From the NCBI GenBank assembly GCA_015062235.1, contig SUUZ01000001.1, positions 248,001 through 312,000 of the forward strand: a stretch of 64,000 nt of DNA. The letters are read 5' to 3'. This DNA is from Alphaproteobacteria bacterium (GTDB lineage: Bacteria > Pseudomonadota > Alphaproteobacteria > RF32 > CAG-239). The translations under genes were made by a program, and so were the position numbers. A model generated the notes under the pieces. The model was given only the letters and a program-made list of their open reading frames with translations, was not told the DNA's origin and ran no database searches. This document shows, in pieces, positions 1-64,000 of the stretch (its first letter is position 1; each line of letters starts with the position of its first letter).

Positions 1-671
1 GTTATACCAGATCTTATATCATCTAAAATTATATTCCATCTTCTTTTTGATATAAAATTAGCTACCTTTATCCTAGACAAGTAACTATCATCAATATCCC
101 TAACCATTTTTAAAAAAGACAGTATATTTTCTGCAGCTCCAGCCCCTACAACCAACAAAATTGGTTTATCTGGTTTATAATTAGCTTCAATAACATATCC
201 ATCCATATCTAAAGGATAAAATTTTTCATTAAGTTGCCAAATTGCCAAAACATTTTTTTCTTTAAGTTCAATCTTTAATATATTAGGAAAAAAACTCCTT
301 ACAACATTAACATCTCTTACCCATGGCAACGTTTCTAGACGTCGTTTAATCAACTGAACATCCACTTTTAATAGGTTATCTCCAGATTTAAGAGATAATA
401 ACTCGTTTATTTCATTCAAATCGGTACGTTCTCTTCCTATTAAAATAATATCATCAAGAGCAAAACCTTCTTTACCTATATAATCCAAAACCCAATTTCG
501 AGTTTCTACAATTTTTTTGTTAACCAAATCATTTTTTAAAACAACAATTAATCCACCAAATAAAAAAGTAAAAAATAACACAAACAGCGTAGCCCTCATT
601 CGTTTAGGCCACTCTATTGTAGGAAAAACCACTCCGTCTTCTATCCCTTTTTTAGTTTGATTTTCAGTCAT
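1..671 (-). CDS. ftsQ: Cell division protein FtsQ (C-terminal part truncated by window edge)
   Basis: Manual minus-strand translation from ATG at 671: MTENQTKKGIEDGVVFPTIEWPKRMRATLFVLFFTFLFGGLIVV...LLKVDVQLIKRRLETLPWVRDVNVVRSFFPNILKIELKEKNVLAIW: single N-terminal TM plus POTRA-like region; directly follows murB. Not in ORF track because it runs off the edge. Confidence 0.9.
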   Translation of the reverse strand, partial: MTENQTKKGIEDGVVFPTIEWPKRMRATLFVLFFTFLFGGLIVVLKNDLVNKKIVETRNWVLDYIGKEGFALDDIILIGRERTDLNEINELLSLKSGDNLLKVDVQLIKRRLETLPWVRDVNVVRSFFPNILKIELKEKNVLAIWQLNEKFYPLDMDGYVIEANYKPDKPILLVVGAGAAENILSFLKMVRDIDDSYLSRIKVANFISKRRWNIILDDIRSGI

Positions 672-673
672 TA

Positions 674-1597
674 CTACTTTGCAACACCAACTTTTTTAAT
701 TTCCCATTCCAAAACTATAGATGTTTCTTTCTTTACTGTATCAACTATCTTATCACCTAAATCTTCAATATCCTTAGCCGTAGCAGTTCCTGTATTTACC
801 AAAAAATTACAATGCACAGATGAGACCTCTGCTCCATTAACTTTAAAATTATTACTTCCTGTCTTTTTTATCAATTCCCAAGCTTTCAATCCTTCAGGGT
901 TCTTAAATGTTGATCCTGCTGTTTTAACATTATGTGGCTGGCTTTTTTTTCTATAAGCCTTATGTTCATCAATAATTTGCGATGTTTTTTCCGCCTTCTG
1001 TCTTTCTATCTTTAATATTAAAGATGTAATAATCCATTCATCTGGAAAAAAGCTACTCCTATATCCTAAATTAAAATCATCTGCAACCACTTCTAACATT
1101 TTTCCTTCTCTATCAATCACCGTGGCCCCAATCAAAACATCCTTCAATTCTTTACCAAAACACCCTGCATTTGTTCTAACAGCACCACCAAGACACCCAG
1201 GTATTGAGACTAAAAATTCTAAACCACCTATTTCATTCGCTAACATAATTTTTTTAAGATCTGCATTTTTTAAACCTGCACCACAAATAAGTTTGTTATC
1301 TTTAACTTCCCATCGCTTATAAAATTTATTATCAAGTTTAATAACCACACCAGGAATTCCTCCGTCCCTAACCAAAAGATTAGATCCACCTCCAATTACA
1401 AATATTGGTAAATTATATGGAATATTTTTCATAAAATTTGCTAAATCATCATCATTATCAGGAAAATACATAACTTCTGCTGGTCCACCAACACCTAACC
1501 ACGTATATTTATTCAACAGCTCATTTGAAAGATATTTTCCTTTTACTTGAGGAAGCAATTTAATCAATTGATTTTTTCTTTTAGTAAACCAGTTCAT
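674..1597 (-). CDS. murB: UDP-N-acetylenolpyruvoylglucosamine reductase
   Basis: Motifs YTWLGVGGPAEVMYFP, GGGSNLLVRDGG, SIPGCLGGAVRTNAGCFG, AGSTFKNPEG; dcw neighbourhood. Confidence 0.96.
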   Translation of the reverse strand: MNWFTKRKNQLIKLLPQVKGKYLSNELLNKYTWLGVGGPAEVMYFPDNDDDLANFMKNIPYNLPIFVIGGGSNLLVRDGGIPGVVIKLDNKFYKRWEVKDNKLICGAGLKNADLKKIMLANEIGGLEFLVSIPGCLGGAVRTNAGCFGKELKDVLIGATVIDREGKMLEVVADDFNLGYRSSFFPDEWIITSLILKIERQKAEKTSQIIDEHKAYRKKSQPHNVKTAGSTFKNPEGLKAWELIKKTGSNNFKVNGAEVSSVHCNFLVNTGTATAKDIEDLGDKIVDTVKKETSIVLEWEIKKVGVAK

Positions 1598-1609
1598 ACC
1601 TTTTTCCTC

Positions 1610-2707
1610 CTAATTTAATCCTTCAACAACATCTGCCAAGCGTTCAGCTGCATCAACAATCGCCAATTCTTTTACAGATTTCGACATATCCTTCATTATT
1701 TGAGGATTTTCCATAAAATCTTTTAAAATTTTAACCATTTTATCAATAGTAAAATCTTTTTGCTCAATAACCAAAGCTGCGTTATTTTTAGCAAAATCCA
1801 ACGCATTATAATATTGATGATTATCTGCTGCTATAGGCAAAGGAACCAAAACTGATGGCAATCCAGCTGCTGCAATTTCATAAACAGATGAAGCTCCTGC
1901 TCGAGAAACAATAATATCAGCCTTTTTATATAGCTCAGGCATATTTTCAAAAAATGAATTAATAGTAACATCTGAAATTACATTTTTATACAGAAATTCT
2001 ATCTCTTTTTCTTCACCTTTACGACATTGCTGATAAATCACAAGCTTCTTTTTTTCTTCATCAGATAACATCTTAATCGCTTCTGGAACAACATCTGCAA
2101 ATATTTTTGCTCCTTGAGATCCCCCTAAAATGACTAACACCATTTTATCATCAGCTGTCTTTGCACTGTATTCATTATTATGAAGACTTGCAATACTCTT
2201 TCTAATAGGCATTCCACTCAAAACTGTTTTAACTCCATCTGGAGTATTTTTAACTGTTCTAAAACTTTGAGCTACTACAACAGCAAATTTTGCTAAAATT
2301 CTATTGGTACGACTCATTACTGAATTTTGCTCATGAATTACTAAAGGAATTCTTAAAATAACAGCCGCTATTGCTGTAGGAAAAGATGCATAACCTCCAA
2401 AACCCACAACACAATCTGGTCGTTTCCTAAATAAATAATACATAGCCTGCACAATACCCAAAGCAACTTTAGTTAAACTAACAAATTTCGTTAGAATAGA
2501 TTTACCAACAACACTACCCGATAATATTGCTTTATTCTCAATCTCTCCAAGTTTTCCTTTATAATTATTCAAACCTCTTGTATCTGTATACAAAATTACT
2601 TCACAATCTCTTTTTGCAAGTTCTGTTGCTAAAGCATCCGCTGGATATACATGCCCCCCTGTACCTCCTGCCGTTACTACAACTAATTTTCTATTTTTAA
2701 CCTTCAT
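1610..2707 (-). CDS. murG: UDP-N-acetylglucosamine--N-acetylmuramyl-(pentapeptide) pyrophosphoryl-undecaprenol N-acetylglucosamine transferase (start chosen at MKVKNRK)
   Basis: VTAGGTGGHVYPADALA, GGYASFPTAIAA, HEQNSVMSRTNR, SRAGASSVYEIAAAGLPSVLVPLP. Confidence 0.96.
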   Translation of the reverse strand: MKVKNRKLVVVTAGGTGGHVYPADALATELAKRDCEVILYTDTRGLNNYKGKLGEIENKAILSGSVVGKSILTKFVSLTKVALGIVQAMYYLFRKRPDCVVGFGGYASFPTAIAAVILRIPLVIHEQNSVMSRTNRILAKFAVVVAQSFRTVKNTPDGVKTVLSGMPIRKSIASLHNNEYSAKTADDKMVLVILGGSQGAKIFADVVPEAIKMLSDEEKKKLVIYQQCRKGEEKEIEFLYKNVISDVTINSFFENMPELYKKADIIVSRAGASSVYEIAAAGLPSVLVPLPIAADNHQYYNALDFAKNNAALVIEQKDFTIDKMVKILKDFMENPQIMKDMSKSVKELAIVDAAERLADVVEGLN

Positions 2708-3839
2708 CATCCTTATTCTCCGCATGAATATTTCTTCTAGTTAATGCTAACAACATTCCAATTCCCATAGAAGATCCTAATAATGATGATCCACCATATG
2801 ATATCAAAGGCAAAGCCATACCTTTTGTTGGGCCTAATTGTAAAGTTGATGCCATATTAACAAATGCTTGCAAACCAAAACTAACCGCCAATCCACATAC
2901 AGACAAAACTATAAACATATTATCATCTTTACCTGACAACCACATAGACCTTATAACTGTAGTTCCATAAGCCAGCACAATAAGCATACAAAACAACATC
3001 CCATATTCCTCTGCTGCAACAGGAAAAATAAAATCTGTATGAGCATCTGGAATATGCCATTTTACAACCCCTTCACCGACACCTACACCAAGCCACCCAC
3101 CATTTTTAAATGCTTCTAAAGATCTTTTTACTTGATATGCAGGTTCCCCTCCTAAAATACCGCTTAATAGCTGCTCAACTCTAACTTGAACATGAGGCAA
3201 AACCAAATAAGATACACCAAAACCAACCACCAACACCATGCCCACAATCACAACATTTTTAATCCGTACTCCAGCTAAAAACAACTGAATAAACCAAACT
3301 GCAGCAACAACTACTGTCATGCCATAATCAGGCTGTGCTAATAACAAAAGACAAGTGATTCCACATAAAACAACACTAACAATAACACCTGGAAAATTCT
3401 TATAACGACGTTGCATCTCAAACAACCAAGCAGTACAAACAATAAATGTAGGCTTTAAAAATTCAGATGGTTGGATTTGAAATCCCACAGACAACCATCT
3501 TCTTGCCCCTTTAATTTCAGTTCCAAAGAAAAAAGTTGTTATAACCAAAATTATAGCACCAACATACCCTAAAATAGCAAAACGTCTTATCCATTTTAAT
3601 CCAAGCATTGAAAAAAACATCATAACACCTGTTGCAATACACAAATAAGCACCATGTCTATAAACAAAATGATAGGTATTACGACCAATTCTCTCTGCTA
3701 CAGCAGGTGATGCAGACAAACTCAATATAACGCCACAAGCCATCAAAAAAACGACTGCTGCCAACAACAATTTATCTACCGTCCACCACCAATTAGCAAC
3801 AACATTTTTACTTGAACGAGAAAAAGACAACAGCACCAA
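2697..3839 (-). CDS. ftsW: Peptidoglycan glycosyltransferase FtsW (SEDS)
   Basis: Polytopic SEDS protein; QPSEFLKP, QPDYGMT, HTDFIFPVAAEEYG, LPLISYGGSS; between mraY and murG. Confidence 0.95.
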   Translation of the reverse strand: MVLLSFSRSSKNVVANWWWTVDKLLLAAVVFLMACGVILSLSASPAVAERIGRNTYHFVYRHGAYLCIATGVMMFFSMLGLKWIRRFAILGYVGAIILVITTFFFGTEIKGARRWLSVGFQIQPSEFLKPTFIVCTAWLFEMQRRYKNFPGVIVSVVLCGITCLLLLAQPDYGMTVVVAAVWFIQLFLAGVRIKNVVIVGMVLVVGFGVSYLVLPHVQVRVEQLLSGILGGEPAYQVKRSLEAFKNGGWLGVGVGEGVVKWHIPDAHTDFIFPVAAEEYGMLFCMLIVLAYGTTVIRSMWLSGKDDNMFIVLSVCGLAVSFGLQAFVNMASTLQLGPTKGMALPLISYGGSSLLGSSMGIGMLLALTRRNIHAENKDDEG

Positions 3840-3849
3840 TACTACTCCC

Positions 3850-4926
3850 TTATTTGCTATAAAACGACATCAACGCTAAAATAGCTAAAACAATTCCTAC
3901 CAACCAAAATCTAAACACAACTTTAGTTTCTTCCCAACCACTTTGTTCAAAATGATGGTGTATTGGAGCCATTTTAAAAAAGCGTTTGCCTTTTGTATAC
4001 CTAAACCAACCAATTTGTATCATTACAGAAACAGACTCCATAACAAAAACACCACCAGCTACAGCGAGTAATATTTCTTGTTTTAACATTACAGCCACAA
4101 CACCCAAAAAAGCCCCTAACGCTAATGAACCAGTATCTCCCATAAATACACTTGCAGGTTTAGCATTAAACCATAAAAATCCCAAACATGCACCAACGAT
4201 AGCTGCACACATAACAGCAACCTCTGCAACTCCAGGAATAATAGGAACATAATACTCCAAAGCGAGTACTCCACCAGCAATATATGCTGCAATCATAAAT
4301 ACTATAAATACCGAAGCTAAAAGTCCTGATGCTAAACCATCTAAACCATCACTTAAATTAACCCCATTAGAAGCACCTGCAATTACAATCATAGCAAAAG
4401 GAATATACAGCCACCTCAAATTAATATTCCAACCAGGTGTATAGGGAAAATTCAAAATAAATCTAGTATCTTCTGGCGTAACATAACATATAACTAAAAT
4501 TGCAGCCAAAGCCGTTGAAAATTGTAACAACAACTTCATTTTTGCACTCAAAGCATTAGCTGTTTGTTTAGTAACCTTCAAATAATCATCAATAAAACCT
4601 ACTACACCATATATAACCAAAACAACAATTCCAACCCATACAAACAAATTTTTCAAATCACAAAAAAGCATAAATGAAAAAATTGATGCCCCCAACATCA
4701 GAATTCCCCCCATAGTAGGAGTACCTTTTTTAGTTAAAAGATGTGATTGCGGACCATCTTCCCTAATTGGCTGTCCTTTTTTTTGATGTTTATGTAAAAA
4801 AACAATAAGTTTTTTACCACAAAGTAATGAAATTATTAAAGATGCCAAAAAAGACATAAAACAACGCATATAAGGAGAGAAAAAATATTCCCCCCAATTA
4901 AAATTATTAAAAAGATAGACCAACAT
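3850..4926 (-). CDS. mraY: Phospho-N-acetylmuramoyl-pentapeptide-transferase
   Basis: GTPTMGGI, GFIDDYLKV, NLSDGLDGLASG, FMGDTGSLALG, PIHHHFEQSGW. Confidence 0.97.
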   Translation of the reverse strand: MLVYLFNNFNWGEYFFSPYMRCFMSFLASLIISLLCGKKLIVFLHKHQKKGQPIREDGPQSHLLTKKGTPTMGGILMLGASIFSFMLFCDLKNLFVWVGIVVLVIYGVVGFIDDYLKVTKQTANALSAKMKLLLQFSTALAAILVICYVTPEDTRFILNFPYTPGWNINLRWLYIPFAMIVIAGASNGVNLSDGLDGLASGLLASVFIVFMIAAYIAGGVLALEYYVPIIPGVAEVAVMCAAIVGACLGFLWFNAKPASVFMGDTGSLALGAFLGVVAVMLKQEILLAVAGGVFVMESVSVMIQIGWFRYTKGKRFFKMAPIHHHFEQSGWEETKVVFRFWLVGIVLAILALMSFYSK

Positions 4927-5045
4927 ACATTCATCCTTCTAAATATAAAGATTTATCTACTCTAAACTACCACGCAAATCTAAACAAATATTAAACAAAA
5001 AATTATCTTCATAAATTAAAATAATAAAATTTATAAACATATAAC

Positions 5046-5074
5046 TTGACATCAAAATAAATAACAAATACATT
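5046..5074 (+). promoter_or_regulatory. Putative sigma-70 promoter TTGACA-N17-TACATT for the 5127 CDS
   Basis: -35 TTGACA 5046-5051, -10 TACATT 5069-5074. Confidence 0.4.
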
Positions 5075-5126
5075 CAGCACCCTTAATCTGATTATTTATT
5101 TTTAAGTCTAATTTAATTATATTATT

Positions 5127-5486
5127 ATGAAACAGGCTATTTATCTTACAGAAAAAAAAGCTTACCTTGACATTGATGTTAAAGTTCTAAAGCAAAATAC
5201 CGATTGTAATCAAATGGTTAAAATTATTAAAGATGCTCTAATGAAAGAGATATCTGCAAATCTTCCAAAACCTGAAACAACTGAAAGAAGTTTCAAGCTA
5301 GCAGCTTTGACCTCTAGCAGTGATATTAGAGTAAAACTCTACTCTTATATTGAAGGTAAAGGCTTAGTACTTTCCATCTGTCGTCCAGGATTAAATGACA
5401 TGTTCTTTTACAAAAAAGGAACAAATTTCATTACAGTTATGGGAGACCCTTGTACCGATGAAATTGTCGAAACAATTTCTTGGTAA
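5127..5486 (+). CDS. Hypothetical protein (119 aa)
   Basis: Intact ORF with upstream promoter-like sequence and downstream hairpin; no recognised family. Confidence 0.7.
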   Translation: MKQAIYLTEKKAYLDIDVKVLKQNTDCNQMVKIIKDALMKEISANLPKPETTERSFKLAALTSSSDIRVKLYSYIEGKGLVLSICRPGLNDMFFYKKGTNFITVMGDPCTDEIVETISW

Positions 5487-5511
5487 GCTCCTTAACTAAT
5501 AAAACTTATCT

Positions 5512-5548
5512 AAGACCATAAAAGCTACTTGCTTTTATGGTCTTTTAC
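5512..5548 (+). terminator. Rho-independent terminator
   Basis: AAGACCATAAAAGC-tactt-GCTTTTATGGTCTT followed by T-rich run. Confidence 0.75.
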
Positions 5549-5580
5549 TTTATATTTAAGAAAAATTAAGGAGAAACATA

Positions 5581-6795
5581 ATGCAAAACGGAGCTCGTTA
5601 CCAAGCTGTTTTAGAAATATTAACAGAAGTATTTAAAGATCAAACTCCTGCCGAAAAAATCATTAACAATTATCTCAGATTACGCAAATACATAGGCTCT
5701 AAAGATCGCCGTTTTATAACAGATTTAACTTGGTACATCATACGTAATCGTCTAAAGCTAAGTTTTGACAGCAAATCCTCAGATCCTCGTAGACTTTTAT
5801 TATACACATTAAAAGACAAATTAGAAAATGTTTTTGATAATTCGGCTTATGGGCTAACTCATCTAACTCCAGATGAAAAAGAATGGTTACAAAATGAAAA
5901 TGAAGAACCATACCCTAACTATGTTGAAGCAGAATGTCCCCATTGGATTTTCAATAAAATAAAAAATATTGATTTTTGCAAAGCTCTAAACCAACCAGCA
6001 ACTACAGATATACGCACTCATAACATTGGTAGAGATGAACTTCAAAAAAAATTACAAGCTGAAGGTATTGAAACATATTCAGGCAGCTATTCTCCTTATT
6101 GTCTTAAAATTGATGGGCGATTAGTTCTAAATAATTGCATAGCATGGCAAGATGGACTTTTAGACATCCAAGATGAAGCTAGCCAAATTGCTGCGATTTT
6201 AACAGATGTCAAACCTCAACATAAAATAATTGATTATTGTTGTGGAGCGGGTGGTAAATCTTTAGCAATTAGCAATATACTAAATAATCAAGGCACTATT
6301 TTAGCCTACGATATTGATATCAAAAGACTTAACGCTATAAAACCTCGTATAAGTAGACTAAAAGTAAAAAATATTGAATTAACAGATATTATTGCCGATT
6401 CTGATAAGAATTTTGATCGTTTCATACTAGATGCTCCTTGCTCTGGAAGTGGAACATGGCGTCGTTCTCCTGATGCTAAATTTCGCTTAACTGAAGAAAA
6501 ATTGTATGGATTAACTAAGATACAAGAAAATTTACTTGATATTGCTAAAACAAAAACAAAAATTGGAGGACGCATAATTTATATAACTTGTTCCATCTTA
6601 GAAGATGAAAACGAAAATATTATCAACCGCTTTTTACAAACAAATAAAAACTTCACACCTATCAACATTAAATCTCTTTGGAACCAAAAACTTTCAGCTC
6701 CTTATCCCCACAATTCAGAAGTATTTTTAAGAATGTCGCCTTTTACAACTCAAACAGATGGTTTTTTTGTTTGTATATTGGAACGTATCGCCTAA
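5581..6795 (+). CDS. RsmB/NOP family class I SAM-dependent RNA methyltransferase
   Basis: DYCCGAGGKSLAISN, LDAPCSGSGTWRRSPDAK, TCSILEDENE. Confidence 0.9.
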   Translation: MQNGARYQAVLEILTEVFKDQTPAEKIINNYLRLRKYIGSKDRRFITDLTWYIIRNRLKLSFDSKSSDPRRLLLYTLKDKLENVFDNSAYGLTHLTPDEKEWLQNENEEPYPNYVEAECPHWIFNKIKNIDFCKALNQPATTDIRTHNIGRDELQKKLQAEGIETYSGSYSPYCLKIDGRLVLNNCIAWQDGLLDIQDEASQIAAILTDVKPQHKIIDYCCGAGGKSLAISNILNNQGTILAYDIDIKRLNAIKPRISRLKVKNIELTDIIADSDKNFDRFILDAPCSGSGTWRRSPDAKFRLTEEKLYGLTKIQENLLDIAKTKTKIGGRIIYITCSILEDENENIINRFLQTNKNFTPINIKSLWNQKLSAPYPHNSEVFLRMSPFTTQTDGFFVCILERIA

Positions 6796-7118
6796 AGTTT
6801 TGCATTTTGTTGATAAATGTAAGATAAAATTTCCGCTACTGCTGCAAATGCTTCTATTGGTATTTCTTGATTAATATCCACAGCTTTCAATATTTGTAAC
6901 AAATCAGCATCTTTTCTAACCTCTATTCCATGCTCTTCAGCTAATGCAACAATTTTTTCAGCTATATTTCCTTGTCCTTTAGCTAATACTATAGGCGCAT
7001 TATTTTTTTCATTATCATACCCCAACGCAACTGCATAATCTTCCTCTTGACCTGTGGAAAATTTAGAACTTGCGTTGTCTTTAGTTGTAAATCTGTTATT
7101 ATCCTCGTTAGACATCAA
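6792..7118 (-). CDS. FlhB C-terminal-domain-like protein (FlhX/FhlB type, EscU/YscU family)
   Basis: AVALGYDNEKNNAPIVLAKGQGNIAEKIVALAEEHGIEVRKDADLLQIL resembles FlhB cytoplasmic domain after the NPTH site, but no TM part. Confidence 0.8.
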   Translation of the reverse strand: MMSNEDNNRFTTKDNASSKFSTGQEEDYAVALGYDNEKNNAPIVLAKGQGNIAEKIVALAEEHGIEVRKDADLLQILKAVDINQEIPIEAFAAVAEILSYIYQQNAKL

Positions 7119-7183
7119 GACCTCATCAATATTTTGCGTATATTATAATAAGACTTATATAATAGCTTAGCAAGATATTTATT

Positions 7184-7200
7184 TGGCACATATATTGCAT
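7184..7200 (+). promoter_or_regulatory. Sigma-54 (RpoN) -24/-12 promoter upstream of flgB
   Basis: TGGCACATATATTGCAT: GG...GC with exactly 10 nt between; 47 nt upstream of flgB start. Confidence 0.8.
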
Positions 7201-7204
7201 GTAT

Positions 7205-7224
7205 TTAAGTGTGGGGACACTTAA
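7205..7224 (+). repeat. 8-bp inverted repeat with GGGG loop in flgB leader
   Basis: TTAAGTGT-GGGG-ACACTTAA. Confidence 0.7.
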
Positions 7225-7246
7225 GTTTTGATATTGGGGAATATAA

Positions 7247-7672
7247 ATGGATTTAAAAAATCTAACTGTTTTTAATTTAGCAAACCAAAATATGCGTTAC
7301 TTGTCTGCAAAAGAACGAGTAATTGCTGCTAATATTGCTAACGCCTCAACCCCCAATTATCTTCCACAAGATATTACTAAACCTTCTTTTTTAAGCAATT
7401 TAACAGTTGAAAAACCTTTGCTTGAATTAAAAACAACCAATATTAAACATATTGGAGAACTTAAATCTCAAACAAAATCCAATAATTATCAAGGGCCCAT
7501 AGTTTTTACCCCAAAACCTAACAATGCTCTAACAATTGATGGTAATGGTGTAATTTTAGAAGAACAAATGAATGAAGCCAGTAAGGCTAGCTCTGAGTAC
7601 AAAAGAATGATTACAATTTATAATTCATATAAAAATATGCTTTCTGTAGCAAATACCAAAATTAGTGGATAA
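7247..7672 (+). CDS. flgB: Flagellar basal body rod protein FlgB
   Basis: MDLKNLTVFNLANQNMRYLSAKERVIAANIANASTPNYLPQDI; followed by flgC, fliE. Confidence 0.92.
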   Translation: MDLKNLTVFNLANQNMRYLSAKERVIAANIANASTPNYLPQDITKPSFLSNLTVEKPLLELKTTNIKHIGELKSQTKSNNYQGPIVFTPKPNNALTIDGNGVILEEQMNEASKASSEYKRMITIYNSYKNMLSVANTKISG

Positions 7673-7678
7673 TAAAAA

Positions 7679-8092
7679 ATGGTTGGTAATTTAACATTAA
7701 GTGCAGATATTGCTGCCTCAGGAATGAAAGCTCAAGCCGAAAGATTAAAGGTTATATCTCAAAATATGGCCAATGTCGATTCTGTATCAACAGAAGCTGG
7801 TGGAGAACCTTATCGCCGTCAAGTTGTAAGCTTTCAAAATTATATCGACCCTCAAACAGGAGCTCAAAAGGTACGTGTAAACAGAATTGTTAAAGATATG
7901 TCACCATTTGAAAAAAAATATGACCCAAATCATCCTGCCGCAGATGCTAAAGGATATGTATCTCTACCCAACGTAAACACATTAGTTGAAATGATGGATA
8001 TGAAAGAAGCTCAACGGGTTTATGATGCTAATCTTAATATGTTAAAGACAGCACGTGAAATGAATTCAAGCGTGTTAGATATTTTAAAATAG
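7679..8092 (+). CDS. flgC: Flagellar basal body rod protein FlgC
   Basis: SADIAASGMKAQAERLKVISQNMANVDS...GYVSLPNVNTLVEMMDMKEAQRVYDANLNMLKTAREM. Confidence 0.95.
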   Translation: MVGNLTLSADIAASGMKAQAERLKVISQNMANVDSVSTEAGGEPYRRQVVSFQNYIDPQTGAQKVRVNRIVKDMSPFEKKYDPNHPAADAKGYVSLPNVNTLVEMMDMKEAQRVYDANLNMLKTAREMNSSVLDILK

Positions 8093-8115
8093 TTTTTTTA
8101 TAAAGGAATAATAAA

Positions 8116-8436
8116 GTGGTTAATAGTGTAACAAATGCTCTAAATGCTTACCAAGCTGCTCTAAGCCGTATCAATAATACACCTACAACAAAAGAAACCT
8201 TACAAACAAATTCTACTCCAGATAGTTTTGGTCAGGTTTTACAAAACGTTATTGAAGATACCATAGAAACTCAAAAGCACGCTGAAATTACTACTATTAA
8301 TGGCATATCTGGCAAAGCTGATATTCAAGATGTCGTCTTAGCTATTTCTAACGCTGAGCAAGCGTTAGAAACTGTTGTTGCTGTGAGAGATACAGCCATT
8401 AAAGCTTACAACTCTATAATGCAAATGAATATTTAA
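8116..8436 (+). CDS. fliE: Flagellar hook-basal body complex protein FliE (GTG start)
   Basis: DIQDVVLAISNAEQALETVVAVRDTAIKAYNSIMQMNI; AAAGGA upstream; position after flgBC. Confidence 0.92.
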   Translation: MVNSVTNALNAYQAALSRINNTPTTKETLQTNSTPDSFGQVLQNVIEDTIETQKHAEITTINGISGKADIQDVVLAISNAEQALETVVAVRDTAIKAYNSIMQMNI

Positions 8437-8460
8437 TTAATATTGGTAACAAACTTAAAT

Positions 8461-8489
8461 AAAAACTCGCCACACTGGCGAGTTTTTAT
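8461..8489. terminator. Bidirectional Rho-independent terminator between fliE and rlmE
   Basis: AAAAACTCGCC-aca-ctGGCGAGTTTTT. Confidence 0.85.
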
Positions 8490-8513
8490 TTATTTAAATT
8501 AGCTAAATTTATA

Positions 8514-9221
8514 TTAGCAGTCGTTACATAACATTTTTCTATAACCTTGAGCAACTAAGTAGGTTTCAGGAGATTCTTTTCTGCTAGCCGCAGGTTTAAA
8601 ATGAGTAACTTTAGCAAAATTTTTCTTTGCATCAGCTAAAAGTCCACCCTCTGCTCCCCCTTGAAAAACCTTTGCTATAAAAATACCTCCATCTGCTAAT
8701 ACCTCTTTTGCAAATTCATAGGCTGCCTCAACCAAACCTATCGTTCTCAAATGGTCTGTTTGTTGATGCCCCGTTGTATTAGCCGCCATATCACTCATTA
8801 CAATATCCGCTTCACACCCAAGTAATGCTTTTAATTTATCAGCTGCATCTTCGGATGTAAAATCTTGACAAATAAGTTGAGCGCCAATAACAGGTTCTGT
8901 TTCCAAGATATCGATTCCTACAACTTTACCACTACCCTTATTACGCATAACTGCCACTTGAGTCCACCCACCTGGAGCACAACCAAGATCAACTATTGTT
9001 TTACCTCTTCCTAAAAAATTATATTTTTCATCTAGTTGAATCAATTTAAACGCAGCTCTTGATCGATACCCTTGACGTTTTGCCTCTGCTACATAAGGAT
9101 CATTTAATTGACGCAACAACCATTGATTAGATGACTTTTTTTTATATTTTGCTGTCTTAACTTTAACAGCAAGATTATGGCGTCCTCCAATTTCCTTTGC
9201 TGATTTAGTCAACTTTGCCAT
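8514..9221 (-). CDS. rlmE: 23S rRNA (uridine-2'-O-)-methyltransferase RlmE (FtsJ/RrmJ)
   Basis: RSRAAFKLIQLDEKYNFLGRGKTIVDLGCAPGGWTQVA, DIVMSDMAANTTGHQQTDHLR. Confidence 0.95.
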   Translation of the reverse strand: MAKLTKSAKEIGGRHNLAVKVKTAKYKKKSSNQWLLRQLNDPYVAEAKRQGYRSRAAFKLIQLDEKYNFLGRGKTIVDLGCAPGGWTQVAVMRNKGSGKVVGIDILETEPVIGAQLICQDFTSEDAADKLKALLGCEADIVMSDMAANTTGHQQTDHLRTIGLVEAAYEFAKEVLADGGIFIAKVFQGGAEGGLLADAKKNFAKVTHFKPAASRKESPETYLVAQGYRKMLCNDC

Positions 9222-10158
9222 TTTTATCCCTTTCTATCAAGCTAGCAACTATACCATCTTTTGCACTCTTCAACGAAGCTGTAACTTCGCTTAATCCTAA
9301 ACGCTCATAAATTGTTTTAAAAATAACACAAGCTGCTATAAATATATATGATCTCTTATCTCCAATATACGGATTTGCAGCTAGCTCTTCCCTCTTAGAC
9401 CGCAATAATTTAGCTATAGCTTCGTCCATTTCATCTTTGGTCATTACCAAACCATCAGCTTTTTGACGATCATATTCACCAAAATTTCTAATCATTGAAA
9501 CAAGACGCAAAGGCGACGACGATGTCGCAATAAAACAAACACTACTTCTTTTATCTAACCCCGATTTATCCAAAAAATCATCCATATAATTATTAACTTC
9601 ATTCTTTAATTTTGATGCATTTTCTTCATTATATTCAATCAAATTGAACGCTTCTGATGAATTTCTTGCTCCCCAAGGTATAGAAACAGAATAAATAATT
9701 TCTGGATTATCATCATTAGTCGCTAACGTAACTTCTGTTGACCCTCCTCCAAGATCATAAACGACCACAAACTCGCTTTTACCTCGAACATGCTCAATTG
9801 CACCTTTTAAATTCAAAATGGCCTCTTCTATACCATCTATAATTTCGAGCTTAATACCTGATTCTTGATAAATTTTTTGCACAAAATCTTTTCCATTATC
9901 AGCCATCCTACACGCAGCTGTCGTAATAGCCCTCATATCATTTGCTTCGACATTATACTGATCTAAAAGTTGCCTATATTCAAAAAAACATTGCTGACCT
10001 CGTTCAAAAGCCTCCTGAGTTATCAAATTTTTTTCATATAACCCCTCAGCTAAACGTGTTGGATAATTCTTCATACACAACACCTTTCCATTACCGTCAC
10101 AAATAAGCAATTTACATGAATTAGAACCTAAATCAATACCTGCATATCTCTTAGTCAT
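9205..10158 (-). CDS. Ppx/GppA phosphatase family protein, copy 1 (start at MTKRYAGIDLGSNSC)
   Basis: GIDLGSNSCKLLICDG, TAACRMADNG, VVYDLGGGSTEVTLA. Confidence 0.9.
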   Translation of the reverse strand: MTKRYAGIDLGSNSCKLLICDGNGKVLCMKNYPTRLAEGLYEKNLITQEAFERGQQCFFEYRQLLDQYNVEANDMRAITTAACRMADNGKDFVQKIYQESGIKLEIIDGIEEAILNLKGAIEHVRGKSEFVVVYDLGGGSTEVTLATNDDNPEIIYSVSIPWGARNSSEAFNLIEYNEENASKLKNEVNNYMDDFLDKSGLDKRSSVCFIATSSSPLRLVSMIRNFGEYDRQKADGLVMTKDEMDEAIAKLLRSKREELAANPYIGDKRSYIFIAACVIFKTIYERLGLSEVTASLKSAKDGIVASLIERDKNGKVD

Positions 10159-11287
10159 TTGCAGCCTCTTTGGGTTTACAATTATTGTTAGAATATTTAC
10201 GTGATTTCTTATTAAAAGGATAGCGCAAACGAAACTTTTTCTTATTACGTTTTTCTTGCCGTCCTGCATGAATCATATCAAGTAATATACCTTCTCTAAT
10301 ACCTCTATCCGCAATTGTTATTTCTGAAACTTGCCAAAATGACAGTAAACCTTCAATAATAGCACATCCTGCTATTGTCAAATCAGCTTTCTGCATGCCT
10401 ATACAAGCATGTTTCTTACGCCCTTCATCTCCCATTCGCTTTATTTTAGCTATAGTCCGCTCAACTTCTTGTGATGATAGAGTCAAACCGTCAACTGCTG
10501 AACGATTATAACGTGGCAAATTCAAATGAACTGCCCCTAAGACTGTTACTGTACCAGACGTACCTAAAACTTGAATTTCTTGATTAGCAATAGCTTCTGC
10601 TATACTATATTTTTCTTCAAATTCTGCCAAAATTTTATGAGTGCGTTCCATAATAGTATTATATGCCAAATCCGTCATTTCATGATTAGGAAATGCTTCT
10701 GATACAGTCACCACACCATAAGGCAACGAAACAAAACCTTCAATAACAGTCCGCCCAGAATTAGTCATTCTAGCTAAAGAAACTTCTGTCGAACCACCTC
10801 CTATATCAAATACCAATGCTCGTTTAATATTTCTATTTAGAAGAGGAACACATCCAACCACTGCCAATCTTGCTTCTTCTTGCGAAGAAATTATTTCAAT
10901 ATTAAGCCCTGTTTCTTTTTTTACTAAATCCAAAAAATATTGACAATTTTTAGCTCTTCGACAAGCTGCCGTAGCAACATATCTGGCTCTCGTTATTGGA
11001 GAGTATTCATCCAAAACACCAGCACATACTCTCAATGCATTAATTGTTCGCCTAATCGCTGTATGTGATAATTCATTATTATTGATTATCCCCTCACCTA
11101 AACGAGTAATCTTAGAAAATGTTTCAACAATTCTAAACGACGAAGGGGTTGGTGTTGCTATCACCAACCTACAAGAATTTGTACCTAAATCAATCGCTGC
11201 ATAATTATCACCACAAGCTTGTTGCCCTAACTTATTAGCTGTAGCTTTATTTGCAGCTTTTTTATATTTATTTGGCCACTTATGCAT
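10151..11287 (-). CDS. Ppx/GppA phosphatase family protein, copy 2 (start at MHKWPNK; longest ORF reaches 11353)
   Basis: AAIDLGTNSCRLVIATP, VATAACRRAKN, LVFDIGGGSTEVSLA. Confidence 0.9.
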   Translation of the reverse strand: MHKWPNKYKKAANKATANKLGQQACGDNYAAIDLGTNSCRLVIATPTPSSFRIVETFSKITRLGEGIINNNELSHTAIRRTINALRVCAGVLDEYSPITRARYVATAACRRAKNCQYFLDLVKKETGLNIEIISSQEEARLAVVGCVPLLNRNIKRALVFDIGGGSTEVSLARMTNSGRTVIEGFVSLPYGVVTVSEAFPNHEMTDLAYNTIMERTHKILAEFEEKYSIAEAIANQEIQVLGTSGTVTVLGAVHLNLPRYNRSAVDGLTLSSQEVERTIAKIKRMGDEGRKKHACIGMQKADLTIAGCAIIEGLLSFWQVSEITIADRGIREGILLDMIHAGRQEKRNKKKFRLRYPFNKKSRKYSNNNCKPKEAAND

Positions 11288-11380
11288 AATATTAAAAACT
11301 TTTGTTTTATCAAAAAAATAAACTTGAACTAAATATAGCTCAAGTTTATTCATTGCACAACATATTTTTTATACTAAATT

Positions 11381-12517
<1,137 letters not shown>

Positions 12518-12593
12518 TTAAAGATAGTTATAAATTTATTAACAAGAACCAATCAAAAAAAAATAAAACCAAAAAGCATTATTTTTCAATAAG

Positions 12594-13235
12594 TTACGCA
12601 ACGCGTCTACACAAAATTTCCTGAATCGGTTTATAAGAAATACGATGAATTCCAGGAATAATTCCATATTCATTAAGACCTACTACATGAGCCTTAGTTC
12701 CATATCCAGCATTTTTTTCAAAACCATAATATGGGTATCTTTTTGCTAAGTCAGCCATTATTTTATCACGATATACCTTGGCAACTACCGATGCTGCCGC
12801 AACAGAATATGATAGCGCATCTCCTTTCACAAGCGTCATACAATCACAAGATAAGCCTTTAGGTTTCTGATTTCCATCAACTATAGCAAAATCAGGTTTA
12901 CATTCTAAAGCACCAAAAGCCCTTTGCATGGCTAAAAATGTTGCTTGTAAAATATTCATATTATCAATTTCTTCAGCACTCGCCTGACCGATTCCTACCA
13001 ACAAATCGCCTTTTTCTTTCGCCTGCATAATTTTATCGTATAAAATTTCACGTTTTTTTATACTTAATTTTTTAGAATCATTCAGATTATCAAGTAAAAA
13101 ATTATCAATATTTTTTTTCAAAAAAACTACTGCACCAGCTACCACTGGTCCAGCCCAAGGTCCTCTTCCTGCCTCATCAATTCCTACAACCAATCCGTTT
13201 AATTTATCTTCAAATTCAAAACTTGGCATTACCAT
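12594..13235 (-). CDS. rnhB: Ribonuclease HII
   Basis: VGIDEAGRGPWAGPVVAGAV, LNDSKKLS, VAAASVVAKVYRD. Confidence 0.96.
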   Translation of the reverse strand: MVMPSFEFEDKLNGLVVGIDEAGRGPWAGPVVAGAVVFLKKNIDNFLLDNLNDSKKLSIKKREILYDKIMQAKEKGDLLVGIGQASAEEIDNMNILQATFLAMQRAFGALECKPDFAIVDGNQKPKGLSCDCMTLVKGDALSYSVAAASVVAKVYRDKIMADLAKRYPYYGFEKNAGYGTKAHVVGLNEYGIIPGIHRISYKPIQEILCRRVA

Positions 13236-14215
13236 TCAACCCTTATTTTATTTATATCAACCTCACATATTCCACCTAAAGGCAATGTCACAATAGGTGT
13301 TGTATGACCAAAATCAACATTAGCAATTACTGGTAAATTTTTAAGTTGTGGAATATTATTAATAATAAATTCTAACTTTTCCCTACTAATATTCGAAGCT
13401 TTTTGAAAACGACCAATAACCACCGCCCTTACATTTTTAAAATCATCTCTCTGAGCCAAAGATTGTAATTGACGCAAAAACACCTCATGATCAGCTAGTG
13501 AATAGTGGCAATCTTCAACAAACAATATCGTATTTTCAGCAAAACTTAGCTGATATGGAGTACCATTAAGCAAAACATAGGTACCTAGATTTCCCCCCAC
13601 TAATTCTCCTTTAGCTTTACCTCCTTGCAGTACCCACCAACCATCATTTTTAATAAAAGTCCTATTTTCTTGATCTAAAAACCACAAATCATCACTCCAC
13701 TCAACAGATGGAACAATATCAGCACAACCATCAAATAAAACTTTTTTCATATAATCTATCGTATATTCATTTCCTTTTAACATTCCAATAGAACTATAGT
13801 GTGGACCATAAAAAGTAACTAATCCAGTTTTTGCTCTAATAGCACCTAACAAAGCTGTAATATCCGAATAACCACACAAAATTTTGGGATTATTACGAAT
13901 AACATCATAATCTAAAAATGGCAAAATTTGATTGGAATTAAAACCCCCAATAACTGTAAATATAGCTTTAACATTATTATCTTTGAATGCATCCATAATA
14001 TCTTCTGCTCTTTTTTCAATCTCTGATGATGCAAACATATCAAAATTATCATCTGTCGTATTTTTTCCAAAACTAACTTTTAAACCCATAGCCTCAAAAC
14101 GTTCTTTTGCAATTTGACGACAATCTACACCAATAATTTTTATTGATGTAGATGGAGCTATAACTCTAATTTCGTCTCCAACCTTTAATTTTTGAGGTAT
14201 AATATTTTGCATCAT
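13229..14215 (-). CDS. S66 family peptidase (LD-carboxypeptidase/MccF-like), copy 1
   Basis: LKVGDEIRVIAPSTS, GYSDITALLGAI, GELVGGNLG, LFVEDCHY. Confidence 0.9.
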   Translation of the reverse strand: MMQNIIPQKLKVGDEIRVIAPSTSIKIIGVDCRQIAKERFEAMGLKVSFGKNTTDDNFDMFASSEIEKRAEDIMDAFKDNNVKAIFTVIGGFNSNQILPFLDYDVIRNNPKILCGYSDITALLGAIRAKTGLVTFYGPHYSSIGMLKGNEYTIDYMKKVLFDGCADIVPSVEWSDDLWFLDQENRTFIKNDGWWVLQGGKAKGELVGGNLGTYVLLNGTPYQLSFAENTILFVEDCHYSLADHEVFLRQLQSLAQRDDFKNVRAVVIGRFQKASNISREKLEFIINNIPQLKNLPVIANVDFGHTTPIVTLPLGGICEVDINKIRVEW

Positions 14216-14345
14216 TCATCTCCTTTCTAATTTTTACACCATTATACTCATTTTTTTATATCTTGCACCTTTTTTATCTACTTAAATAACAAAATATAAT
14301 TCTTATATCTATTAATATACCAACCTTTTTTTTAATAACAAAAAC

Positions 14346-14927
14346 ATGCCAAAACATTTTTACATATTTAGACATGGACAATGCCCCTTAAATATAACTA
14401 ATCACATTCAAGGACAAAAATTTAATGGCGAATTAACCATTGAAGGAAAGAAACAAGCTGCTCAAACAGCAGAAAAGCTTAAAGATAAACAAATTACATT
14501 AATAATATCAAGTCCAATGAAACGAGCTATCCAAACAGCTAAAATAATTGCCGAAAAAATACATGCTCCCATTTTAGTAGATCATCGTTTTATTGAGGTA
14601 AACATGGGAATAGCTGAAGGATTACACATTAGTATTGTTGAAAAAAAATATTCTAAACTATACCAAAAATGGCGATATTATCCTAATAGCAATATACGTT
14701 TTGCTGGTGGTGAAAGCAAACTTGAAGTACGCAAACGTATATTGGACGGTTTAGAATATTACACCACCATTCCTTATCATAACAACATTGGCATATCTTC
14801 TCATGGAATTGCTATATCTCAAATAATGCAACATCTAGGTCTTAGTTGCCCTAGCGTAAACAACGGAGCTATTCTCCATATATCCAGAAATAGTTCCAAC
14901 TGGCAATATCATGAACTTATAAATTAA
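14346..14927 (+). CDS. Histidine phosphatase family protein
   Basis: FYIFRHGQCPLN, SSPMKRAIQTAKIIAE, GISSHGIAI. Confidence 0.9.
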   Translation: MPKHFYIFRHGQCPLNITNHIQGQKFNGELTIEGKKQAAQTAEKLKDKQITLIISSPMKRAIQTAKIIAEKIHAPILVDHRFIEVNMGIAEGLHISIVEKKYSKLYQKWRYYPNSNIRFAGGESKLEVRKRILDGLEYYTTIPYHNNIGISSHGIAISQIMQHLGLSCPSVNNGAILHISRNSSNWQYHELIN

Positions 14928-14958
14928 AAAGCCCAGACTAACAAACTGGGCTTTTTCT
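14926..14958. terminator. Bidirectional Rho-independent terminator
   Basis: AAAAAGCCCAG-actaacaaa-CTGGGCTTTTT between convergent genes. Confidence 0.85.
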
Positions 14959-14961
14959 TTC

Positions 14962-16266
14962 TTAATTACATAAACCTATACATTGGTAATCAAATCCTTG
15001 TTTTTCAGGATGTTGTGATTTAAGCATATTTCGCAAATCCACTATTTTAGGCGACTTCATTATTGACTTTAATTCTGTCAAATTAACTTGAGTAAACTCT
15101 GGCCACTCTGTTAAAATAGCAACAACATCAGCATCTTTTGCAGCTTCTAACTCTGACTTTGCATATTGTACTTTATCTCCGAGATTTTTAGCTGCATTAT
15201 CTTGAGCCTTAGGATCAAAAACACAAAGATTAGCACCATTATTTAACATCTGCTCCACAATTTGCATTGCAGGCGATTCTCTAATATCGTCCGTACCATT
15301 TTTAAATGCTAATCCCCAAACCGCGATTTTAGCATCTTTACGTCCTTCAACAGCCTTTAAAATTCTTTCTGCCATTTTAGTCTTACGTAAATCATTACCT
15401 CTAATAGCGGCTTCGATTAAAGAAAGTGGCGCTCCAAATTTTTTTCCCATACAAGCCATAGCATTAGTATCTTTAGGAAAACAACTACCTCCATACCCAG
15501 GTCCAGGATTTAAAAAGCGATTACCGATTCGCTGATCAAGCCCCATCCCCTTTGCTACTTCAAAAACATCAGCCCCTGCTTTTTCACAAAAATCGGCCAT
15601 TTCATTAATATAATGTATCTTCATTGCTAAAAAAGCATTAGATGCATATTTAATGGTTTCCGAAGACTTTCTCTTTACAAACAACATTTGAGTTTTTCCT
15701 TCAAACGGTTTATAAAGTTCAGCTATCACCTTGCTAGCTCTTTCAGTATTTGCACCAATCACTATTCTATCTGGTGCAAAAAAATCATGCACAGCAAAAC
15801 CTTCTCGCAAAAATTCAGGCAGCGATACAACATCAACATCTGCCTGAGGATTTTTATCTCTAATAATTTTTTCAATTTCATCTCCTGTACCAACAGGAAC
15901 AGTAGATTTTGTAGCAACAACAGTATAACCATTCAAATAAAGAGCAAGCTCCTCTGCTGCTGCATAAATATACTTCATATCAGCTTCTTTAGTAACGGGA
16001 TGTGGCGGTGTGCCTACAGCAATAATAACAACATCTGCTGCTTCGATCCCATCTTTCATAGAGCTAGTAAATTGTAATCTTTTATTTTGAATATTTTTTA
16101 AGAAAAGATCCTCAAGTCCATCTTCAAAAATCGTAACTTTTCCAGATCTTAAAGAAGTTATTTTATCTTCATCTTTATCAATGCAAATAACTTGATTTCC
16201 AAGTTCTGCTAGACCTACACCTGTAGGTAAACCGACATAGCCAGTTCCAATAATTCCTATTTTCAT
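14962..16266 (-). CDS. UDP-glucose/GDP-mannose dehydrogenase family protein (UDP-glucose 6-dehydrogenase)
   Basis: MKIGIIGTGYVGLPTGVGLAELGN, VVATKSTVPVGT, GPGYGGSCFPKDT, WGLAFKNGTDDIRESPA. Confidence 0.93.
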   Translation of the reverse strand: MKIGIIGTGYVGLPTGVGLAELGNQVICIDKDEDKITSLRSGKVTIFEDGLEDLFLKNIQNKRLQFTSSMKDGIEAADVVIIAVGTPPHPVTKEADMKYIYAAAEELALYLNGYTVVATKSTVPVGTGDEIEKIIRDKNPQADVDVVSLPEFLREGFAVHDFFAPDRIVIGANTERASKVIAELYKPFEGKTQMLFVKRKSSETIKYASNAFLAMKIHYINEMADFCEKAGADVFEVAKGMGLDQRIGNRFLNPGPGYGGSCFPKDTNAMACMGKKFGAPLSLIEAAIRGNDLRKTKMAERILKAVEGRKDAKIAVWGLAFKNGTDDIRESPAMQIVEQMLNNGANLCVFDPKAQDNAAKNLGDKVQYAKSELEAAKDADVVAILTEWPEFTQVNLTELKSIMKSPKIVDLRNMLKSQHPEKQGFDYQCIGLCN

Positions 16267-16433
16267 TGTTATACACCTTTTCTGAAAAATAGTTATTTTT
16301 TATACAACATTTATAGGTCTAACAGAAAATTTATAATAATTCAAGTAGCTAAAATTACTGTTATCAAATTCAATAAACTTCTTCAAAAAACATATATTTA
16401 CTGCTAATAAGACAAACAAACAGGAGATATCTT

Positions 16434-16916
16434 ATGAAAAAAAGTCTTTCTTTTTTAATTGCAACATACCTAGGTTTTGGCTATTCAAAATTTGCTCCAG
16501 GAACTATTGGTTCATTGATGACTTTACCTTTAGCTTTTGTTTTAGCATATTTTTTTGGAACAACTGGAATTATTCTAGGTGTTGTTGTCACATTCTTAAT
16601 TGGTGTTATTGCAACAACCGAAGTTTTAAGATACACACCTCATGACCCTGGCTTTATTGTTATTGACGAAGTTGCTGGACAGTTAATAACTTTTGCTGCT
16701 ATTGCTCCACATCTTCAAAATAATCTAAATACATGGCCTATATACCTTTGTGGTTTTATTTTGTTCCGCATTTTTGATATTATAAAACCTCAACCTGTTC
16801 GTTGGGCTGACCATAAAATAACCAATGCTTGGGGTGTTATGCTTGACGATATAATTGCTGGTGTATATGCAATGCTAATCCTTTATATTTTGCATTCTTT
16901 CAGCTTTTTTGCCTAA
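16434..16916 (+). CDS. pgpA: Phosphatidylglycerophosphatase A
   Basis: GFGYSKFAPGTIGSLMTLP, DPGFIVIDEVAGQLIT, FRIFDIIKPQPVRWAD, GVMLDDIIAGVYA. Confidence 0.95.
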   Translation: MKKSLSFLIATYLGFGYSKFAPGTIGSLMTLPLAFVLAYFFGTTGIILGVVVTFLIGVIATTEVLRYTPHDPGFIVIDEVAGQLITFAAIAPHLQNNLNTWPIYLCGFILFRIFDIIKPQPVRWADHKITNAWGVMLDDIIAGVYAMLILYILHSFSFFA

Positions 16917-16993
16917 AACAAAATTAAAAGCATTGCTTTAATTTTTGCCAAATGTTATTCTTATATAGTGGTTAACTATCAAGGAGTAAGAAA

Positions 16994-17560
16994 ATGACAG
17001 AAAAGGCAAAAATATTTTACTACTCTCGTCATAAACTAGGAGTTTATCTTTTATTTAACCTAGGTCTCTTAGCTTTGGCGATTCTATTTACATGGAGCAT
17101 TTTTCCTGACTACACTCCTGTCTATTACTTTGCTCTAGGTACTTGCACTTTGTCAATTTTAAGTAGTCTTTTTGTATTTTTAGTTAGAATGCCTCTGGCT
17201 ATAATTGATGACAATGGTATAAAAATTGATCGTAATCAACAACTCAAATGGTCGCAGATAAAATCTGTTGAACGAATAATATTTAAACATTTTGGTTTTG
17301 AACGTCCTATCTTAAAAATAAATCCTCAAAAAATTGCCAATTATAAAATGACATTAATGCAAAAAATTGCAGGCAATTCACAATTTGGAGCATTTTCAAT
17401 TCCGCTTTATGCTATGACGGATAAAAATGCTAAACAAATCGAAAAGCTTATTTTTAGCTATACCAATAAACCCAAACCAACCCCAAAAACAACCAAAAAA
17501 ACTATTACCAAAAAAAATAAAACTAAGAAAACGATATCCTCTCCAAAAACAAAAAAATAA
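16994..17560 (+). CDS. Two-TM membrane protein with PH-like region (STM3941-like) and lysine-rich C-terminal tail
   Basis: Two hydrophobic helices then LAIIDDNGIKIDRNQQLKWSQIKSVERI; tail KPKPTPKTTKKTITKKNKTKKTISSPKTKK. Confidence 0.6.
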   Translation: MTEKAKIFYYSRHKLGVYLLFNLGLLALAILFTWSIFPDYTPVYYFALGTCTLSILSSLFVFLVRMPLAIIDDNGIKIDRNQQLKWSQIKSVERIIFKHFGFERPILKINPQKIANYKMTLMQKIAGNSQFGAFSIPLYAMTDKNAKQIEKLIFSYTNKPKPTPKTTKKTITKKNKTKKTISSPKTKK

Positions 17561-17576
17561 TATATTGACATTAATA

Positions 17577-17616
17577 AATATAGCATTTAAACGGTGGTTT
17601 AAATGCTATATTTTTG
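17577..17616 (+). terminator. Rho-independent terminator
   Basis: AATATAGCATTTAAAC-ggtg-GTTTAAATGCTATATTTTTG. Confidence 0.8.
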
Positions 17617-17678
17617 TTTTATAATGCATTGATTTTGTACAACATTATCTTTAAACAAAATAGAAAACAAACTTAGGA

Positions 17679-19949
17679 CTAAAAAAGTTCATTACGCCTT
17701 GCAATATTACCTTTTTGACAGTTTTCAATATCTGAAAAATGCATTAAATTATCTAAGATATTTTTGACATCTGTTGCATTATAATCTTTATAAACAAAGT
17801 CAGCTCGATAAAAATCAGCTCTAATATTCTGAGCTTCGACAGCAATACAAAAAGCTTTTTTATCAAACATCATTAATTGGCAATCTTTAGATAACGCCGA
17901 ATATTTATGCCCATCCATTTCAAAATCAATCCATTCTGGTTTTCTACTACAATCATTACAATTATTATCACGTACACAAACAGCAGATGTAAACAAAGGA
18001 ACATCTTGATAAACAACTAAAACTAAAGGTAAAGGACTTTCATTTGCTAAGTTTTTTAAATTCGATAACGTATCCTCAACAGCCATAGTTACTCTAGATG
18101 CACCTAAATCCTTGGCCATTTGTACAGCTTGGTTATTAAACATATAAATTAAATTGTCAAAAGACAGATCTATTTTATTAATTGGTAAGACATCCAACCC
18201 CCAATAGTTAGCTATTTCCCATTTTTTATATCCCATATCTAGCAATTTGTTGATTAATGATTCAAAATCACTAACTTTTCTACATACAGCAGGTAAAGCT
18301 AATCGTAATTTATTTTTAGGTAATCGTAAAATATCTTGTATCTTAATTTCTGGATTAATTAATAAAATAACTTCTTCTATTTTTTCAAAATCAATTTTTT
18401 CTATTTTTTGTATGTTGTCTACTTTTATAATCCATTTTTTTGTGGTAGGTAATGAACGTATAGGAGGGTTATCATAACATACTTTTTCGATATTGGGAGT
18501 AATCTGTTCATACAATTTTCGTCTTAAATTATTCAAAATTGACAATGGCACAAAACATTTATCTTTATTTATTATATCTATTTTTTTTAAATTTAATTCA
18601 GTATCACCTGTCTTTGCAAAAGCTTTCTTTACAGCATCATTCATTGTTAATTCATCTTTTGCAGACATAAAGTTTCCCTCAACCGCAATACAAATATCTC
18701 CAACACTTGCCTGAATTAGATTAGGCTTAATATCAACCATAACTTCAATATCAAAACGAGGTCTAAATTCCCTTGGTTTTGGTTTTTTATAATTATATTT
18801 ACCTTTAACATCTGATGACGATGCCAGATATACAGAAGCACCTTTCTTTAAATTATCAACCTTTTTAGGTAACATTACTTCAACTAGCTCTCCTGCTTCA
18901 GCTTTCCAAACACTTTTTCCTTTAACTTTTAATTTTTGTAATGAAAATCCAAATGGTTTCTCATTGCCATCAATATCAATTTGAATACCATCATGACGAG
19001 CAATCTTAAAACTTGTATTTAATGTTATTTGTTGTCCTTTTACTTCGTTTATTTTTCCAATAAAAAGACCTCGATGTCCGACAAATTTTTTATCTGTAAT
19101 ATCTTTATCTTTTCCCCTGAAATGAAATTTGCACCAAGGACGAGAAAAAATTTGTTTAATATCTTGAGCTTTTTCTTTTATTGTTCCATTACCATCTAAA
19201 ATATTACGATAATAATCAGTAACTGCAGCAACATAAAGAGCGTTTTTTTTACGACCTTCTATTTTTAAAGAATAAATAGGCATCTTCAAAATATCTTCTT
19301 CTAAGGCCATGTCTTTCATTGAAAAACAATGTTCATATTTTCCATTTTTCATAAATTCCGCTCTACAAGGATACAAACATTTTCCGCGATTAGCACTTCT
19401 TCCATGTACAAACGATGAAAATTGACAAATTCCACTATATGAATAACAAAGAGCTCCATGAATAAACGCTTCCAACTCTAAATTTGGTATTTTCGCAATT
19501 TCCTTAATTTCATTAAGTGTTAATTCTCTCGCTAAAACAACTCTAGAAAAACCAATGTTTTTCAAAGCTTCAGCCCCTTGTTTATTATGAACTGCCATTT
19601 GAGTACTAGCATGCATTTCAATTTTAGGATAATATTTTTTTACAATTCTTGCCACTCCTAAATCTTGTAAAATAACAGCATCTATTTTCGTTCTACGACA
19701 AATATCTAAATTTTTAATTAGATCATCTAGTTCGTTTTCCTGCAAAATAGTATTTATTGTAACAAAAACCTTTCGCCCCAAATAATGAGCATATTCTGTA
19801 AATTCTCCTAATTCTTGTTCCGTAAAATTGCTAGCAGTAGCTCTTGCCGAAAATTGTTTTAATCCTAAATACACAGCATCTGCTCCATAATATAATGCAG
19901 CATAGCCTGCTTCAATATCACCAGCTGGTGCCAAAAGCTCTTTTTTCAT
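17679..19949 (-). CDS. U32 family peptidase / RNA hydroxylase-like protein (RlhA/TrhP-type, DUF3656-containing)
   Basis: KKELLAPAGDIEAGYAALYYGADAVYLG, EAFIHGALCYSYSGICQFSSFVHGRSANRGKCLYPCR, SLKIEGRKKNALYVA. Confidence 0.88.
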   Translation of the reverse strand: MKKELLAPAGDIEAGYAALYYGADAVYLGLKQFSARATASNFTEQELGEFTEYAHYLGRKVFVTINTILQENELDDLIKNLDICRRTKIDAVILQDLGVARIVKKYYPKIEMHASTQMAVHNKQGAEALKNIGFSRVVLARELTLNEIKEIAKIPNLELEAFIHGALCYSYSGICQFSSFVHGRSANRGKCLYPCRAEFMKNGKYEHCFSMKDMALEEDILKMPIYSLKIEGRKKNALYVAAVTDYYRNILDGNGTIKEKAQDIKQIFSRPWCKFHFRGKDKDITDKKFVGHRGLFIGKINEVKGQQITLNTSFKIARHDGIQIDIDGNEKPFGFSLQKLKVKGKSVWKAEAGELVEVMLPKKVDNLKKGASVYLASSSDVKGKYNYKKPKPREFRPRFDIEVMVDIKPNLIQASVGDICIAVEGNFMSAKDELTMNDAVKKAFAKTGDTELNLKKIDIINKDKCFVPLSILNNLRRKLYEQITPNIEKVCYDNPPIRSLPTTKKWIIKVDNIQKIEKIDFEKIEEVILLINPEIKIQDILRLPKNKLRLALPAVCRKVSDFESLINKLLDMGYKKWEIANYWGLDVLPINKIDLSFDNLIYMFNNQAVQMAKDLGASRVTMAVEDTLSNLKNLANESPLPLVLVVYQDVPLFTSAVCVRDNNCNDCSRKPEWIDFEMDGHKYSALSKDCQLMMFDKKAFCIAVEAQNIRADFYRADFVYKDYNATDVKNILDNLMHFSDIENCQKGNIARRNELF

Positions 19950-20097
19950 ACTTCCTCTCTTTTACATTTTAACTCATTTTATAGCTTATTTTAACTATCT
20001 TTACAATTAAATTTATACACACACATCTAAAAAATATTACTGTTTTTACAAAAAAGTGCTTTAATAAGCAAGCTCTTTGGAAAGGAAATAGAAAATA

Positions 20098-21516
20098 ATG
20101 TATAATCTCAAATCAAATAAAGCTGAAGAATTTATTAATCATCAAGAAATCTTAGATACTCTTGAATACGCCAATGCCAATTGCAATAATATTGAAATAA
20201 TAGATAAAATTCTAACGAAAGCTCGTTTACGCAAAGGTCTATCTCATCGTGAGGCCGCTGTTTTGCTTGACTGTAACATTCCAGAAAAAAACCAAGAAAT
20301 ATTTACTCTTGCAGAACAAATAAAAAACGATTTTTACGGTAACCGTATTGTCCTTTTCGCTCCTCTTTACCTATCTAACTATTGTGTAAATGGCTGTGTT
20401 TATTGCCCTTATCATCTAAAAAATAAGCACATTGCTCGTAAAAAAATGTCTCAAGATGAAATAAGACGTGAAGTTATTGCTCTCCAAGACATGGGACATA
20501 AAAGGCTAGCTCTAGAAGCTGGAGAAGATCCAATTAACAACCCAATTGAATATATTTTAGAATCAATCAAAACAATCTACAGTATAAAACATAAAAATGG
20601 AGCTATTCGTAGGGTTAACGTTAATATCGCCGCAACAACTGTTGAAAATTATCGTAAACTTCATGATGCAGGAATTGGAACATATATCTTATTCCAAGAA
20701 ACATATAATAAAGAAAATTACGAAAAACTTCATCCTACAGGTCCAAAACATAACTACGCCTACCATACTGAAGCAATGGATAGAGCAATGCAAGGTGGGA
20801 TAGATGATGTTGGACTTGGTGTCCTTTATGGACTATCAACATATCGCTATGAATTTACAGGACTTCTTATGCACGCTGAACACCTTGAGGCCGTATATGG
20901 TATTGGCCCTCATACTATTAGTGTTCCTCGCATATGTCCAGCTGACGATATTGATACATCAAATTTCTCTGATGCTATTGATGATGACACGTTTGCAAAA
21001 TTAGTAGCGTGTATTCGCATATCTGTACCATATACAGGTATGATTGTTTCAACTCGTGAGAGCCAAAAAACTCGTGAAAGAGTCCTTAATCTAGGTGTTT
21101 CACAGATATCTGGAGGAAGCAAAACATCTGTAGGAGGATACGCAGAACCTGAACCCGAAGAACAAAATTCCTCTCAGTTCGATATCTCTGATAAACGTTC
21201 ACTTGATGAAATAGTGTGTTGGCTTATGGAATTAGGATACACTCCCAGTTTTTGCACAGCATGTTACCGAGAAGGACGCACTGGAGATAGATTTATGGCT
21301 CTTTGCAAAAATATGCAAATTCATAATTGTTGTCTCCCAAATGCCCTTATGACTTTACAAGAGTATCTTGAAGACTACTCTTCAGAAAAAACAAAAGATA
21401 TAGGAAAAGCATTAATACTCAAAGAACTAAACCAGATTCCTAATGAAAAAGTTCGTAGTATCTGCTCAAAAAGACTTGAACTGATTCAAAAAGGAGAAAG
21501 AGATTTTCGTTTCTAG
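20098..21516 (+). CDS. hydG: [FeFe] hydrogenase H-cluster radical SAM maturase HydG
   Basis: Radical-SAM CX3CX2C (CVNGCVYC), C-terminal CX2CX22C (CTAC...HNCC), GTYILFQETYNKENYEKLHPTGPKHNYAYH, DDVGLGVLYGL. Confidence 0.95.
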   Translation: MYNLKSNKAEEFINHQEILDTLEYANANCNNIEIIDKILTKARLRKGLSHREAAVLLDCNIPEKNQEIFTLAEQIKNDFYGNRIVLFAPLYLSNYCVNGCVYCPYHLKNKHIARKKMSQDEIRREVIALQDMGHKRLALEAGEDPINNPIEYILESIKTIYSIKHKNGAIRRVNVNIAATTVENYRKLHDAGIGTYILFQETYNKENYEKLHPTGPKHNYAYHTEAMDRAMQGGIDDVGLGVLYGLSTYRYEFTGLLMHAEHLEAVYGIGPHTISVPRICPADDIDTSNFSDAIDDDTFAKLVACIRISVPYTGMIVSTRESQKTRERVLNLGVSQISGGSKTSVGGYAEPEPEEQNSSQFDISDKRSLDEIVCWLMELGYTPSFCTACYREGRTGDRFMALCKNMQIHNCCLPNALMTLQEYLEDYSSEKTKDIGKALILKELNQIPNEKVRSICSKRLELIQKGERDFRF

Positions 21517-21656
21517 TAAATACTTCTAATATCTTATTGATAATTTTTATTTACACTACTAAATTTTGAATTGATTGGAACTATATTAATTAAATATTTA
21601 TTTATACTTAATGTATATAATATGGTTCAAATTATGAAAAATTTAGAGAGTATTTT

Positions 21657-23411
21657 ATGAATCATCTACCATCTTTAATATCTGACCTTGCCTTAATTAT
21701 GATTTGTGCAGGTATAATTACTGTTTTATTTAAATGGCTCAAACAACCTGTTGTATTAGGATATATAATTGCAGGCATACTTGTAGGACCTCATTTTGCA
21801 TTATTTCCTACAGCTGCAGATAAGGCAAATATTCAAACATGGGCTGATATAGGTGTAATATTTCTTTTATTTAGTTTAGGTTTAGAGTTTAGTTTTAAAA
21901 AGATTGTTAATGTTGGTAAATCAGCAATAATAACAGCTTCAGCCAACATATTATTTATGTTAATCATCGGATACAATGTTGGACTTGGTCTTGGGTGGTC
22001 TACCACAGAAAGTCTATTTCTTGGCGGTATGATATCTATGTCATCGACCACAATTATTATTAAAGCATTTGAAGAACTAGACGTTAAAGGACAGCGATTT
22101 ACTGATCTTGTTTTTGGTGTTTTAGTACTTGAAGACATAGTTGGTATTTTACTTTTAGTCTTGCTACCAACAATATCTTTAGGTAAGCACGTTGATGGTA
22201 TTGAACTACTTATAAGCACAGGAAAACTTATATTTTTCTTAATGCTATGGTTTATCACTGGAGTATATTTAGTTCCCACTTTTTTAAAAAAAGTAATTAA
22301 CTTGCTTAATGATGAACTATTACTTTTGGTTTCAATGGCGTTATGTTTAGGTATGGTTTTACTGGCTACATCAGTCGGATTTTCATCTGCCTTAGGGGCC
22401 TTCATTATGGGATCTATCTTAGCTGAAACTGATGAAGCTAAACGCATTGAGGAAACAATCAAGCCTGTAAAAGATCTGTTTGGAGCTGTGTTTTTTACCT
22501 CTGTAGGTATGTTGGTAGATCCAGCAATGTTTGTTGAATATGTTGTTCCTATAGCTATTATTACTTTTGTTGTAATTGTTGGAAAAGTTTTACTTTCAAC
22601 TTTTGGATTTTTGTTATCAGGAAACCGTCTTGAAACATCAATTTTCAGTGGCTTTTCTCTAGCTCAAGTTGGTGAATTTGCATTTATTATTGCCTCTGCT
22701 GGTATGTCTATAGGCGTATTAAGTAGTTATGTATATCCAACAATTGTTGCTGTATCAGTAATAACAACGTTTAGTACACCTTTAATGATAAAATCAGCCA
22801 AACCTTTCTATTCTCGTATATATAAAATGTTGCCAACAACTTGGAAAGAATATTTAAGCACACATACATCATCTAAAAAAGATACTAATGCAGAAGAAGA
22901 ACTCTGGAAACAACTATTCAAAAAATATTTTTTCAAGCTTTGTATTGCTTCCGTAATTTTAATTGCAATCATTAACATTTCTTTTCATATAGTCCACCCT
23001 TTGCTATTAAAACACTTACCAACACGAATTGCTGATCTTACTACAACCTTATTAACACTAGGAGCAATGTCACCATTTTTACAGGGATTATTGACCGTAA
23101 ATAGCGATTTAGCTCGTATATATTTAACTTTATGGCACAAACGTATAACTAATAGACTTCCTTTGATTTTATGTACAGTCTTGCGTATGGCTATTATCAT
23201 TATCTTTATTATGGTCGTAATCAATCATTTATTCACAAAAGATTTTTTTGTTACTTATGCGTTAATGGGACTAGTTATTGCAGTTCTTTATAAATCAACG
23301 TGGTTGTCTAGAAGATATAAGAATATTGAACAACAATTCTTATCTAATTTATATCGCTATAAAGAACAAGAAAAAACAGAACAAAGCAATAACGACAAAA
23401 AGGAAAAATAA
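21657..23411 (+). CDS. Cation:proton antiporter, CPA2/KefB-like
   Basis: QPVVLGYIIAGILVGP, FLLFSLGLEFSF, SSTTIIIKAFEELD, VLVLEDIVGILLLVLLP, AFIMGSILAET. Confidence 0.92.
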   Translation: MNHLPSLISDLALIMICAGIITVLFKWLKQPVVLGYIIAGILVGPHFALFPTAADKANIQTWADIGVIFLLFSLGLEFSFKKIVNVGKSAIITASANILFMLIIGYNVGLGLGWSTTESLFLGGMISMSSTTIIIKAFEELDVKGQRFTDLVFGVLVLEDIVGILLLVLLPTISLGKHVDGIELLISTGKLIFFLMLWFITGVYLVPTFLKKVINLLNDELLLLVSMALCLGMVLLATSVGFSSALGAFIMGSILAETDEAKRIEETIKPVKDLFGAVFFTSVGMLVDPAMFVEYVVPIAIITFVVIVGKVLLSTFGFLLSGNRLETSIFSGFSLAQVGEFAFIIASAGMSIGVLSSYVYPTIVAVSVITTFSTPLMIKSAKPFYSRIYKMLPTTWKEYLSTHTSSKKDTNAEEELWKQLFKKYFFKLCIASVILIAIINISFHIVHPLLLKHLPTRIADLTTTLLTLGAMSPFLQGLLTVNSDLARIYLTLWHKRITNRLPLILCTVLRMAIIIIFIMVVINHLFTKDFFVTYALMGLVIAVLYKSTWLSRRYKNIEQQFLSNLYRYKEQEKTEQSNNDKKEK

Positions 23412-23412
23412 A

Positions 23413-23976
23413 ATGAACAGTTTATCTGTATGTATATTATTAGCGGATGGTTTTGAAGAAGCTGAAGCTATTATTCCTGCTGATTTATTAAAAAGACTGG
23501 GAGTTAAAATAATTTTTGCAGGAGTTAATTCTATTGATGTTAGAGGAACTCATAACTTTCATATCAAAGCCGATAATTTAATTGACAATATTTCATCTAA
23601 TGATTTTGATGCTTTAATTCTTCCAGGAGGACTGCCTGGAACTATAAATCTCCGTAATTCAGAAAAAGTAATTAACCTAGTAAAACATGCATATCAAAAT
23701 GGTAAAATATGTGCTGCCATATGTGCCGCTCCAATCGTATTACGAGATGCAGGAGTTGCTACCGACAAACACATTACAGGATATCCAAACTGTGAAAAAC
23801 TATCATATGAACCTAATTTTAAATTTACAGGCAATAGTGTAGAACGTGATGGATCGATTATTACAGCCAAGGGGATGGGAAAAGCAAATGAATTCGCCTT
23901 TGAAATTGCCCGAGCCTTAAATATCAGTAAAGAAGATATTCTATCTGTAGCTAAAAACACTTTCATTTATGAATAA
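23413..23976 (+). CDS. DJ-1/PfpI family protein (YajL/ThiJ-like); start at MNSLSVC
   Basis: LLADGFEEAEAIIPADLLKR, LILPGGLPGTINLRNS, ICAAICAAPIVL. Confidence 0.92.
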   Translation: MNSLSVCILLADGFEEAEAIIPADLLKRLGVKIIFAGVNSIDVRGTHNFHIKADNLIDNISSNDFDALILPGGLPGTINLRNSEKVINLVKHAYQNGKICAAICAAPIVLRDAGVATDKHITGYPNCEKLSYEPNFKFTGNSVERDGSIITAKGMGKANEFAFEIARALNISKEDILSVAKNTFIYE

Positions 23977-23981
23977 CCAAT

Positions 23982-24012
23982 AAAAAGCCCTGTATTTAAC
24001 AGGGCTTTTTAT
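23982..24012. terminator. Bidirectional Rho-independent terminator
   Basis: AAAAAGCCCTG-tatttaa-CAGGGCTTTTT. Confidence 0.85.
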
Positions 24013-24013
24013 T

Positions 24014-24517
24014 TTATTTTTTCTTACTCTTTCCTTTAACCTCTTCAGATTTTAATTCTGAAGTACAATTAGGACAACGAGTCGCATTCAAAGGAATTTC
24101 CGAACAACAGTACGGACAAGCCTTGGTCGTCTTGACAACCTCTTGTGCCTCTTTTTTATCCATTTTAGCCTGTAACTCATTAATTGCTTTAATCAAAATA
24201 AATACAGCAAATGCTACAATCAAAAAGCTAATAATAGCATTAACAAAAAGCCCTAAATTCATAGTAACAGCACCTGCTTCCTGAGCTGCAGCCAACGAAT
24301 TATAAGGAGCTGGAGTTGCACCATCACGTAGCACAACAAATAAATTTGAAAAATCAACTTTACCCAATAGTAATCCTATTGGTGGCATAATTACATCTTT
24401 AACTAGCGAATCAACAATCTTACCAAAAGCAGCACCAATAATGATACCAACAGCCATATCAATAACATTGCCACGCATAGCAAATTTCTTAAATTCATTA
24501 GCTAAATTCTTAAACAT
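24014..24517 (-). CDS. mscL: Large-conductance mechanosensitive channel MscL, with C-terminal zinc-ribbon-like extension
   Basis: [42 protein letters not shown]-terminal [18 protein letters not shown]. Confidence 0.95.
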
Positions 24518-24552
24518 TTTAGTTCCCTCAAATAAAATTATTAAAACTTAAA

Positions 24553-24574
24553 GCGCCGTCTTCAAAGGCGGCGC
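24553..24574 (-). terminator. Putative Rho-independent terminator after nusG
   Basis: GCGCCG...CGGCGC hairpin, T-rich on minus strand. Confidence 0.65.
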
Positions 24575-24581
24575 ATTCTAA

Positions 24582-25112
24582 CTAGATCTTCTCAACTTGA
24601 GAATACTCCAACTCAACAGGAGTCGATCTTCCAAAAATTGAAACAGAAACCTTAACTCTAGATTTTTCCGTATCAACTTCTTCAATCAAACCAACAAACG
24701 AAGCAAACGGACCATCGCAAACTCGAACTTGTTCACCAATTTCAAAGTTTACAACTTCACGAGGACGCTCAACCCCCTCTTGCATTTGCATAATAATGCG
24801 TTGAGCTTCAGCCTCTGTAATAGGATAAGGCTTATTACGTGAACCTAAAAAGCCACTAACATTAGGATTATTCTTAATCAAGTGCCATGCTTCATCAGAC
24901 ATAACCATCTTAACTAAAATATAACCAGGAAAAAACTTACGCTCACTAGTAACTTTAGCACCTTTTCTAACTTCAACTACTTCTTCAGTAGGAATCATAA
25001 TCTCTAAGATACGATCTTCCCACTTTTTTAAAACAACCTGCTCATTAATCGACTGTGCAACCTTTTTTTCACAACCAGAATGAACATTAACAACATACCA
25101 CTTAGCGTCCAT
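24582..25112 (-). CDS. nusG: Transcription termination/antitermination protein NusG
   Basis: WYVVNVHSGCEKKVAQSI, FFPGYILVKMVMSDEAWHLIKNNPNVSGFLG, KOW-like FEIGEQVRVCDGPFASFVGLIEEVD. Confidence 0.97.
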   Translation of the reverse strand: MDAKWYVVNVHSGCEKKVAQSINEQVVLKKWEDRILEIMIPTEEVVEVRKGAKVTSERKFFPGYILVKMVMSDEAWHLIKNNPNVSGFLGSRNKPYPITEAEAQRIIMQMQEGVERPREVVNFEIGEQVRVCDGPFASFVGLIEEVDTEKSRVKVSVSIFGRSTPVELEYSQVEKI

Positions 25113-25118
25113 CTTACT

Positions 25119-25316
25119 CTATGCTCCAAGCGAAAATACAGTTTTGACAACCCAGCCCAATATTTGATCAACAAAGAAAAAGAAAGTAGATGCTATTGTA
25201 ACCAAAATAACAACCATAACCAAAGATTGCATAACCTCTTTTTTTGTTGGCCAAGTAACTTTCTTAATTTCTTGCTTAACCTGACGAAAAAATTGTATCG
25301 GATTGAGTTTTGCCAT
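25119..25316 (-). CDS. secE: Preprotein translocase subunit SecE
   Basis: NPIQFFRQVKQEIKKVTWPTKKEVMQSLVMVV; adjacent to nusG. Confidence 0.95.
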   Translation of the reverse strand: MAKLNPIQFFRQVKQEIKKVTWPTKKEVMQSLVMVVILVTIASTFFFFVDQILGWVVKTVFSLGA

Positions 25317-25495
25317 AACTTTACCTTAAATAAAACAATTAAAACAAATAACAGACTCTTAAATCGTTACATACTCAAACATCATCAAAAGTCACGCTGT
25401 TGATTTAACAGATATATAAATGTTTTTAGCTAGATATGTCAAGTAAATCTTTACTAATATCTTAATATTTTTGTATCTTTAATTCAAAAAGCAAA

Positions 25496-25526
25496 AGGAC
25501 TCTTTACCTAAAAGGCAAAGAGTCCT
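25496..25526 (-). terminator. Rho-independent terminator of orphan gene 25541-26086
   Basis: AGGACTCTTTGCC-ttttaGG-TAAAGAGTCCTTTT on minus strand. Confidence 0.75.
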
Positions 25527-25540
25527 CATACAGGAAATGA

Positions 25541-26086
25541 TTATGCTCCAACAATAAACTCTGGAGGTTCAGGAAGCTTTGCTGAAACATAAACTGAAGG
25601 CTCACTATCGCTTACCCAACACAGTTTATCATCAATCTCATTTAATGAGCAAGGGCCAATAATATTTCTGGCCTCTTTGAACTCATACAGTACACCTTCT
25701 TCAATCTCTATCAAAGCAGGTACTTTGAGACCGTGATCATATCGGCTAACCCAATACTTACCAGCTGTATCTATTACCAAGCGAGCCCCATAGCCGAGGA
25801 TATTAACAGCTTTGGGATAAGGAAGAGGTGCATCAACTTTGGGCATCATTGCTGGCATACAATAGCCTAAAGCGAACGAATCACTTACCCATGCGACTAC
25901 ATTCTCTCGTGTCTCTACAAACTCACCATTCTTAAGACAGCCTACCTTTACACGCTTCAAACTAGCGTTGGGCAAAATAGAAGTAGTCTCAGCCAAATGG
26001 CAAGGAGCCAATGTCTCAGGATAAACATCGTCTAAGACGAAGTAACCATGCGTCAATTTCAACAAAGAAATAACATTCGTTTTCAT
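25541..26086 (-). CDS. Orphan hypothetical protein (~181 aa)
   Basis: Intact ORF with own promoter and terminator; no recognised family; apparently higher GC and different codon use than neighbours. Confidence 0.75.
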   Translation of the reverse strand: MKTNVISLLKLTHGYFVLDDVYPETLAPCHLAETTSILPNASLKRVKVGCLKNGEFVETRENVVAWVSDSFALGYCMPAMMPKVDAPLPYPKAVNILGYGARLVIDTAGKYWVSRYDHGLKVPALIEIEEGVLYEFKEARNIIGPCSLNEIDDKLCWVSDSEPSVYVSAKLPEPPEFIVGA

Positions 26087-26155
26087 AATCAAAGTTTTTT
26101 AGGTTAAATAATAAAGAGTTATTCTTAGAGAATTTATTGTAAAAAATGGACTGAG

Positions 26156-26183
26156 ATAGTACTAAATATTATTTTTTTGTCAA
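26156..26183 (-). promoter_or_regulatory. Putative sigma-70 promoter TTGACA-N16-TACTAT for 25541-26086
   Basis: minus strand: TTGACA (26183-26178), TACTAT (26161-26156). Confidence 0.65.
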
Positions 26184-26190
26184 GCACAAT

Positions 26191-26286
26191 TTAATAGCGA
26201 AAGCAATCACATGAGTATGTCCAAGCAACACTTAACGCTATTGTTAATATTATGATTATACGAATAAGTCGGTTATGCCCATTCAT
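26191..26286 (-). CDS. Candidate 31-aa hydrophobic small protein MNGHNRLIRIIIILTIALSVAWTYSCDCFRY
   Basis: ATG-to-TAA ORF with AGGAG 9 nt upstream, single TM-like stretch; not in ORF track because of size cutoff. Confidence 0.4.
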   Translation of the reverse strand: MNGHNRLIRIIIILTIALSVAWTYSCDCFRY

Positions 26287-26341
26287 AAAAAAATGCTCCT
26301 GTGATACACCCCTGTGTTACACCTGTAAAATCAGCATTTTT
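26284..26341 (-). repeat. Inverted repeat (AAAAAATGCT...AGCATTTTTTT) enclosing short tandem repeats CCTGTGATACAC/CCTGTGTTACAC/CCTGT
   Basis: Read directly around 26287-26341; overlaps SD/start region of the 31-aa ORF. Confidence 0.6.
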
Positions 26342-26360
26342 TACAAAAAGCCAAAAAAAT

Positions 26361-26390
26361 ACCTAACACTTTCAGTGTGTTAGGTAAATT
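26361..26390 (-). terminator. Terminator downstream of tRNA-Trp
   Basis: ACCTAACAC-tttcagt-GTGTTAGGT, T-run on minus strand. Confidence 0.75.
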
Positions 26391-26391
26391 T

Positions 26392-26467
26392 TGGCAGGGG
26401 CAGTAAGATTCGAACTCACGACACCCGGTTTTGGAGACCGGTGCTCTACCAACTGAGCTATACCCCT
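26392..26467 (-). tRNA. tRNA-Trp (anticodon CCA)
   Basis: AGGGGTATAGCTCAGTTGGTAGAGCACCGGTCTCCAAAACCGGGTGTCGTGAGTTCGAATCTTACTGCCCCTGCCA; cloverleaf closes; CCA encoded. Confidence 0.97.
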
Positions 26468-26531
26468 AGCTAATAAAGTGATTTCACTAATACATAACAT
26501 TTGCCAATAAATCAAGCTTTTTTTTCATTTA

Positions 26532-27413
26532 TTAGTCAATTTGTTCTAATGTTGCACTTTCAGCATCTAATCTATATGAAACTCCGCATTTTAAAACAAA
26601 TCTTTCCTTAAAATGCCCATAATTAAAATCTTTAATTATCGGAATATTAACCTGTTGTGCAAAATCATCTACTACACTTTCAACACTACCATGTGTTTCA
26701 TGATTCTCACACTCACTAAACTTACCAAACACTATTCCTTTAACACCCTTAAATGTTGGATTATATTTTAGTTGGGTAAGCATTAGTTTCAACTTATAAG
26801 ATTTTTCGCACTCATCTTCTAACAACAAAATTTTATTAGTTAAATCTGGATAATACGGTGTTCCTGACAAATCAGAAATTGCAGACATATTTCCACCAAT
26901 TAAAATTCCTTCTACAACACCTTTATTTACACAACTTCCTGATTGTGCTACAAATTTAATATTATTCAAAAAACTCCTAAAACCATCATCTACTAAACTG
27001 TCGATTTTACCATCTCTAAAATCATACTCTGGAATAAAACCTGTAACATAAGAATTACCAGTTTTAGCATATACCGCAAATTGCAACGAAGTCGTATCAG
27101 AAAAACCTATGATAGGTTTATCATGTTTTTTTATTACATCAAAATCCAAATATTCTAAAACCCTCAATGCTGATGCACCACCATGAACTGCAACTAAAGC
27201 ATCTATAGTTTCATCTTTATAAGCTGCCATAATATCTTCAGCCTTCTCTCTAGCCTGAAATGTATCAAGCATTGTACCCTTTAATACCGTTGGCATCATT
27301 ATAACTTCCAAACCTAGTGCTTTGAAATATTGCAACCATAAATCTTGGTTAAATATCCTTTTTGATAGCATAACTGAAGGAGAAATAATCGCAATTTTTT
27401 TTATTTTTCTCAT
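26532..27413 (-). CDS. S66 family peptidase (LD-carboxypeptidase/MccF-like), copy 2
   Basis: KKIAIISPS, VHGGASALRVLEYLDFDVIKKHDKPIIGFSDTTSLQFAVYAKTG, GILIGGNMSAI, LLLEDECE. Confidence 0.88.
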   Translation of the reverse strand: MRKIKKIAIISPSVMLSKRIFNQDLWLQYFKALGLEVIMMPTVLKGTMLDTFQAREKAEDIMAAYKDETIDALVAVHGGASALRVLEYLDFDVIKKHDKPIIGFSDTTSLQFAVYAKTGNSYVTGFIPEYDFRDGKIDSLVDDGFRSFLNNIKFVAQSGSCVNKGVVEGILIGGNMSAISDLSGTPYYPDLTNKILLLEDECEKSYKLKLMLTQLKYNPTFKGVKGIVFGKFSECENHETHGSVESVVDDFAQQVNIPIIKDFNYGHFKERFVLKCGVSYRLDAESATLEQID

Positions 27414-27422
27414 TTTATCTCC

Positions 27423-28367
27423 TCATCTAACCGACTGATCAATTGGATTAAACCTCAAACGCAGGACACGCCACTCATCATATTTTTCAGCATATTTTTC
27501 AGATAATATTTTATATGGTGCACAAATATAAACTGCTCTTTTAGCGCTATCTGCAACCGAACGAAAATGATTATCTGTATTATACCTTGTTGTATTTTGA
27601 ACTTCTACCGAACGCACACTACCATCTTGATTAAGCTGTGCTTTAATTTCGATAATCATATCTTCAATACCCATCGCACCAGGATCTAAATTCCAACAAG
27701 CTCTAAGTTGTCCAGCTAAAGCATCCATCTCCGAAATTGAAAGCTCGCTAAAATAAGAACCTACTGCTCCTCCTTCAACTCCCATATTAGCAACATTTGT
27801 TCCTTCTTTAATTGTTGCCACAGAACTAACATTTGCTTCTTTTTCCAAAGCATCAACGCTAGCCAACAAACTCTTCAATGGATTTGCTAATTGCGGTTCT
27901 TCTTTTTTCTCTTGTTTTTTTACTTCTTTTTTAGGTTCTTGTTTTTTTATTTGCTCTTTTTTAGGCTGAGGCTTCTTAGGCTGTGCTTTGAGCTTAGGCT
28001 TTTTAGGTTGCGGAGCAACTAAAAAATCTTTTTTAGCTTCTTCTGGTTTTGCTGCAGGCTTTTGTTCCTTTGGTTCTTCATTAATTTTTTCTTTTTTTAC
28101 TTCTGGCTCAATTTTGGGTTTTGTTTCTTCTTTTGTATATTTATTTTCAATCTTACGTTTTACTTGACTAGCCTCTTTATCCTCATCACCAAATTTTGCT
28201 TTTGGTGGAAGATTTGTCATTTCAGATATTTTAACATCTTTCAAATCTACAATTATAGGAACTTGGCTTGGTTGGGAGCGATTCCACCAAAACATAGGCA
28301 CCTCTATAATAAGTAGCAGAAAAACCGCTATGTGCAAAGCTATTGATTTTTTCAGTGCCGAATTCAT
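27423..28367 (-). CDS. tolA: TolA-like cell envelope integrity protein
   Basis: N-terminal TM, long Lys/Pro/Glu-rich linker, C-terminal LRACWNLDPGAMGIEDMIIEIKAQLNQDGSVRSVEV; downstream of tolQR. Confidence 0.85.
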   Translation of the reverse strand: MNSALKKSIALHIAVFLLLIIEVPMFWWNRSQPSQVPIIVDLKDVKISEMTNLPPKAKFGDEDKEASQVKRKIENKYTKEETKPKIEPEVKKEKINEEPKEQKPAAKPEEAKKDFLVAPQPKKPKLKAQPKKPQPKKEQIKKQEPKKEVKKQEKKEEPQLANPLKSLLASVDALEKEANVSSVATIKEGTNVANMGVEGGAVGSYFSELSISEMDALAGQLRACWNLDPGAMGIEDMIIEIKAQLNQDGSVRSVEVQNTTRYNTDNHFRSVADSAKRAVYICAPYKILSEKYAEKYDEWRVLRLRFNPIDQSVR

Positions 28368-28373
28368 TTTAAT

Positions 28374-28802
28374 TTACTTTTTCCTATTAAGCTTAGGTTC
28401 TGTCTTTAATCCAACTTTATCAAATCCTGCTTCTTTCAAAATAGCCATCAATCCAATAACTCGACCATATTCTGCTCCAGTATCACCAGAAATCGTAACT
28501 GTAACTTCATTGTTTTGTTTTTTGATAGCATTAAGCTTTCCTACAATTTTATCTGCTGAAACTTCCGTCTGTCCAATATAGTAATAACCATCTTTATCAA
28601 CACTAATATTAATTGATGTATCTTCTCCTTCTAAAGCTTTTCCTCCTACTTTAGGCAAATCAAGTGCAATACCTGATGTCATTAATGGTGCGGCCACCAT
28701 AAATACCACCAACAAAACCATCATAATATCCATCAAATTGGTGATATTAATTTCTGAATTAAGCTGATAACGAGTTGATCTGCGTCTAGTATTAATTTTC
28801 AT
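28374..28802 (-). CDS. tolR: ExbD/TolR family protein
   Basis: SEINITNLMDIMMVLLVVFMVAAPLMTSGIALDLPK. Confidence 0.95.
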   Translation of the reverse strand: MKINTRRRSTRYQLNSEINITNLMDIMMVLLVVFMVAAPLMTSGIALDLPKVGGKALEGEDTSINISVDKDGYYYIGQTEVSADKIVGKLNAIKKQNNEVTVTISGDTGAEYGRVIGLMAILKEAGFDKVGLKTEPKLNRKK

Positions 28803-28804
28803 TT

Positions 28805-29542
28805 TTACTCACCTGCCATTTCTGCCCTAATAGCGGTATCATCAATCTCACGTGATAAAATAGTTGAAAATTCTGACATAAATGCTTCCAATTTTTTGGC
28901 ATACCTATCCAAATCAGAAGAAATCTTATTATAAGCAACCACTGCTGGAATAGCTGCAATCAAGCCAAATGCCGTTGTAAATAAAGCCTCTGCAATACCT
29001 GGAGCCATCGCTGACAAAGAATTACTTTGCGTTAGAGCAATTGCATTAAAACTATTAATAATTCCCCAAACTGTACCAAACAAACCAACAAGCGGTGCAA
29101 CTGACCCCGTAGATGCCAAAAAACCTAAACGAGTTTCCAAAGCATCCAAATCCTTATCCATAGTAACCATCATAGCTTTTTCTATACGTTGCTGCAATGA
29201 AACACCGCGCAATCCTCTATCAGTTTTAGACTTCAAAATATTAGTACGCTTCCACTCTTTCATTGCTGCAACAAACATATCTGCCATAGGTTCATTAGGA
29301 TGAGCTCCCAAGGCATCATATAGTCTATCTAATGAACCACCAGACCAAAATTTTTCCTCAAACTTAGCTGTGCGTTGTTTCAACTGGCGAAGTGTTCCTA
29401 TTTTTTCAAAAATAATAGCCCACGACCAAACAGAAGCTAAAATCAAACCGATTAAAACCACCTTGGTAACTGTATCTGACGACCATAATAAATCCCACAT
29501 TGAAGAATTATTAGCAACTTCCTTTATTACTTCTGTTTCCAT
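28805..29542 (-). CDS. tolQ: TolQ, MotA/TolQ/ExbB proton channel family (start at METEVIK)
   Basis: LGFLASTGSVAPLVGLFGTVWGIINSFNAIA, APGIAEALFTTAFGLIAAIPAVVAYN. Confidence 0.95.
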   Translation of the reverse strand: METEVIKEVANNSSMWDLLWSSDTVTKVVLIGLILASVWSWAIIFEKIGTLRQLKQRTAKFEEKFWSGGSLDRLYDALGAHPNEPMADMFVAAMKEWKRTNILKSKTDRGLRGVSLQQRIEKAMMVTMDKDLDALETRLGFLASTGSVAPLVGLFGTVWGIINSFNAIALTQSNSLSAMAPGIAEALFTTAFGLIAAIPAVVAYNKISSDLDRYAKKLEAFMSEFSTILSREIDDTAIRAEMAGE

Positions 29543-29693
29543 TATATTTTCCCTAAACAAAAAACAAACTTATCACAATTTTATTTACAACATAGCAAAA
29601 AACATTAAATTTTCAATTAACCAAATTAAGTTTTTAGCAAAAAAATAAAAACAACAAAACAACTAAAAAATAGTTCAAGTAATTGAAAATTAT

Positions 29694-30134
29694 CTAAACT
29701 AGTTTTTCCATTAATAACCTTGGTATTCTCACAGGTTTTTTAGTTGCCAAGGATATGTGAGCAACTTTAATATTTATTGCCACCAAAACATCTTGCCCAC
29801 GCCTTATTTCTTGATGCATTGTTGCTGTAACTCCTCCCAGATTAGTAACTCTACAACTAACAATCAATTCATCATCTAAAACAGCTGGAGCCATATAATC
29901 AGCCTCACAATGACGTACAACCCAAGCTGTCTTTTCAGGACTTTGCAAATCATCTTGTTGCTTTGCACCCAAAGAGCGAATAAATTCAGTACGACATCTC
30001 TCTGCAAAACGTAAATAATTTGCATAATAGACTATACCTCCAGCATCAGTATCTTCATAATAAACTCTAACAGGAAACAAAAACTCTTTATCAACTAATT
30101 CACCTTTAGCTGGTGCAACAGACTTAACTATCAT
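29694..30134 (-). CDS. ybgC: Tol-Pal-associated acyl-CoA thioesterase YbgC
   Basis: FPVRVYYEDTDAGGIVYYANYLRFAERCRTEFIRSLG. Confidence 0.95.
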   Translation of the reverse strand: MIVKSVAPAKGELVDKEFLFPVRVYYEDTDAGGIVYYANYLRFAERCRTEFIRSLGAKQQDDLQSPEKTAWVVRHCEADYMAPAVLDDELIVSCRVTNLGGVTATMHQEIRRGQDVLVAINIKVAHISLATKKPVRIPRLLMEKLV

Positions 30135-30137
30135 ATT

Positions 30138-31187
30138 CTATCCTTCCAATAAATCTAATTGTGGATTATATTTTTCTTTTTTTAACTTAGGAACACCCAA
30201 ATATTGACACCCTAAATCTGAAATAACACGACCTCTGGGCGTTCTTTGTAAAAAACCCAATTTTAACAAAAATGGTTCAATAACTTCCTCTATAGTATCA
30301 CGTTCTTCAGATAAAGCCGCTGCCAAAGTATCTGCTCCAACAGGACCTCCTCCATAATTTTGTAAAATGCAATTTAAATAGCGTCTATCAAAAGCATCCA
30401 AACCAAAATCATCAACATCTAGTCTTTTTAATGCCCCATCAGCAATCTTATTATCTATTTCAACAGCTCCGCAAACAGCACCAAAGTCTCTTACTCTACG
30501 TAACAGACGCCCTGCAACACGAGGAGTACCTCTAGAGCGTTTCGCTATTTCTAATGCACCCACTTCAGACAACGGCATATCCAAAAGCCTTGCCCCTCGC
30601 AACACAATTTTTTGCAAATCTTCTGGTGAATAAAAATCAAGCCTTAAAGGAATACCAAACCTTTCTCTTAACGGTGTTGAAAGCATACCTGAACGAGTTG
30701 TAGCTCCAATCAATGTGAAAGGTTGTAAATCAATTCTAACTGATCTTGCTGATGGTCCTTCACCAATAATTAAATCAAGCTGAAAGTCTTCCATTGCTGA
30801 GTAAAGCACTTCTTCAATTGCTGGATTTAAACGGTGAATTTCATCAATAAACAAAACATCATTACGTTCAAGGTTCGTTAAAATCGCAGCCAAATCACCA
30901 GATTTTGAAATCATCGGAGCTGATGTAGCCCTAAAACCAACGCCTAATTCTTTCGCTACAATTGAGGCTAAAGTTGTTTTACCAAGCCCAGGGGGACCAA
31001 ACAACAATACATGATCTAAAGCATCTCCACGCCCTCTCGCTGCATCAATAAAAACTTTTAAATTTTCACAAACAGATTTTTGCCCAACAAAATCAGCCAA
31101 ACAATTTGGTCGCAAACTAACTGGCATAGCTGTATTATTTTCATCATCTGCCTGCTTTTGAGGACTAACAACTCTTTCATCAATCAT
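30138..31187 (-). CDS. ruvB: Holliday junction DNA helicase RuvB
   Basis: [66 protein letters not shown]. Confidence 0.98.
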
Positions 31188-31855
31188 CTAATCTGCTCCT
31201 TAGCAAATTCTTTTAAAGATAAACGAATAACCTCACTCATATCAGCTTCAGGTTTTTGACTTAGTACCCGATTAACAGCTTTATATGCTTCTAATCTTTG
31301 GTATCCAAGATTAACCAACGCTGAGATCGCATCTTCCATTTTGGTAGGATCATCATCTCGAGCAACTAAATTATCTTCATAATTCAAAATATCAGTTGCT
31401 TCGTTATCTGAATTTAACGTCATATTTATATTCTTGGAAATCTCAGCTATTGGTACACTAACAATCTTATCTTTTAATTCGGTAACAATACGGGCTGCTA
31501 ATTTTGGCCCTACACCATTTGCTCTAGCAAACGATGTTTTATCTTGTGCAGCAATAGCTTGTGCTAATTGACTTGGCGTTAGTACAGATAAAATTGCCAA
31601 ACAAACTTTTGCACCAACACCCTGCACTCTGGTTAATGTATTAAACCATTCTTTTTCCCATACATCAGCAAAACCATAAAGAGAAATACTATCTTCTCTT
31701 ACAACAGTTTCAATCAACAAACTAACAGTTCCATTAAGAACCAAACGACCCAAAGTTTTTGCAGAAGCAAAAACTAAATATCCAACACCATTAACATCAA
31801 TAATCAAATAGTCCTCAGCTATCGTGTCTACCACACCTTTTAGTTTGGCAATCAT
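31184..31855 (-). CDS. ruvA: Holliday junction DNA helicase RuvA
   Basis: [63 protein letters not shown]. Confidence 0.96.
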
Positions 31856-31941
31856 TTATTTACCTCAATATTTTTAATCTACTAATTAGAGTATACAATA
31901 AACCATAACCTTGCAAGTATCTTTTTTAATTATCAGAACAA

Positions 31942-31994
31942 AAAAAGAACGAGCATTAAAATATCACCAAGATATTTCAATACTCGCTCTCAAT
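31942..31994 (-). terminator. Putative terminator of orphan gene 32006-32977
   Basis: GAGCattaAAATATC...GATATTTcaatactCGCTC imperfect hairpin, T-run on minus strand. Confidence 0.6.
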
Positions 31995-32005
31995 AAAATC
32001 ATTCG

Positions 32006-32977
32006 TTATTCACTAAGTGTCTGATTGATTCTCTTAACCTTAGTAAAATCATGAACCATTCTAATAATGACTCCCTTACCAATAGGAAACTCAATGTCCC
32101 AGTCACCTTTAATGTATACAAAAGTAACCCCTACATCCTCAATAGGATTCGTAAAAACAACATCCTTTAGAGGATTATTTATCTTGTTACGACGATAGTT
32201 ACCTTCCGCAACGTAGATAATCCTACCGACATTGAACAATCTTTTCAATCTGCGCCAATCTTTATTAAGAATACATCCTAACCTTCTAACGACTCTTTTT
32301 TTATCATTACCGATGTATTCATCTACAGAACCAGCCGAAAAATCATAGTTCGAAATAGTTTGGTAAACATTCACTTTTCGGGCATAAACCTGACGAAAAG
32401 CCCTAGTGTATTCTTCAAGTTTTGCTTTAAAATTTCTCGTAATCTCAGGAACATCCCAGACATCATCCCAATCAAGAAGCATCATAACTTCTGCAGGTCT
32501 AAATGCCAGAACAAAAACTACTTCACCCTCTACGGCTAATACCACTTCAGGAAAATCTAGTTCAAATCCATACTGATAAGAGAACTCTGTCCAAAGCTCA
32601 ACAACCTTAATTTTTGAATCTGCACAAGAATTACTTACCACAGCAAAATTGGTAAGATTATCTCTTCGCCTAACAGCAAAACGATAAGGTGTATTCAAAA
32701 GTTCTTCACCTTTACCCAATTCCCTAGAAAGCTTCCATCTTTCAATATACGATAATGCTCTTCCTACTCGTTCATTTGCAACAAAAGCTTTAATCTCTTT
32801 AGGATCTAAAACTTTATCAAATGTTGGTACTGTACTCAGAACGTCAAGATTACTCTTAAGACTCAGCTGTCTGATACAACAACTATAATTAGCTCGTTCT
32901 TCTGGAACATCAGCTAACTCTGCATATTTCTTTAAAGAAACACGCAATTTTTCCTTAATCAATTTTTGTTTTGTCAT
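32006..32977 (-). CDS. Orphan hypothetical protein (323 aa)
   Basis: Intact ORF between ruvA and HD-domain gene with own promoter and terminator; no recognised family. Confidence 0.75.
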   Translation of the reverse strand: MTKQKLIKEKLRVSLKKYAELADVPEERANYSCCIRQLSLKSNLDVLSTVPTFDKVLDPKEIKAFVANERVGRALSYIERWKLSRELGKGEELLNTPYRFAVRRRDNLTNFAVVSNSCADSKIKVVELWTEFSYQYGFELDFPEVVLAVEGEVVFVLAFRPAEVMMLLDWDDVWDVPEITRNFKAKLEEYTRAFRQVYARKVNVYQTISNYDFSAGSVDEYIGNDKKRVVRRLGCILNKDWRRLKRLFNVGRIIYVAEGNYRRNKINNPLKDVVFTNPIEDVGVTFVYIKGDWDIEFPIGKGVIIRMVHDFTKVKRINQTLSE

Positions 32978-33025
32978 AAACTTAAATATTTTATAGTGAA
33001 TAAATAATATTAAATAAGTGCAGTG

Positions 33026-33053
33026 ATTATATACAATAAAATTTATTTATCAA
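33026..33053 (-). promoter_or_regulatory. Putative sigma-70 promoter TTGATA-N16-TATAAT for 32006-32977
   Basis: minus strand: TTGATA (33053-33048), TATAAT (33031-33026), immediately after stop of the HD-domain gene. Confidence 0.65.
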
Positions 33054-33764
33054 CTAATTAAATGAAATATCTTCTCTTTGTAAATAGTTATTCAAATATT
33101 CAGTCCATTCAGGAACATTATTTTCATCAAAATAACCATATAAAAAGTCAACCATCCTTTTTAGACGTATTTTGGACTGTTCTTTACCTGAATCTGTCAT
33201 CATCATTTTGCCTAGACGCAGTGTTTTTTCAAAAAAATGATTTATACAATTATCTGCTTTTCGCCCTTTCCTTTTATATTCTTCCGCAGAAAGATTTATC
33301 TCAGGCCATACTTTTTTATCAAAAACAGGGGTTCCATATTTCTGGCATCTTGCAAAAGCATAATTTAGCGTACGAACTATGCCATTAACACCTAATGCAT
33401 CAAGCATATCTGCATCTGAAACTATTTTTCCTTCCGTTGTAGTGGGTCTAATACCAACTAACGACTTTGAATATCCCATATTGGCAATAACTTCACAAAC
33501 TTTTGCTTGGGTATCAAAACTAACACCACACTCATTCATTATTCTCTTAGCATTAGTCAAATTATCGGCTGCATCTTGACCAAAAAGTTTATAGTCATCA
33601 GCGTCATGCAATAGTGCTGCTAAAATAACAATAGTTTCATCAGCTTTTTCTAATTGCAATAATTTCAAGGCAATATCGCATACTCTTTCTACATGGTCAA
33701 AACCATGACCACAATTATCTTGATTCATATGATTTTTTACTTTTTCTTTTATTTTTTCTATCAT
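33054..33764 (-). CDS. HD domain-containing phosphohydrolase
   Basis: CGHGFDHVERVCDIALKLLQLEKADETIVILAALLHDADDYK, IVSDADMLDALG. Confidence 0.9.
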   Translation of the reverse strand: MIEKIKEKVKNHMNQDNCGHGFDHVERVCDIALKLLQLEKADETIVILAALLHDADDYKLFGQDAADNLTNAKRIMNECGVSFDTQAKVCEVIANMGYSKSLVGIRPTTTEGKIVSDADMLDALGVNGIVRTLNYAFARCQKYGTPVFDKKVWPEINLSAEEYKRKGRKADNCINHFFEKTLRLGKMMMTDSGKEQSKIRLKRMVDFLYGYFDENNVPEWTEYLNNYLQREDISFN

Positions 33765-34246
33765 TTTTTTATCCCATAAGCATTACGATATTGAAAATGA
33801 CAAAGTGCTATAGCTAAAGCATCTGATGAATCGTTATTCTTAGGTTTACAACCTGGTAACAAAATTTTTACCATAGTTTCTACCTGACCTTTTGCTGCTT
33901 TACCAACACCGACAACAGCTTTCTTAACTTTATTTGGTTCATACTCTGTAACTCCAATACCAAATTGTGCTGGTGTCATAATTACTACTCCTCGAGCCAT
34001 ACCAAGCTTAATCGTTGACATAGGATTAGCATTTAAAAAAACTTGTTCAATTGCTGCTTCATCTGGCCTATAAACTTCTATAACTTCACTCAAAACTTTA
34101 TTTATTAAGGCTAGCCTATTTCCAATAGCTGCCTTTGCGTCTGTCGGAATAAAGCCATCAGCAATATATTTAACCTTATTATTTTCAACCTCAATTATAC
34201 CCCACCCCGTAGAAGATAGGCTAGGATCAAGTCCCAAAATACGCAT
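33761..34246 (-). CDS. ruvC: Crossover junction endodeoxyribonuclease RuvC
   Basis: MRILGLDPSLSSTGWGIIEV, AIEQVFLNANP, DSSDALAIALCHF. Confidence 0.95.
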   Translation of the reverse strand: MRILGLDPSLSSTGWGIIEVENNKVKYIADGFIPTDAKAAIGNRLALINKVLSEVIEVYRPDEAAIEQVFLNANPMSTIKLGMARGVVIMTPAQFGIGVTEYEPNKVKKAVVGVGKAAKGQVETMVKILLPGCKPKNNDSSDALAIALCHFQYRNAYGIKK

Positions 34247-34267
34247 ATTATCCTCTTTCGTAACAAA

Positions 34268-34297
34268 AAACTCCTCTTATTATAAAGAGGAGACTTT
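34268..34297 (-). terminator. Putative terminator downstream of yebC
   Basis: CTCCTCTT-attata-AAGAGGAG hairpin. Confidence 0.65.
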
Positions 34298-34338
34298 TGT
34301 TTTGCAACATTATATTAAAGTTGCTCTTTGGTAAAATA

Positions 34339-35088
34339 TTAAACTAATTTTTCCAAAATATCTTCCGTAATTTCTGCATTATGATAAACTTTCTGGACAT
34401 CATCATCATCTTCTAAAGCATCAACAAAATCTAGAAACTTTTGTGCCGTTTCAACATCAACAATATCTGTTTTTACCATAGGTTTCCAATCAAGACGAGA
34501 AGCTGAAGGTGTACCATATTTTGCTTCTAATGCTTCTGTTACATTATTTAAATCATCTGGTAAAGTTTCAATATCGTGATGCTCGTCATCTGTAGCTACA
34601 TCATTGGCACCAGCTTCTAAAGCAGATTCAAACATAGTATCAGCATCAGCTGCAGCCAATGGATATTGAATGAAACCAATCCTTTCAAAATTAAAAGCAA
34701 CAGAACCTGTTTCACCCATAGCTCCACCACGCTTTCCAAAAATAGTGCGTACATTACCAGCTGTTCGGTTTTTATTATCAGTTAAACATTCAACAATTAC
34801 AGCAACTTTACCTGGACCAAATCCCTCATAACGTGTTGCAACATAATCATCCCCTCCAGCTGCTTGACTTGCCTTAGCAATAGCACGTTCTATATTATCT
34901 TTAGGCATACTTTCAGCTCTTGCTGCAGCAATAGCTAAACGTAAACGAGGATTTTTATCGGGATCAGGCATACCTGATTTTGCTGCCAAAGTAATATCTC
35001 TTGCCAATTTAGCAAATACTTTTGCTTTTTTAGCATCTTGTGCACCTTTACGATACATAATATTTTTAAACTGGGAGTGTCCTGCCAT
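34339..35088 (-). CDS. YebC/PmpR family DNA-binding transcriptional regulator
   Basis: MAGHSQFKNIMYRKGAQDAKKAKVFAKLARDITLAAKSG, MPKDNIERAIAKA. Confidence 0.96.
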   Translation of the reverse strand: MAGHSQFKNIMYRKGAQDAKKAKVFAKLARDITLAAKSGMPDPDKNPRLRLAIAAARAESMPKDNIERAIAKASQAAGGDDYVATRYEGFGPGKVAVIVECLTDNKNRTAGNVRTIFGKRGGAMGETGSVAFNFERIGFIQYPLAAADADTMFESALEAGANDVATDDEHHDIETLPDDLNNVTEALEAKYGTPSASRLDWKPMVKTDIVDVETAQKFLDFVDALEDDDDVQKVYHNAEITEDILEKLV

Positions 35089-35180
35089 ATTTATAAGCTC
35101 CTTAACCAATTAAAATCATCCAAAATTAAGGATTTTATACATCAATGATTTCTGTTGTGCAAGATTTTTTTATTAAAAAA

Positions 35181-37877
35181 CTACATCTCAATAAATCTAT
35201 ATAGGTCATCCGTATTTAACATTTCTGGCAAAACTATTCCATCAGGAAATGTAGGAGAAAATAATATATAAAACGGCAACCCTCTTCGACCATATTCTTG
35301 CATAAAATCCAAAACTTGAGGTTGGTAATTTGTCCAATCAACCTCAACAAGATGCACTTTATAATTCTCGAAAGCATCTTTCATTGATTGGACGTCAAAA
35401 ACAAAATTATCATTATATTTACAAGTTAGACACCAATCAGCTCCCACTTTAATTAAGACTTTATATTTAGCCTTTACTTCTTGATTAATCATTTCCAAAT
35501 CAATTGCATCAAATTTGGTGTTTTCGATTAAAATTCTTCTCTTATTTGCTGCATGACCAGCATCAAACATACTTATGACTAACACTATTAAAACTATTAT
35601 TCCAAAAAAACGTCTATATCTACGATGTAGTAACTGCGCAATTTTCCTATCTTTTAGTTTATCAACTTCATTGGCAAATGCTTTTGCAAAATATAATGTT
35701 AATAAAACAAAACCAATATAAATTAACCAATGCCATATTTGAGAAGTAGAAGTTTGAGCAACTAATACACTAACTAACCATATAATTGTTATTAAGAGTA
35801 ATAAAATCATTCCTAAATTAATAGTCGCCATCCACTTTCCTGGTTTTGGCATATAAAAGGCTAGCTGTGGACATAAAGCAATAACGATATATGGTGCAGA
35901 TAATCCCAAACCAACAGTCATAACTGTTAAAATGATATGTTCAATGTTACCAGCTAGAGCAACTCCAAAAGCTGTTCCTAAATATGGAGCCATACAAGGA
36001 GTCGATAACAAAACTAAGAATACACCACTTAAAAATTCAAAGCACTTTCCTTGATTTTCTTTGTTTTTTATCAAATCAGTTAAAAATCGTGGTGATTGTA
36101 AATTAATTATACCAAAAACATGAGCTAAAAAGAAAACAACCACCCAAATAATAAAAGCTACAAAATAGATATTTTGAAATTGCATTCCCCAACCTAAAGC
36201 ATAACCTGCCAATTTAAGAGCAACCAATAACGAAGTAATTAAAATAAATGATAATAAAATTCCCAAACTATTACACAGAAAGTTTCGACGAATTTGTTTA
36301 ACATTAAGCCCACCAAATTTTGTAAAAGCCAATAATTTTAAAGACAAGACTGGAAATACGCAAGGCATAAGATTCAAAAGCATCCCTCCAAAAAACGCCA
36401 ACCATAAAATTCCTAAGGTAAACTGCCCTGTTTTGGTATCTAGCAATGACATATTTTCAATTCTTGCAGAATGCAAATATTGATTAACACCTGAAGTCAG
36501 TACCCAAAAAGTTATTTCTTTACCCAAAGCATCAAATTCTTTATCTATTATAGGAAACCTAATAATAGCACTATCACCATCAAATCGAATCATTGGTTTA
36601 GCAAAATATTTTGCATAACGTCCAATTATAAAGGTTTTTAAATAAACTATATTATCGGTTTTAACATCTAAGCGAACAAATGATTGATTTCCTTTTTCTT
36701 GTTTTTCTAAAACAAGAGTACCAAAATTAAAATTATTTTTATTTTTTTCTCTAGGTACATTTTTTTCGATTGTTCTAATATATGCTGAAAAAACGGTGTC
36801 CTTAATTTTTTCTTCTTTTGATAAAGTAATTTCTGGTTCAATTTTTTCTCTTATACATTCACTTTCTAAGCACATATTAGCCTCAACAATAGGCCTCAAA
36901 ACCAAAGGTTTTGATACATCTTTTGCTTTTGCTTTAAAATAAATTGGAAAACCACTTCCATAAATTAATATTTGCCGTTTATCTTCTAATTCAACAATTT
37001 GAGGTTCTATAAAATTAATTTCAATATTTTCTAAATTTTCTGATTTGCTAAAATCAACTTTTGCTCCTTCATATTTTTCAAAATCCCCTAATAAGAATAT
37101 TCTTCCTTTTCTTGGTTCTACCTTAATAACACCTTTTATAATACCTTCTTCATCAATTGAACTCTTTTCCGTTAATATAGTTCCAATAAGCATTTCATCA
37201 TCAACATCATTTTTACCATCAACATTCTTATATACACCTAAATCAGTTAATGTCTTATCCCAATTAATATCCAACAATGTCTTCCAATCTCTTTCAATTA
37301 AAGCTTTTTTATATTTTTCAATTGCTTGAGATGGTAACGGCAGATTATTATCTTTAGCTAATTTTTCTTGTACCGCAAGCTTATCTCGTTCAGAATTAGA
37401 ATAAGCCACCACTTTTTTAAAATCATGAATAATAAGTGGCTTATCAGTTTTTATATATTCTTCCTCCTCTCCCATTTCATATTGATCATCTGCCACCACT
37501 ATAGGAGGATCTTTTTTCATAATTGAAGAAACAACTTTTTCTTTTATTTTATTAAACCAACGATAGTACTTTATTCCTGTCCTAACATAATCTTGCCATT
37601 TATCAGCTGTTATTTGATTAAAAACAGGATATTTAGATATTAACTCACCTGTAAAATCTTTCCCCATATATTGTTCAGGCAATCTCTCACTATATTCTTT
37701 AACATCACGATAATAAAAAAGAGCCCATGCAGCCAACCCAGGCCTACTTTCATTATCCGATTTTTCTATCTCATCGTCCCTCAAATCAAGAATTATTTGC
37801 CCACCTTCCTGAGCAAATACATTAGTAGCTAATAACAAACAAATAAATATATTGATATGTATAAACAGCTTTTTCAT
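35181..37877 (-). CDS. DsbD/ScsB-like thiol:disulfide interchange protein with extended periplasmic N-terminus and C-terminal thioredoxin domain
   Basis: LGILWLAFFGGMLLNLMPCVFPVLSLKLL, LLSTPCMAPYLGTAFGVAL, C-terminal VGADWCLTCKYND. Confidence 0.9.
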   Translation of the reverse strand: MKKLFIHINIFICLLLATNVFAQEGGQIILDLRDDEIEKSDNESRPGLAAWALFYYRDVKEYSERLPEQYMGKDFTGELISKYPVFNQITADKWQDYVRTGIKYYRWFNKIKEKVVSSIMKKDPPIVVADDQYEMGEEEEYIKTDKPLIIHDFKKVVAYSNSERDKLAVQEKLAKDNNLPLPSQAIEKYKKALIERDWKTLLDINWDKTLTDLGVYKNVDGKNDVDDEMLIGTILTEKSSIDEEGIIKGVIKVEPRKGRIFLLGDFEKYEGAKVDFSKSENLENIEINFIEPQIVELEDKRQILIYGSGFPIYFKAKAKDVSKPLVLRPIVEANMCLESECIREKIEPEITLSKEEKIKDTVFSAYIRTIEKNVPREKNKNNFNFGTLVLEKQEKGNQSFVRLDVKTDNIVYLKTFIIGRYAKYFAKPMIRFDGDSAIIRFPIIDKEFDALGKEITFWVLTSGVNQYLHSARIENMSLLDTKTGQFTLGILWLAFFGGMLLNLMPCVFPVLSLKLLAFTKFGGLNVKQIRRNFLCNSLGILLSFILITSLLVALKLAGYALGWGMQFQNIYFVAFIIWVVVFFLAHVFGIINLQSPRFLTDLIKNKENQGKCFEFLSGVFLVLLSTPCMAPYLGTAFGVALAGNIEHIILTVMTVGLGLSAPYIVIALCPQLAFYMPKPGKWMATINLGMILLLLITIIWLVSVLVAQTSTSQIWHWLIYIGFVLLTLYFAKAFANEVDKLKDRKIAQLLHRRYRRFFGIIVLIVLVISMFDAGHAANKRRILIENTKFDAIDLEMINQEVKAKYKVLIKVGADWCLTCKYNDNFVFDVQSMKDAFENYKVHLVEVDWTNYQPQVLDFMQEYGRRGLPFYILFSPTFPDGIVLPEMLNTDDLYRFIEM

Positions 37878-37969
37878 AATTTTTCTTTACTATAAAATTG
37901 ATTTTTACTTATTCTTGCCCTATATTATACTATGATATGGTATACATAAAGTTAAAGTTGTTATAACAA

Positions 37970-38536
37970 ATGAGTAAAATTGATATTAACAATTTAACAG
38001 GCAAATGCCTTGTTTCTATGCCCGATGTTTCTGGTGATTTAGCTAGAAGCGTTGTGTATATTTGTTCTCATAGCAAAGATGGAGCTATGGGATTCGTTAT
38101 TAATAATCGCATCAAAGAATTCTCTTTTTCAGATCTTATTACCGAACTACCACTTAATCTTAAAGATAAAGGCCTACATGTAAACCTATATAACGGTGGC
38201 CCTCTTGAAAAAAGTAAAGGTTTTATCCTCCATTCTGATGACTATAAAAGTAATGACAGCTTAAACGTCGGAGATGGTATTATGGTATCATCATCCATTG
38301 ATATATTAAAAGATATTGCAAACGGTAATGGACCTAAACAACGAATTATCGTCCTTGGCTATCTGGGGTGGGGCCCTAACCAGCTCGAAAATGAAATAAA
38401 AAATAACGTATGGATTATAACTAATGCTTCACCCAATATTGTTCTTAGTTCAGCTGATAATGATAAGTGGTCTACGGCTATGGCATCTTTAGGTATAAAC
38501 CACAACAATTTTACGGCCAATTATGGACATTCATAA
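37970..38536 (+). CDS. YqgE/AlgH family protein
   Basis: LTGKCLVSMPDVSGDLARSVVYICSHSKDGAMGFVINNR, YNGGPLEKSKGFILHS, GYLGWGPNQLENEI. Confidence 0.93.
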   Translation: MSKIDINNLTGKCLVSMPDVSGDLARSVVYICSHSKDGAMGFVINNRIKEFSFSDLITELPLNLKDKGLHVNLYNGGPLEKSKGFILHSDDYKSNDSLNVGDGIMVSSSIDILKDIANGNGPKQRIIVLGYLGWGPNQLENEIKNNVWIITNASPNIVLSSADNDKWSTAMASLGINHNNFTANYGHS

Positions 38537-38687
38537 AAAAAATAAGTGCACTATTTTTTCGAACACTGCGTCATATTTTGTTGAATTGTACGATTTTTTC
38601 CACCACTAACTCCTATTTTTACTATGTTGATAATAATAATTTTTCCTTTAAATTATTACTTACTAAAGCAATTAAAGGAGACAAAAA

Positions 38688-38894
38688 ATGAATAAACATG
38701 AAGAAACTTTCTTATACGACGTTGTTAATGATAATCTTGCTTTAATGAGTAAAATATATCAAAGTTTTGAGGCTCTAGAAGAAACACTCGGAGCTCTAAA
38801 AATGGAAGAAGCTTTATTCATGACTTATGCTGCTAAAAAATCTTTTGCCAGTACATTAATGAAAAAATCAAGAACTCATAACCTCAAACACTAA
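38688..38894 (+). CDS. Small hypothetical helical protein (68 aa)
   Basis: Intact ORF preceded by AAAGGAGA Shine-Dalgarno. Confidence 0.65.
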   Translation: MNKHEETFLYDVVNDNLALMSKIYQSFEALEETLGALKMEEALFMTYAAKKSFASTLMKKSRTHNLKH

Positions 38895-38953
38895 CCCCCT
38901 TAAACTCGCCCCAAAGAACTTGGGGATAAAATTTCAGTAGATTCTCCCCCCCC

Positions 38954-38990
38954 AAAAAAAGACACTAAATTGATTTAGTGTCTTTTTTTT
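38954..38990. terminator. Rho-independent terminator between convergent genes
   Basis: AAAAAAAGACACTAAA-ttga-TTTAGTGTCTTTTTTTTT. Confidence 0.85.
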
Positions 38991-39058
38991 TAATATGTAA
39001 CTAATCAAACTTTAGTAATATTTGTAAAAAATACTACTTACACAACAAGTGCAAACAA

Positions 39059-40423
39059 CTAAACTTTCTTCCATGTCGTCCCTTGAGGACTATCTTCAAG
39101 CACAATGCCTTTTTCTTTCAATTCATCTCTAATTTTATCTGCCAAAGCATAATCTTTATTTTTCTTAGCCAATATACGCTCAGCTATTTTTGCTTCTATC
39201 TCTTCCAAATCGCTAGCACCAGACCTAAACCAATCTTCAGGATCTTGCCACAAGATTCCTAATAGTTCAGCAGACTTTAACAAAATTGTTTTACATTTAC
39301 TTTGATTTTGCTCATTTTCCGCTTTATTTAAATTATTCACCAACTCATGAATAAAACTCAAAGCCAATGGTGTATTTAAATCATCTTCCAAGGCCGCAAC
39401 AACTCTTTCATCTACCAAACTATCATCAAGAGGAACATCTTTAACCTTAAGTAAAGCATTATAAAATTTATCTAAATTCTGCTTTGCTTGTTCCAAACCC
39501 TCAAAAGTAAAATTAAATGGCTGATGATAATGGGTTGTCAAAAACAGTAAACGTAAAGCCTCTGCAGGAGCTCTTTCCAAAACTTGATCAATAGTATAAA
39601 AATTCCCTAATGATTTAGACATTTTTACACCATCAACCATCAACATTCCACCATGTACCCAATAACGAGCATAACTCTCACCAGGATGCGCACACATAGA
39701 TTGAGCACACTCATTTTCATGATGAGGAAAAATCAAATCTGAACCACCGCCATGAATATCAAAAGAATTACCTAATAATTTGGAACTCATAGCTGAACAT
39801 TCTAAATGCCACCCAGGGCGACCATATCCCCAAGGACTATTCCATCCTGGCTGATCTGCATCTGATGGCTTCCACAAAATAAAATCAGCTGGATTCTTCT
39901 TGTATTCAGCCACCTCTACTCTCGCTCCAGCTAACATTTCCTTCATTGACCGCCCCGATAAAAAACCATAATTCTTCATCGAATCAACATCAAACAACAC
40001 ATGTCCTTCTGCTTCATAAGCATGACCTTCTTTAAGCAAAAGCTCAACCATTTCTATCATCTCATTTATATATTCCGTTGCTCTTGGACGGTAATTTGGT
40101 GACAAAACATTAAGCTTCGCCATATCATCAATATACCATTGATATGTTTGTTCCGTGATCTCTCTAATAGTTTTGCCTGTTTCTTTATGTTTATTCAATA
40201 TCTTATCATCAACATCCGTAATATTAGAAACATATGTAACCTTATCCTTACCATATTTATGACACAAAACTCGATATAAAACATCAAAAGCCACTGGAGT
40301 CTTAGCATTTCCCAAATGTGCTCTATCATAAACTGTAGGTCCACAGACGTACATTCTCACATTATTTTCATCTATTGGCACAAATTCTTCTTTACAACGT
40401 TTTAGCGTATTGAACAAAAACAT
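39059..40423 (-). CDS. cysS: Cysteinyl-tRNA synthetase
   Basis: MYVCGPTVYDRAHLGNAKTPVAFDVLYR, WHLECSAMSSKLLG, HGGGSDLIFPHHENECAQS, KMSKSLGNF. Confidence 0.98.
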   Translation of the reverse strand: MFLFNTLKRCKEEFVPIDENNVRMYVCGPTVYDRAHLGNAKTPVAFDVLYRVLCHKYGKDKVTYVSNITDVDDKILNKHKETGKTIREITEQTYQWYIDDMAKLNVLSPNYRPRATEYINEMIEMVELLLKEGHAYEAEGHVLFDVDSMKNYGFLSGRSMKEMLAGARVEVAEYKKNPADFILWKPSDADQPGWNSPWGYGRPGWHLECSAMSSKLLGNSFDIHGGGSDLIFPHHENECAQSMCAHPGESYARYWVHGGMLMVDGVKMSKSLGNFYTIDQVLERAPAEALRLLFLTTHYHQPFNFTFEGLEQAKQNLDKFYNALLKVKDVPLDDSLVDERVVAALEDDLNTPLALSFIHELVNNLNKAENEQNQSKCKTILLKSAELLGILWQDPEDWFRSGASDLEEIEAKIAERILAKKNKDYALADKIRDELKEKGIVLEDSPQGTTWKKV

Positions 40424-40448
40424 AGTCTTTCCTTCTTTTAATTATAGT

Positions 40449-41771
40449 TTAAGCTTTTTTACCCTTAAGACGATTATACGCCCGTTCCCTTCCTATAAAA
40501 GGTAATAATATCTTCAATTCTGGACCACAATCTTGTGCCGTTAATGCCTTTCTTATTGGATGGAATAATTCTTTACCTTTTTTATCTGTATGAGTTTTAA
40601 CCAAGCCCATCCATTCACCATAAGTATTTTCACTCCAAGGCTCATCTGGTAACAAATCAGCAGCCATTGCTGTTAATTCTGCATCTTCCATATCTGGAAC
40701 TATTTCTTCATAACAAACTTTATGCCATTTTTCAGCCTCAATAACCGTATCCAAATTTCCTTTTACAGCTTCCCAAAAATCTCTCTTTACTGAAACCCTT
40801 TCAGCAACATTTTCAAAAGACATTTGTCGAACAAATTTGCTATTAAACAATTTTAGTTCTTGTTCATCAAATTTTGGTTGTGAACGACCCAATTTTGTTA
40901 AATCTAACGATTCTGCCAAACTAGTTAAATCATTAAATGGCTCTATAGCTTCTGACGTACCTAATTTTGCTAAAAACGAACAAATTGCTAAATTTTCAAC
41001 ACCTTCAGCTCTCAACTCTCTAACACCTAAAGAACCTAATCTTTTTGAAAGCTTACCCTCTTTACCTGTCAACAAAGGTAAATGAGCAAATATTGGCGAC
41101 TTTCCAGCTAATGCCTCAAACATTTGAATTTGAGCAGCTGTATTAGTAACATGATCTTCTCCACGAATAATATGGGTAATACCAAAATCAACATCATCTA
41201 TTACCGATGGAAGATGATACAAATAACTTCCATCTTCACGAATAATAACAGGATCAGCTAAATTAGCAGCATCATAATGTATCCTTCCTCTAACCATATC
41301 ATCCCATTCTATCGCTCCAGGCAGCAACTTAAAACGATAGTGTGGTTTACGTCCTTCTGCTTCGTATCTAGCAACATCTTCTTTCGTTAACTTTAAAGCA
41401 CCTCTATCATATATTGGAGGACGGCCTTGCGCCATTAACTTTTTACGCATAACCTCTAACTCTTCTGCCGTTTCATAACAAGCATAGATTCGTCCTTCAT
41501 CTTTTAGCTTTGCAACTACTTCATCATATCTTACAATTCGTTCTGATTGCCTAGCTTGTTCATCCCAATTTAAACCAAGCCAAACTAACACATCTAAAAT
41601 TGCCTCTTCATACTCTTTTTTAGATCGCAACACATCTGTATCATCGATTCTCAGCAAAAATTTTCCACCTAATTTTTTTGCTAACAACCAATTAAACACT
41701 GCTGTACGGGTATTACCAATATGCATCCAACCAGTTGGACTTGGAGCAAATCTAACTTTAACATCACTCAT
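40449..41771 (-). CDS. gltX: Glutamyl-tRNA synthetase
   Basis: VRFAPSPTGWMHIGNTRTAVFNWLLAKK, DVDFGITHIIRGEDHVTNTAAQIQMFEAL, GKLSKRLG. Confidence 0.96.
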   Translation of the reverse strand: MSDVKVRFAPSPTGWMHIGNTRTAVFNWLLAKKLGGKFLLRIDDTDVLRSKKEYEEAILDVLVWLGLNWDEQARQSERIVRYDEVVAKLKDEGRIYACYETAEELEVMRKKLMAQGRPPIYDRGALKLTKEDVARYEAEGRKPHYRFKLLPGAIEWDDMVRGRIHYDAANLADPVIIREDGSYLYHLPSVIDDVDFGITHIIRGEDHVTNTAAQIQMFEALAGKSPIFAHLPLLTGKEGKLSKRLGSLGVRELRAEGVENLAICSFLAKLGTSEAIEPFNDLTSLAESLDLTKLGRSQPKFDEQELKLFNSKFVRQMSFENVAERVSVKRDFWEAVKGNLDTVIEAEKWHKVCYEEIVPDMEDAELTAMAADLLPDEPWSENTYGEWMGLVKTHTDKKGKELFHPIRKALTAQDCGPELKILLPFIGRERAYNRLKGKKA

Positions 41772-41827
41772 AAACAAAAAACCTTTATCAATTAATATTC
41801 AAAAAATTATCATAAAGATTATCTGTT

Positions 41828-42499
41828 TTATTTATCAAATTCAAGGGAATTTTGTTGATTTACTACATTTTGCTTCAAAGCCAACTCATAAGAATAAGTC
41901 AAATCTTCTAAATCCTCTAAAAACCAATCTATTTCACCATCACTTTGAGCAATCATCTCATAAAACTTACCTCTATACGACAGAAGTAAACTACTTTCTG
42001 CTACTTTGACGTCAACTACCTTTATTTTTTCATCTACCTTATGCAAACGAAAAGTTAACATAATATTTTGACTTTCTTCACCTAATTTAATGTTAATGTT
42101 CGCAACAACATTAACAAACTTTCCATCTGCCTCAGCATTTTTTATTTCATATGCCAAATTTTTTGCATATTCTAACGGCAACGTTTTATAAAAAGATAAC
42201 CCATACCGAACAAAAACATCGCTATAACGATTTTTTTGCTCATTTGTCATCTGCCGCCAATATTTTCCCACAACAAATTTAGAAATATAATCGATATCAA
42301 CATATTCCATAATCATTTTATCAAGCTGAGCATACCTAGTTTCTAAATTTGGCTCTTGAAAAACCATCAGCAACTCTTTTCCTTTAGTTGAAGCAAAATC
42401 AAGCGCCTGTTGTGCTGTTAAAGTATTTGCATAACAAACATTTACAGCAAAAAGAGCAATACAACTTATGATAACTTGTAAAAATTTATTACTTTTCAT
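41828..42499 (-). CDS. MlaC/Ttg2D family phospholipid-binding ABC transporter substrate protein
   Basis: Signal peptide; DYISKFVVGKYWRQMTNEQKNRYSDVFVRYGLSFY; late VVDVKVAESSLLLSYRGKFYEMI. Confidence 0.85.
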   Translation of the reverse strand: MKSNKFLQVIISCIALFAVNVCYANTLTAQQALDFASTKGKELLMVFQEPNLETRYAQLDKMIMEYVDIDYISKFVVGKYWRQMTNEQKNRYSDVFVRYGLSFYKTLPLEYAKNLAYEIKNAEADGKFVNVVANINIKLGEESQNIMLTFRLHKVDEKIKVVDVKVAESSLLLSYRGKFYEMIAQSDGEIDWFLEDLEDLTYSYELALKQNVVNQQNSLEFDK

Positions 42500-42548
42500 A
42501 AAATTTACCCTATAATTAACCTTGTGCTAAGTTTTACTATAACAATAA

Positions 42549-43574
42549 ATGGTTAACAAAATGAAACTAAAATCTTTGTTTTTCTTCCTATTACTTCTAT
42601 GTTTAAGTTTTAACACTGCTATAGCCAATACTAAAACATCATCAATAAAACAAAGACAGTATATAGTTTGTGGTACATCTCAAGACCACAAATCATTAGC
42701 CTACAAAAAAAATGGACAATGGCACGGTTTCGATGCTGATATATGTCGTGCAATTGCCAGTGCTTTTTTAGATAATCCCGAACGTTTTAAGCTAATACCT
42801 GTAAGTAGAAACAATATCGGTAAAGCTTTAAACTCTGGTCAAATAGATATCATGCTCGGCAACTCTTCATTATCTTCCTCCGAAGAAGTTAGCCTATATG
42901 TTACCCCCGTAGACACACTTTACTACGACCGCCAAATATTTGCTGCAAGAGAAAAACGCACAGCCCAATCAATGCGTGATTTTGAAGGAAGCAAAGTTTG
43001 CGTTATGCGTGATTCAACAGCCTCTATTTTCCTTGATGAATACAACCAGAAACACGCTTTAGGCTTCAAAATATTACAAATGCCTTCCTTAATATCGCTT
43101 AAAGAAGCATTCTATACAAATCGTTGTGAGTTAATAAGCGACAGTGAAATATATTTAAAACACATTATATCTGATGTAAAGACATCAAACCCTGCAGAAA
43201 TTCTACCTGAAGAAATAGCTTATATTCCAATTAAAGCATATACTGCAGGCAACAATCCAAATCTCAATATTGCTATGCGTTGGATAATTAATGCTCTCAA
43301 ATTAGCTGATACTGCTAATATAACCTCTCAAAATATAACTACATTCCTTGCTAGTAAAAATCCATCTGTCCAAAATCTACTCGGAATAGAACCAAAAACT
43401 TGGCAAAAACTCCGTTTAGAACCTGAATGGGTTCAAAATTACATACCAATCTTTGGCAACTACCAACAAATACTAGATCGTAATATAGGAGCCTCATCAG
43501 AACTCAACATAGATATAAAACACAACAACATGATAGAAAAAGGTGGTTTTTTAATTTCTCAACCCTTCATTTAA
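42549..43574 (+). CDS. Amino-acid ABC transporter substrate-binding protein (AapJ/BztA-like)
   Basis: YIVCGTSQDHKSLAYKKNGQWHGFDADICRAIASAFL; RWIINAL...; LGIEPKTWQKLRLEPEWVQNYIPIFGNYQQILDRNIG. Confidence 0.87.
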   Translation: MVNKMKLKSLFFFLLLLCLSFNTAIANTKTSSIKQRQYIVCGTSQDHKSLAYKKNGQWHGFDADICRAIASAFLDNPERFKLIPVSRNNIGKALNSGQIDIMLGNSSLSSSEEVSLYVTPVDTLYYDRQIFAAREKRTAQSMRDFEGSKVCVMRDSTASIFLDEYNQKHALGFKILQMPSLISLKEAFYTNRCELISDSEIYLKHIISDVKTSNPAEILPEEIAYIPIKAYTAGNNPNLNIAMRWIINALKLADTANITSQNITTFLASKNPSVQNLLGIEPKTWQKLRLEPEWVQNYIPIFGNYQQILDRNIGASSELNIDIKHNNMIEKGGFLISQPFI

Positions 43575-44254
43575 TATCTTTTTTTAATAAATTCTACAGC
43601 TCTATCAACAGCTAACGGAGATATCTTGTGAGCAAGGTCATCAATCCCAAAAACTTCTGTTTTACATCCTAATTCATTTAAATTTTTAGCTGAAAAATCC
43701 AAAGCTTCAAATTTAATTTTTTCATCAGATTTTCCATGTATTAACAAACAATCAGGCTTATTTTTACTGTGATTTTCCAGAAAACCTTTAGCTGCCAATA
43801 TACCACTAAAACTTATAACACCACCTATTTTATGTGGACACATTAAACCACCATAAATCGCACAAGTCGCACCTTGCGAAAATCCACATAAAAACAAATC
43901 TTCATAAGACAAATTATATTCATTTAACAAACCATCAACATATTGCAATATGTAATAATTTGCACTAACCAAACCTACTGTCATACGATTATAAAAATCA
44001 ACAAACTCATCCCAAGATACGGCACCTCTCCTTTTATCATCAGGATCAAATTGGTGGATAGAATACCACTGACGTTTACTTATATCAACTTCATTAACAA
44101 AAGGCGCTTGGGGAATATGAAATGCTATATTATTTATTTTTTGCAACTCTATAGTCTTGCGCTCTATATGCTCTGCACAATCTTGATAACCATGCAAAAA
44201 CACAACTAATTTCTTCGGCATACCATTAACATGTACAATTTCTTCTGTAATCAT
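43571..44254 (-). CDS. Phospholipase/carboxylesterase-like alpha/beta hydrolase
   Basis: VVFLHGYQDCAEHI, LCGFSQGATCAIYGGL, LLIHGKSDEKI. Confidence 0.88.
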   Translation of the reverse strand: MITEEIVHVNGMPKKLVVFLHGYQDCAEHIERKTIELQKINNIAFHIPQAPFVNEVDISKRQWYSIHQFDPDDKRRGAVSWDEFVDFYNRMTVGLVSANYYILQYVDGLLNEYNLSYEDLFLCGFSQGATCAIYGGLMCPHKIGGVISFSGILAAKGFLENHSKNKPDCLLIHGKSDEKIKFEALDFSAKNLNELGCKTEVFGIDDLAHKISPLAVDRAVEFIKKRY

Positions 44255-44324
44255 GGACTTCAGCCCCTTATTATTCTGCCTGACTTTCTAATACATCAAA
44301 ACTATTAAATAAATGGTAAACAAA

Positions 44325-44346
44325 ACCCCGCTATTTAAAGCGGGGT
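44325..44346 (-). terminator. Rho-independent terminator upstream of lipoprotein gene end
   Basis: ACCCCGCT-atttaa-AGCGGGGT, T-rich on minus strand. Confidence 0.7.
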
Positions 44347-44368
44347 CATATAACAATAAAATCAACAA

Positions 44369-45148
44369 CTATTCTTCATCGGTCAAAACCATATAAGTAA
44401 TTGTATCTTTATCAGCTTTCAAAACTCGCAAACCTTTGCCATTAAGCATTATCAATCCTGGTTTATTAGGAAAGCTAATTTTTTCAAATTCACCACCGCT
44501 ATTATAATCTTGATCATAATCCATATAATCAAACCAAATTCTATCTAGCTTAACTCCACCATATTTAACTTCATAACCATTTTTAATATTACTTACTTCA
44601 TCTCTCATCTTAGCTATTGTTTGCATTTTTACATCTGATGGATACACAAAAATTTCCTCATCTAAAATTTTTAAAACACCATCATCTATTTTACCTGCTT
44701 TGTTATAAAAGTTACCATGCTCGTCAAACAAGAAAACATAATCATCCAAACCACTATCAAGCAATGAATATCTTACACCATCAACTTTTGACCAACCAAC
44801 AACATCATATTCTTTTTTGTTATCCAGCTTCATCGGAAAAGCATGATTATTTATTGCTCCTTTTTTATTCGGTCTATATATCCAAGTACGATAAGTATCT
44901 TTATTAAAAGTCTTATCACTTAAAATAGCATCACCTTTCTGTACCGTAATAGCTTTATTCAAAGTATAATCATGCTCTCGTAAAGCCTGACTAGCAATAA
45001 ACTCTTCTCCACCCTCATTAAACTCTATCGAAATTCCGTTAACCGAATTTAAAATTTTTGACCGAACAGGCATCAAATCGTAGTCTCCAGCCCTAATACA
45101 TCCAGCCAAAAAAACACAAAGTAACAAACTAGCTATACTATTTTTCAT
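44369..45148 (-). CDS. Hypothetical lipoprotein
   Basis: Lipobox MKNSIASLLLCVFLAGC; no further family recognised. Confidence 0.75.
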   Translation of the reverse strand: MKNSIASLLLCVFLAGCIRAGDYDLMPVRSKILNSVNGISIEFNEGGEEFIASQALREHDYTLNKAITVQKGDAILSDKTFNKDTYRTWIYRPNKKGAINNHAFPMKLDNKKEYDVVGWSKVDGVRYSLLDSGLDDYVFLFDEHGNFYNKAGKIDDGVLKILDEEIFVYPSDVKMQTIAKMRDEVSNIKNGYEVKYGGVKLDRIWFDYMDYDQDYNSGGEFEKISFPNKPGLIMLNGKGLRVLKADKDTITYMVLTDEE

Positions 45149-45256
45149 GAGAAACTCTCACCCCAAATAAAGTTATATAAATCTATTTTTAATTATTATA
45201 TCATAAACTAAATTTAGTAAATAAATTTATAACTTATAATAGGATAAAAACAATCA

Positions 45257-46120
45257 ATGACTTCTAAATGTTGGCAAATAAGCTTTTTTCCCAAAAATGA
45301 GCCTTCTCCAGAATTTATAGACTTTCTAGAAAGTTTTTTTGAAGTTACAGCTCAAAATTATTCTGATGATGGCAATGATGAATACATCGGTTATCAAAGC
45401 ACATTTTTTGATGAACAACAAATGCTAATTATTGCCACCAACAAAGGAATTTCTTTACCTCCATACCAAATAAGTGAACTAAAAAGTGAAAATTGGTTAA
45501 AAGATTATGTAATAGAATTTCCCTCTTTTGAAATTGCTGATTTTTGCATTTATGGTATACATGAAAAACAACAGCCTACCACCAAAAAAATTACCTTACA
45601 AATATATGCAGCAACAGCTTTTGGATCCAACCATCAAACCACCCAAAGTTGTATTAAAGCTTTATCAGAATTAAAACAAACTGGATTCTCTGCTCAAAAT
45701 ATTTTAGATATCGGAACTGGTTCAGGCATTTTATCGCTATGTTCAGCTAAACTTTGGCCTAATGCACAAATTTTAGCAAGCGATATTGATGAAGAAGCCG
45801 TTGTTGTAACAGATAGTAATGCCCAAACAAATAATTTACATAATCAAATTAACACTATTCAAAGTAATGGTTATCAAAATAATATCATAGCTAAGTCATC
45901 TCCTTACGATTTAATTTTAAGTAATATTCTTGCTAATCCATTAATTACTTTTTCATCTAGCCTCTCTCAAAACCTCATATCTGGAGGATATTGTATTTTA
46001 TCTGGCTTTGTTGATGATCAAGTCGATGATGTCATTTCAGCACACCAAAAACATAATTTAAAACTTATCAAGTTATATTCTCATGATAATTGGCGTACAG
46101 CATTAATGCAAAAGGACTAA
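45257..46120 (+). CDS. prmA: Ribosomal protein L11 methyltransferase (PrmA)
   Basis: AFGSNHQTTQSCIKAL, ILDIGTGSGILSLCSAKLWPNAQILASDID, DLILSNILANPLI. Confidence 0.9.
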   Translation: MTSKCWQISFFPKNEPSPEFIDFLESFFEVTAQNYSDDGNDEYIGYQSTFFDEQQMLIIATNKGISLPPYQISELKSENWLKDYVIEFPSFEIADFCIYGIHEKQQPTTKKITLQIYAATAFGSNHQTTQSCIKALSELKQTGFSAQNILDIGTGSGILSLCSAKLWPNAQILASDIDEEAVVVTDSNAQTNNLHNQINTIQSNGYQNNIIAKSSPYDLILSNILANPLITFSSSLSQNLISGGYCILSGFVDDQVDDVISAHQKHNLKLIKLYSHDNWRTALMQKD

Positions 46121-46123
46121 AAA

Positions 46124-47800
46124 ATGATTACAATAGAACAAATTCAGCAACACTTAATCAAACAAAAAGCCGATGCCTATATTATAACTCGCAATAACAT
46201 GTTTTTAGGACAAGATATTTTACCTGAAGAAAATAAAATTTTTGAATTAACCAATTTTGATGGTTCTGCAGGAAATTTAATAATATTTCGTGACAAGGTA
46301 ATACTTTTTGTAGATGGACGTTACGACACCCAAGCCCGTGAACAAACTAATAGTTCTCAAATAGAAGTAATTTGCACTAAAGATTCTATTGGTTCTTGGA
46401 TATATTCCAATATTAAAGAAAGCTGCAAATTTATCTATAACTCTTGGTGCCATAGTATATCTGAAGTAGATTATTGGAAACGTTCATTATCTCATCATGA
46501 ATTCATTGAAGATAAATTTGATACGCTTGGTTCTAGAATATCGTCTAACACTACCGATATATTTGAATTAGATGAACAATTTTCTGGTATTTCCTCAGAA
46601 GAAAAAATATCTTATCTAACTAAGTTTTGTTTAGACAATAAGCTAGATGCATATCTAATTTGTGAGTGTGATAGTGTATCTTGGTTAATGAATCTTCGTT
46701 CCAATTTACTCAATAACACTCCCATTTTAAGAGCTTTTGCTCTTGTAGACACTTCTGGAGAAACAAGCCTATTCATCAACAACTTTTCAGCACTTAACGA
46801 TGAACTAAAAAAATACAATGGTAAAAATATTGGCATAGCCTACAATCGCACTCCCAAGGCCATTCAGTCTATAATGAAAGAAAATCACATTTGGCTACAC
46901 AATATAAATAATCCAATTGTTGAATGGAAAGCTATTAAAAATCAAATTGAGATATCTGGTATTAAATCTGCTCATATACAAGATGGAATAGCTGTTTGTC
47001 AATTTTTATGCTGGCTTGAAAAAAATTACTTAAATAGTAGCGAACTTAATATTGTTACCAAATTATACGATTTTCGCAGGCAAAGACAAAATTTTTACTC
47101 CAATAGCTTTGATACAATTGCAGGATTTGGCAAAAACGGAGCTATCATACACTATCACCCAACAGAACAAACTAATTTACAGCTTAACCAAGATTCTATC
47201 TTGTTATTGGATAGTGGAGCTCAATATTTTGACGGAACAACCGATGTAACCCGTACCATTGCTATTGGTAAACCTTCTCCAGAAATTATATCATCTTATA
47301 CTGAGGTACTAAAAGCACATATTGCTGCAGCTAGCTCTATTTTTCCTTTAAATACTTCTGGTAGTTCAATTGATACAATTTCAAGAGCTACTCTTTGGCA
47401 ATATGGCAAAGACTATGCCCATGGCACAGGACATGGAGTTGGACATTTTTTAAACGTTCACGAAGGACCTCAATCATTATCATCAAAAGGAAGTTTTCCT
47501 CTAAAAAAAGATATGATTGTTTCTATTGAACCAGGGTTTTATAAAGAAGGAGAATATGGCATTAGAATTGAAAATTTAGTTTTAATAACTGAAACAAATA
47601 CTAAATTTATGCCTACTATGCTAAAATTTGAACCATTAACAATGGTTCCTTTCGATAGAAATTTAATTAACAAAAATATGCTTACAAAACACGAAATTGA
47701 TTATATTAACAAATATCATCAACAAGTACTATCTAACTTAGAAAACCTAGTTGATAAAACGACTCTAAAATGGCTAAAAAAAGCATGTAAGCAAATATAA
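46124..47800 (+). CDS. Aminopeptidase P family (Xaa-Pro aminopeptidase, M24)
   Basis: LFVDGRYDTQARE, LLLDSGAQYFDGTTDVTRTIAIG, YAHGTGHGVGHFLNVHEGPQ, SIEPGFYKEGEYGIRIENLVLI. Confidence 0.95.
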   Translation: MITIEQIQQHLIKQKADAYIITRNNMFLGQDILPEENKIFELTNFDGSAGNLIIFRDKVILFVDGRYDTQAREQTNSSQIEVICTKDSIGSWIYSNIKESCKFIYNSWCHSISEVDYWKRSLSHHEFIEDKFDTLGSRISSNTTDIFELDEQFSGISSEEKISYLTKFCLDNKLDAYLICECDSVSWLMNLRSNLLNNTPILRAFALVDTSGETSLFINNFSALNDELKKYNGKNIGIAYNRTPKAIQSIMKENHIWLHNINNPIVEWKAIKNQIEISGIKSAHIQDGIAVCQFLCWLEKNYLNSSELNIVTKLYDFRRQRQNFYSNSFDTIAGFGKNGAIIHYHPTEQTNLQLNQDSILLLDSGAQYFDGTTDVTRTIAIGKPSPEIISSYTEVLKAHIAAASSIFPLNTSGSSIDTISRATLWQYGKDYAHGTGHGVGHFLNVHEGPQSLSSKGSFPLKKDMIVSIEPGFYKEGEYGIRIENLVLITETNTKFMPTMLKFEPLTMVPFDRNLINKNMLTKHEIDYINKYHQQVLSNLENLVDKTTLKWLKKACKQI

Positions 47801-47804
47801 CTAC

Positions 47805-47841
47805 CAAAAAAGCTCGAGAATATTCATTCTCGAGCTTTTTT
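47805..47841. terminator. Bidirectional Rho-independent terminator
   Basis: AAAAAAGCTCGAGAA-tattca-TTCTCGAGCTTTTTT. Confidence 0.9.
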
Positions 47842-47874
47842 CTAATAGCCCAAAATGAGCCTATACTTCATACC

Positions 47875-50574
47875 TTAGGCAGATTTACGGCAGCAACAGC
47901 CACTTTCATTTCCACCAACTGTACGATCAGCACCAAATTTAACTGCAGCTTGAGCAGCAGCCAAACGAGCAACTGGTACACGGTATGGAGAACAAGATAC
48001 ATAATCCAAACCAACTTTATGGAAGAACTCAATTGATTTTGGATCACCACCATGTTCACCACAAACACCCAAGTGAATATTTGCGTTTGTTTCACGACCT
48101 TTACGGCAAGCACGAGCAACCAATTTACCAACACCATCAACATCAATAGAAGCAAATGGATCAGCAACATAAACACCCTTAGCTCTATATTCATCCAAAA
48201 TAGCGCCTGTATCGTCACGGCTCATACCCAAAGTTGTCTGAGTAAGGTCATTTGTACCAAAACCAAAGAATGCAGCAGATTCTGCAATTTCTTCAGCCAT
48301 CAAAGCAGCTCTTGGTAACTCAATCATTGTACCAACGATATAGTTAACAATTGCACCTTTTTCAGCGAATACTTGTTTAGCTGTTGTATCGATAACATCT
48401 TTAACAATATCCAACTCTTTCTTAGAACCTGTTAATGGAACTTCAATTTCAGGAGTTACTTTAACACCTTCAGCTTGGCATTCCAAAGCAGCTTCTAAAA
48501 TAGCACGAGCCTGCATTTCTGCAATCTCAGGATATGTAACAGCCAAACGACAACCACGATGACCCAACATTGGGTTAGCTTCATGTAAAGCAGCTGCACG
48601 TGTCTTAACATGTTCTAATGTTACACCCAATTTATTAGCCAATTCTTGCATCTCAGCTTCTGTGTGAGGCAAAAATTCATGCAATGGTGGATCTAACAAA
48701 CGAACAGTAACAGGTAGACCATCCATAATTTTGAACAAATCTTTGAAGTCTTGCTTCTGGTATGGCAATAATTTAGCCAAAGCCTGACGACGACCATCTT
48801 CATTATCAGACAAAATCATAGCACGCATATCACCGATTCGGTTAGCATCAAAGAACATATGCTCTGTACGAGCCAAACCAATACCTTGAGCACCAAAATC
48901 ACGAGCTGTTTGAGCATCTTTTGGAGTTTCGGCATTAGCACGAACTTTCAATACTCTGATTTCATCAACCCAACTCATCAATTTACCGAAGTTACCTGTA
49001 TTTGTATCAGCCTTAACTGTAGGAATTTCACCTTCAATAATCTGACCTTTAGCACCATCTAATGATACCCAATCACCTTCTTTAATAACGATACCAGACT
49101 TAGTTGTCATAGTTTTGTTAGCATAGTTAATTGTAATATCGCTAGAACCAGAAACGCAAGGAGTACCCATACCACGAGCAACCACAGCAGCGTGAGAAGT
49201 CATACCACCACGAGCAGTAATCACACCTTGAGAAGCATGCATACCACCAATATCTTCTGGAGATGTTTCATTACGAATCAAGATAACTTTTTCGCCTCTG
49301 TTAGCCCAAGCTTCAGCATCTTCTGCATTAAATACTGCACGACCAACAGCAGCACCAGGAGAAGCTGGCAACCCTGTAGCAATAACATTTTTCTTAGCTT
49401 TAGGATCCAACATTGGGTGTAATAATTGGTCTAATTGATCAGCACCAACTCTCATAATAGCTTCTTCTTTAGAAAGCATGCCTTCTTCAACCATTTCAAC
49501 AGCCATCCTTACAGCTGCTGCTGCAGTTCTTTTACCATTACGGCATTGCAACATCCAAAGCTTTCCATGCTCAATGGTAAATTCCATATCTTGCATATCT
49601 TTATAGTGAGCTTCTAATTTATCTCTAACATCAACTAATTCTTTATAGAGGTGAGGCCATTTTTCCTCCAAAGAAGTACCATCACCCTTAGAAGCCATTG
49701 GTTGTGGAGTACGAATACCAGCAACAACGTCTTCACCTTGAGCATTAATCAAATATTCACCATAATAAACATTTTCACCTGTCGCAGGGTCACGAGAGAA
49801 GCAAACACCAGTAGCACAATCATCACCAGCATTACCAAACACCATAGTTTGAACGTTAACCGCTGTACCCCAGTCACCAGGAATATTATTCAATTTACGG
49901 TAAGTAATAGCGCGGTTAGCCATCCAAGAACCAAACACAGCACCAATACCAGCCCACAATTGATCCCATGGATCTTGTGGAACAACTTTACCTAATTTTT
50001 CACCAATAGCTTTATATTGGCTAACCAATTCTTTCAAATCTTCGGCTGTCAAATCTGTATCAGAAACATAACCTTTAGATTTTTTCATATTTTCCAAAGC
50101 TTCTTCATACAAATCAATATCTGCACCTAAAACAACGTCTGAGAACATTTGCAAGAAACGACGATAAGAATCATAAGCAAATCTTTCAGAACCCGAAGCA
50201 TTAGCCAGAGCTTTAACTGTTTCATCATTCAAACCTAAGTTCAAAACTGTATCCATCATACCAGGCATTGAAACTCTTGCACCTGAACGAACTGAAAACA
50301 GCAATGGATTACTTGCATCAGCAAATTTCTTGCCCATAATACCTTCAACATAAGCTACAGCCTGTCTAACTTGATCTTTCAAATCAGCAGGATATGTCTT
50401 ATTGTTGTCATAGTAATATGTACAAACTTCAGTAGTAACTGTAAATCCTGGAGGAACAGGTAAACCAACTGTATTCATTTCAGCTAAGTTGGCACCTTTA
50501 CCACCAAGGAGATTACGCATGCTAGCATCGCCTTCAGCGCTGCCATTTCCAAATGTATAAACCCATTTACTCAT
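47875..50574 (-). CDS. ppdK: Pyruvate, phosphate dikinase
   Basis: LLGGKGANLAEMNTVGLPVPPGFT, GGMTSHAAVVARGMGTPCVSG, GIGLARTEHMFF, FFGFGTNDLTQTTLGMSRDD, LGVCGEHGGDPKSI; AAGGAG SD. Confidence 0.98.
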   Translation of the reverse strand: MSKWVYTFGNGSAEGDASMRNLLGGKGANLAEMNTVGLPVPPGFTVTTEVCTYYYDNNKTYPADLKDQVRQAVAYVEGIMGKKFADASNPLLFSVRSGARVSMPGMMDTVLNLGLNDETVKALANASGSERFAYDSYRRFLQMFSDVVLGADIDLYEEALENMKKSKGYVSDTDLTAEDLKELVSQYKAIGEKLGKVVPQDPWDQLWAGIGAVFGSWMANRAITYRKLNNIPGDWGTAVNVQTMVFGNAGDDCATGVCFSRDPATGENVYYGEYLINAQGEDVVAGIRTPQPMASKGDGTSLEEKWPHLYKELVDVRDKLEAHYKDMQDMEFTIEHGKLWMLQCRNGKRTAAAAVRMAVEMVEEGMLSKEEAIMRVGADQLDQLLHPMLDPKAKKNVIATGLPASPGAAVGRAVFNAEDAEAWANRGEKVILIRNETSPEDIGGMHASQGVITARGGMTSHAAVVARGMGTPCVSGSSDITINYANKTMTTKSGIVIKEGDWVSLDGAKGQIIEGEIPTVKADTNTGNFGKLMSWVDEIRVLKVRANAETPKDAQTARDFGAQGIGLARTEHMFFDANRIGDMRAMILSDNEDGRRQALAKLLPYQKQDFKDLFKIMDGLPVTVRLLDPPLHEFLPHTEAEMQELANKLGVTLEHVKTRAAALHEANPMLGHRGCRLAVTYPEIAEMQARAILEAALECQAEGVKVTPEIEVPLTGSKKELDIVKDVIDTTAKQVFAEKGAIVNYIVGTMIELPRAALMAEEIAESAAFFGFGTNDLTQTTLGMSRDDTGAILDEYRAKGVYVADPFASIDVDGVGKLVARACRKGRETNANIHLGVCGEHGGDPKSIEFFHKVGLDYVSCSPYRVPVARLAAAQAAVKFGADRTVGGNESGCCCRKSA

Positions 50575-50757
50575 GGTAAATATAGCTCCTTTCGTAAGCT
50601 TTTGTTAAAACGTATGTCAAGACCAACAAAAAGCCCCGACACAAAATTGTCGGAGCTAGGTTATATCAACTTTTACGATTCTACAAGAAAAATATGTATA
50701 ATATTATGTTTTTGAACAACTAAATTTCAAAATTCACTACCTCAAAAACAAAAAAAA

Positions 50758-50790
50758 GTGGCTTGAGTTATAAAAACTAAAACCACTCTA
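50758..50790 (-). terminator. Putative terminator of orphan gene 50795-51301
   Basis: AGTGG-TT-AGTT...AACT-AA-CCACT imperfect hairpin, T-run on minus strand. Confidence 0.55.
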
Positions 50791-50794
50791 ACCC

Positions 50795-51301
50795 CTATTG
50801 AGATTGTTTTTTTCTGAAAGCAGTTATACTCTCACGAATTACTGCTTTGTTTGTTATTTGCTGCTCTTTTCTAGCAGCTTCAGCGCTCGCTTTGCATTTA
50901 GCATCCTCTGCACGCTTGAGTTCATCGAAATAGCTCTGCGGTCGAGCTCCGTGCTCCTCCAATAAAGAGGCAAGGTCCGGACTAATCCTTCTAGCTATGT
51001 CTAGAGGTCTAACATTAACAATGCTATAAGCATCATCATAGATGTCCCCTATCCTAACCTTTTCTGGAATCGCCAGATTCAAATTTCCCCCTTGCTGAAT
51101 GTAATCAAAAATCACATCCAGATCCAGTTTACTGTAACTGCATACTTCACCAAGCACCATCTTAAATCTAATCGTATCTAGATCCTTCAATGCTTTCTCA
51201 AACTGCTCTGCAGTAACATTCTTTTCCGCAATCGTCTCATTTTCTGCGCTACTGTTCTTCACGCCGAAAAATCTTTCAAAAAACCTTTTCATAATTTTCA
51301 C
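50795..51301 (-). CDS. Orphan hypothetical protein with a single degenerate ankyrin-like repeat; alternative start at 51292
   Basis: RPLDIARRISPDLASLLEEHGARP resembles one ankyrin repeat; N-terminal RFFGVKNSSAEN shared with 52466-52822. Confidence 0.7.
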   Translation of the reverse strand: MKIMKRFFERFFGVKNSSAENETIAEKNVTAEQFEKALKDLDTIRFKMVLGEVCSYSKLDLDVIFDYIQQGGNLNLAIPEKVRIGDIYDDAYSIVNVRPLDIARRISPDLASLLEEHGARPQSYFDELKRAEDAKCKASAEAARKEQQITNKAVIRESITAFRKKQSQ

Positions 51302-51335
51302 AATAAATATTTAAATAATAAATTTCAAACTTTCA

Positions 51336-52268
51336 CTACAAACTCTTTCCCTTAATCTTTTTAGATAAATTTCTAGCTTTTTTCATTTTTTCTTTGTCAA
51401 TTGTATTTGCAAGTTTTATATAACGAGCTTTAATTTCCAGAGCAAATTTTTTCCAATCAGTATTTTCATCAAAACCTAAGGCATATACATTTTTTCCATT
51501 TTTACGATAAGAGTTGGCAATCTCATCCCAGTTTTCAACACCATTCTTATTGTACAAAATTATCTGCGGTGTATTAGGAAAACACGTCAACATATACCAA
51601 GTATGTGTTCCTGCAATTCCTACTGACATATCAAGCTTGTTATACATATTTAAATATTGGTTATGAGAAACACCTCTAATTCCATAAACATGTCTATCTT
51701 CTTTTTCTCCTGGAACATACATACCAAAATCAATAGCAACATCTTTCACATTCTCAACATCATTAACTTTATGAAAGTGTTGTCCTAAAATATATCGATT
51801 ACCTTCTTCATTCTTAAAAAAATTAAAAGCACTTAATGGAACTGTCTGTTGCTGAGCTGTTATTCCACATTTCCCATCAGAAATAAGCTTTTGAGGAATT
51901 AATAAAATATTTCTAGTGTCACTTTTAATTCCCGCAAATCTTGGTAAATCAGTTTGAATTTGAGGTCTTAATCTAGTTTGTGCAAATCGTTCCCACATAG
52001 TAGCATCAATTCTCTCGTCTAACAATTCCTTACGCCAAGAAATACCCTGCTTTGTAAACTTCTCTCTTTCATCCCATGTTGCAACTTTTATATTAGGAAA
52101 CATAAGAGAAAAACGCTCATATATCTCCATAACCTCTTTTTCAAAATCATCCTCATTATCTTTTTCACTAAAAACTACTGGTTCCTGACTGTAGGTTGCC
52201 GCGAAATTAAGCTCCATAAATGCATGGCCTCCAACTGATGTTACTAAAGCATATTTCTTGTTTTCCAT
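51336..52268 (-). CDS. Hypothetical protein (310 aa), possibly glycosyltransferase-like
   Basis: Intact ORF; MSVGIAGTHTWYMLTCFPNTPQIILYNK suggests glycosyltransferase-like fold; weak. Confidence 0.6.
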   Translation of the reverse strand: MENKKYALVTSVGGHAFMELNFAATYSQEPVVFSEKDNEDDFEKEVMEIYERFSLMFPNIKVATWDEREKFTKQGISWRKELLDERIDATMWERFAQTRLRPQIQTDLPRFAGIKSDTRNILLIPQKLISDGKCGITAQQQTVPLSAFNFFKNEEGNRYILGQHFHKVNDVENVKDVAIDFGMYVPGEKEDRHVYGIRGVSHNQYLNMYNKLDMSVGIAGTHTWYMLTCFPNTPQIILYNKNGVENWDEIANSYRKNGKNVYALGFDENTDWKKFALEIKARYIKLANTIDKEKMKKARNLSKKIKGKSL

Positions 52269-52434
52269 AGCAACCTCACAATTTTCACCCTAACCATAAA
52301 ATAATTATATCATATTTACCCCCCCTCCGCGCAATTCCAGGTAATACGTTGAAAATACACAATATTTTATCAAAAAAAACACCATTCTGAACAATCTAAA
52401 AGGTAACATTATACCGCAAAAAAATAAAAAAAAA

Positions 52435-52462
52435 GCCCGAGTCTTATAAAACTCGAGCTATA
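52435..52462 (-). terminator. Terminator of orphan gene 52466-52822
   Basis: GCcCGAGT-cttataaa-ACTCGaGC, T-run on minus strand. Confidence 0.7.
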
Positions 52463-52465
52463 AAA

Positions 52466-52822
52466 CTACTCATCACACAATCTAGAAAACAAACCTCTAG
52501 TTTCCAAATCGCAACACCATTTGTAAAGAGGAGCACACATATACCACTCATTAGCAACCTTATCGTATCGATAGAAAAAATCATCGTAAGACAACTTACC
52601 ATACTCCTTTTGATAACGTTTTACCAAAACTTTGAGTGTATCATGACGAGCATCACTTAAAGCTTGTGAAATATCAGAGAGTAAAGCATTCTGAGGGGTA
52701 TTAAAAAACTCCTCTTTAGTCTTAACCTTTTCTACAATAGGTTGCTCAACTTTAACCGCCTTCTTCACATTTTCAGTGCTACTGTTCTTCACACCAAAAA
52801 ATCTTTTCCAAAAATCCCTCAT
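52466..52822 (-). CDS. Orphan hypothetical protein (118 aa) sharing N-terminal cassette with 50795-51301
   Basis: Intact ORF; RFFGVKNSSTEN near N-terminus; own promoter and terminator. Confidence 0.7.
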   Translation of the reverse strand: MRDFWKRFFGVKNSSTENVKKAVKVEQPIVEKVKTKEEFFNTPQNALLSDISQALSDARHDTLKVLVKRYQKEYGKLSYDDFFYRYDKVANEWYMCAPLYKWCCDLETRGLFSRLCDE

Positions 52823-52854
52823 ATTATATATTAATTATAATTCATGTAACCATG

Positions 52855-52883
52855 CTTATACCATAAAAAAACAAGCTTGTAAA
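52855..52883 (-). promoter_or_regulatory. Putative sigma-70 promoter TTTACA-N17-TATAAG for 52466-52822
   Basis: minus strand: TTTACA (52883-52878), TATAAG (52860-52855). Confidence 0.6.
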
Positions 52884-52958
52884 TAAATTATTCAAACGAA
52901 AAAATCAGATAAGTCTTCAAAAAGATGAATGGCAAGATTAATAGAAGCAAAAGAAGAC

Positions 52959-53003
52959 GGCTGAAAATTTTAGCGCAGATTTAACCTGTGTTAATTTTCA
53001 GCC
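52959..53003 (-). terminator. Long hairpin, likely ettA terminator
   Basis: GGCTGAAAATT...AATTTTCAGCC (11 bp) with further internal pairing; T-rich on minus strand. Confidence 0.65.
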
Positions 53004-53044
53004 TTTCGCACTTTTTGTGATTAGTATTCCGTTATACAATCTTT

Positions 53045-54724
53045 TTACTGGCGAGTAAGAGTTTTATGCTTGCTCCTATGCGGACGAAGTGCGTCTTCAC
53101 CGAGGCGACGAACTTTGTCCTTTTCATATTCTTCAAAGTTGCCTTCAAACCATTCTACATGACCTTCATCTTCATAGGCAAGAATGTGCGTTGCAAGTCT
53201 ATCCAAAAACCAACGATCGTGCGAAGTAACAAGTACACAACCAGGATATTGCATAATGCCCTCCTCCAATGAACGAAGTGTATCAACGTCCAAATCATTT
53301 GTTGGTTCGTCCAAAAGAATAACATTAGCACCTTTTTTAAGCATTTTAGCCAAATGAACACGGTTACGCTCACCACCTGAAAGTTGACCGACTTTCTTTT
53401 GTTGATCACTTCCTTTAAAATTAAATTGTCCAACATAAGCACGTGACGGAACTTCACCTTTACCAATCTTAATCATATCCAAACCGTCAGAAATTTCTTC
53501 CCAAACATTTTTATCAACAGACAATTCATCACGAGATTGATCAACATATCCCAAATCCACGGTATCACCAAGTCTGATTTCACCACTATCTGGTTGTTCT
53601 TGACCAGTAATCATTCTAAACAACGTAGTTTTACCAGCACCATTTGGACCGATAATACCAACAATAGCCCCTTTAGGAATTTTGAAAGACAAATTGTCTA
53701 TCAACACTCTATCACCATACCCTTTAGTAATATTTTTGGCTTCAATAACCAAATCTCCAAGTCTTTCCGTCATTGGAATATGAATATTAGCTGTCGTAAT
53801 TTTGTCTTTTGTAGACTGTGCCAACAATTCATCATAAGCATTGATACGAGCTTTTGATTTAGCCTGACGAGCCTTAGGATTCTTTTGAATCCATTCTAAT
53901 TCATTGGCTAAAACTTTCTGGCGAGCAGTTTCTTCTCTAGCTTCTTGCTCAAGGCGTTTTTGCTTTTGCTCAAGCCAAGACGAATAATTTCCTTCATAAG
54001 GAATACCTTGTCCTCTATCAAGTTCCAAAATCCAACCTGTAACATTATCCAAGAAATAACGGTCGTGAGTAACCATCACAACAGTACCTTTATAATCTTT
54101 TAAGTGACGTTCTAACCAAGCAACCGATTCGGCATCCAAATGGTTGGTCGGTTCGTCCAACAACAACATATCAGGTTGTTGCAACAACAAACGGCACAAC
54201 GCTACACGACGTTTTTCACCACCTGATAATTTAGTAACATCAGCATCAGATGGCGGACAACGAAGAGCATCCATGGCAATTTCAATAGTACGTTCTAGAT
54301 CCCAACCATTACAAGCGTCTATTCTTTCTTGCAGCTCAGCCTGACGTTCAATAAGTGCGTTCATTTCTTCATCACTCATAGGTTCGGCAAACTTCATCGA
54401 AACTTCTTCAAATTCTTTTAATAAATCTCTAGTTTCACCCAACCCGTCCATAATGTTTTCCATAACATTTTTTGTGGGATCTAACTTTGGCTCTTGTTCC
54501 AAATATCCTACTTTAACACCTTCAGCAGCCCAAGCCTCACCATTAAATTCTTTATCAACACCTGCCATAATTTTTAACAATGTAGATTTACCGGCACCAT
54601 TAACACCTAAAACTCCAATTTTGGCTCCAGGTAAAAACGATAAAGTAATTCCTTTAAATAGCTCTTTTCCGCCAGGAAAAACTTTTGTAAGATTTTGCAT
54701 AACAAATACATATTGTACAGCCAT
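53045..54724 (-). CDS. ettA: Energy-dependent translational throttle protein EttA (ABC-F)
   Basis: Two ABC domains: [83 protein letters not shown]. Confidence 0.96.
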
Positions 54725-54795
54725 TTCAATTCAACTCCATAAAAAATTAACTTGCCCAAAATATAAGGGCAAGTTAACACAAAAGCAATCATTTT

Positions 54796-55386
54796 TTATT
54801 TTTTACGTCTTATTCTCTTTGGTGTACTCAAAATTCGTTGTACCCCACTATCCGATTTTTGAGGTCTAATCTGATTCCCTGCTGCCATTGATGCATCCTT
54901 AAATTCAATCTTTTTTATATGACTATTATCTTTGCGATAAATTGAATTAGCTCTCTGGCGAACATTAGACTTTTCATCATAAATCATCGTTGCATCATAT
55001 GGATTTCTAGGAGTCAATATTTGTCCATCAGCCATTTTTATAGTACCATCACCATAAAGAGTAGCCTTAAAAATATCTTGTGCATCAAATCTTTCAATAA
55101 TACTAGCACAATCTGCAAAATTATCTAACTGTTTAGCTACAAACACATCAGCCTTTTCTTCAGTAAAAATTTTTAAAGCTTTATCTTGTAAACTATCATT
55201 AGGCGATTTTGTTAAAATTATAGCCCTAGCTAACAACTCAAAAGCATCATATCTAGACGAACCACACGCCAAACCTTGCCCTGCAACAGCCCCTAAAGCT
55301 CTGGCCTCATCTTCATACGCCATTTGAGCCTTTGCAGGAGTCGTAACACCCAAAAACACTAAAACAACTAACAATTTAATCATCAT
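54796..55386 (-). CDS. Hypothetical secreted protein (196 aa)
   Basis: N-terminal signal peptide MMIKLLVVLVFLGVTTPAKAQ; no recognised family. Confidence 0.7.
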   Translation of the reverse strand: MMIKLLVVLVFLGVTTPAKAQMAYEDEARALGAVAGQGLACGSSRYDAFELLARAIILTKSPNDSLQDKALKIFTEEKADVFVAKQLDNFADCASIIERFDAQDIFKATLYGDGTIKMADGQILTPRNPYDATMIYDEKSNVRQRANSIYRKDNSHIKKIEFKDASMAAGNQIRPQKSDSGVQRILSTPKRIRRKK

Positions 55387-55535
55387 TACACCTCAATTTT
55401 GTTCAATACTAACAAATCCCATAAAAAAAGCAAAAGATAAGTTATTTTTTTACCAAGAATTAAAAATATCTTCTTGACAAGGCAGATTATTTATAATAGG
55501 TTGCACTCAACTTTTAAGATTAAAGGATTAGGAAA

Positions 55536-55661
55536 ATGAAGATTTACAGTTCATTAAAAAGCAAAAAGGTTCGTGATAAGGACTGCCAAATCGTCCGTCG
55601 CAAAGGCCGTATATATGTGATTAATAAGAAAAACCCTAAATTGAAAGCTCGTCAGGGTTAA
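55536..55661 (+). CDS. rpmJ: 50S ribosomal protein L36, short Cys-poor form (41 aa)
   Basis: Manual translation [47 protein letters not shown]; below ORF-track size cutoff. Confidence 0.95.
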
Positions 55662-55698
55662 TATGTTTTATTAGGCTTTTTGCTTAAAACCATTTTCT

Positions 55699-55727
55699 AC
55701 CTCTGCTTTTTAGCAGAGGTTTTTTTA
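55699..55727 (+). terminator. Rho-independent terminator after rpmJ
   Basis: ACCTCTGCT-tttt-AGCAGAGGTTTTTTT. Confidence 0.9.
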
Positions 55728-55814
55728 TGTTATTATCTTTTTTAATAATCTTGGAAATCAAATTATTTATACATATAATAATAGAAGTTTAGGTTTGCTA
55801 TATGGAGTTTTATT

Positions 55815-56543
55815 ATGTTACGTTTTTTATTAATAATTACATTAAGTACTATTTTATCTTTCTCTGCACTAGCTCAAGAAACATCTGCTAGCGATGAAAA
55901 TAATACAAATGAAAAACCTGTACCTGCTTGGCAGCCAAACCCTGAACACAACACTGTTTTAGAGGAAATTTCATCAGCTATTGGCGATTCCGCTCTAAAC
56001 AATATCGTAAACTCTGAACAAGTCTTTTGCTATCAAATAGCTAGCAAGCCAGAAAATTATACTGGATACACCCTTGATGGAATGGCAATTGTTGGTTTTT
56101 GTGGTATAATCAACCCTAATTTGCAAACACTTATTAAATCCGAACTTTTAATGAACCCAGATAATATACTTTTCGATGTAACTGAAAATTGCATGATTCG
56201 TCCGCAAATTATGTTGCGTTTTGTTCGTGGTATTGATTCAACCGATATATTATTATCATCACCTTGTCATGCTCTCGCTATCTTCTATGGCGGAAAAATT
56301 TCAGCTTTCAATGCTAAACCTGCAGCTCAAATTATTGACGCAGTTATTGATCCACTAATCAAAAATAAGGTAGAATTTGCTTCGCCTGCTTTATTTAATC
56401 AGTTACTACCTATTGGTGTAGCTCAAACTGAAGAGCAAAAAGCTTTACAAACCAAACGAAATGAACCTATAAAAAATTGGCAAAAAGCTCAAAAAGCAGA
56501 AGAAGCTCGTAAATCTGGTTGGAACAAACTAAAAAGCAACTAA
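55815..56543 (+). CDS. Hypothetical secreted protein (242 aa)
   Basis: Signal peptide MLRFLLIITLSTILSFSALAQ; no recognised family; stop adjacent to pheA. Confidence 0.75.
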   Translation: MLRFLLIITLSTILSFSALAQETSASDENNTNEKPVPAWQPNPEHNTVLEEISSAIGDSALNNIVNSEQVFCYQIASKPENYTGYTLDGMAIVGFCGIINPNLQTLIKSELLMNPDNILFDVTENCMIRPQIMLRFVRGIDSTDILLSSPCHALAIFYGGKISAFNAKPAAQIIDAVIDPLIKNKVEFASPALFNQLLPIGVAQTEEQKALQTKRNEPIKNWQKAQKAEEARKSGWNKLKSN

Positions 56544-56545
56544 AT

Positions 56546-57382
56546 ATGACTAAAATTATTGCATTTCAAGGAACATTCGGGGCATACTCACATTTAGCTT
56601 GTCAAGAAATTTTTCCTAACGATACTTATTTACCTTGTTTTGACTTTTCTAATGCTTTTACTGCTGTTCAAGATGAAACGGCCGATTTTGCTGTTATACC
56701 AATTGAAAACTCAAATGCAGGTAGAGTTGCAGATGTCCATTTTTTACTTTCACAAACACCTTTGTATATAACAGGAGAATATTTTCTTCCAATAAATCAC
56801 CAACTTCTAGGACTTCCTGAAACTAACCTAGAACAAATTACTCAAGTTATTTCTCACCCTCAAGCCCTATCGCAATGCAGTAATTTTCTTAAACAACACG
56901 ACATAAAACCTATTGCTAAAGATGATACAGCGTTATCTTGTCGTATTCTTACTCACACTAAGGATATGACAACCGCTGCAATTGCATCTTCTTCAGCGGC
57001 TCAAATATATGGACTGAAAATACTTGCCCCAAATATCGAAAATTCGGCCAACAATACAACCCGTTTTTTAATTATGTCCAAAAAAAACAATATGTTAGAA
57101 AACAACGGACAGAAATTTATAACATCACTTATATTTACAGCTAAAAATATTCCTGCGGCCCTTTACAAGGCACTTGGATGTTTTGCCTTAAACAATATAA
57201 ATATAACTAAAATAGAAAGCTATATTTTAGACGATAAATTTATTTCAGCTCAATTTTATCTTGAAATAGAAGCTCACCAAAACGATATTACTTTTAAGAA
57301 TGCAATAAACGAATTACAATTTTTTAGCAAAAAATATTCTATTTTGGGCAGTTATCCAGCTCACCCATATCGTTATTTATAA
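56546..57382 (+). CDS. pheA: Prephenate dehydratase (start at MTKIIAFQG)
   Basis: IAFQGTFGAYSHLACQEIFP, FAVIPIENSNAGRV, ACT-like C-terminus NINITKIESYILDDKFISAQFYLEIEAH. Confidence 0.94.
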   Translation: MTKIIAFQGTFGAYSHLACQEIFPNDTYLPCFDFSNAFTAVQDETADFAVIPIENSNAGRVADVHFLLSQTPLYITGEYFLPINHQLLGLPETNLEQITQVISHPQALSQCSNFLKQHDIKPIAKDDTALSCRILTHTKDMTTAAIASSSAAQIYGLKILAPNIENSANNTTRFLIMSKKNNMLENNGQKFITSLIFTAKNIPAALYKALGCFALNNINITKIESYILDDKFISAQFYLEIEAHQNDITFKNAINELQFFSKKYSILGSYPAHPYRYL

Positions 57383-57391
57383 TATGTGCTA

Positions 57392-57997
57392 TTACACTTG
57401 CCTTTTTAAATTATCAATCGACAAATCTATCAATTTATCAAGCGCTTTTTCATCCAAACTATCACTTAGTATTTTCTTGACTAGATCCAACGTCACATCT
57501 GTAACCTTATCTACCACTTCTCTTGTTGCAACATCTTCTGCAGCCTTAATCCGCGCCTTAGCATCTCTTTCTCTTATAGCTATTTCTGCTTCAAGCCTTG
57601 CTAAAGCATTCTTTTTTATAAGCTCAATTTCTTTCTCTGATTTTGCTAAAATATCAGCGGCTTCTTTTTCAGCTCCTCTATACTTACGCTCATAATCAGC
57701 CAATAATTTCTGAGCCTCTTCTTTAAGATTAACAGCATCAGATATTTGTTTTGAAATAGCCCTTGCTCTTTCTTTAGTAAGTTTTCGAAACATACTTACA
57801 AATGGATTAGCAATAACAATTAATGCCAATACAAAAGCCATCGCTACCCAAAATTCTGCCGTAAGATAAAACGGTTCGTTATGAACACTTAATTCATGAG
57901 CTGTTGTCTCTATAACATTAATCACATTCGAAGCCGCATTCAAAACAGCATCTTGCGTAACATCAATAATATCTCTATTCGGTATCGTTTTATCCAT
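57392..57997 (-). CDS. atpF: ATP synthase F0 subunit b
   Basis: N-terminal TM AEFWVAMAFVLALIVIANPFV then long helical charged domain; operon position. Confidence 0.9.
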   Translation of the reverse strand: MDKTIPNRDIIDVTQDAVLNAASNVINVIETTAHELSVHNEPFYLTAEFWVAMAFVLALIVIANPFVSMFRKLTKERARAISKQISDAVNLKEEAQKLLADYERKYRGAEKEAADILAKSEKEIELIKKNALARLEAEIAIRERDAKARIKAAEDVATREVVDKVTDVTLDLVKKILSDSLDEKALDKLIDLSIDNLKRQV

Positions 57998-58509
57998 TAC
58001 AATTCCTTTTTAAGATTCTTAATTACAGCTCTAGCATCTTTAGGCTTTACGCCACTAAAACCCAATTTATTCAATATCTGTATTGACAATTCCACAGACA
58101 AATCTTCAATATTTTCCAATGCTTTATCTTTTGATAAAGCAATTTTTTCTTCCCCAGTTTCAATTTCCGACTGCAATCTAAACATCAAATCAGAATGTTT
58201 ACAATTAATCATATCTTCTAATTCATCTTTCGTTTTTTGCAGAGATAAACTTGCTCTATTATTTGCATCTTGCAAAGACTTATTATATTTATCTAACGTT
58301 TCCTCAACCTTAATTTTTATCTCTGATGCTTTTTCCAAATCACCATTTATCTTGTCTTTACGCAAATTAATCATCTCAGATGTTTTTGGTATAATAAACT
58401 TACTCATGATAAATAGCATCAAAAAGAAACTAACAATCAACCAAAACAATTGCGACGGAAAAACACTAAAATCTAACTGAGGCATATTATTTGCTCCATA
58501 ACCACTCAC
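57997..58509 (-). CDS. ATP synthase F0 subunit b'
   Basis: MPQLDFSVFPSQLFWLIVSFFLMLFIMSKFIIPK; operon position between atpE and atpF. Confidence 0.9.
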   Translation of the reverse strand: MSGYGANNMPQLDFSVFPSQLFWLIVSFFLMLFIMSKFIIPKTSEMINLRKDKINGDLEKASEIKIKVEETLDKYNKSLQDANNRASLSLQKTKDELEDMINCKHSDLMFRLQSEIETGEEKIALSKDKALENIEDLSVELSIQILNKLGFSGVKPKDARAVIKNLKKEL

Positions 58510-58576
58510 AACAGGGAATCTTCAATTAAATCTAAAGATTCCCATATTGAAAGACATTAATTTAACAAACTTACTG

Positions 58577-58798
58577 CTAGTTTCCTGACAGCATAACTAA
58601 CGCAATAACGAGCGCATATAATGCGACAGCCTCAACAGCAGCAAAGCCAACCCAACCATAAATATCAACTTCTTTTTTTACCTGCGGATTACGACCAACA
58701 GTTGATATAATAGTAGTCCATACTTGAGAAACACCCCAAGCAGCAGCCATCATTGATAAAGCACACATACCAGCACCAATATAAGCCAATGGTTCCAT
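58577..58798 (-). CDS. atpE: ATP synthase F0 subunit c
   Basis: Two-helix hairpin, RNPQ loop, helix-2 carboxylate GFAAVEAVALYALVIALVML. Confidence 0.93.
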   Translation of the reverse strand: MEPLAYIGAGMCALSMMAAAWGVSQVWTTIISTVGRNPQVKKEVDIYGWVGFAAVEAVALYALVIALVMLSGN

Positions 58799-58845
58799 TT
58801 TATAATCCTTTCATAAAGTTTCTTAATATAACAACATAATTATAA

Positions 58846-59568
58846 TCAATGCTCATGAATAGCATCACTAAGATATATACACGTTAAAACGGTATAAATA
58901 AAAGCTTGTAGTAATGAAATAAATATTTCAAAACACACAATAATAGCATCAAATAACAAAGGCACCATTCCTAATATTCCAAGCCCTACCACAAAACCAG
59001 CAATTATCTTTAACATAATGTGCCCTACAGTCATATTTGCAACTAAACGCACAGACAAACTAAATGGCTTTGACAAAAAAGAAATCATTTCTATTGGAAT
59101 AATTAACGGAGCCATAATCCAAGGAATTCCCCTTGGTAAAAATGTTCTTAACCAACCAAATTTTTTCTTTCTAATACCAACAATTACATTTAAGGCCAAT
59201 GCTATTAAAGATAAAGCTCCAACAGCCGTTAAATGCGATGTAAAAGTAAAAGAATATGGCACCAACCCCAGAAGGTTACCAAAAGCAACAAATAAAAACA
59301 CTGTAAAGATAAAGGAAAAGTATTTTAACCCCTCCACACCGACGTTTTCTCTTAATAAACCACTAATAAATTCATATAATCCTTCAGGTATTGACTGAGC
59401 CTTATTAGGAATTAAAGTTCTCTTTCTTAAACACAAAGCTAAAAATAGTGTCGAACATACTACCGACAAGATCATAAAAAGAGACGAATTAGTAAAAGAT
59501 ATATCAACCCCACCTATCTCTATAGGTATGATAGGCTTGATAACAAATTGTTCCATCGGACTAGACAC
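58846..59568 (-). CDS. atpB: ATP synthase F0 subunit a
   Basis: GNLLGLVPYSFTFTSHL, SLSVRLVANMTVGHIMLKI, LLQAFIYTVLTCIYLSDAIHEH. Confidence 0.97.
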   Translation of the reverse strand: MSSPMEQFVIKPIIPIEIGGVDISFTNSSLFMILSVVCSTLFLALCLRKRTLIPNKAQSIPEGLYEFISGLLRENVGVEGLKYFSFIFTVFLFVAFGNLLGLVPYSFTFTSHLTAVGALSLIALALNVIVGIRKKKFGWLRTFLPRGIPWIMAPLIIPIEMISFLSKPFSLSVRLVANMTVGHIMLKIIAGFVVGLGILGMVPLLFDAIIVCFEIFISLLQAFIYTVLTCIYLSDAIHEH

Positions 59569-59583
59569 AGCTTCAGTTTCTCC

Positions 59584-59883
59584 TTATTTCTCTTCACTCT
59601 CTTTTTGAGCTAACCGATAAACATTTAATATTCCAGCAGCTCCTCCAAAAAATAAAAAAATAACCATCAACCACGGAGCCGTTGCAAACAACTTATCAAG
59701 TAAATAACCTATAGCTGCTCCAACTATTACCGCCGACAACAACTCCGCACCGATTCTAAAACCGATTCGCGAAGCCCTTGTTATATCAGTTTCATCTCTA
59801 TCCCGCTTAGCTAAAGCCTTATCACGTTTTAACTGCAAAATTTTCTGCTCTAGCTGCTCAATATCTTCTGGTTTTCTTTTCAT
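59584..59883 (-). CDS. atpI: AtpI/AtpZ-family F0F1 assembly protein
   Basis: IGFRIGAELLSAVIVGAAIGYLLDKLFATAPWLMVIFLFFGGAAGILNVYRL. Confidence 0.92.
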   Translation of the reverse strand: MKRKPEDIEQLEQKILQLKRDKALAKRDRDETDITRASRIGFRIGAELLSAVIVGAAIGYLLDKLFATAPWLMVIFLFFGGAAGILNVYRLAQKESEEK

Positions 59884-59944
59884 AATAAAAACACTACACC
59901 ACTAAATATTAAGCAGTTATTAAAATACAGCAATTTTTATAAAA

Positions 59945-60685
59945 CTATTCACTATCTTTTGTATTATATTCACTCAAATGTTCATCAATAATCAAAGCAA
60001 AATCTTCAAACGGCAACAATCCCTCTACAGCTTCAGTCTCTTTGGCTGAGGAAATAAAGAATGACGGAGTACCACTAATTTTTAACTCTGAAAGAGCATC
60101 TTTTCTATCTTTAAGGATCCGTGCTGCTGTAACATCGTTTCTCAAGCAAACATTCGCCTTATCATCAGACAAACCACTCAATGCCGCATACTGTTTCAAA
60201 ACCTTTTGTGGATCAAAAGCTAAATTCCAATCTCTTTGTTTTTTAAACAACACATCAACAAAACTAAAATACTTGTCTTGATCAATACACTCTGCCAACA
60301 ATGCTGCATCCATCGAGTTTTTATCCAAAGGAAGAGGAACAAAAACAACCCTTACCTTACCATTTTCAACATATTTTTTCACAATCTCAGGTAACACTTC
60401 AAGATGAAAATCAGCACAGTGAAAACAACCAAAAGAAGAATATTCATAAAGCGTTACAGGTGCTTTTTCACTCCCCAAACTATGATCCTGAGGAAAACCA
60501 AAATTTTGTGGAATATCTTTTGAAATACCTTTTTCATCAGCAGCATTTGCAGGTCTAACCAATACAAAATTTCCATTTTCATCCAGCTCAAAACCTTTAG
60601 CTCCAAGATACAAACCAGCGGCAAGACCAAAAACAACAACACTAGCTACAAAAGCACTAATTTTTTTTATAACTTGTTCAAACAT
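59945..60685 (-). CDS. DsbA-family thioredoxin-fold protein
   Basis: YEYSSFGCFHCADFHLEVLPEI (CFHC); ISGTPSFFIS (cis-Pro). Confidence 0.92.
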   Translation of the reverse strand: MFEQVIKKISAFVASVVVFGLAAGLYLGAKGFELDENGNFVLVRPANAADEKGISKDIPQNFGFPQDHSLGSEKAPVTLYEYSSFGCFHCADFHLEVLPEIVKKYVENGKVRVVFVPLPLDKNSMDAALLAECIDQDKYFSFVDVLFKKQRDWNLAFDPQKVLKQYAALSGLSDDKANVCLRNDVTAARILKDRKDALSELKISGTPSFFISSAKETEAVEGLLPFEDFALIIDEHLSEYNTKDSE

Positions 60686-60691
60686 CTCTAA

Positions 60692-61213
60692 TCACTTCTT
60701 ATTATTAATCACAACAGCTCTACCCAAGCGTTCTAAAGCTTGGCCAAGTTCAGAATTTTTAATATTCTCACTTAGATTTCTAATATATGTTTCTTCTTCC
60801 ATTGTTACAAGCTTTTTTTCAAGATTTTGAATATCCTTTTTATTCTCATCAATCATTAATAGATTTTGAATGAGCCTAATATCTTTTATCGCATTATAAC
60901 CAAAGAAAGAATTTACTTTATCTATTAACAGCCTTGTCTTAAGTTGCAATTCTAAAGCAAACGCTCCACTTGCAACCTCAATTAGCAGCACACCATCCGT
61001 TCGCTCACCTTTTTTAAACTCAACTCTAATTGGCATTGAATATTTTGCTAATTCTTCACCAACAATACCTCCCCAAGCACAAATAACATCGGCCTCCACA
61101 AAAGCTTTTTTTCCAAGCATTTTCTTTGCCAAAGGGGTTAATATACTATTTATCCCCTGCAAATCTCCTGTACGTCGCTCGTTGGTAACTATTTCTTTAT
61201 CTTCCTTTTTCAT
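60692..61213 (-). CDS. DUF721 (DciA-like) family protein
   Basis: VICAWGGIVGEELAKYSMPIRVEFKKG...GVLLIEVASGAFALELQLKTRLLIDKVNSFFGYNAIKDIRLIQ; next to DsbA as in other alphaproteobacteria. Confidence 0.85.
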   Translation of the reverse strand: MKKEDKEIVTNERRTGDLQGINSILTPLAKKMLGKKAFVEADVICAWGGIVGEELAKYSMPIRVEFKKGERTDGVLLIEVASGAFALELQLKTRLLIDKVNSFFGYNAIKDIRLIQNLLMIDENKKDIQNLEKKLVTMEEETYIRNLSENIKNSELGQALERLGRAVVINNKK

Positions 61214-61319
61214 AAATTCAAAATTAACAAACAATATCAACAAGGGCAAGGCTTTTATTGACTAACAATAATGTAACGCATTATAATTAGGCAAAATCAA
61301 CTATTGGAAAAACTCTGTC

Positions 61320-61613
61320 ATGAATACACCACAGCTTTTGCAAGCAATTCTAGCTTTTATATTTGTTCTGGGTCTCCTGTTTATAACTTTGTGGCTAATC
61401 CGTTTTTGTCAGCAAAAGGGACTTAATTGTCAGATAATTAAACCTTTCAAAACAGCAAAAAAAATTAAAATTATTGAACATCATCGTATAGATATCAAAA
61501 ATTCACTTGTTTTATTTGAATGTCTAGACGAAGAATTCTTAATCCTTGTCGGTCAAAACTCTAATATTTTGCTTAAACAAACAAAAAATAAAAGAAAGTC
61601 TAATAATGAATAA
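61320..61613 (+). CDS. fliO: Flagellar biosynthesis protein FliO-like
   Basis: Single N-terminal TM; KTAKKIKIIEHHRIDIKNSLVLFECLDEEFLILVGQNSNILL; overlaps fliP start. Confidence 0.82.
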   Translation: MNTPQLLQAILAFIFVLGLLFITLWLIRFCQQKGLNCQIIKPFKTAKKIKIIEHHRIDIKNSLVLFECLDEEFLILVGQNSNILLKQTKNKRKSNNE

Positions 61614-62340
61614 AAAAATAATATTTATATACTCCTTAATGGGATTAATTCTTATAAGTTCTCCTGCTTTAGCACAAAGCGTAAGTCTCAATCTTAATGA
61701 TGTTTCAACAGGTTCAGCATCTGCTAGAATTTTCAGTATTTTAGCCTTAATAACTATTCTTTCGTTAGCGCCATCAATCGTCATAATGATGACATCATTT
61801 ACTCGATTGATTACTGTTTTTTCTATTACACGTTCAGCCCTTGCAACCAACTCAACCCCTCCCAATATGGTGCTGATAGCACTTGCTTTATTTATGACAA
61901 TATTCATTATGTCCCCTACACTAGAAAAATCCTGGAAACAAGGCATCAAACCTGTAATTGACGAAAAAATAGAAATTACAGAAGGACTAGAAAAAGCTGC
62001 TATTCCTCTAAAAGAATTCATGATAAAAAATACCAGAGAAAAAGATCTCCAACTTTTTTCAGATCTCGCCAAAGAAAAGCCTGAAAGTGTTGAAAAAGCA
62101 TCTCTAAAAATTACAATTCCAGCATTTATGATTAGCGAATTGAGACGTGCTTTTGAAATTGGTTTTTTAATTTATATTCCTTTTCTCATTATTGATATGG
62201 TTATTGCATCTGTGCTAATGTCAATGGGTATGATGATGCTTCCCCCTAGTGTTCTATCACTACCATTCAAAATTATATTTTTCGTAATGATTGATGGATG
62301 GTACATGCTTTCTGGTTCCTTAATAAATAGTTTTCATTAA
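61606..62340 (+). CDS. fliP: Flagellar type III secretion system pore protein FliP (start at MNKKIIFIY)
   Basis: LITILSLAPSIVIMMTSFTRLITVFSITRSALAT, PPNMVLIALALFMTIFIMSPT, ISELRRAFEIGFLIYIPFLIIDMVIASVLMSMGMMMLPP. Confidence 0.97.
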   Translation: MNKKIIFIYSLMGLILISSPALAQSVSLNLNDVSTGSASARIFSILALITILSLAPSIVIMMTSFTRLITVFSITRSALATNSTPPNMVLIALALFMTIFIMSPTLEKSWKQGIKPVIDEKIEITEGLEKAAIPLKEFMIKNTREKDLQLFSDLAKEKPESVEKASLKITIPAFMISELRRAFEIGFLIYIPFLIIDMVIASVLMSMGMMMLPPSVLSLPFKIIFFVMIDGWYMLSGSLINSFH

Positions 62341-62363
62341 ACTAAAAATCACAGGGTAAAAAA

Positions 62364-62738
62364 ATGAAGTACTGCATTGATGTTCACGAGTTTTCCTTTA
62401 ATAAAATAAAAAATGGTAAACGCAAGATATCCGTACATCTTTTTGATAAAAATTCTCAAAAAATAAAAATTTTTGACATTATAAATATTCGTAATGCTTC
62501 AACTAATGAACATATTGATTGTATTGTTAAAGGAATAGCTATTTTTGATAATTTTAATGATTTAATTGATGCTCTAAAACCTCAATCATTAGGCTATGCT
62601 AATAAAAATGAAATTATCGTAAGATTAAATAGGATATTTACTAAAGAATTACAACAAAGTCTCAATGCTGTAGCATTTTTTATTGAACCTCAATATGAAA
62701 AAATAAACATTATTGAACGTGGTGAATATGAAAGGTAA
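62364..62738 (+). CDS. ASCH/PUA-like domain protein
   Basis: FNKIKNGKRKISVHLFDKNSQKIKIFDIINIRNA...IVKGIAIFDNFNDLIDAL resembles ASCH-type small proteins. Confidence 0.55.
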   Translation: MKYCIDVHEFSFNKIKNGKRKISVHLFDKNSQKIKIFDIINIRNASTNEHIDCIVKGIAIFDNFNDLIDALKPQSLGYANKNEIIVRLNRIFTKELQQSLNAVAFFIEPQYEKINIIERGEYER

Positions 62739-62787
62739 TAAAGCAAAAATATTCTTGCCAAATTAAAATAAAAAGAATAATAAACTG

Positions 62788-62852
62788 ATATAAATATTAT
62801 TAATAACAATAAAACTAAATTAAATATCACTGGATGAGTGGCAGAGAGGCTG
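62788..62852 (+). repeat. 65-bp perfect direct repeat, copy 1 (tRNA-Ser 5' flank plus first 21 nt)
   Basis: Identical to 62954-63018. Confidence 0.95.
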
Positions 62853-62953
62853 GAATCGTAGCATTGAAAAAAGCGAAGATCGGCGTAGATGTGAAACAGC
62901 GAAGCCAATCCGTGCGAAAAATCTTTTAAGATTTTAGTCGTGCGCGTTCATTA

Positions 62954-63018
62954 ATATAAATATTATTAATAACAATAAAACTAAATTAAATATCACTGGA
63001 TGAGTGGCAGAGAGGCTG
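62954..63018 (+). repeat. 65-bp perfect direct repeat, copy 2 (overlaps functional tRNA-Ser)
   Basis: Identical to 62788-62852. Confidence 0.95.
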
Positions 63019-63089
63019 AATGCGCGCGACTCGAAATCGTGAATACGGGGTAACTCGTATCGGGGGTTCAAATCCCTCCTCATCCGCCA
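62998..63089 (+). tRNA. tRNA-Ser (anticodon CGA)
   Basis: GGATGAG...CTCATCC acceptor, anticodon loop CTCGAAA, long variable arm, GGTTCAAATCC T-arm, encoded CCA. Confidence 0.95.
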
Positions 63090-63133
63090 GTTTTTTTACT
63101 TCTGTATAAAAATTTCTTTTAGAAAGAATTACT

Positions 63134-63700
63134 ATGAACATTTTAATACTGTCCTTAGCTCTTTTGATAGGAATTTCAGCTTGTATCATTGAAGCATATT
63201 TTATAATAACTTATGTTCGCTCTGGATTTGGAAAATATCCTCCATTTATTTTATCATTCGGTAGAGCTAAAAATATCGTAATTAAAGAAGCAGAAAAATT
63301 TCTTAATCAACAAAAAGATCCTATTAAAGTAGTTGATTTAGGATGCGGAAGCGGAAGCCTTTTACTTCCTTTAGCAAAAAAATTTCCTCAACACCACTTT
63401 ATTGGTTATGACTGGGATAAAATACCATACCTTATAGCTAAATATCGTACAAAAAAAATTAAAAACATTTCAATTTATAACTGTGACTTTATGAAACAAA
63501 ACTATACCGAAGCAAAGCTTTTACTGTGCTACACGGGACCATCATTAAAAGAAGAATTAGGCCAAAAGCTACATAACGAAATACCCTCAGGGACTCTTAT
63601 AATATCAGAAGCTTTTGAACTTAGCCATATTCCTCTAAAAGAGATAATATCTGCTCCAACTTTAAAAATGCCAATTAAAATATTTTTATATCAAAAATAA
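63134..63700 (+). CDS. Membrane-anchored class I SAM-dependent methyltransferase
   Basis: N-terminal TM; VVDLGCGSGSLLLPLAKKFPQHHFIGYDWDKIP. Confidence 0.8.
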   Translation: MNILILSLALLIGISACIIEAYFIITYVRSGFGKYPPFILSFGRAKNIVIKEAEKFLNQQKDPIKVVDLGCGSGSLLLPLAKKFPQHHFIGYDWDKIPYLIAKYRTKKIKNISIYNCDFMKQNYTEAKLLLCYTGPSLKEELGQKLHNEIPSGTLIISEAFELSHIPLKEIISAPTLKMPIKIFLYQK

Positions 63701-63701
63701 A

Positions 63702-64000
63702 ATGGATATACTCACTGATCTCAGTTTCTTAGGACTTTTTATTATAAGTTTTTTCGCTGCAACAATACTTCCTATTGGTTCAGAAATGTTTTTCATAACC
63801 ATGCTTTTTAACAATTTTAATTCTATATTATGCGTTATCATTGCATCAATTGGCAACTGGCTTGGTGGCATGACTAATTACTATTTGGGATATTTAGGTA
63901 AAGTTGAATTAATTGAAAAATATTTTCATATCCCATTGAAAAAAATTCAAACTATAAAAGAAAAAATATATAATAAAGGTGCTTTTATGGCCTTCTTTTG
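63702..64000 (+). CDS. YqaA/DedA-like membrane protein (truncated by window edge)
   Basis: MDILTDLSFLGLFIISFFAATILPIGSEMFFITMLFNNFNSILCVIIASIGNWLGGMTNYYLGYLGK... Confidence 0.75.
   Translation, partial: MDILTDLSFLGLFIISFFAATILPIGSEMFFITMLFNNFNSILCVIIASIGNWLGGMTNYYLGYLGKVELIEKYFHIPLKKIQTIKEKIYNKGAFMAFF

What the first reader, a model, noticed from the sequence alone, without database searches (positions are those of the whole stretch)
50795..52822. Two orphan proteins share a conserved 5' coding cassette (RFFGVKNSS[A/T]EN) fused to unrelated C-terminal parts
51239-51274 and 52769-52804 (minus) encode RFFGVKNSSAEN and RFFGVKNSSTEN. The DNA is also close: AGATTTTT[C/T]GG[C/T]GTGAAGAACAGTAGC[G/A]C[A/T]GAAAATG, 4 differences in 37 nt including a 15-nt identical core. 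The downstream protein sequences are dissimilar: one has an ankyrin-like repeat, the other is unknown. A third unexplained gene lies between them. This looks like 5'-end shuffling of a modular N-terminus, possibly a targeting or secretion signal. It may mark a lineage-specific effector-like family.
Basis: partly seen in the sequence, partly recalled or inferred. Interest (0 to 1): 0.62.

Follow-up and report, generated by a model that had tools for sequence, protein, structure and literature searches.

The report
Neighbouring small proteins share one N-terminus
Two neighbouring genes in a small-genome gut bacterium begin with nearly the same 18 amino acids and then encode two different small helical proteins, one of them ankyrin-like; the shared start is real but was found on only four genes, and is most likely a short membrane-binding tag rather than a widely shuffled secretion signal.

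Summary
Observation confirmed. Genes A (50795-51292, -) and B (52466-52822, -) share a 62-nt, 82% identical segment anchored at the start codon (13 of 18 residues identical); nothing downstream aligns. Among the 5' ends of 64 window genes this pair is the clear outlier. The shared start is native to A's family: small single-ankyrin-repeat proteins, patchy in the genus (10 of 35 genomes at E below 1e-10), where relatives in G001 and G005 keep FFGAKHS and IFGVKQS starts. B's body is not detectably ankyrin; it matches the first half of a rare two-domain family (basic/aromatic start, helical domain, one ankyrin-like repeat). So A and B carry one start on bodies of two families, which fits local 5'-end exchange or differential domain loss. 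Across 152 genomes the start was found on only four family genes, three of them ankyrin, so a widely reused cassette is not supported. In three ankyrin relatives a transmembrane helix followed by basic residues takes the same place, so a cytoplasmic membrane tether is my best guess; an effector or secretion role has no support. The genes fill an accessory slot between ppdK and ettA that is empty of them in three relatives.

The parts
50795..51292 (-). Gene A, 165 aa, single-ankyrin-repeat family
   Evidence: ORF (start placed at ATG 51292); family by profile
51226..51285 (-). Shared 5' segment in A
   Evidence: blastn 51/62 nt with B, E 2e-13
50939..51214 (-). Ankyrin-like region of A, about residues 27-118
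   Evidence: alignment A6; profile hits solved ankyrins, best E 5.7e-12
50804..50938 (-). Charged C-terminal helix of A, about residues 119-163
   Evidence: single-sequence model, the only confident part of A
52466..52822 (-). Gene B, 118 aa
   Evidence: ORF
52756..52817 (-). Shared 5' segment in B
   Evidence: blastn with A
52544..52702 (-). Helical domain of B, about residues 41-93, related to the first half of the two-domain family
   Evidence: 15.6 bits without the first 18 residues, 0 of about 2000 shuffles as high; helices 43-92 at pLDDT about 80
51336..52268 (-). Middle gene, 310 aa, accessory family of unknown function
   Evidence: relatives in 8 other genomes of the genus, 40-48% identical
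47875..50574 (-). Flank: ppdK (pyruvate phosphate dikinase, named from sequence)
   Evidence: ORF; found in 33 of 35 genomes
53045..54724 (-). Flank: ettA-like ABC-F protein (named from sequence)
   Evidence: ORF; next to ppdK in G016, G012, G031

Best explanation
A and B belong to two accessory families of small helical proteins in gut Alphaproteobacteria, and members of both families often open with a short basic/aromatic segment. Shown: A's segment is native to its ankyrin family; B's body belongs to a different, two-domain family; the A and B starts are more alike than either is to any relative. Inferred: an exchange of about 50-60 nt at the 5' end (gene conversion or recombination between genes 1.5 kb apart) gave one gene the start of the other, most likely A to B. 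Inferred mechanism: the segment lies on the cytoplasmic face of the inner membrane and tethers the protein there, doing the job of the transmembrane helix found in other ankyrin relatives, while the ankyrin-like or B-type domain binds a partner.
For: Start-anchored match. G001 and G005 ankyrin relatives share the start. B body matches the two-domain family and not the ankyrin profile. A/B starts 13 of 18 identical against 8-9 of 18 with G001 (sequences). G030, G032 and G074 relatives have a transmembrane helix there, followed by basic residues. Clustering of the two families in G074.
Against: Codon identity only weakly above expectation (P 0.03). Hydrophobic moment not significant for A or B (p 0.09, 0.16). 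No relative of B with another start is known, so the exchange is not seen directly. No partner known.
Confidence: 0.5

Rival explanations
1. Differential domain loss. A and B descend from one two-domain gene (start, B-type domain, ankyrin-like repeat) by tandem duplication; A lost the B-type domain, B lost the ankyrin half, and the start was kept.
For: Two-domain proteins with all three parts exist in G004, G090, G074 and G040; B looks like such a protein cut after the first domain.
Against: The start on A is on ankyrin-only genes in G001 and G005 too, so it predates the A/B pair; two-domain starts resemble A and B much less.
Confidence: 0.27
2. Ordinary tandem paralogs whose bodies diverged beyond recognition while the start stayed conserved.
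For: In G066 a tandem ankyrin-like pair has a leader far more conserved than its coding part.
Against: B's body scores -1.2 bits on the ankyrin profile, like shuffles, and matches another family.
Confidence: 0.12
3. Secretion or translocation signal of effector-like proteins, reassorted between effectors.
For: Short N-terminal segment on different bodies; ankyrin bodies are common in effectors (general knowledge).
Against: Found on four genes only; relatives carry a transmembrane helix followed by basic residues instead; no secretion system was examined.
Confidence: 0.06
4. Chance or composition-driven resemblance of basic/aromatic starts.
For: Loosely similar starts are common in these families.
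Against: E 2e-13 for the two regions, about 1e-6 when I scale it by hand to the genome against itself; the next 5'-end pair is far weaker.
Confidence: 0.03

Closest known systems
Ankyrin-repeat proteins (Pfam Ank)
   Same: A's family profile hits solved ankyrins, best E 5.7e-12
   Different: About one repeat, a charged C-terminal helix, and no single-sequence Pfam hit for A
Terminal reassortment of type III effectors (Stavrinides, Ma and Guttman 2006, PLoS Pathog 2:e104; known to me from its citation in PMC3136466; the paper itself is not held)
   Same: A 5' segment shared by genes with different downstream parts
   Different: Here one pair only, no evidence of secretion, and the start is native to one of the families
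Short membrane-targeting segments of cytoplasmic proteins such as MinD and FtsA (general knowledge)
   Same: About 10-18 residues, basic plus bulky hydrophobic, at one end of the protein
   Different: Here N-terminal, amphipathicity statistically weak for A and B, untested by experiment

Membership tests
Ankyrin-repeat proteins (gene A) | Sequence profile matches the ankyrin helix-turn-helix | tested here: met
   Family profile, 14 members, against PDB: best E 5.7e-12, many ankyrins
Ankyrin-repeat proteins (gene A) | Several stacked repeats | tested here: not met
   About one repeat in alignment A6, so A is called ankyrin-like
Ankyrin-repeat proteins (gene B) | Body matches the ankyrin family profile | tested here: not met
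   -1.2 bits, 59% of shuffles as high
Two-domain family of G090/G004 (gene B) | Body matches the first domain | tested here: met
   15.6 bits without the first 18 residues, shuffle maximum 8.2
Two-domain family of G090/G004 (gene B) | Ankyrin-like second domain present | tested here: not met
   B ends after the first domain
Reassorted effectors with a shared N-terminal signal | Same start on many unrelated bodies | tested here: not met
   Four genes in 152 genomes, three of one family
Reassorted effectors with a shared N-terminal signal | A secretion system that recognises the start | not tested
Peripheral membrane-targeting segment | Significant helical hydrophobic moment | tested here: inconclusive
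   A 0.70 (p 0.09), B 0.62 (p 0.16); two relatives p 0.001 or less
Peripheral membrane-targeting segment | Membrane localisation lost when the segment is removed | not testable with these tools
   Needs tagged proteins in cells

The most novel reading that the evidence does not exclude
The first 50-60 nt form a small exchangeable 5' module that recombines between neighbouring fast-evolving genes and puts different helical binding domains on the same membrane tag in accessory slots of gut Alphaproteobacteria.
Probability: 0.18. Interest if true: 0.5.

Novelty: new member of a known kind. Interest (0 to 1): 0.3.

Why it matters
It describes two uncharacterised, patchily distributed small-protein families in reduced-genome gut Alphaproteobacteria and a likely case of 5'-end exchange between neighbouring genes. 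If the tether reading holds, it is a simple example of one family swapping a transmembrane helix for a peripheral membrane tag.

Tried and rejected
Close relatives of B among named species genomes: none. B in phage records: chance-level matches only. Pfam, NCBIfam, PHROGs and PADLOC gave nothing convincing for A, B or the middle gene. Single-sequence structure models were weak (B mean pLDDT 64, A 46) and the B model had no PDB match better than E 0.24. A G090 gene with IFGAKKS near its start (L166) is a 264-aa protein with no recognised link. A regulatory or RNA-level reading was dropped: sequence upstream of the two start codons is not shared and codon identity is barely above expectation. 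A short segment of A (about residues 31-64) that by eye resembles B was not significant.

Full report
Setting. The window is part of a 1.43-Mb genome in a genus of 35 and a family of 152 held genomes. Two relatives that could be matched to named records are Alphaproteobacteria assemblies from deer caecum, so this is most likely a reduced-genome gut alphaproteobacterium. The finding covers three minus-strand genes: B (52466-52822, 118 aa), a middle gene (51336-52268, 310 aa) and A (50795-51292, 165 aa), between ettA-like 53045-54724 and ppdK 47875-50574.

Observation. The peptides RFFGVKNSSAEN and RFFGVKNSSTEN are at the stated places. blastn between the two regions finds one real match, 51/62 nt, E 2e-13, beginning just inside each start codon. 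With A's ATG at 51292 the proteins are in the same register and 13 of the first 18 residues agree. Past residue 18 there is no significant similarity (shuffle p 0.32; 0.10-0.33 under three gap costs). Among the 5' ends of 64 window genes this pair stands alone. The motif occurs twice in the genome.

What A is. A's body belongs to a family of small proteins with one ankyrin-like repeat and a charged C-terminal helix. A profile search of the genus gives hits in 13 of 35 genomes, 10 of them at E below 1e-10; relatives outside the genus occur in G074 and G066. A profile of 14 members hits solved ankyrins at 5.7e-12. The start is native here: G001 has MKKILKKFFGAKHSTTEK and G005 MNLLNKIFGVKQSNSRRK. 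Other members start with a transmembrane helix followed by basic residues (G030, G032, G074), which by the positive-inside rule (general knowledge) puts the body in the cytoplasm.

What B is. B's body does not match the ankyrin profile (-1.2 bits). It matches the first half of 216-254-aa proteins of G090, G004, G074 and G040. A profile from G090 and G004 scores 15.6 bits on B without its first 18 residues; the best of about 2000 shuffles scores 8.2. Those proteins have a short basic/aromatic start, a helical domain like B's and one ankyrin-like repeat; the last part of their profile matches ankyrins. In G074 such a gene lies between two ankyrin-only genes. B is thus a one-domain relative that lacks the ankyrin half. 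No other one-domain B was found in the family of 152 genomes.

How widespread is the start. A degenerate pattern for this start was run on 152 genomes and 65 loci were read. Only A, B, G001 and G005 have it at the start of a family gene; nearly all others are in short chance frames, and one lies near the start of an unrelated-looking 264-aa gene of G090. The pattern needs near-identity, so more diverged starts would be missed, and many family members do have looser basic/aromatic starts. A cassette on many bodies is not supported.

Slot. ppdK is conserved but the DNA before it varies. In G016, G012 and G031 ettA and ppdK are neighbours without A, the middle gene or B; in other genomes different genes fill the place. 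The middle gene has relatives in eight other genomes and lies next to an ankyrin-like gene in G032.

Mechanism. Shown: one start, bodies of two families, accessory location. Inferred: 5' exchange between neighbours, preferred over domain loss because the start also sits on ankyrin-only genes in other genomes and because A and B starts resemble each other more than any two-domain start. Inferred: membrane tether at the cytoplasmic face plus a helical binding domain. The hydrophobic moment alone is not significant for A or B. Effector or secretion roles are unsupported, though secretion systems were not searched for.

Judgement. A sound, modest observation: lineage-specific small proteins with a shared probable membrane tag, made of known kinds of parts.

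Noticed in passing
L106:2986-4251; L108:6-1157; L056, L057, L058: An ELM1-like gene (PF06258, E 5e-11 for the G001 copy) lies next to the middle-gene relative in G032, G015, G031 and G012 and next to the A relative in G001. The recurring neighbourhood suggests a functional link.
   Followed up: partly
L073:930-1720 (G066): Two tandem ankyrin-like genes have a leader of about 90-100 nt that is nearly identical, while the coding parts are much more diverged. Either the leader is converted between copies or the coding parts evolve unusually fast.
   Followed up: partly
window 50575-53044 and L076, L083-L105: The stretch upstream of ppdK varies strongly between species of the genus: empty, large lipoprotein-like genes, or other orphans.
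   Followed up: partly
window 51293-51332 and 52823-52862: A, B and their relatives have AT-rich upstream sequence without a clear Shine-Dalgarno motif, whereas ppdK has AAAGGAG before its start.
   Followed up: no
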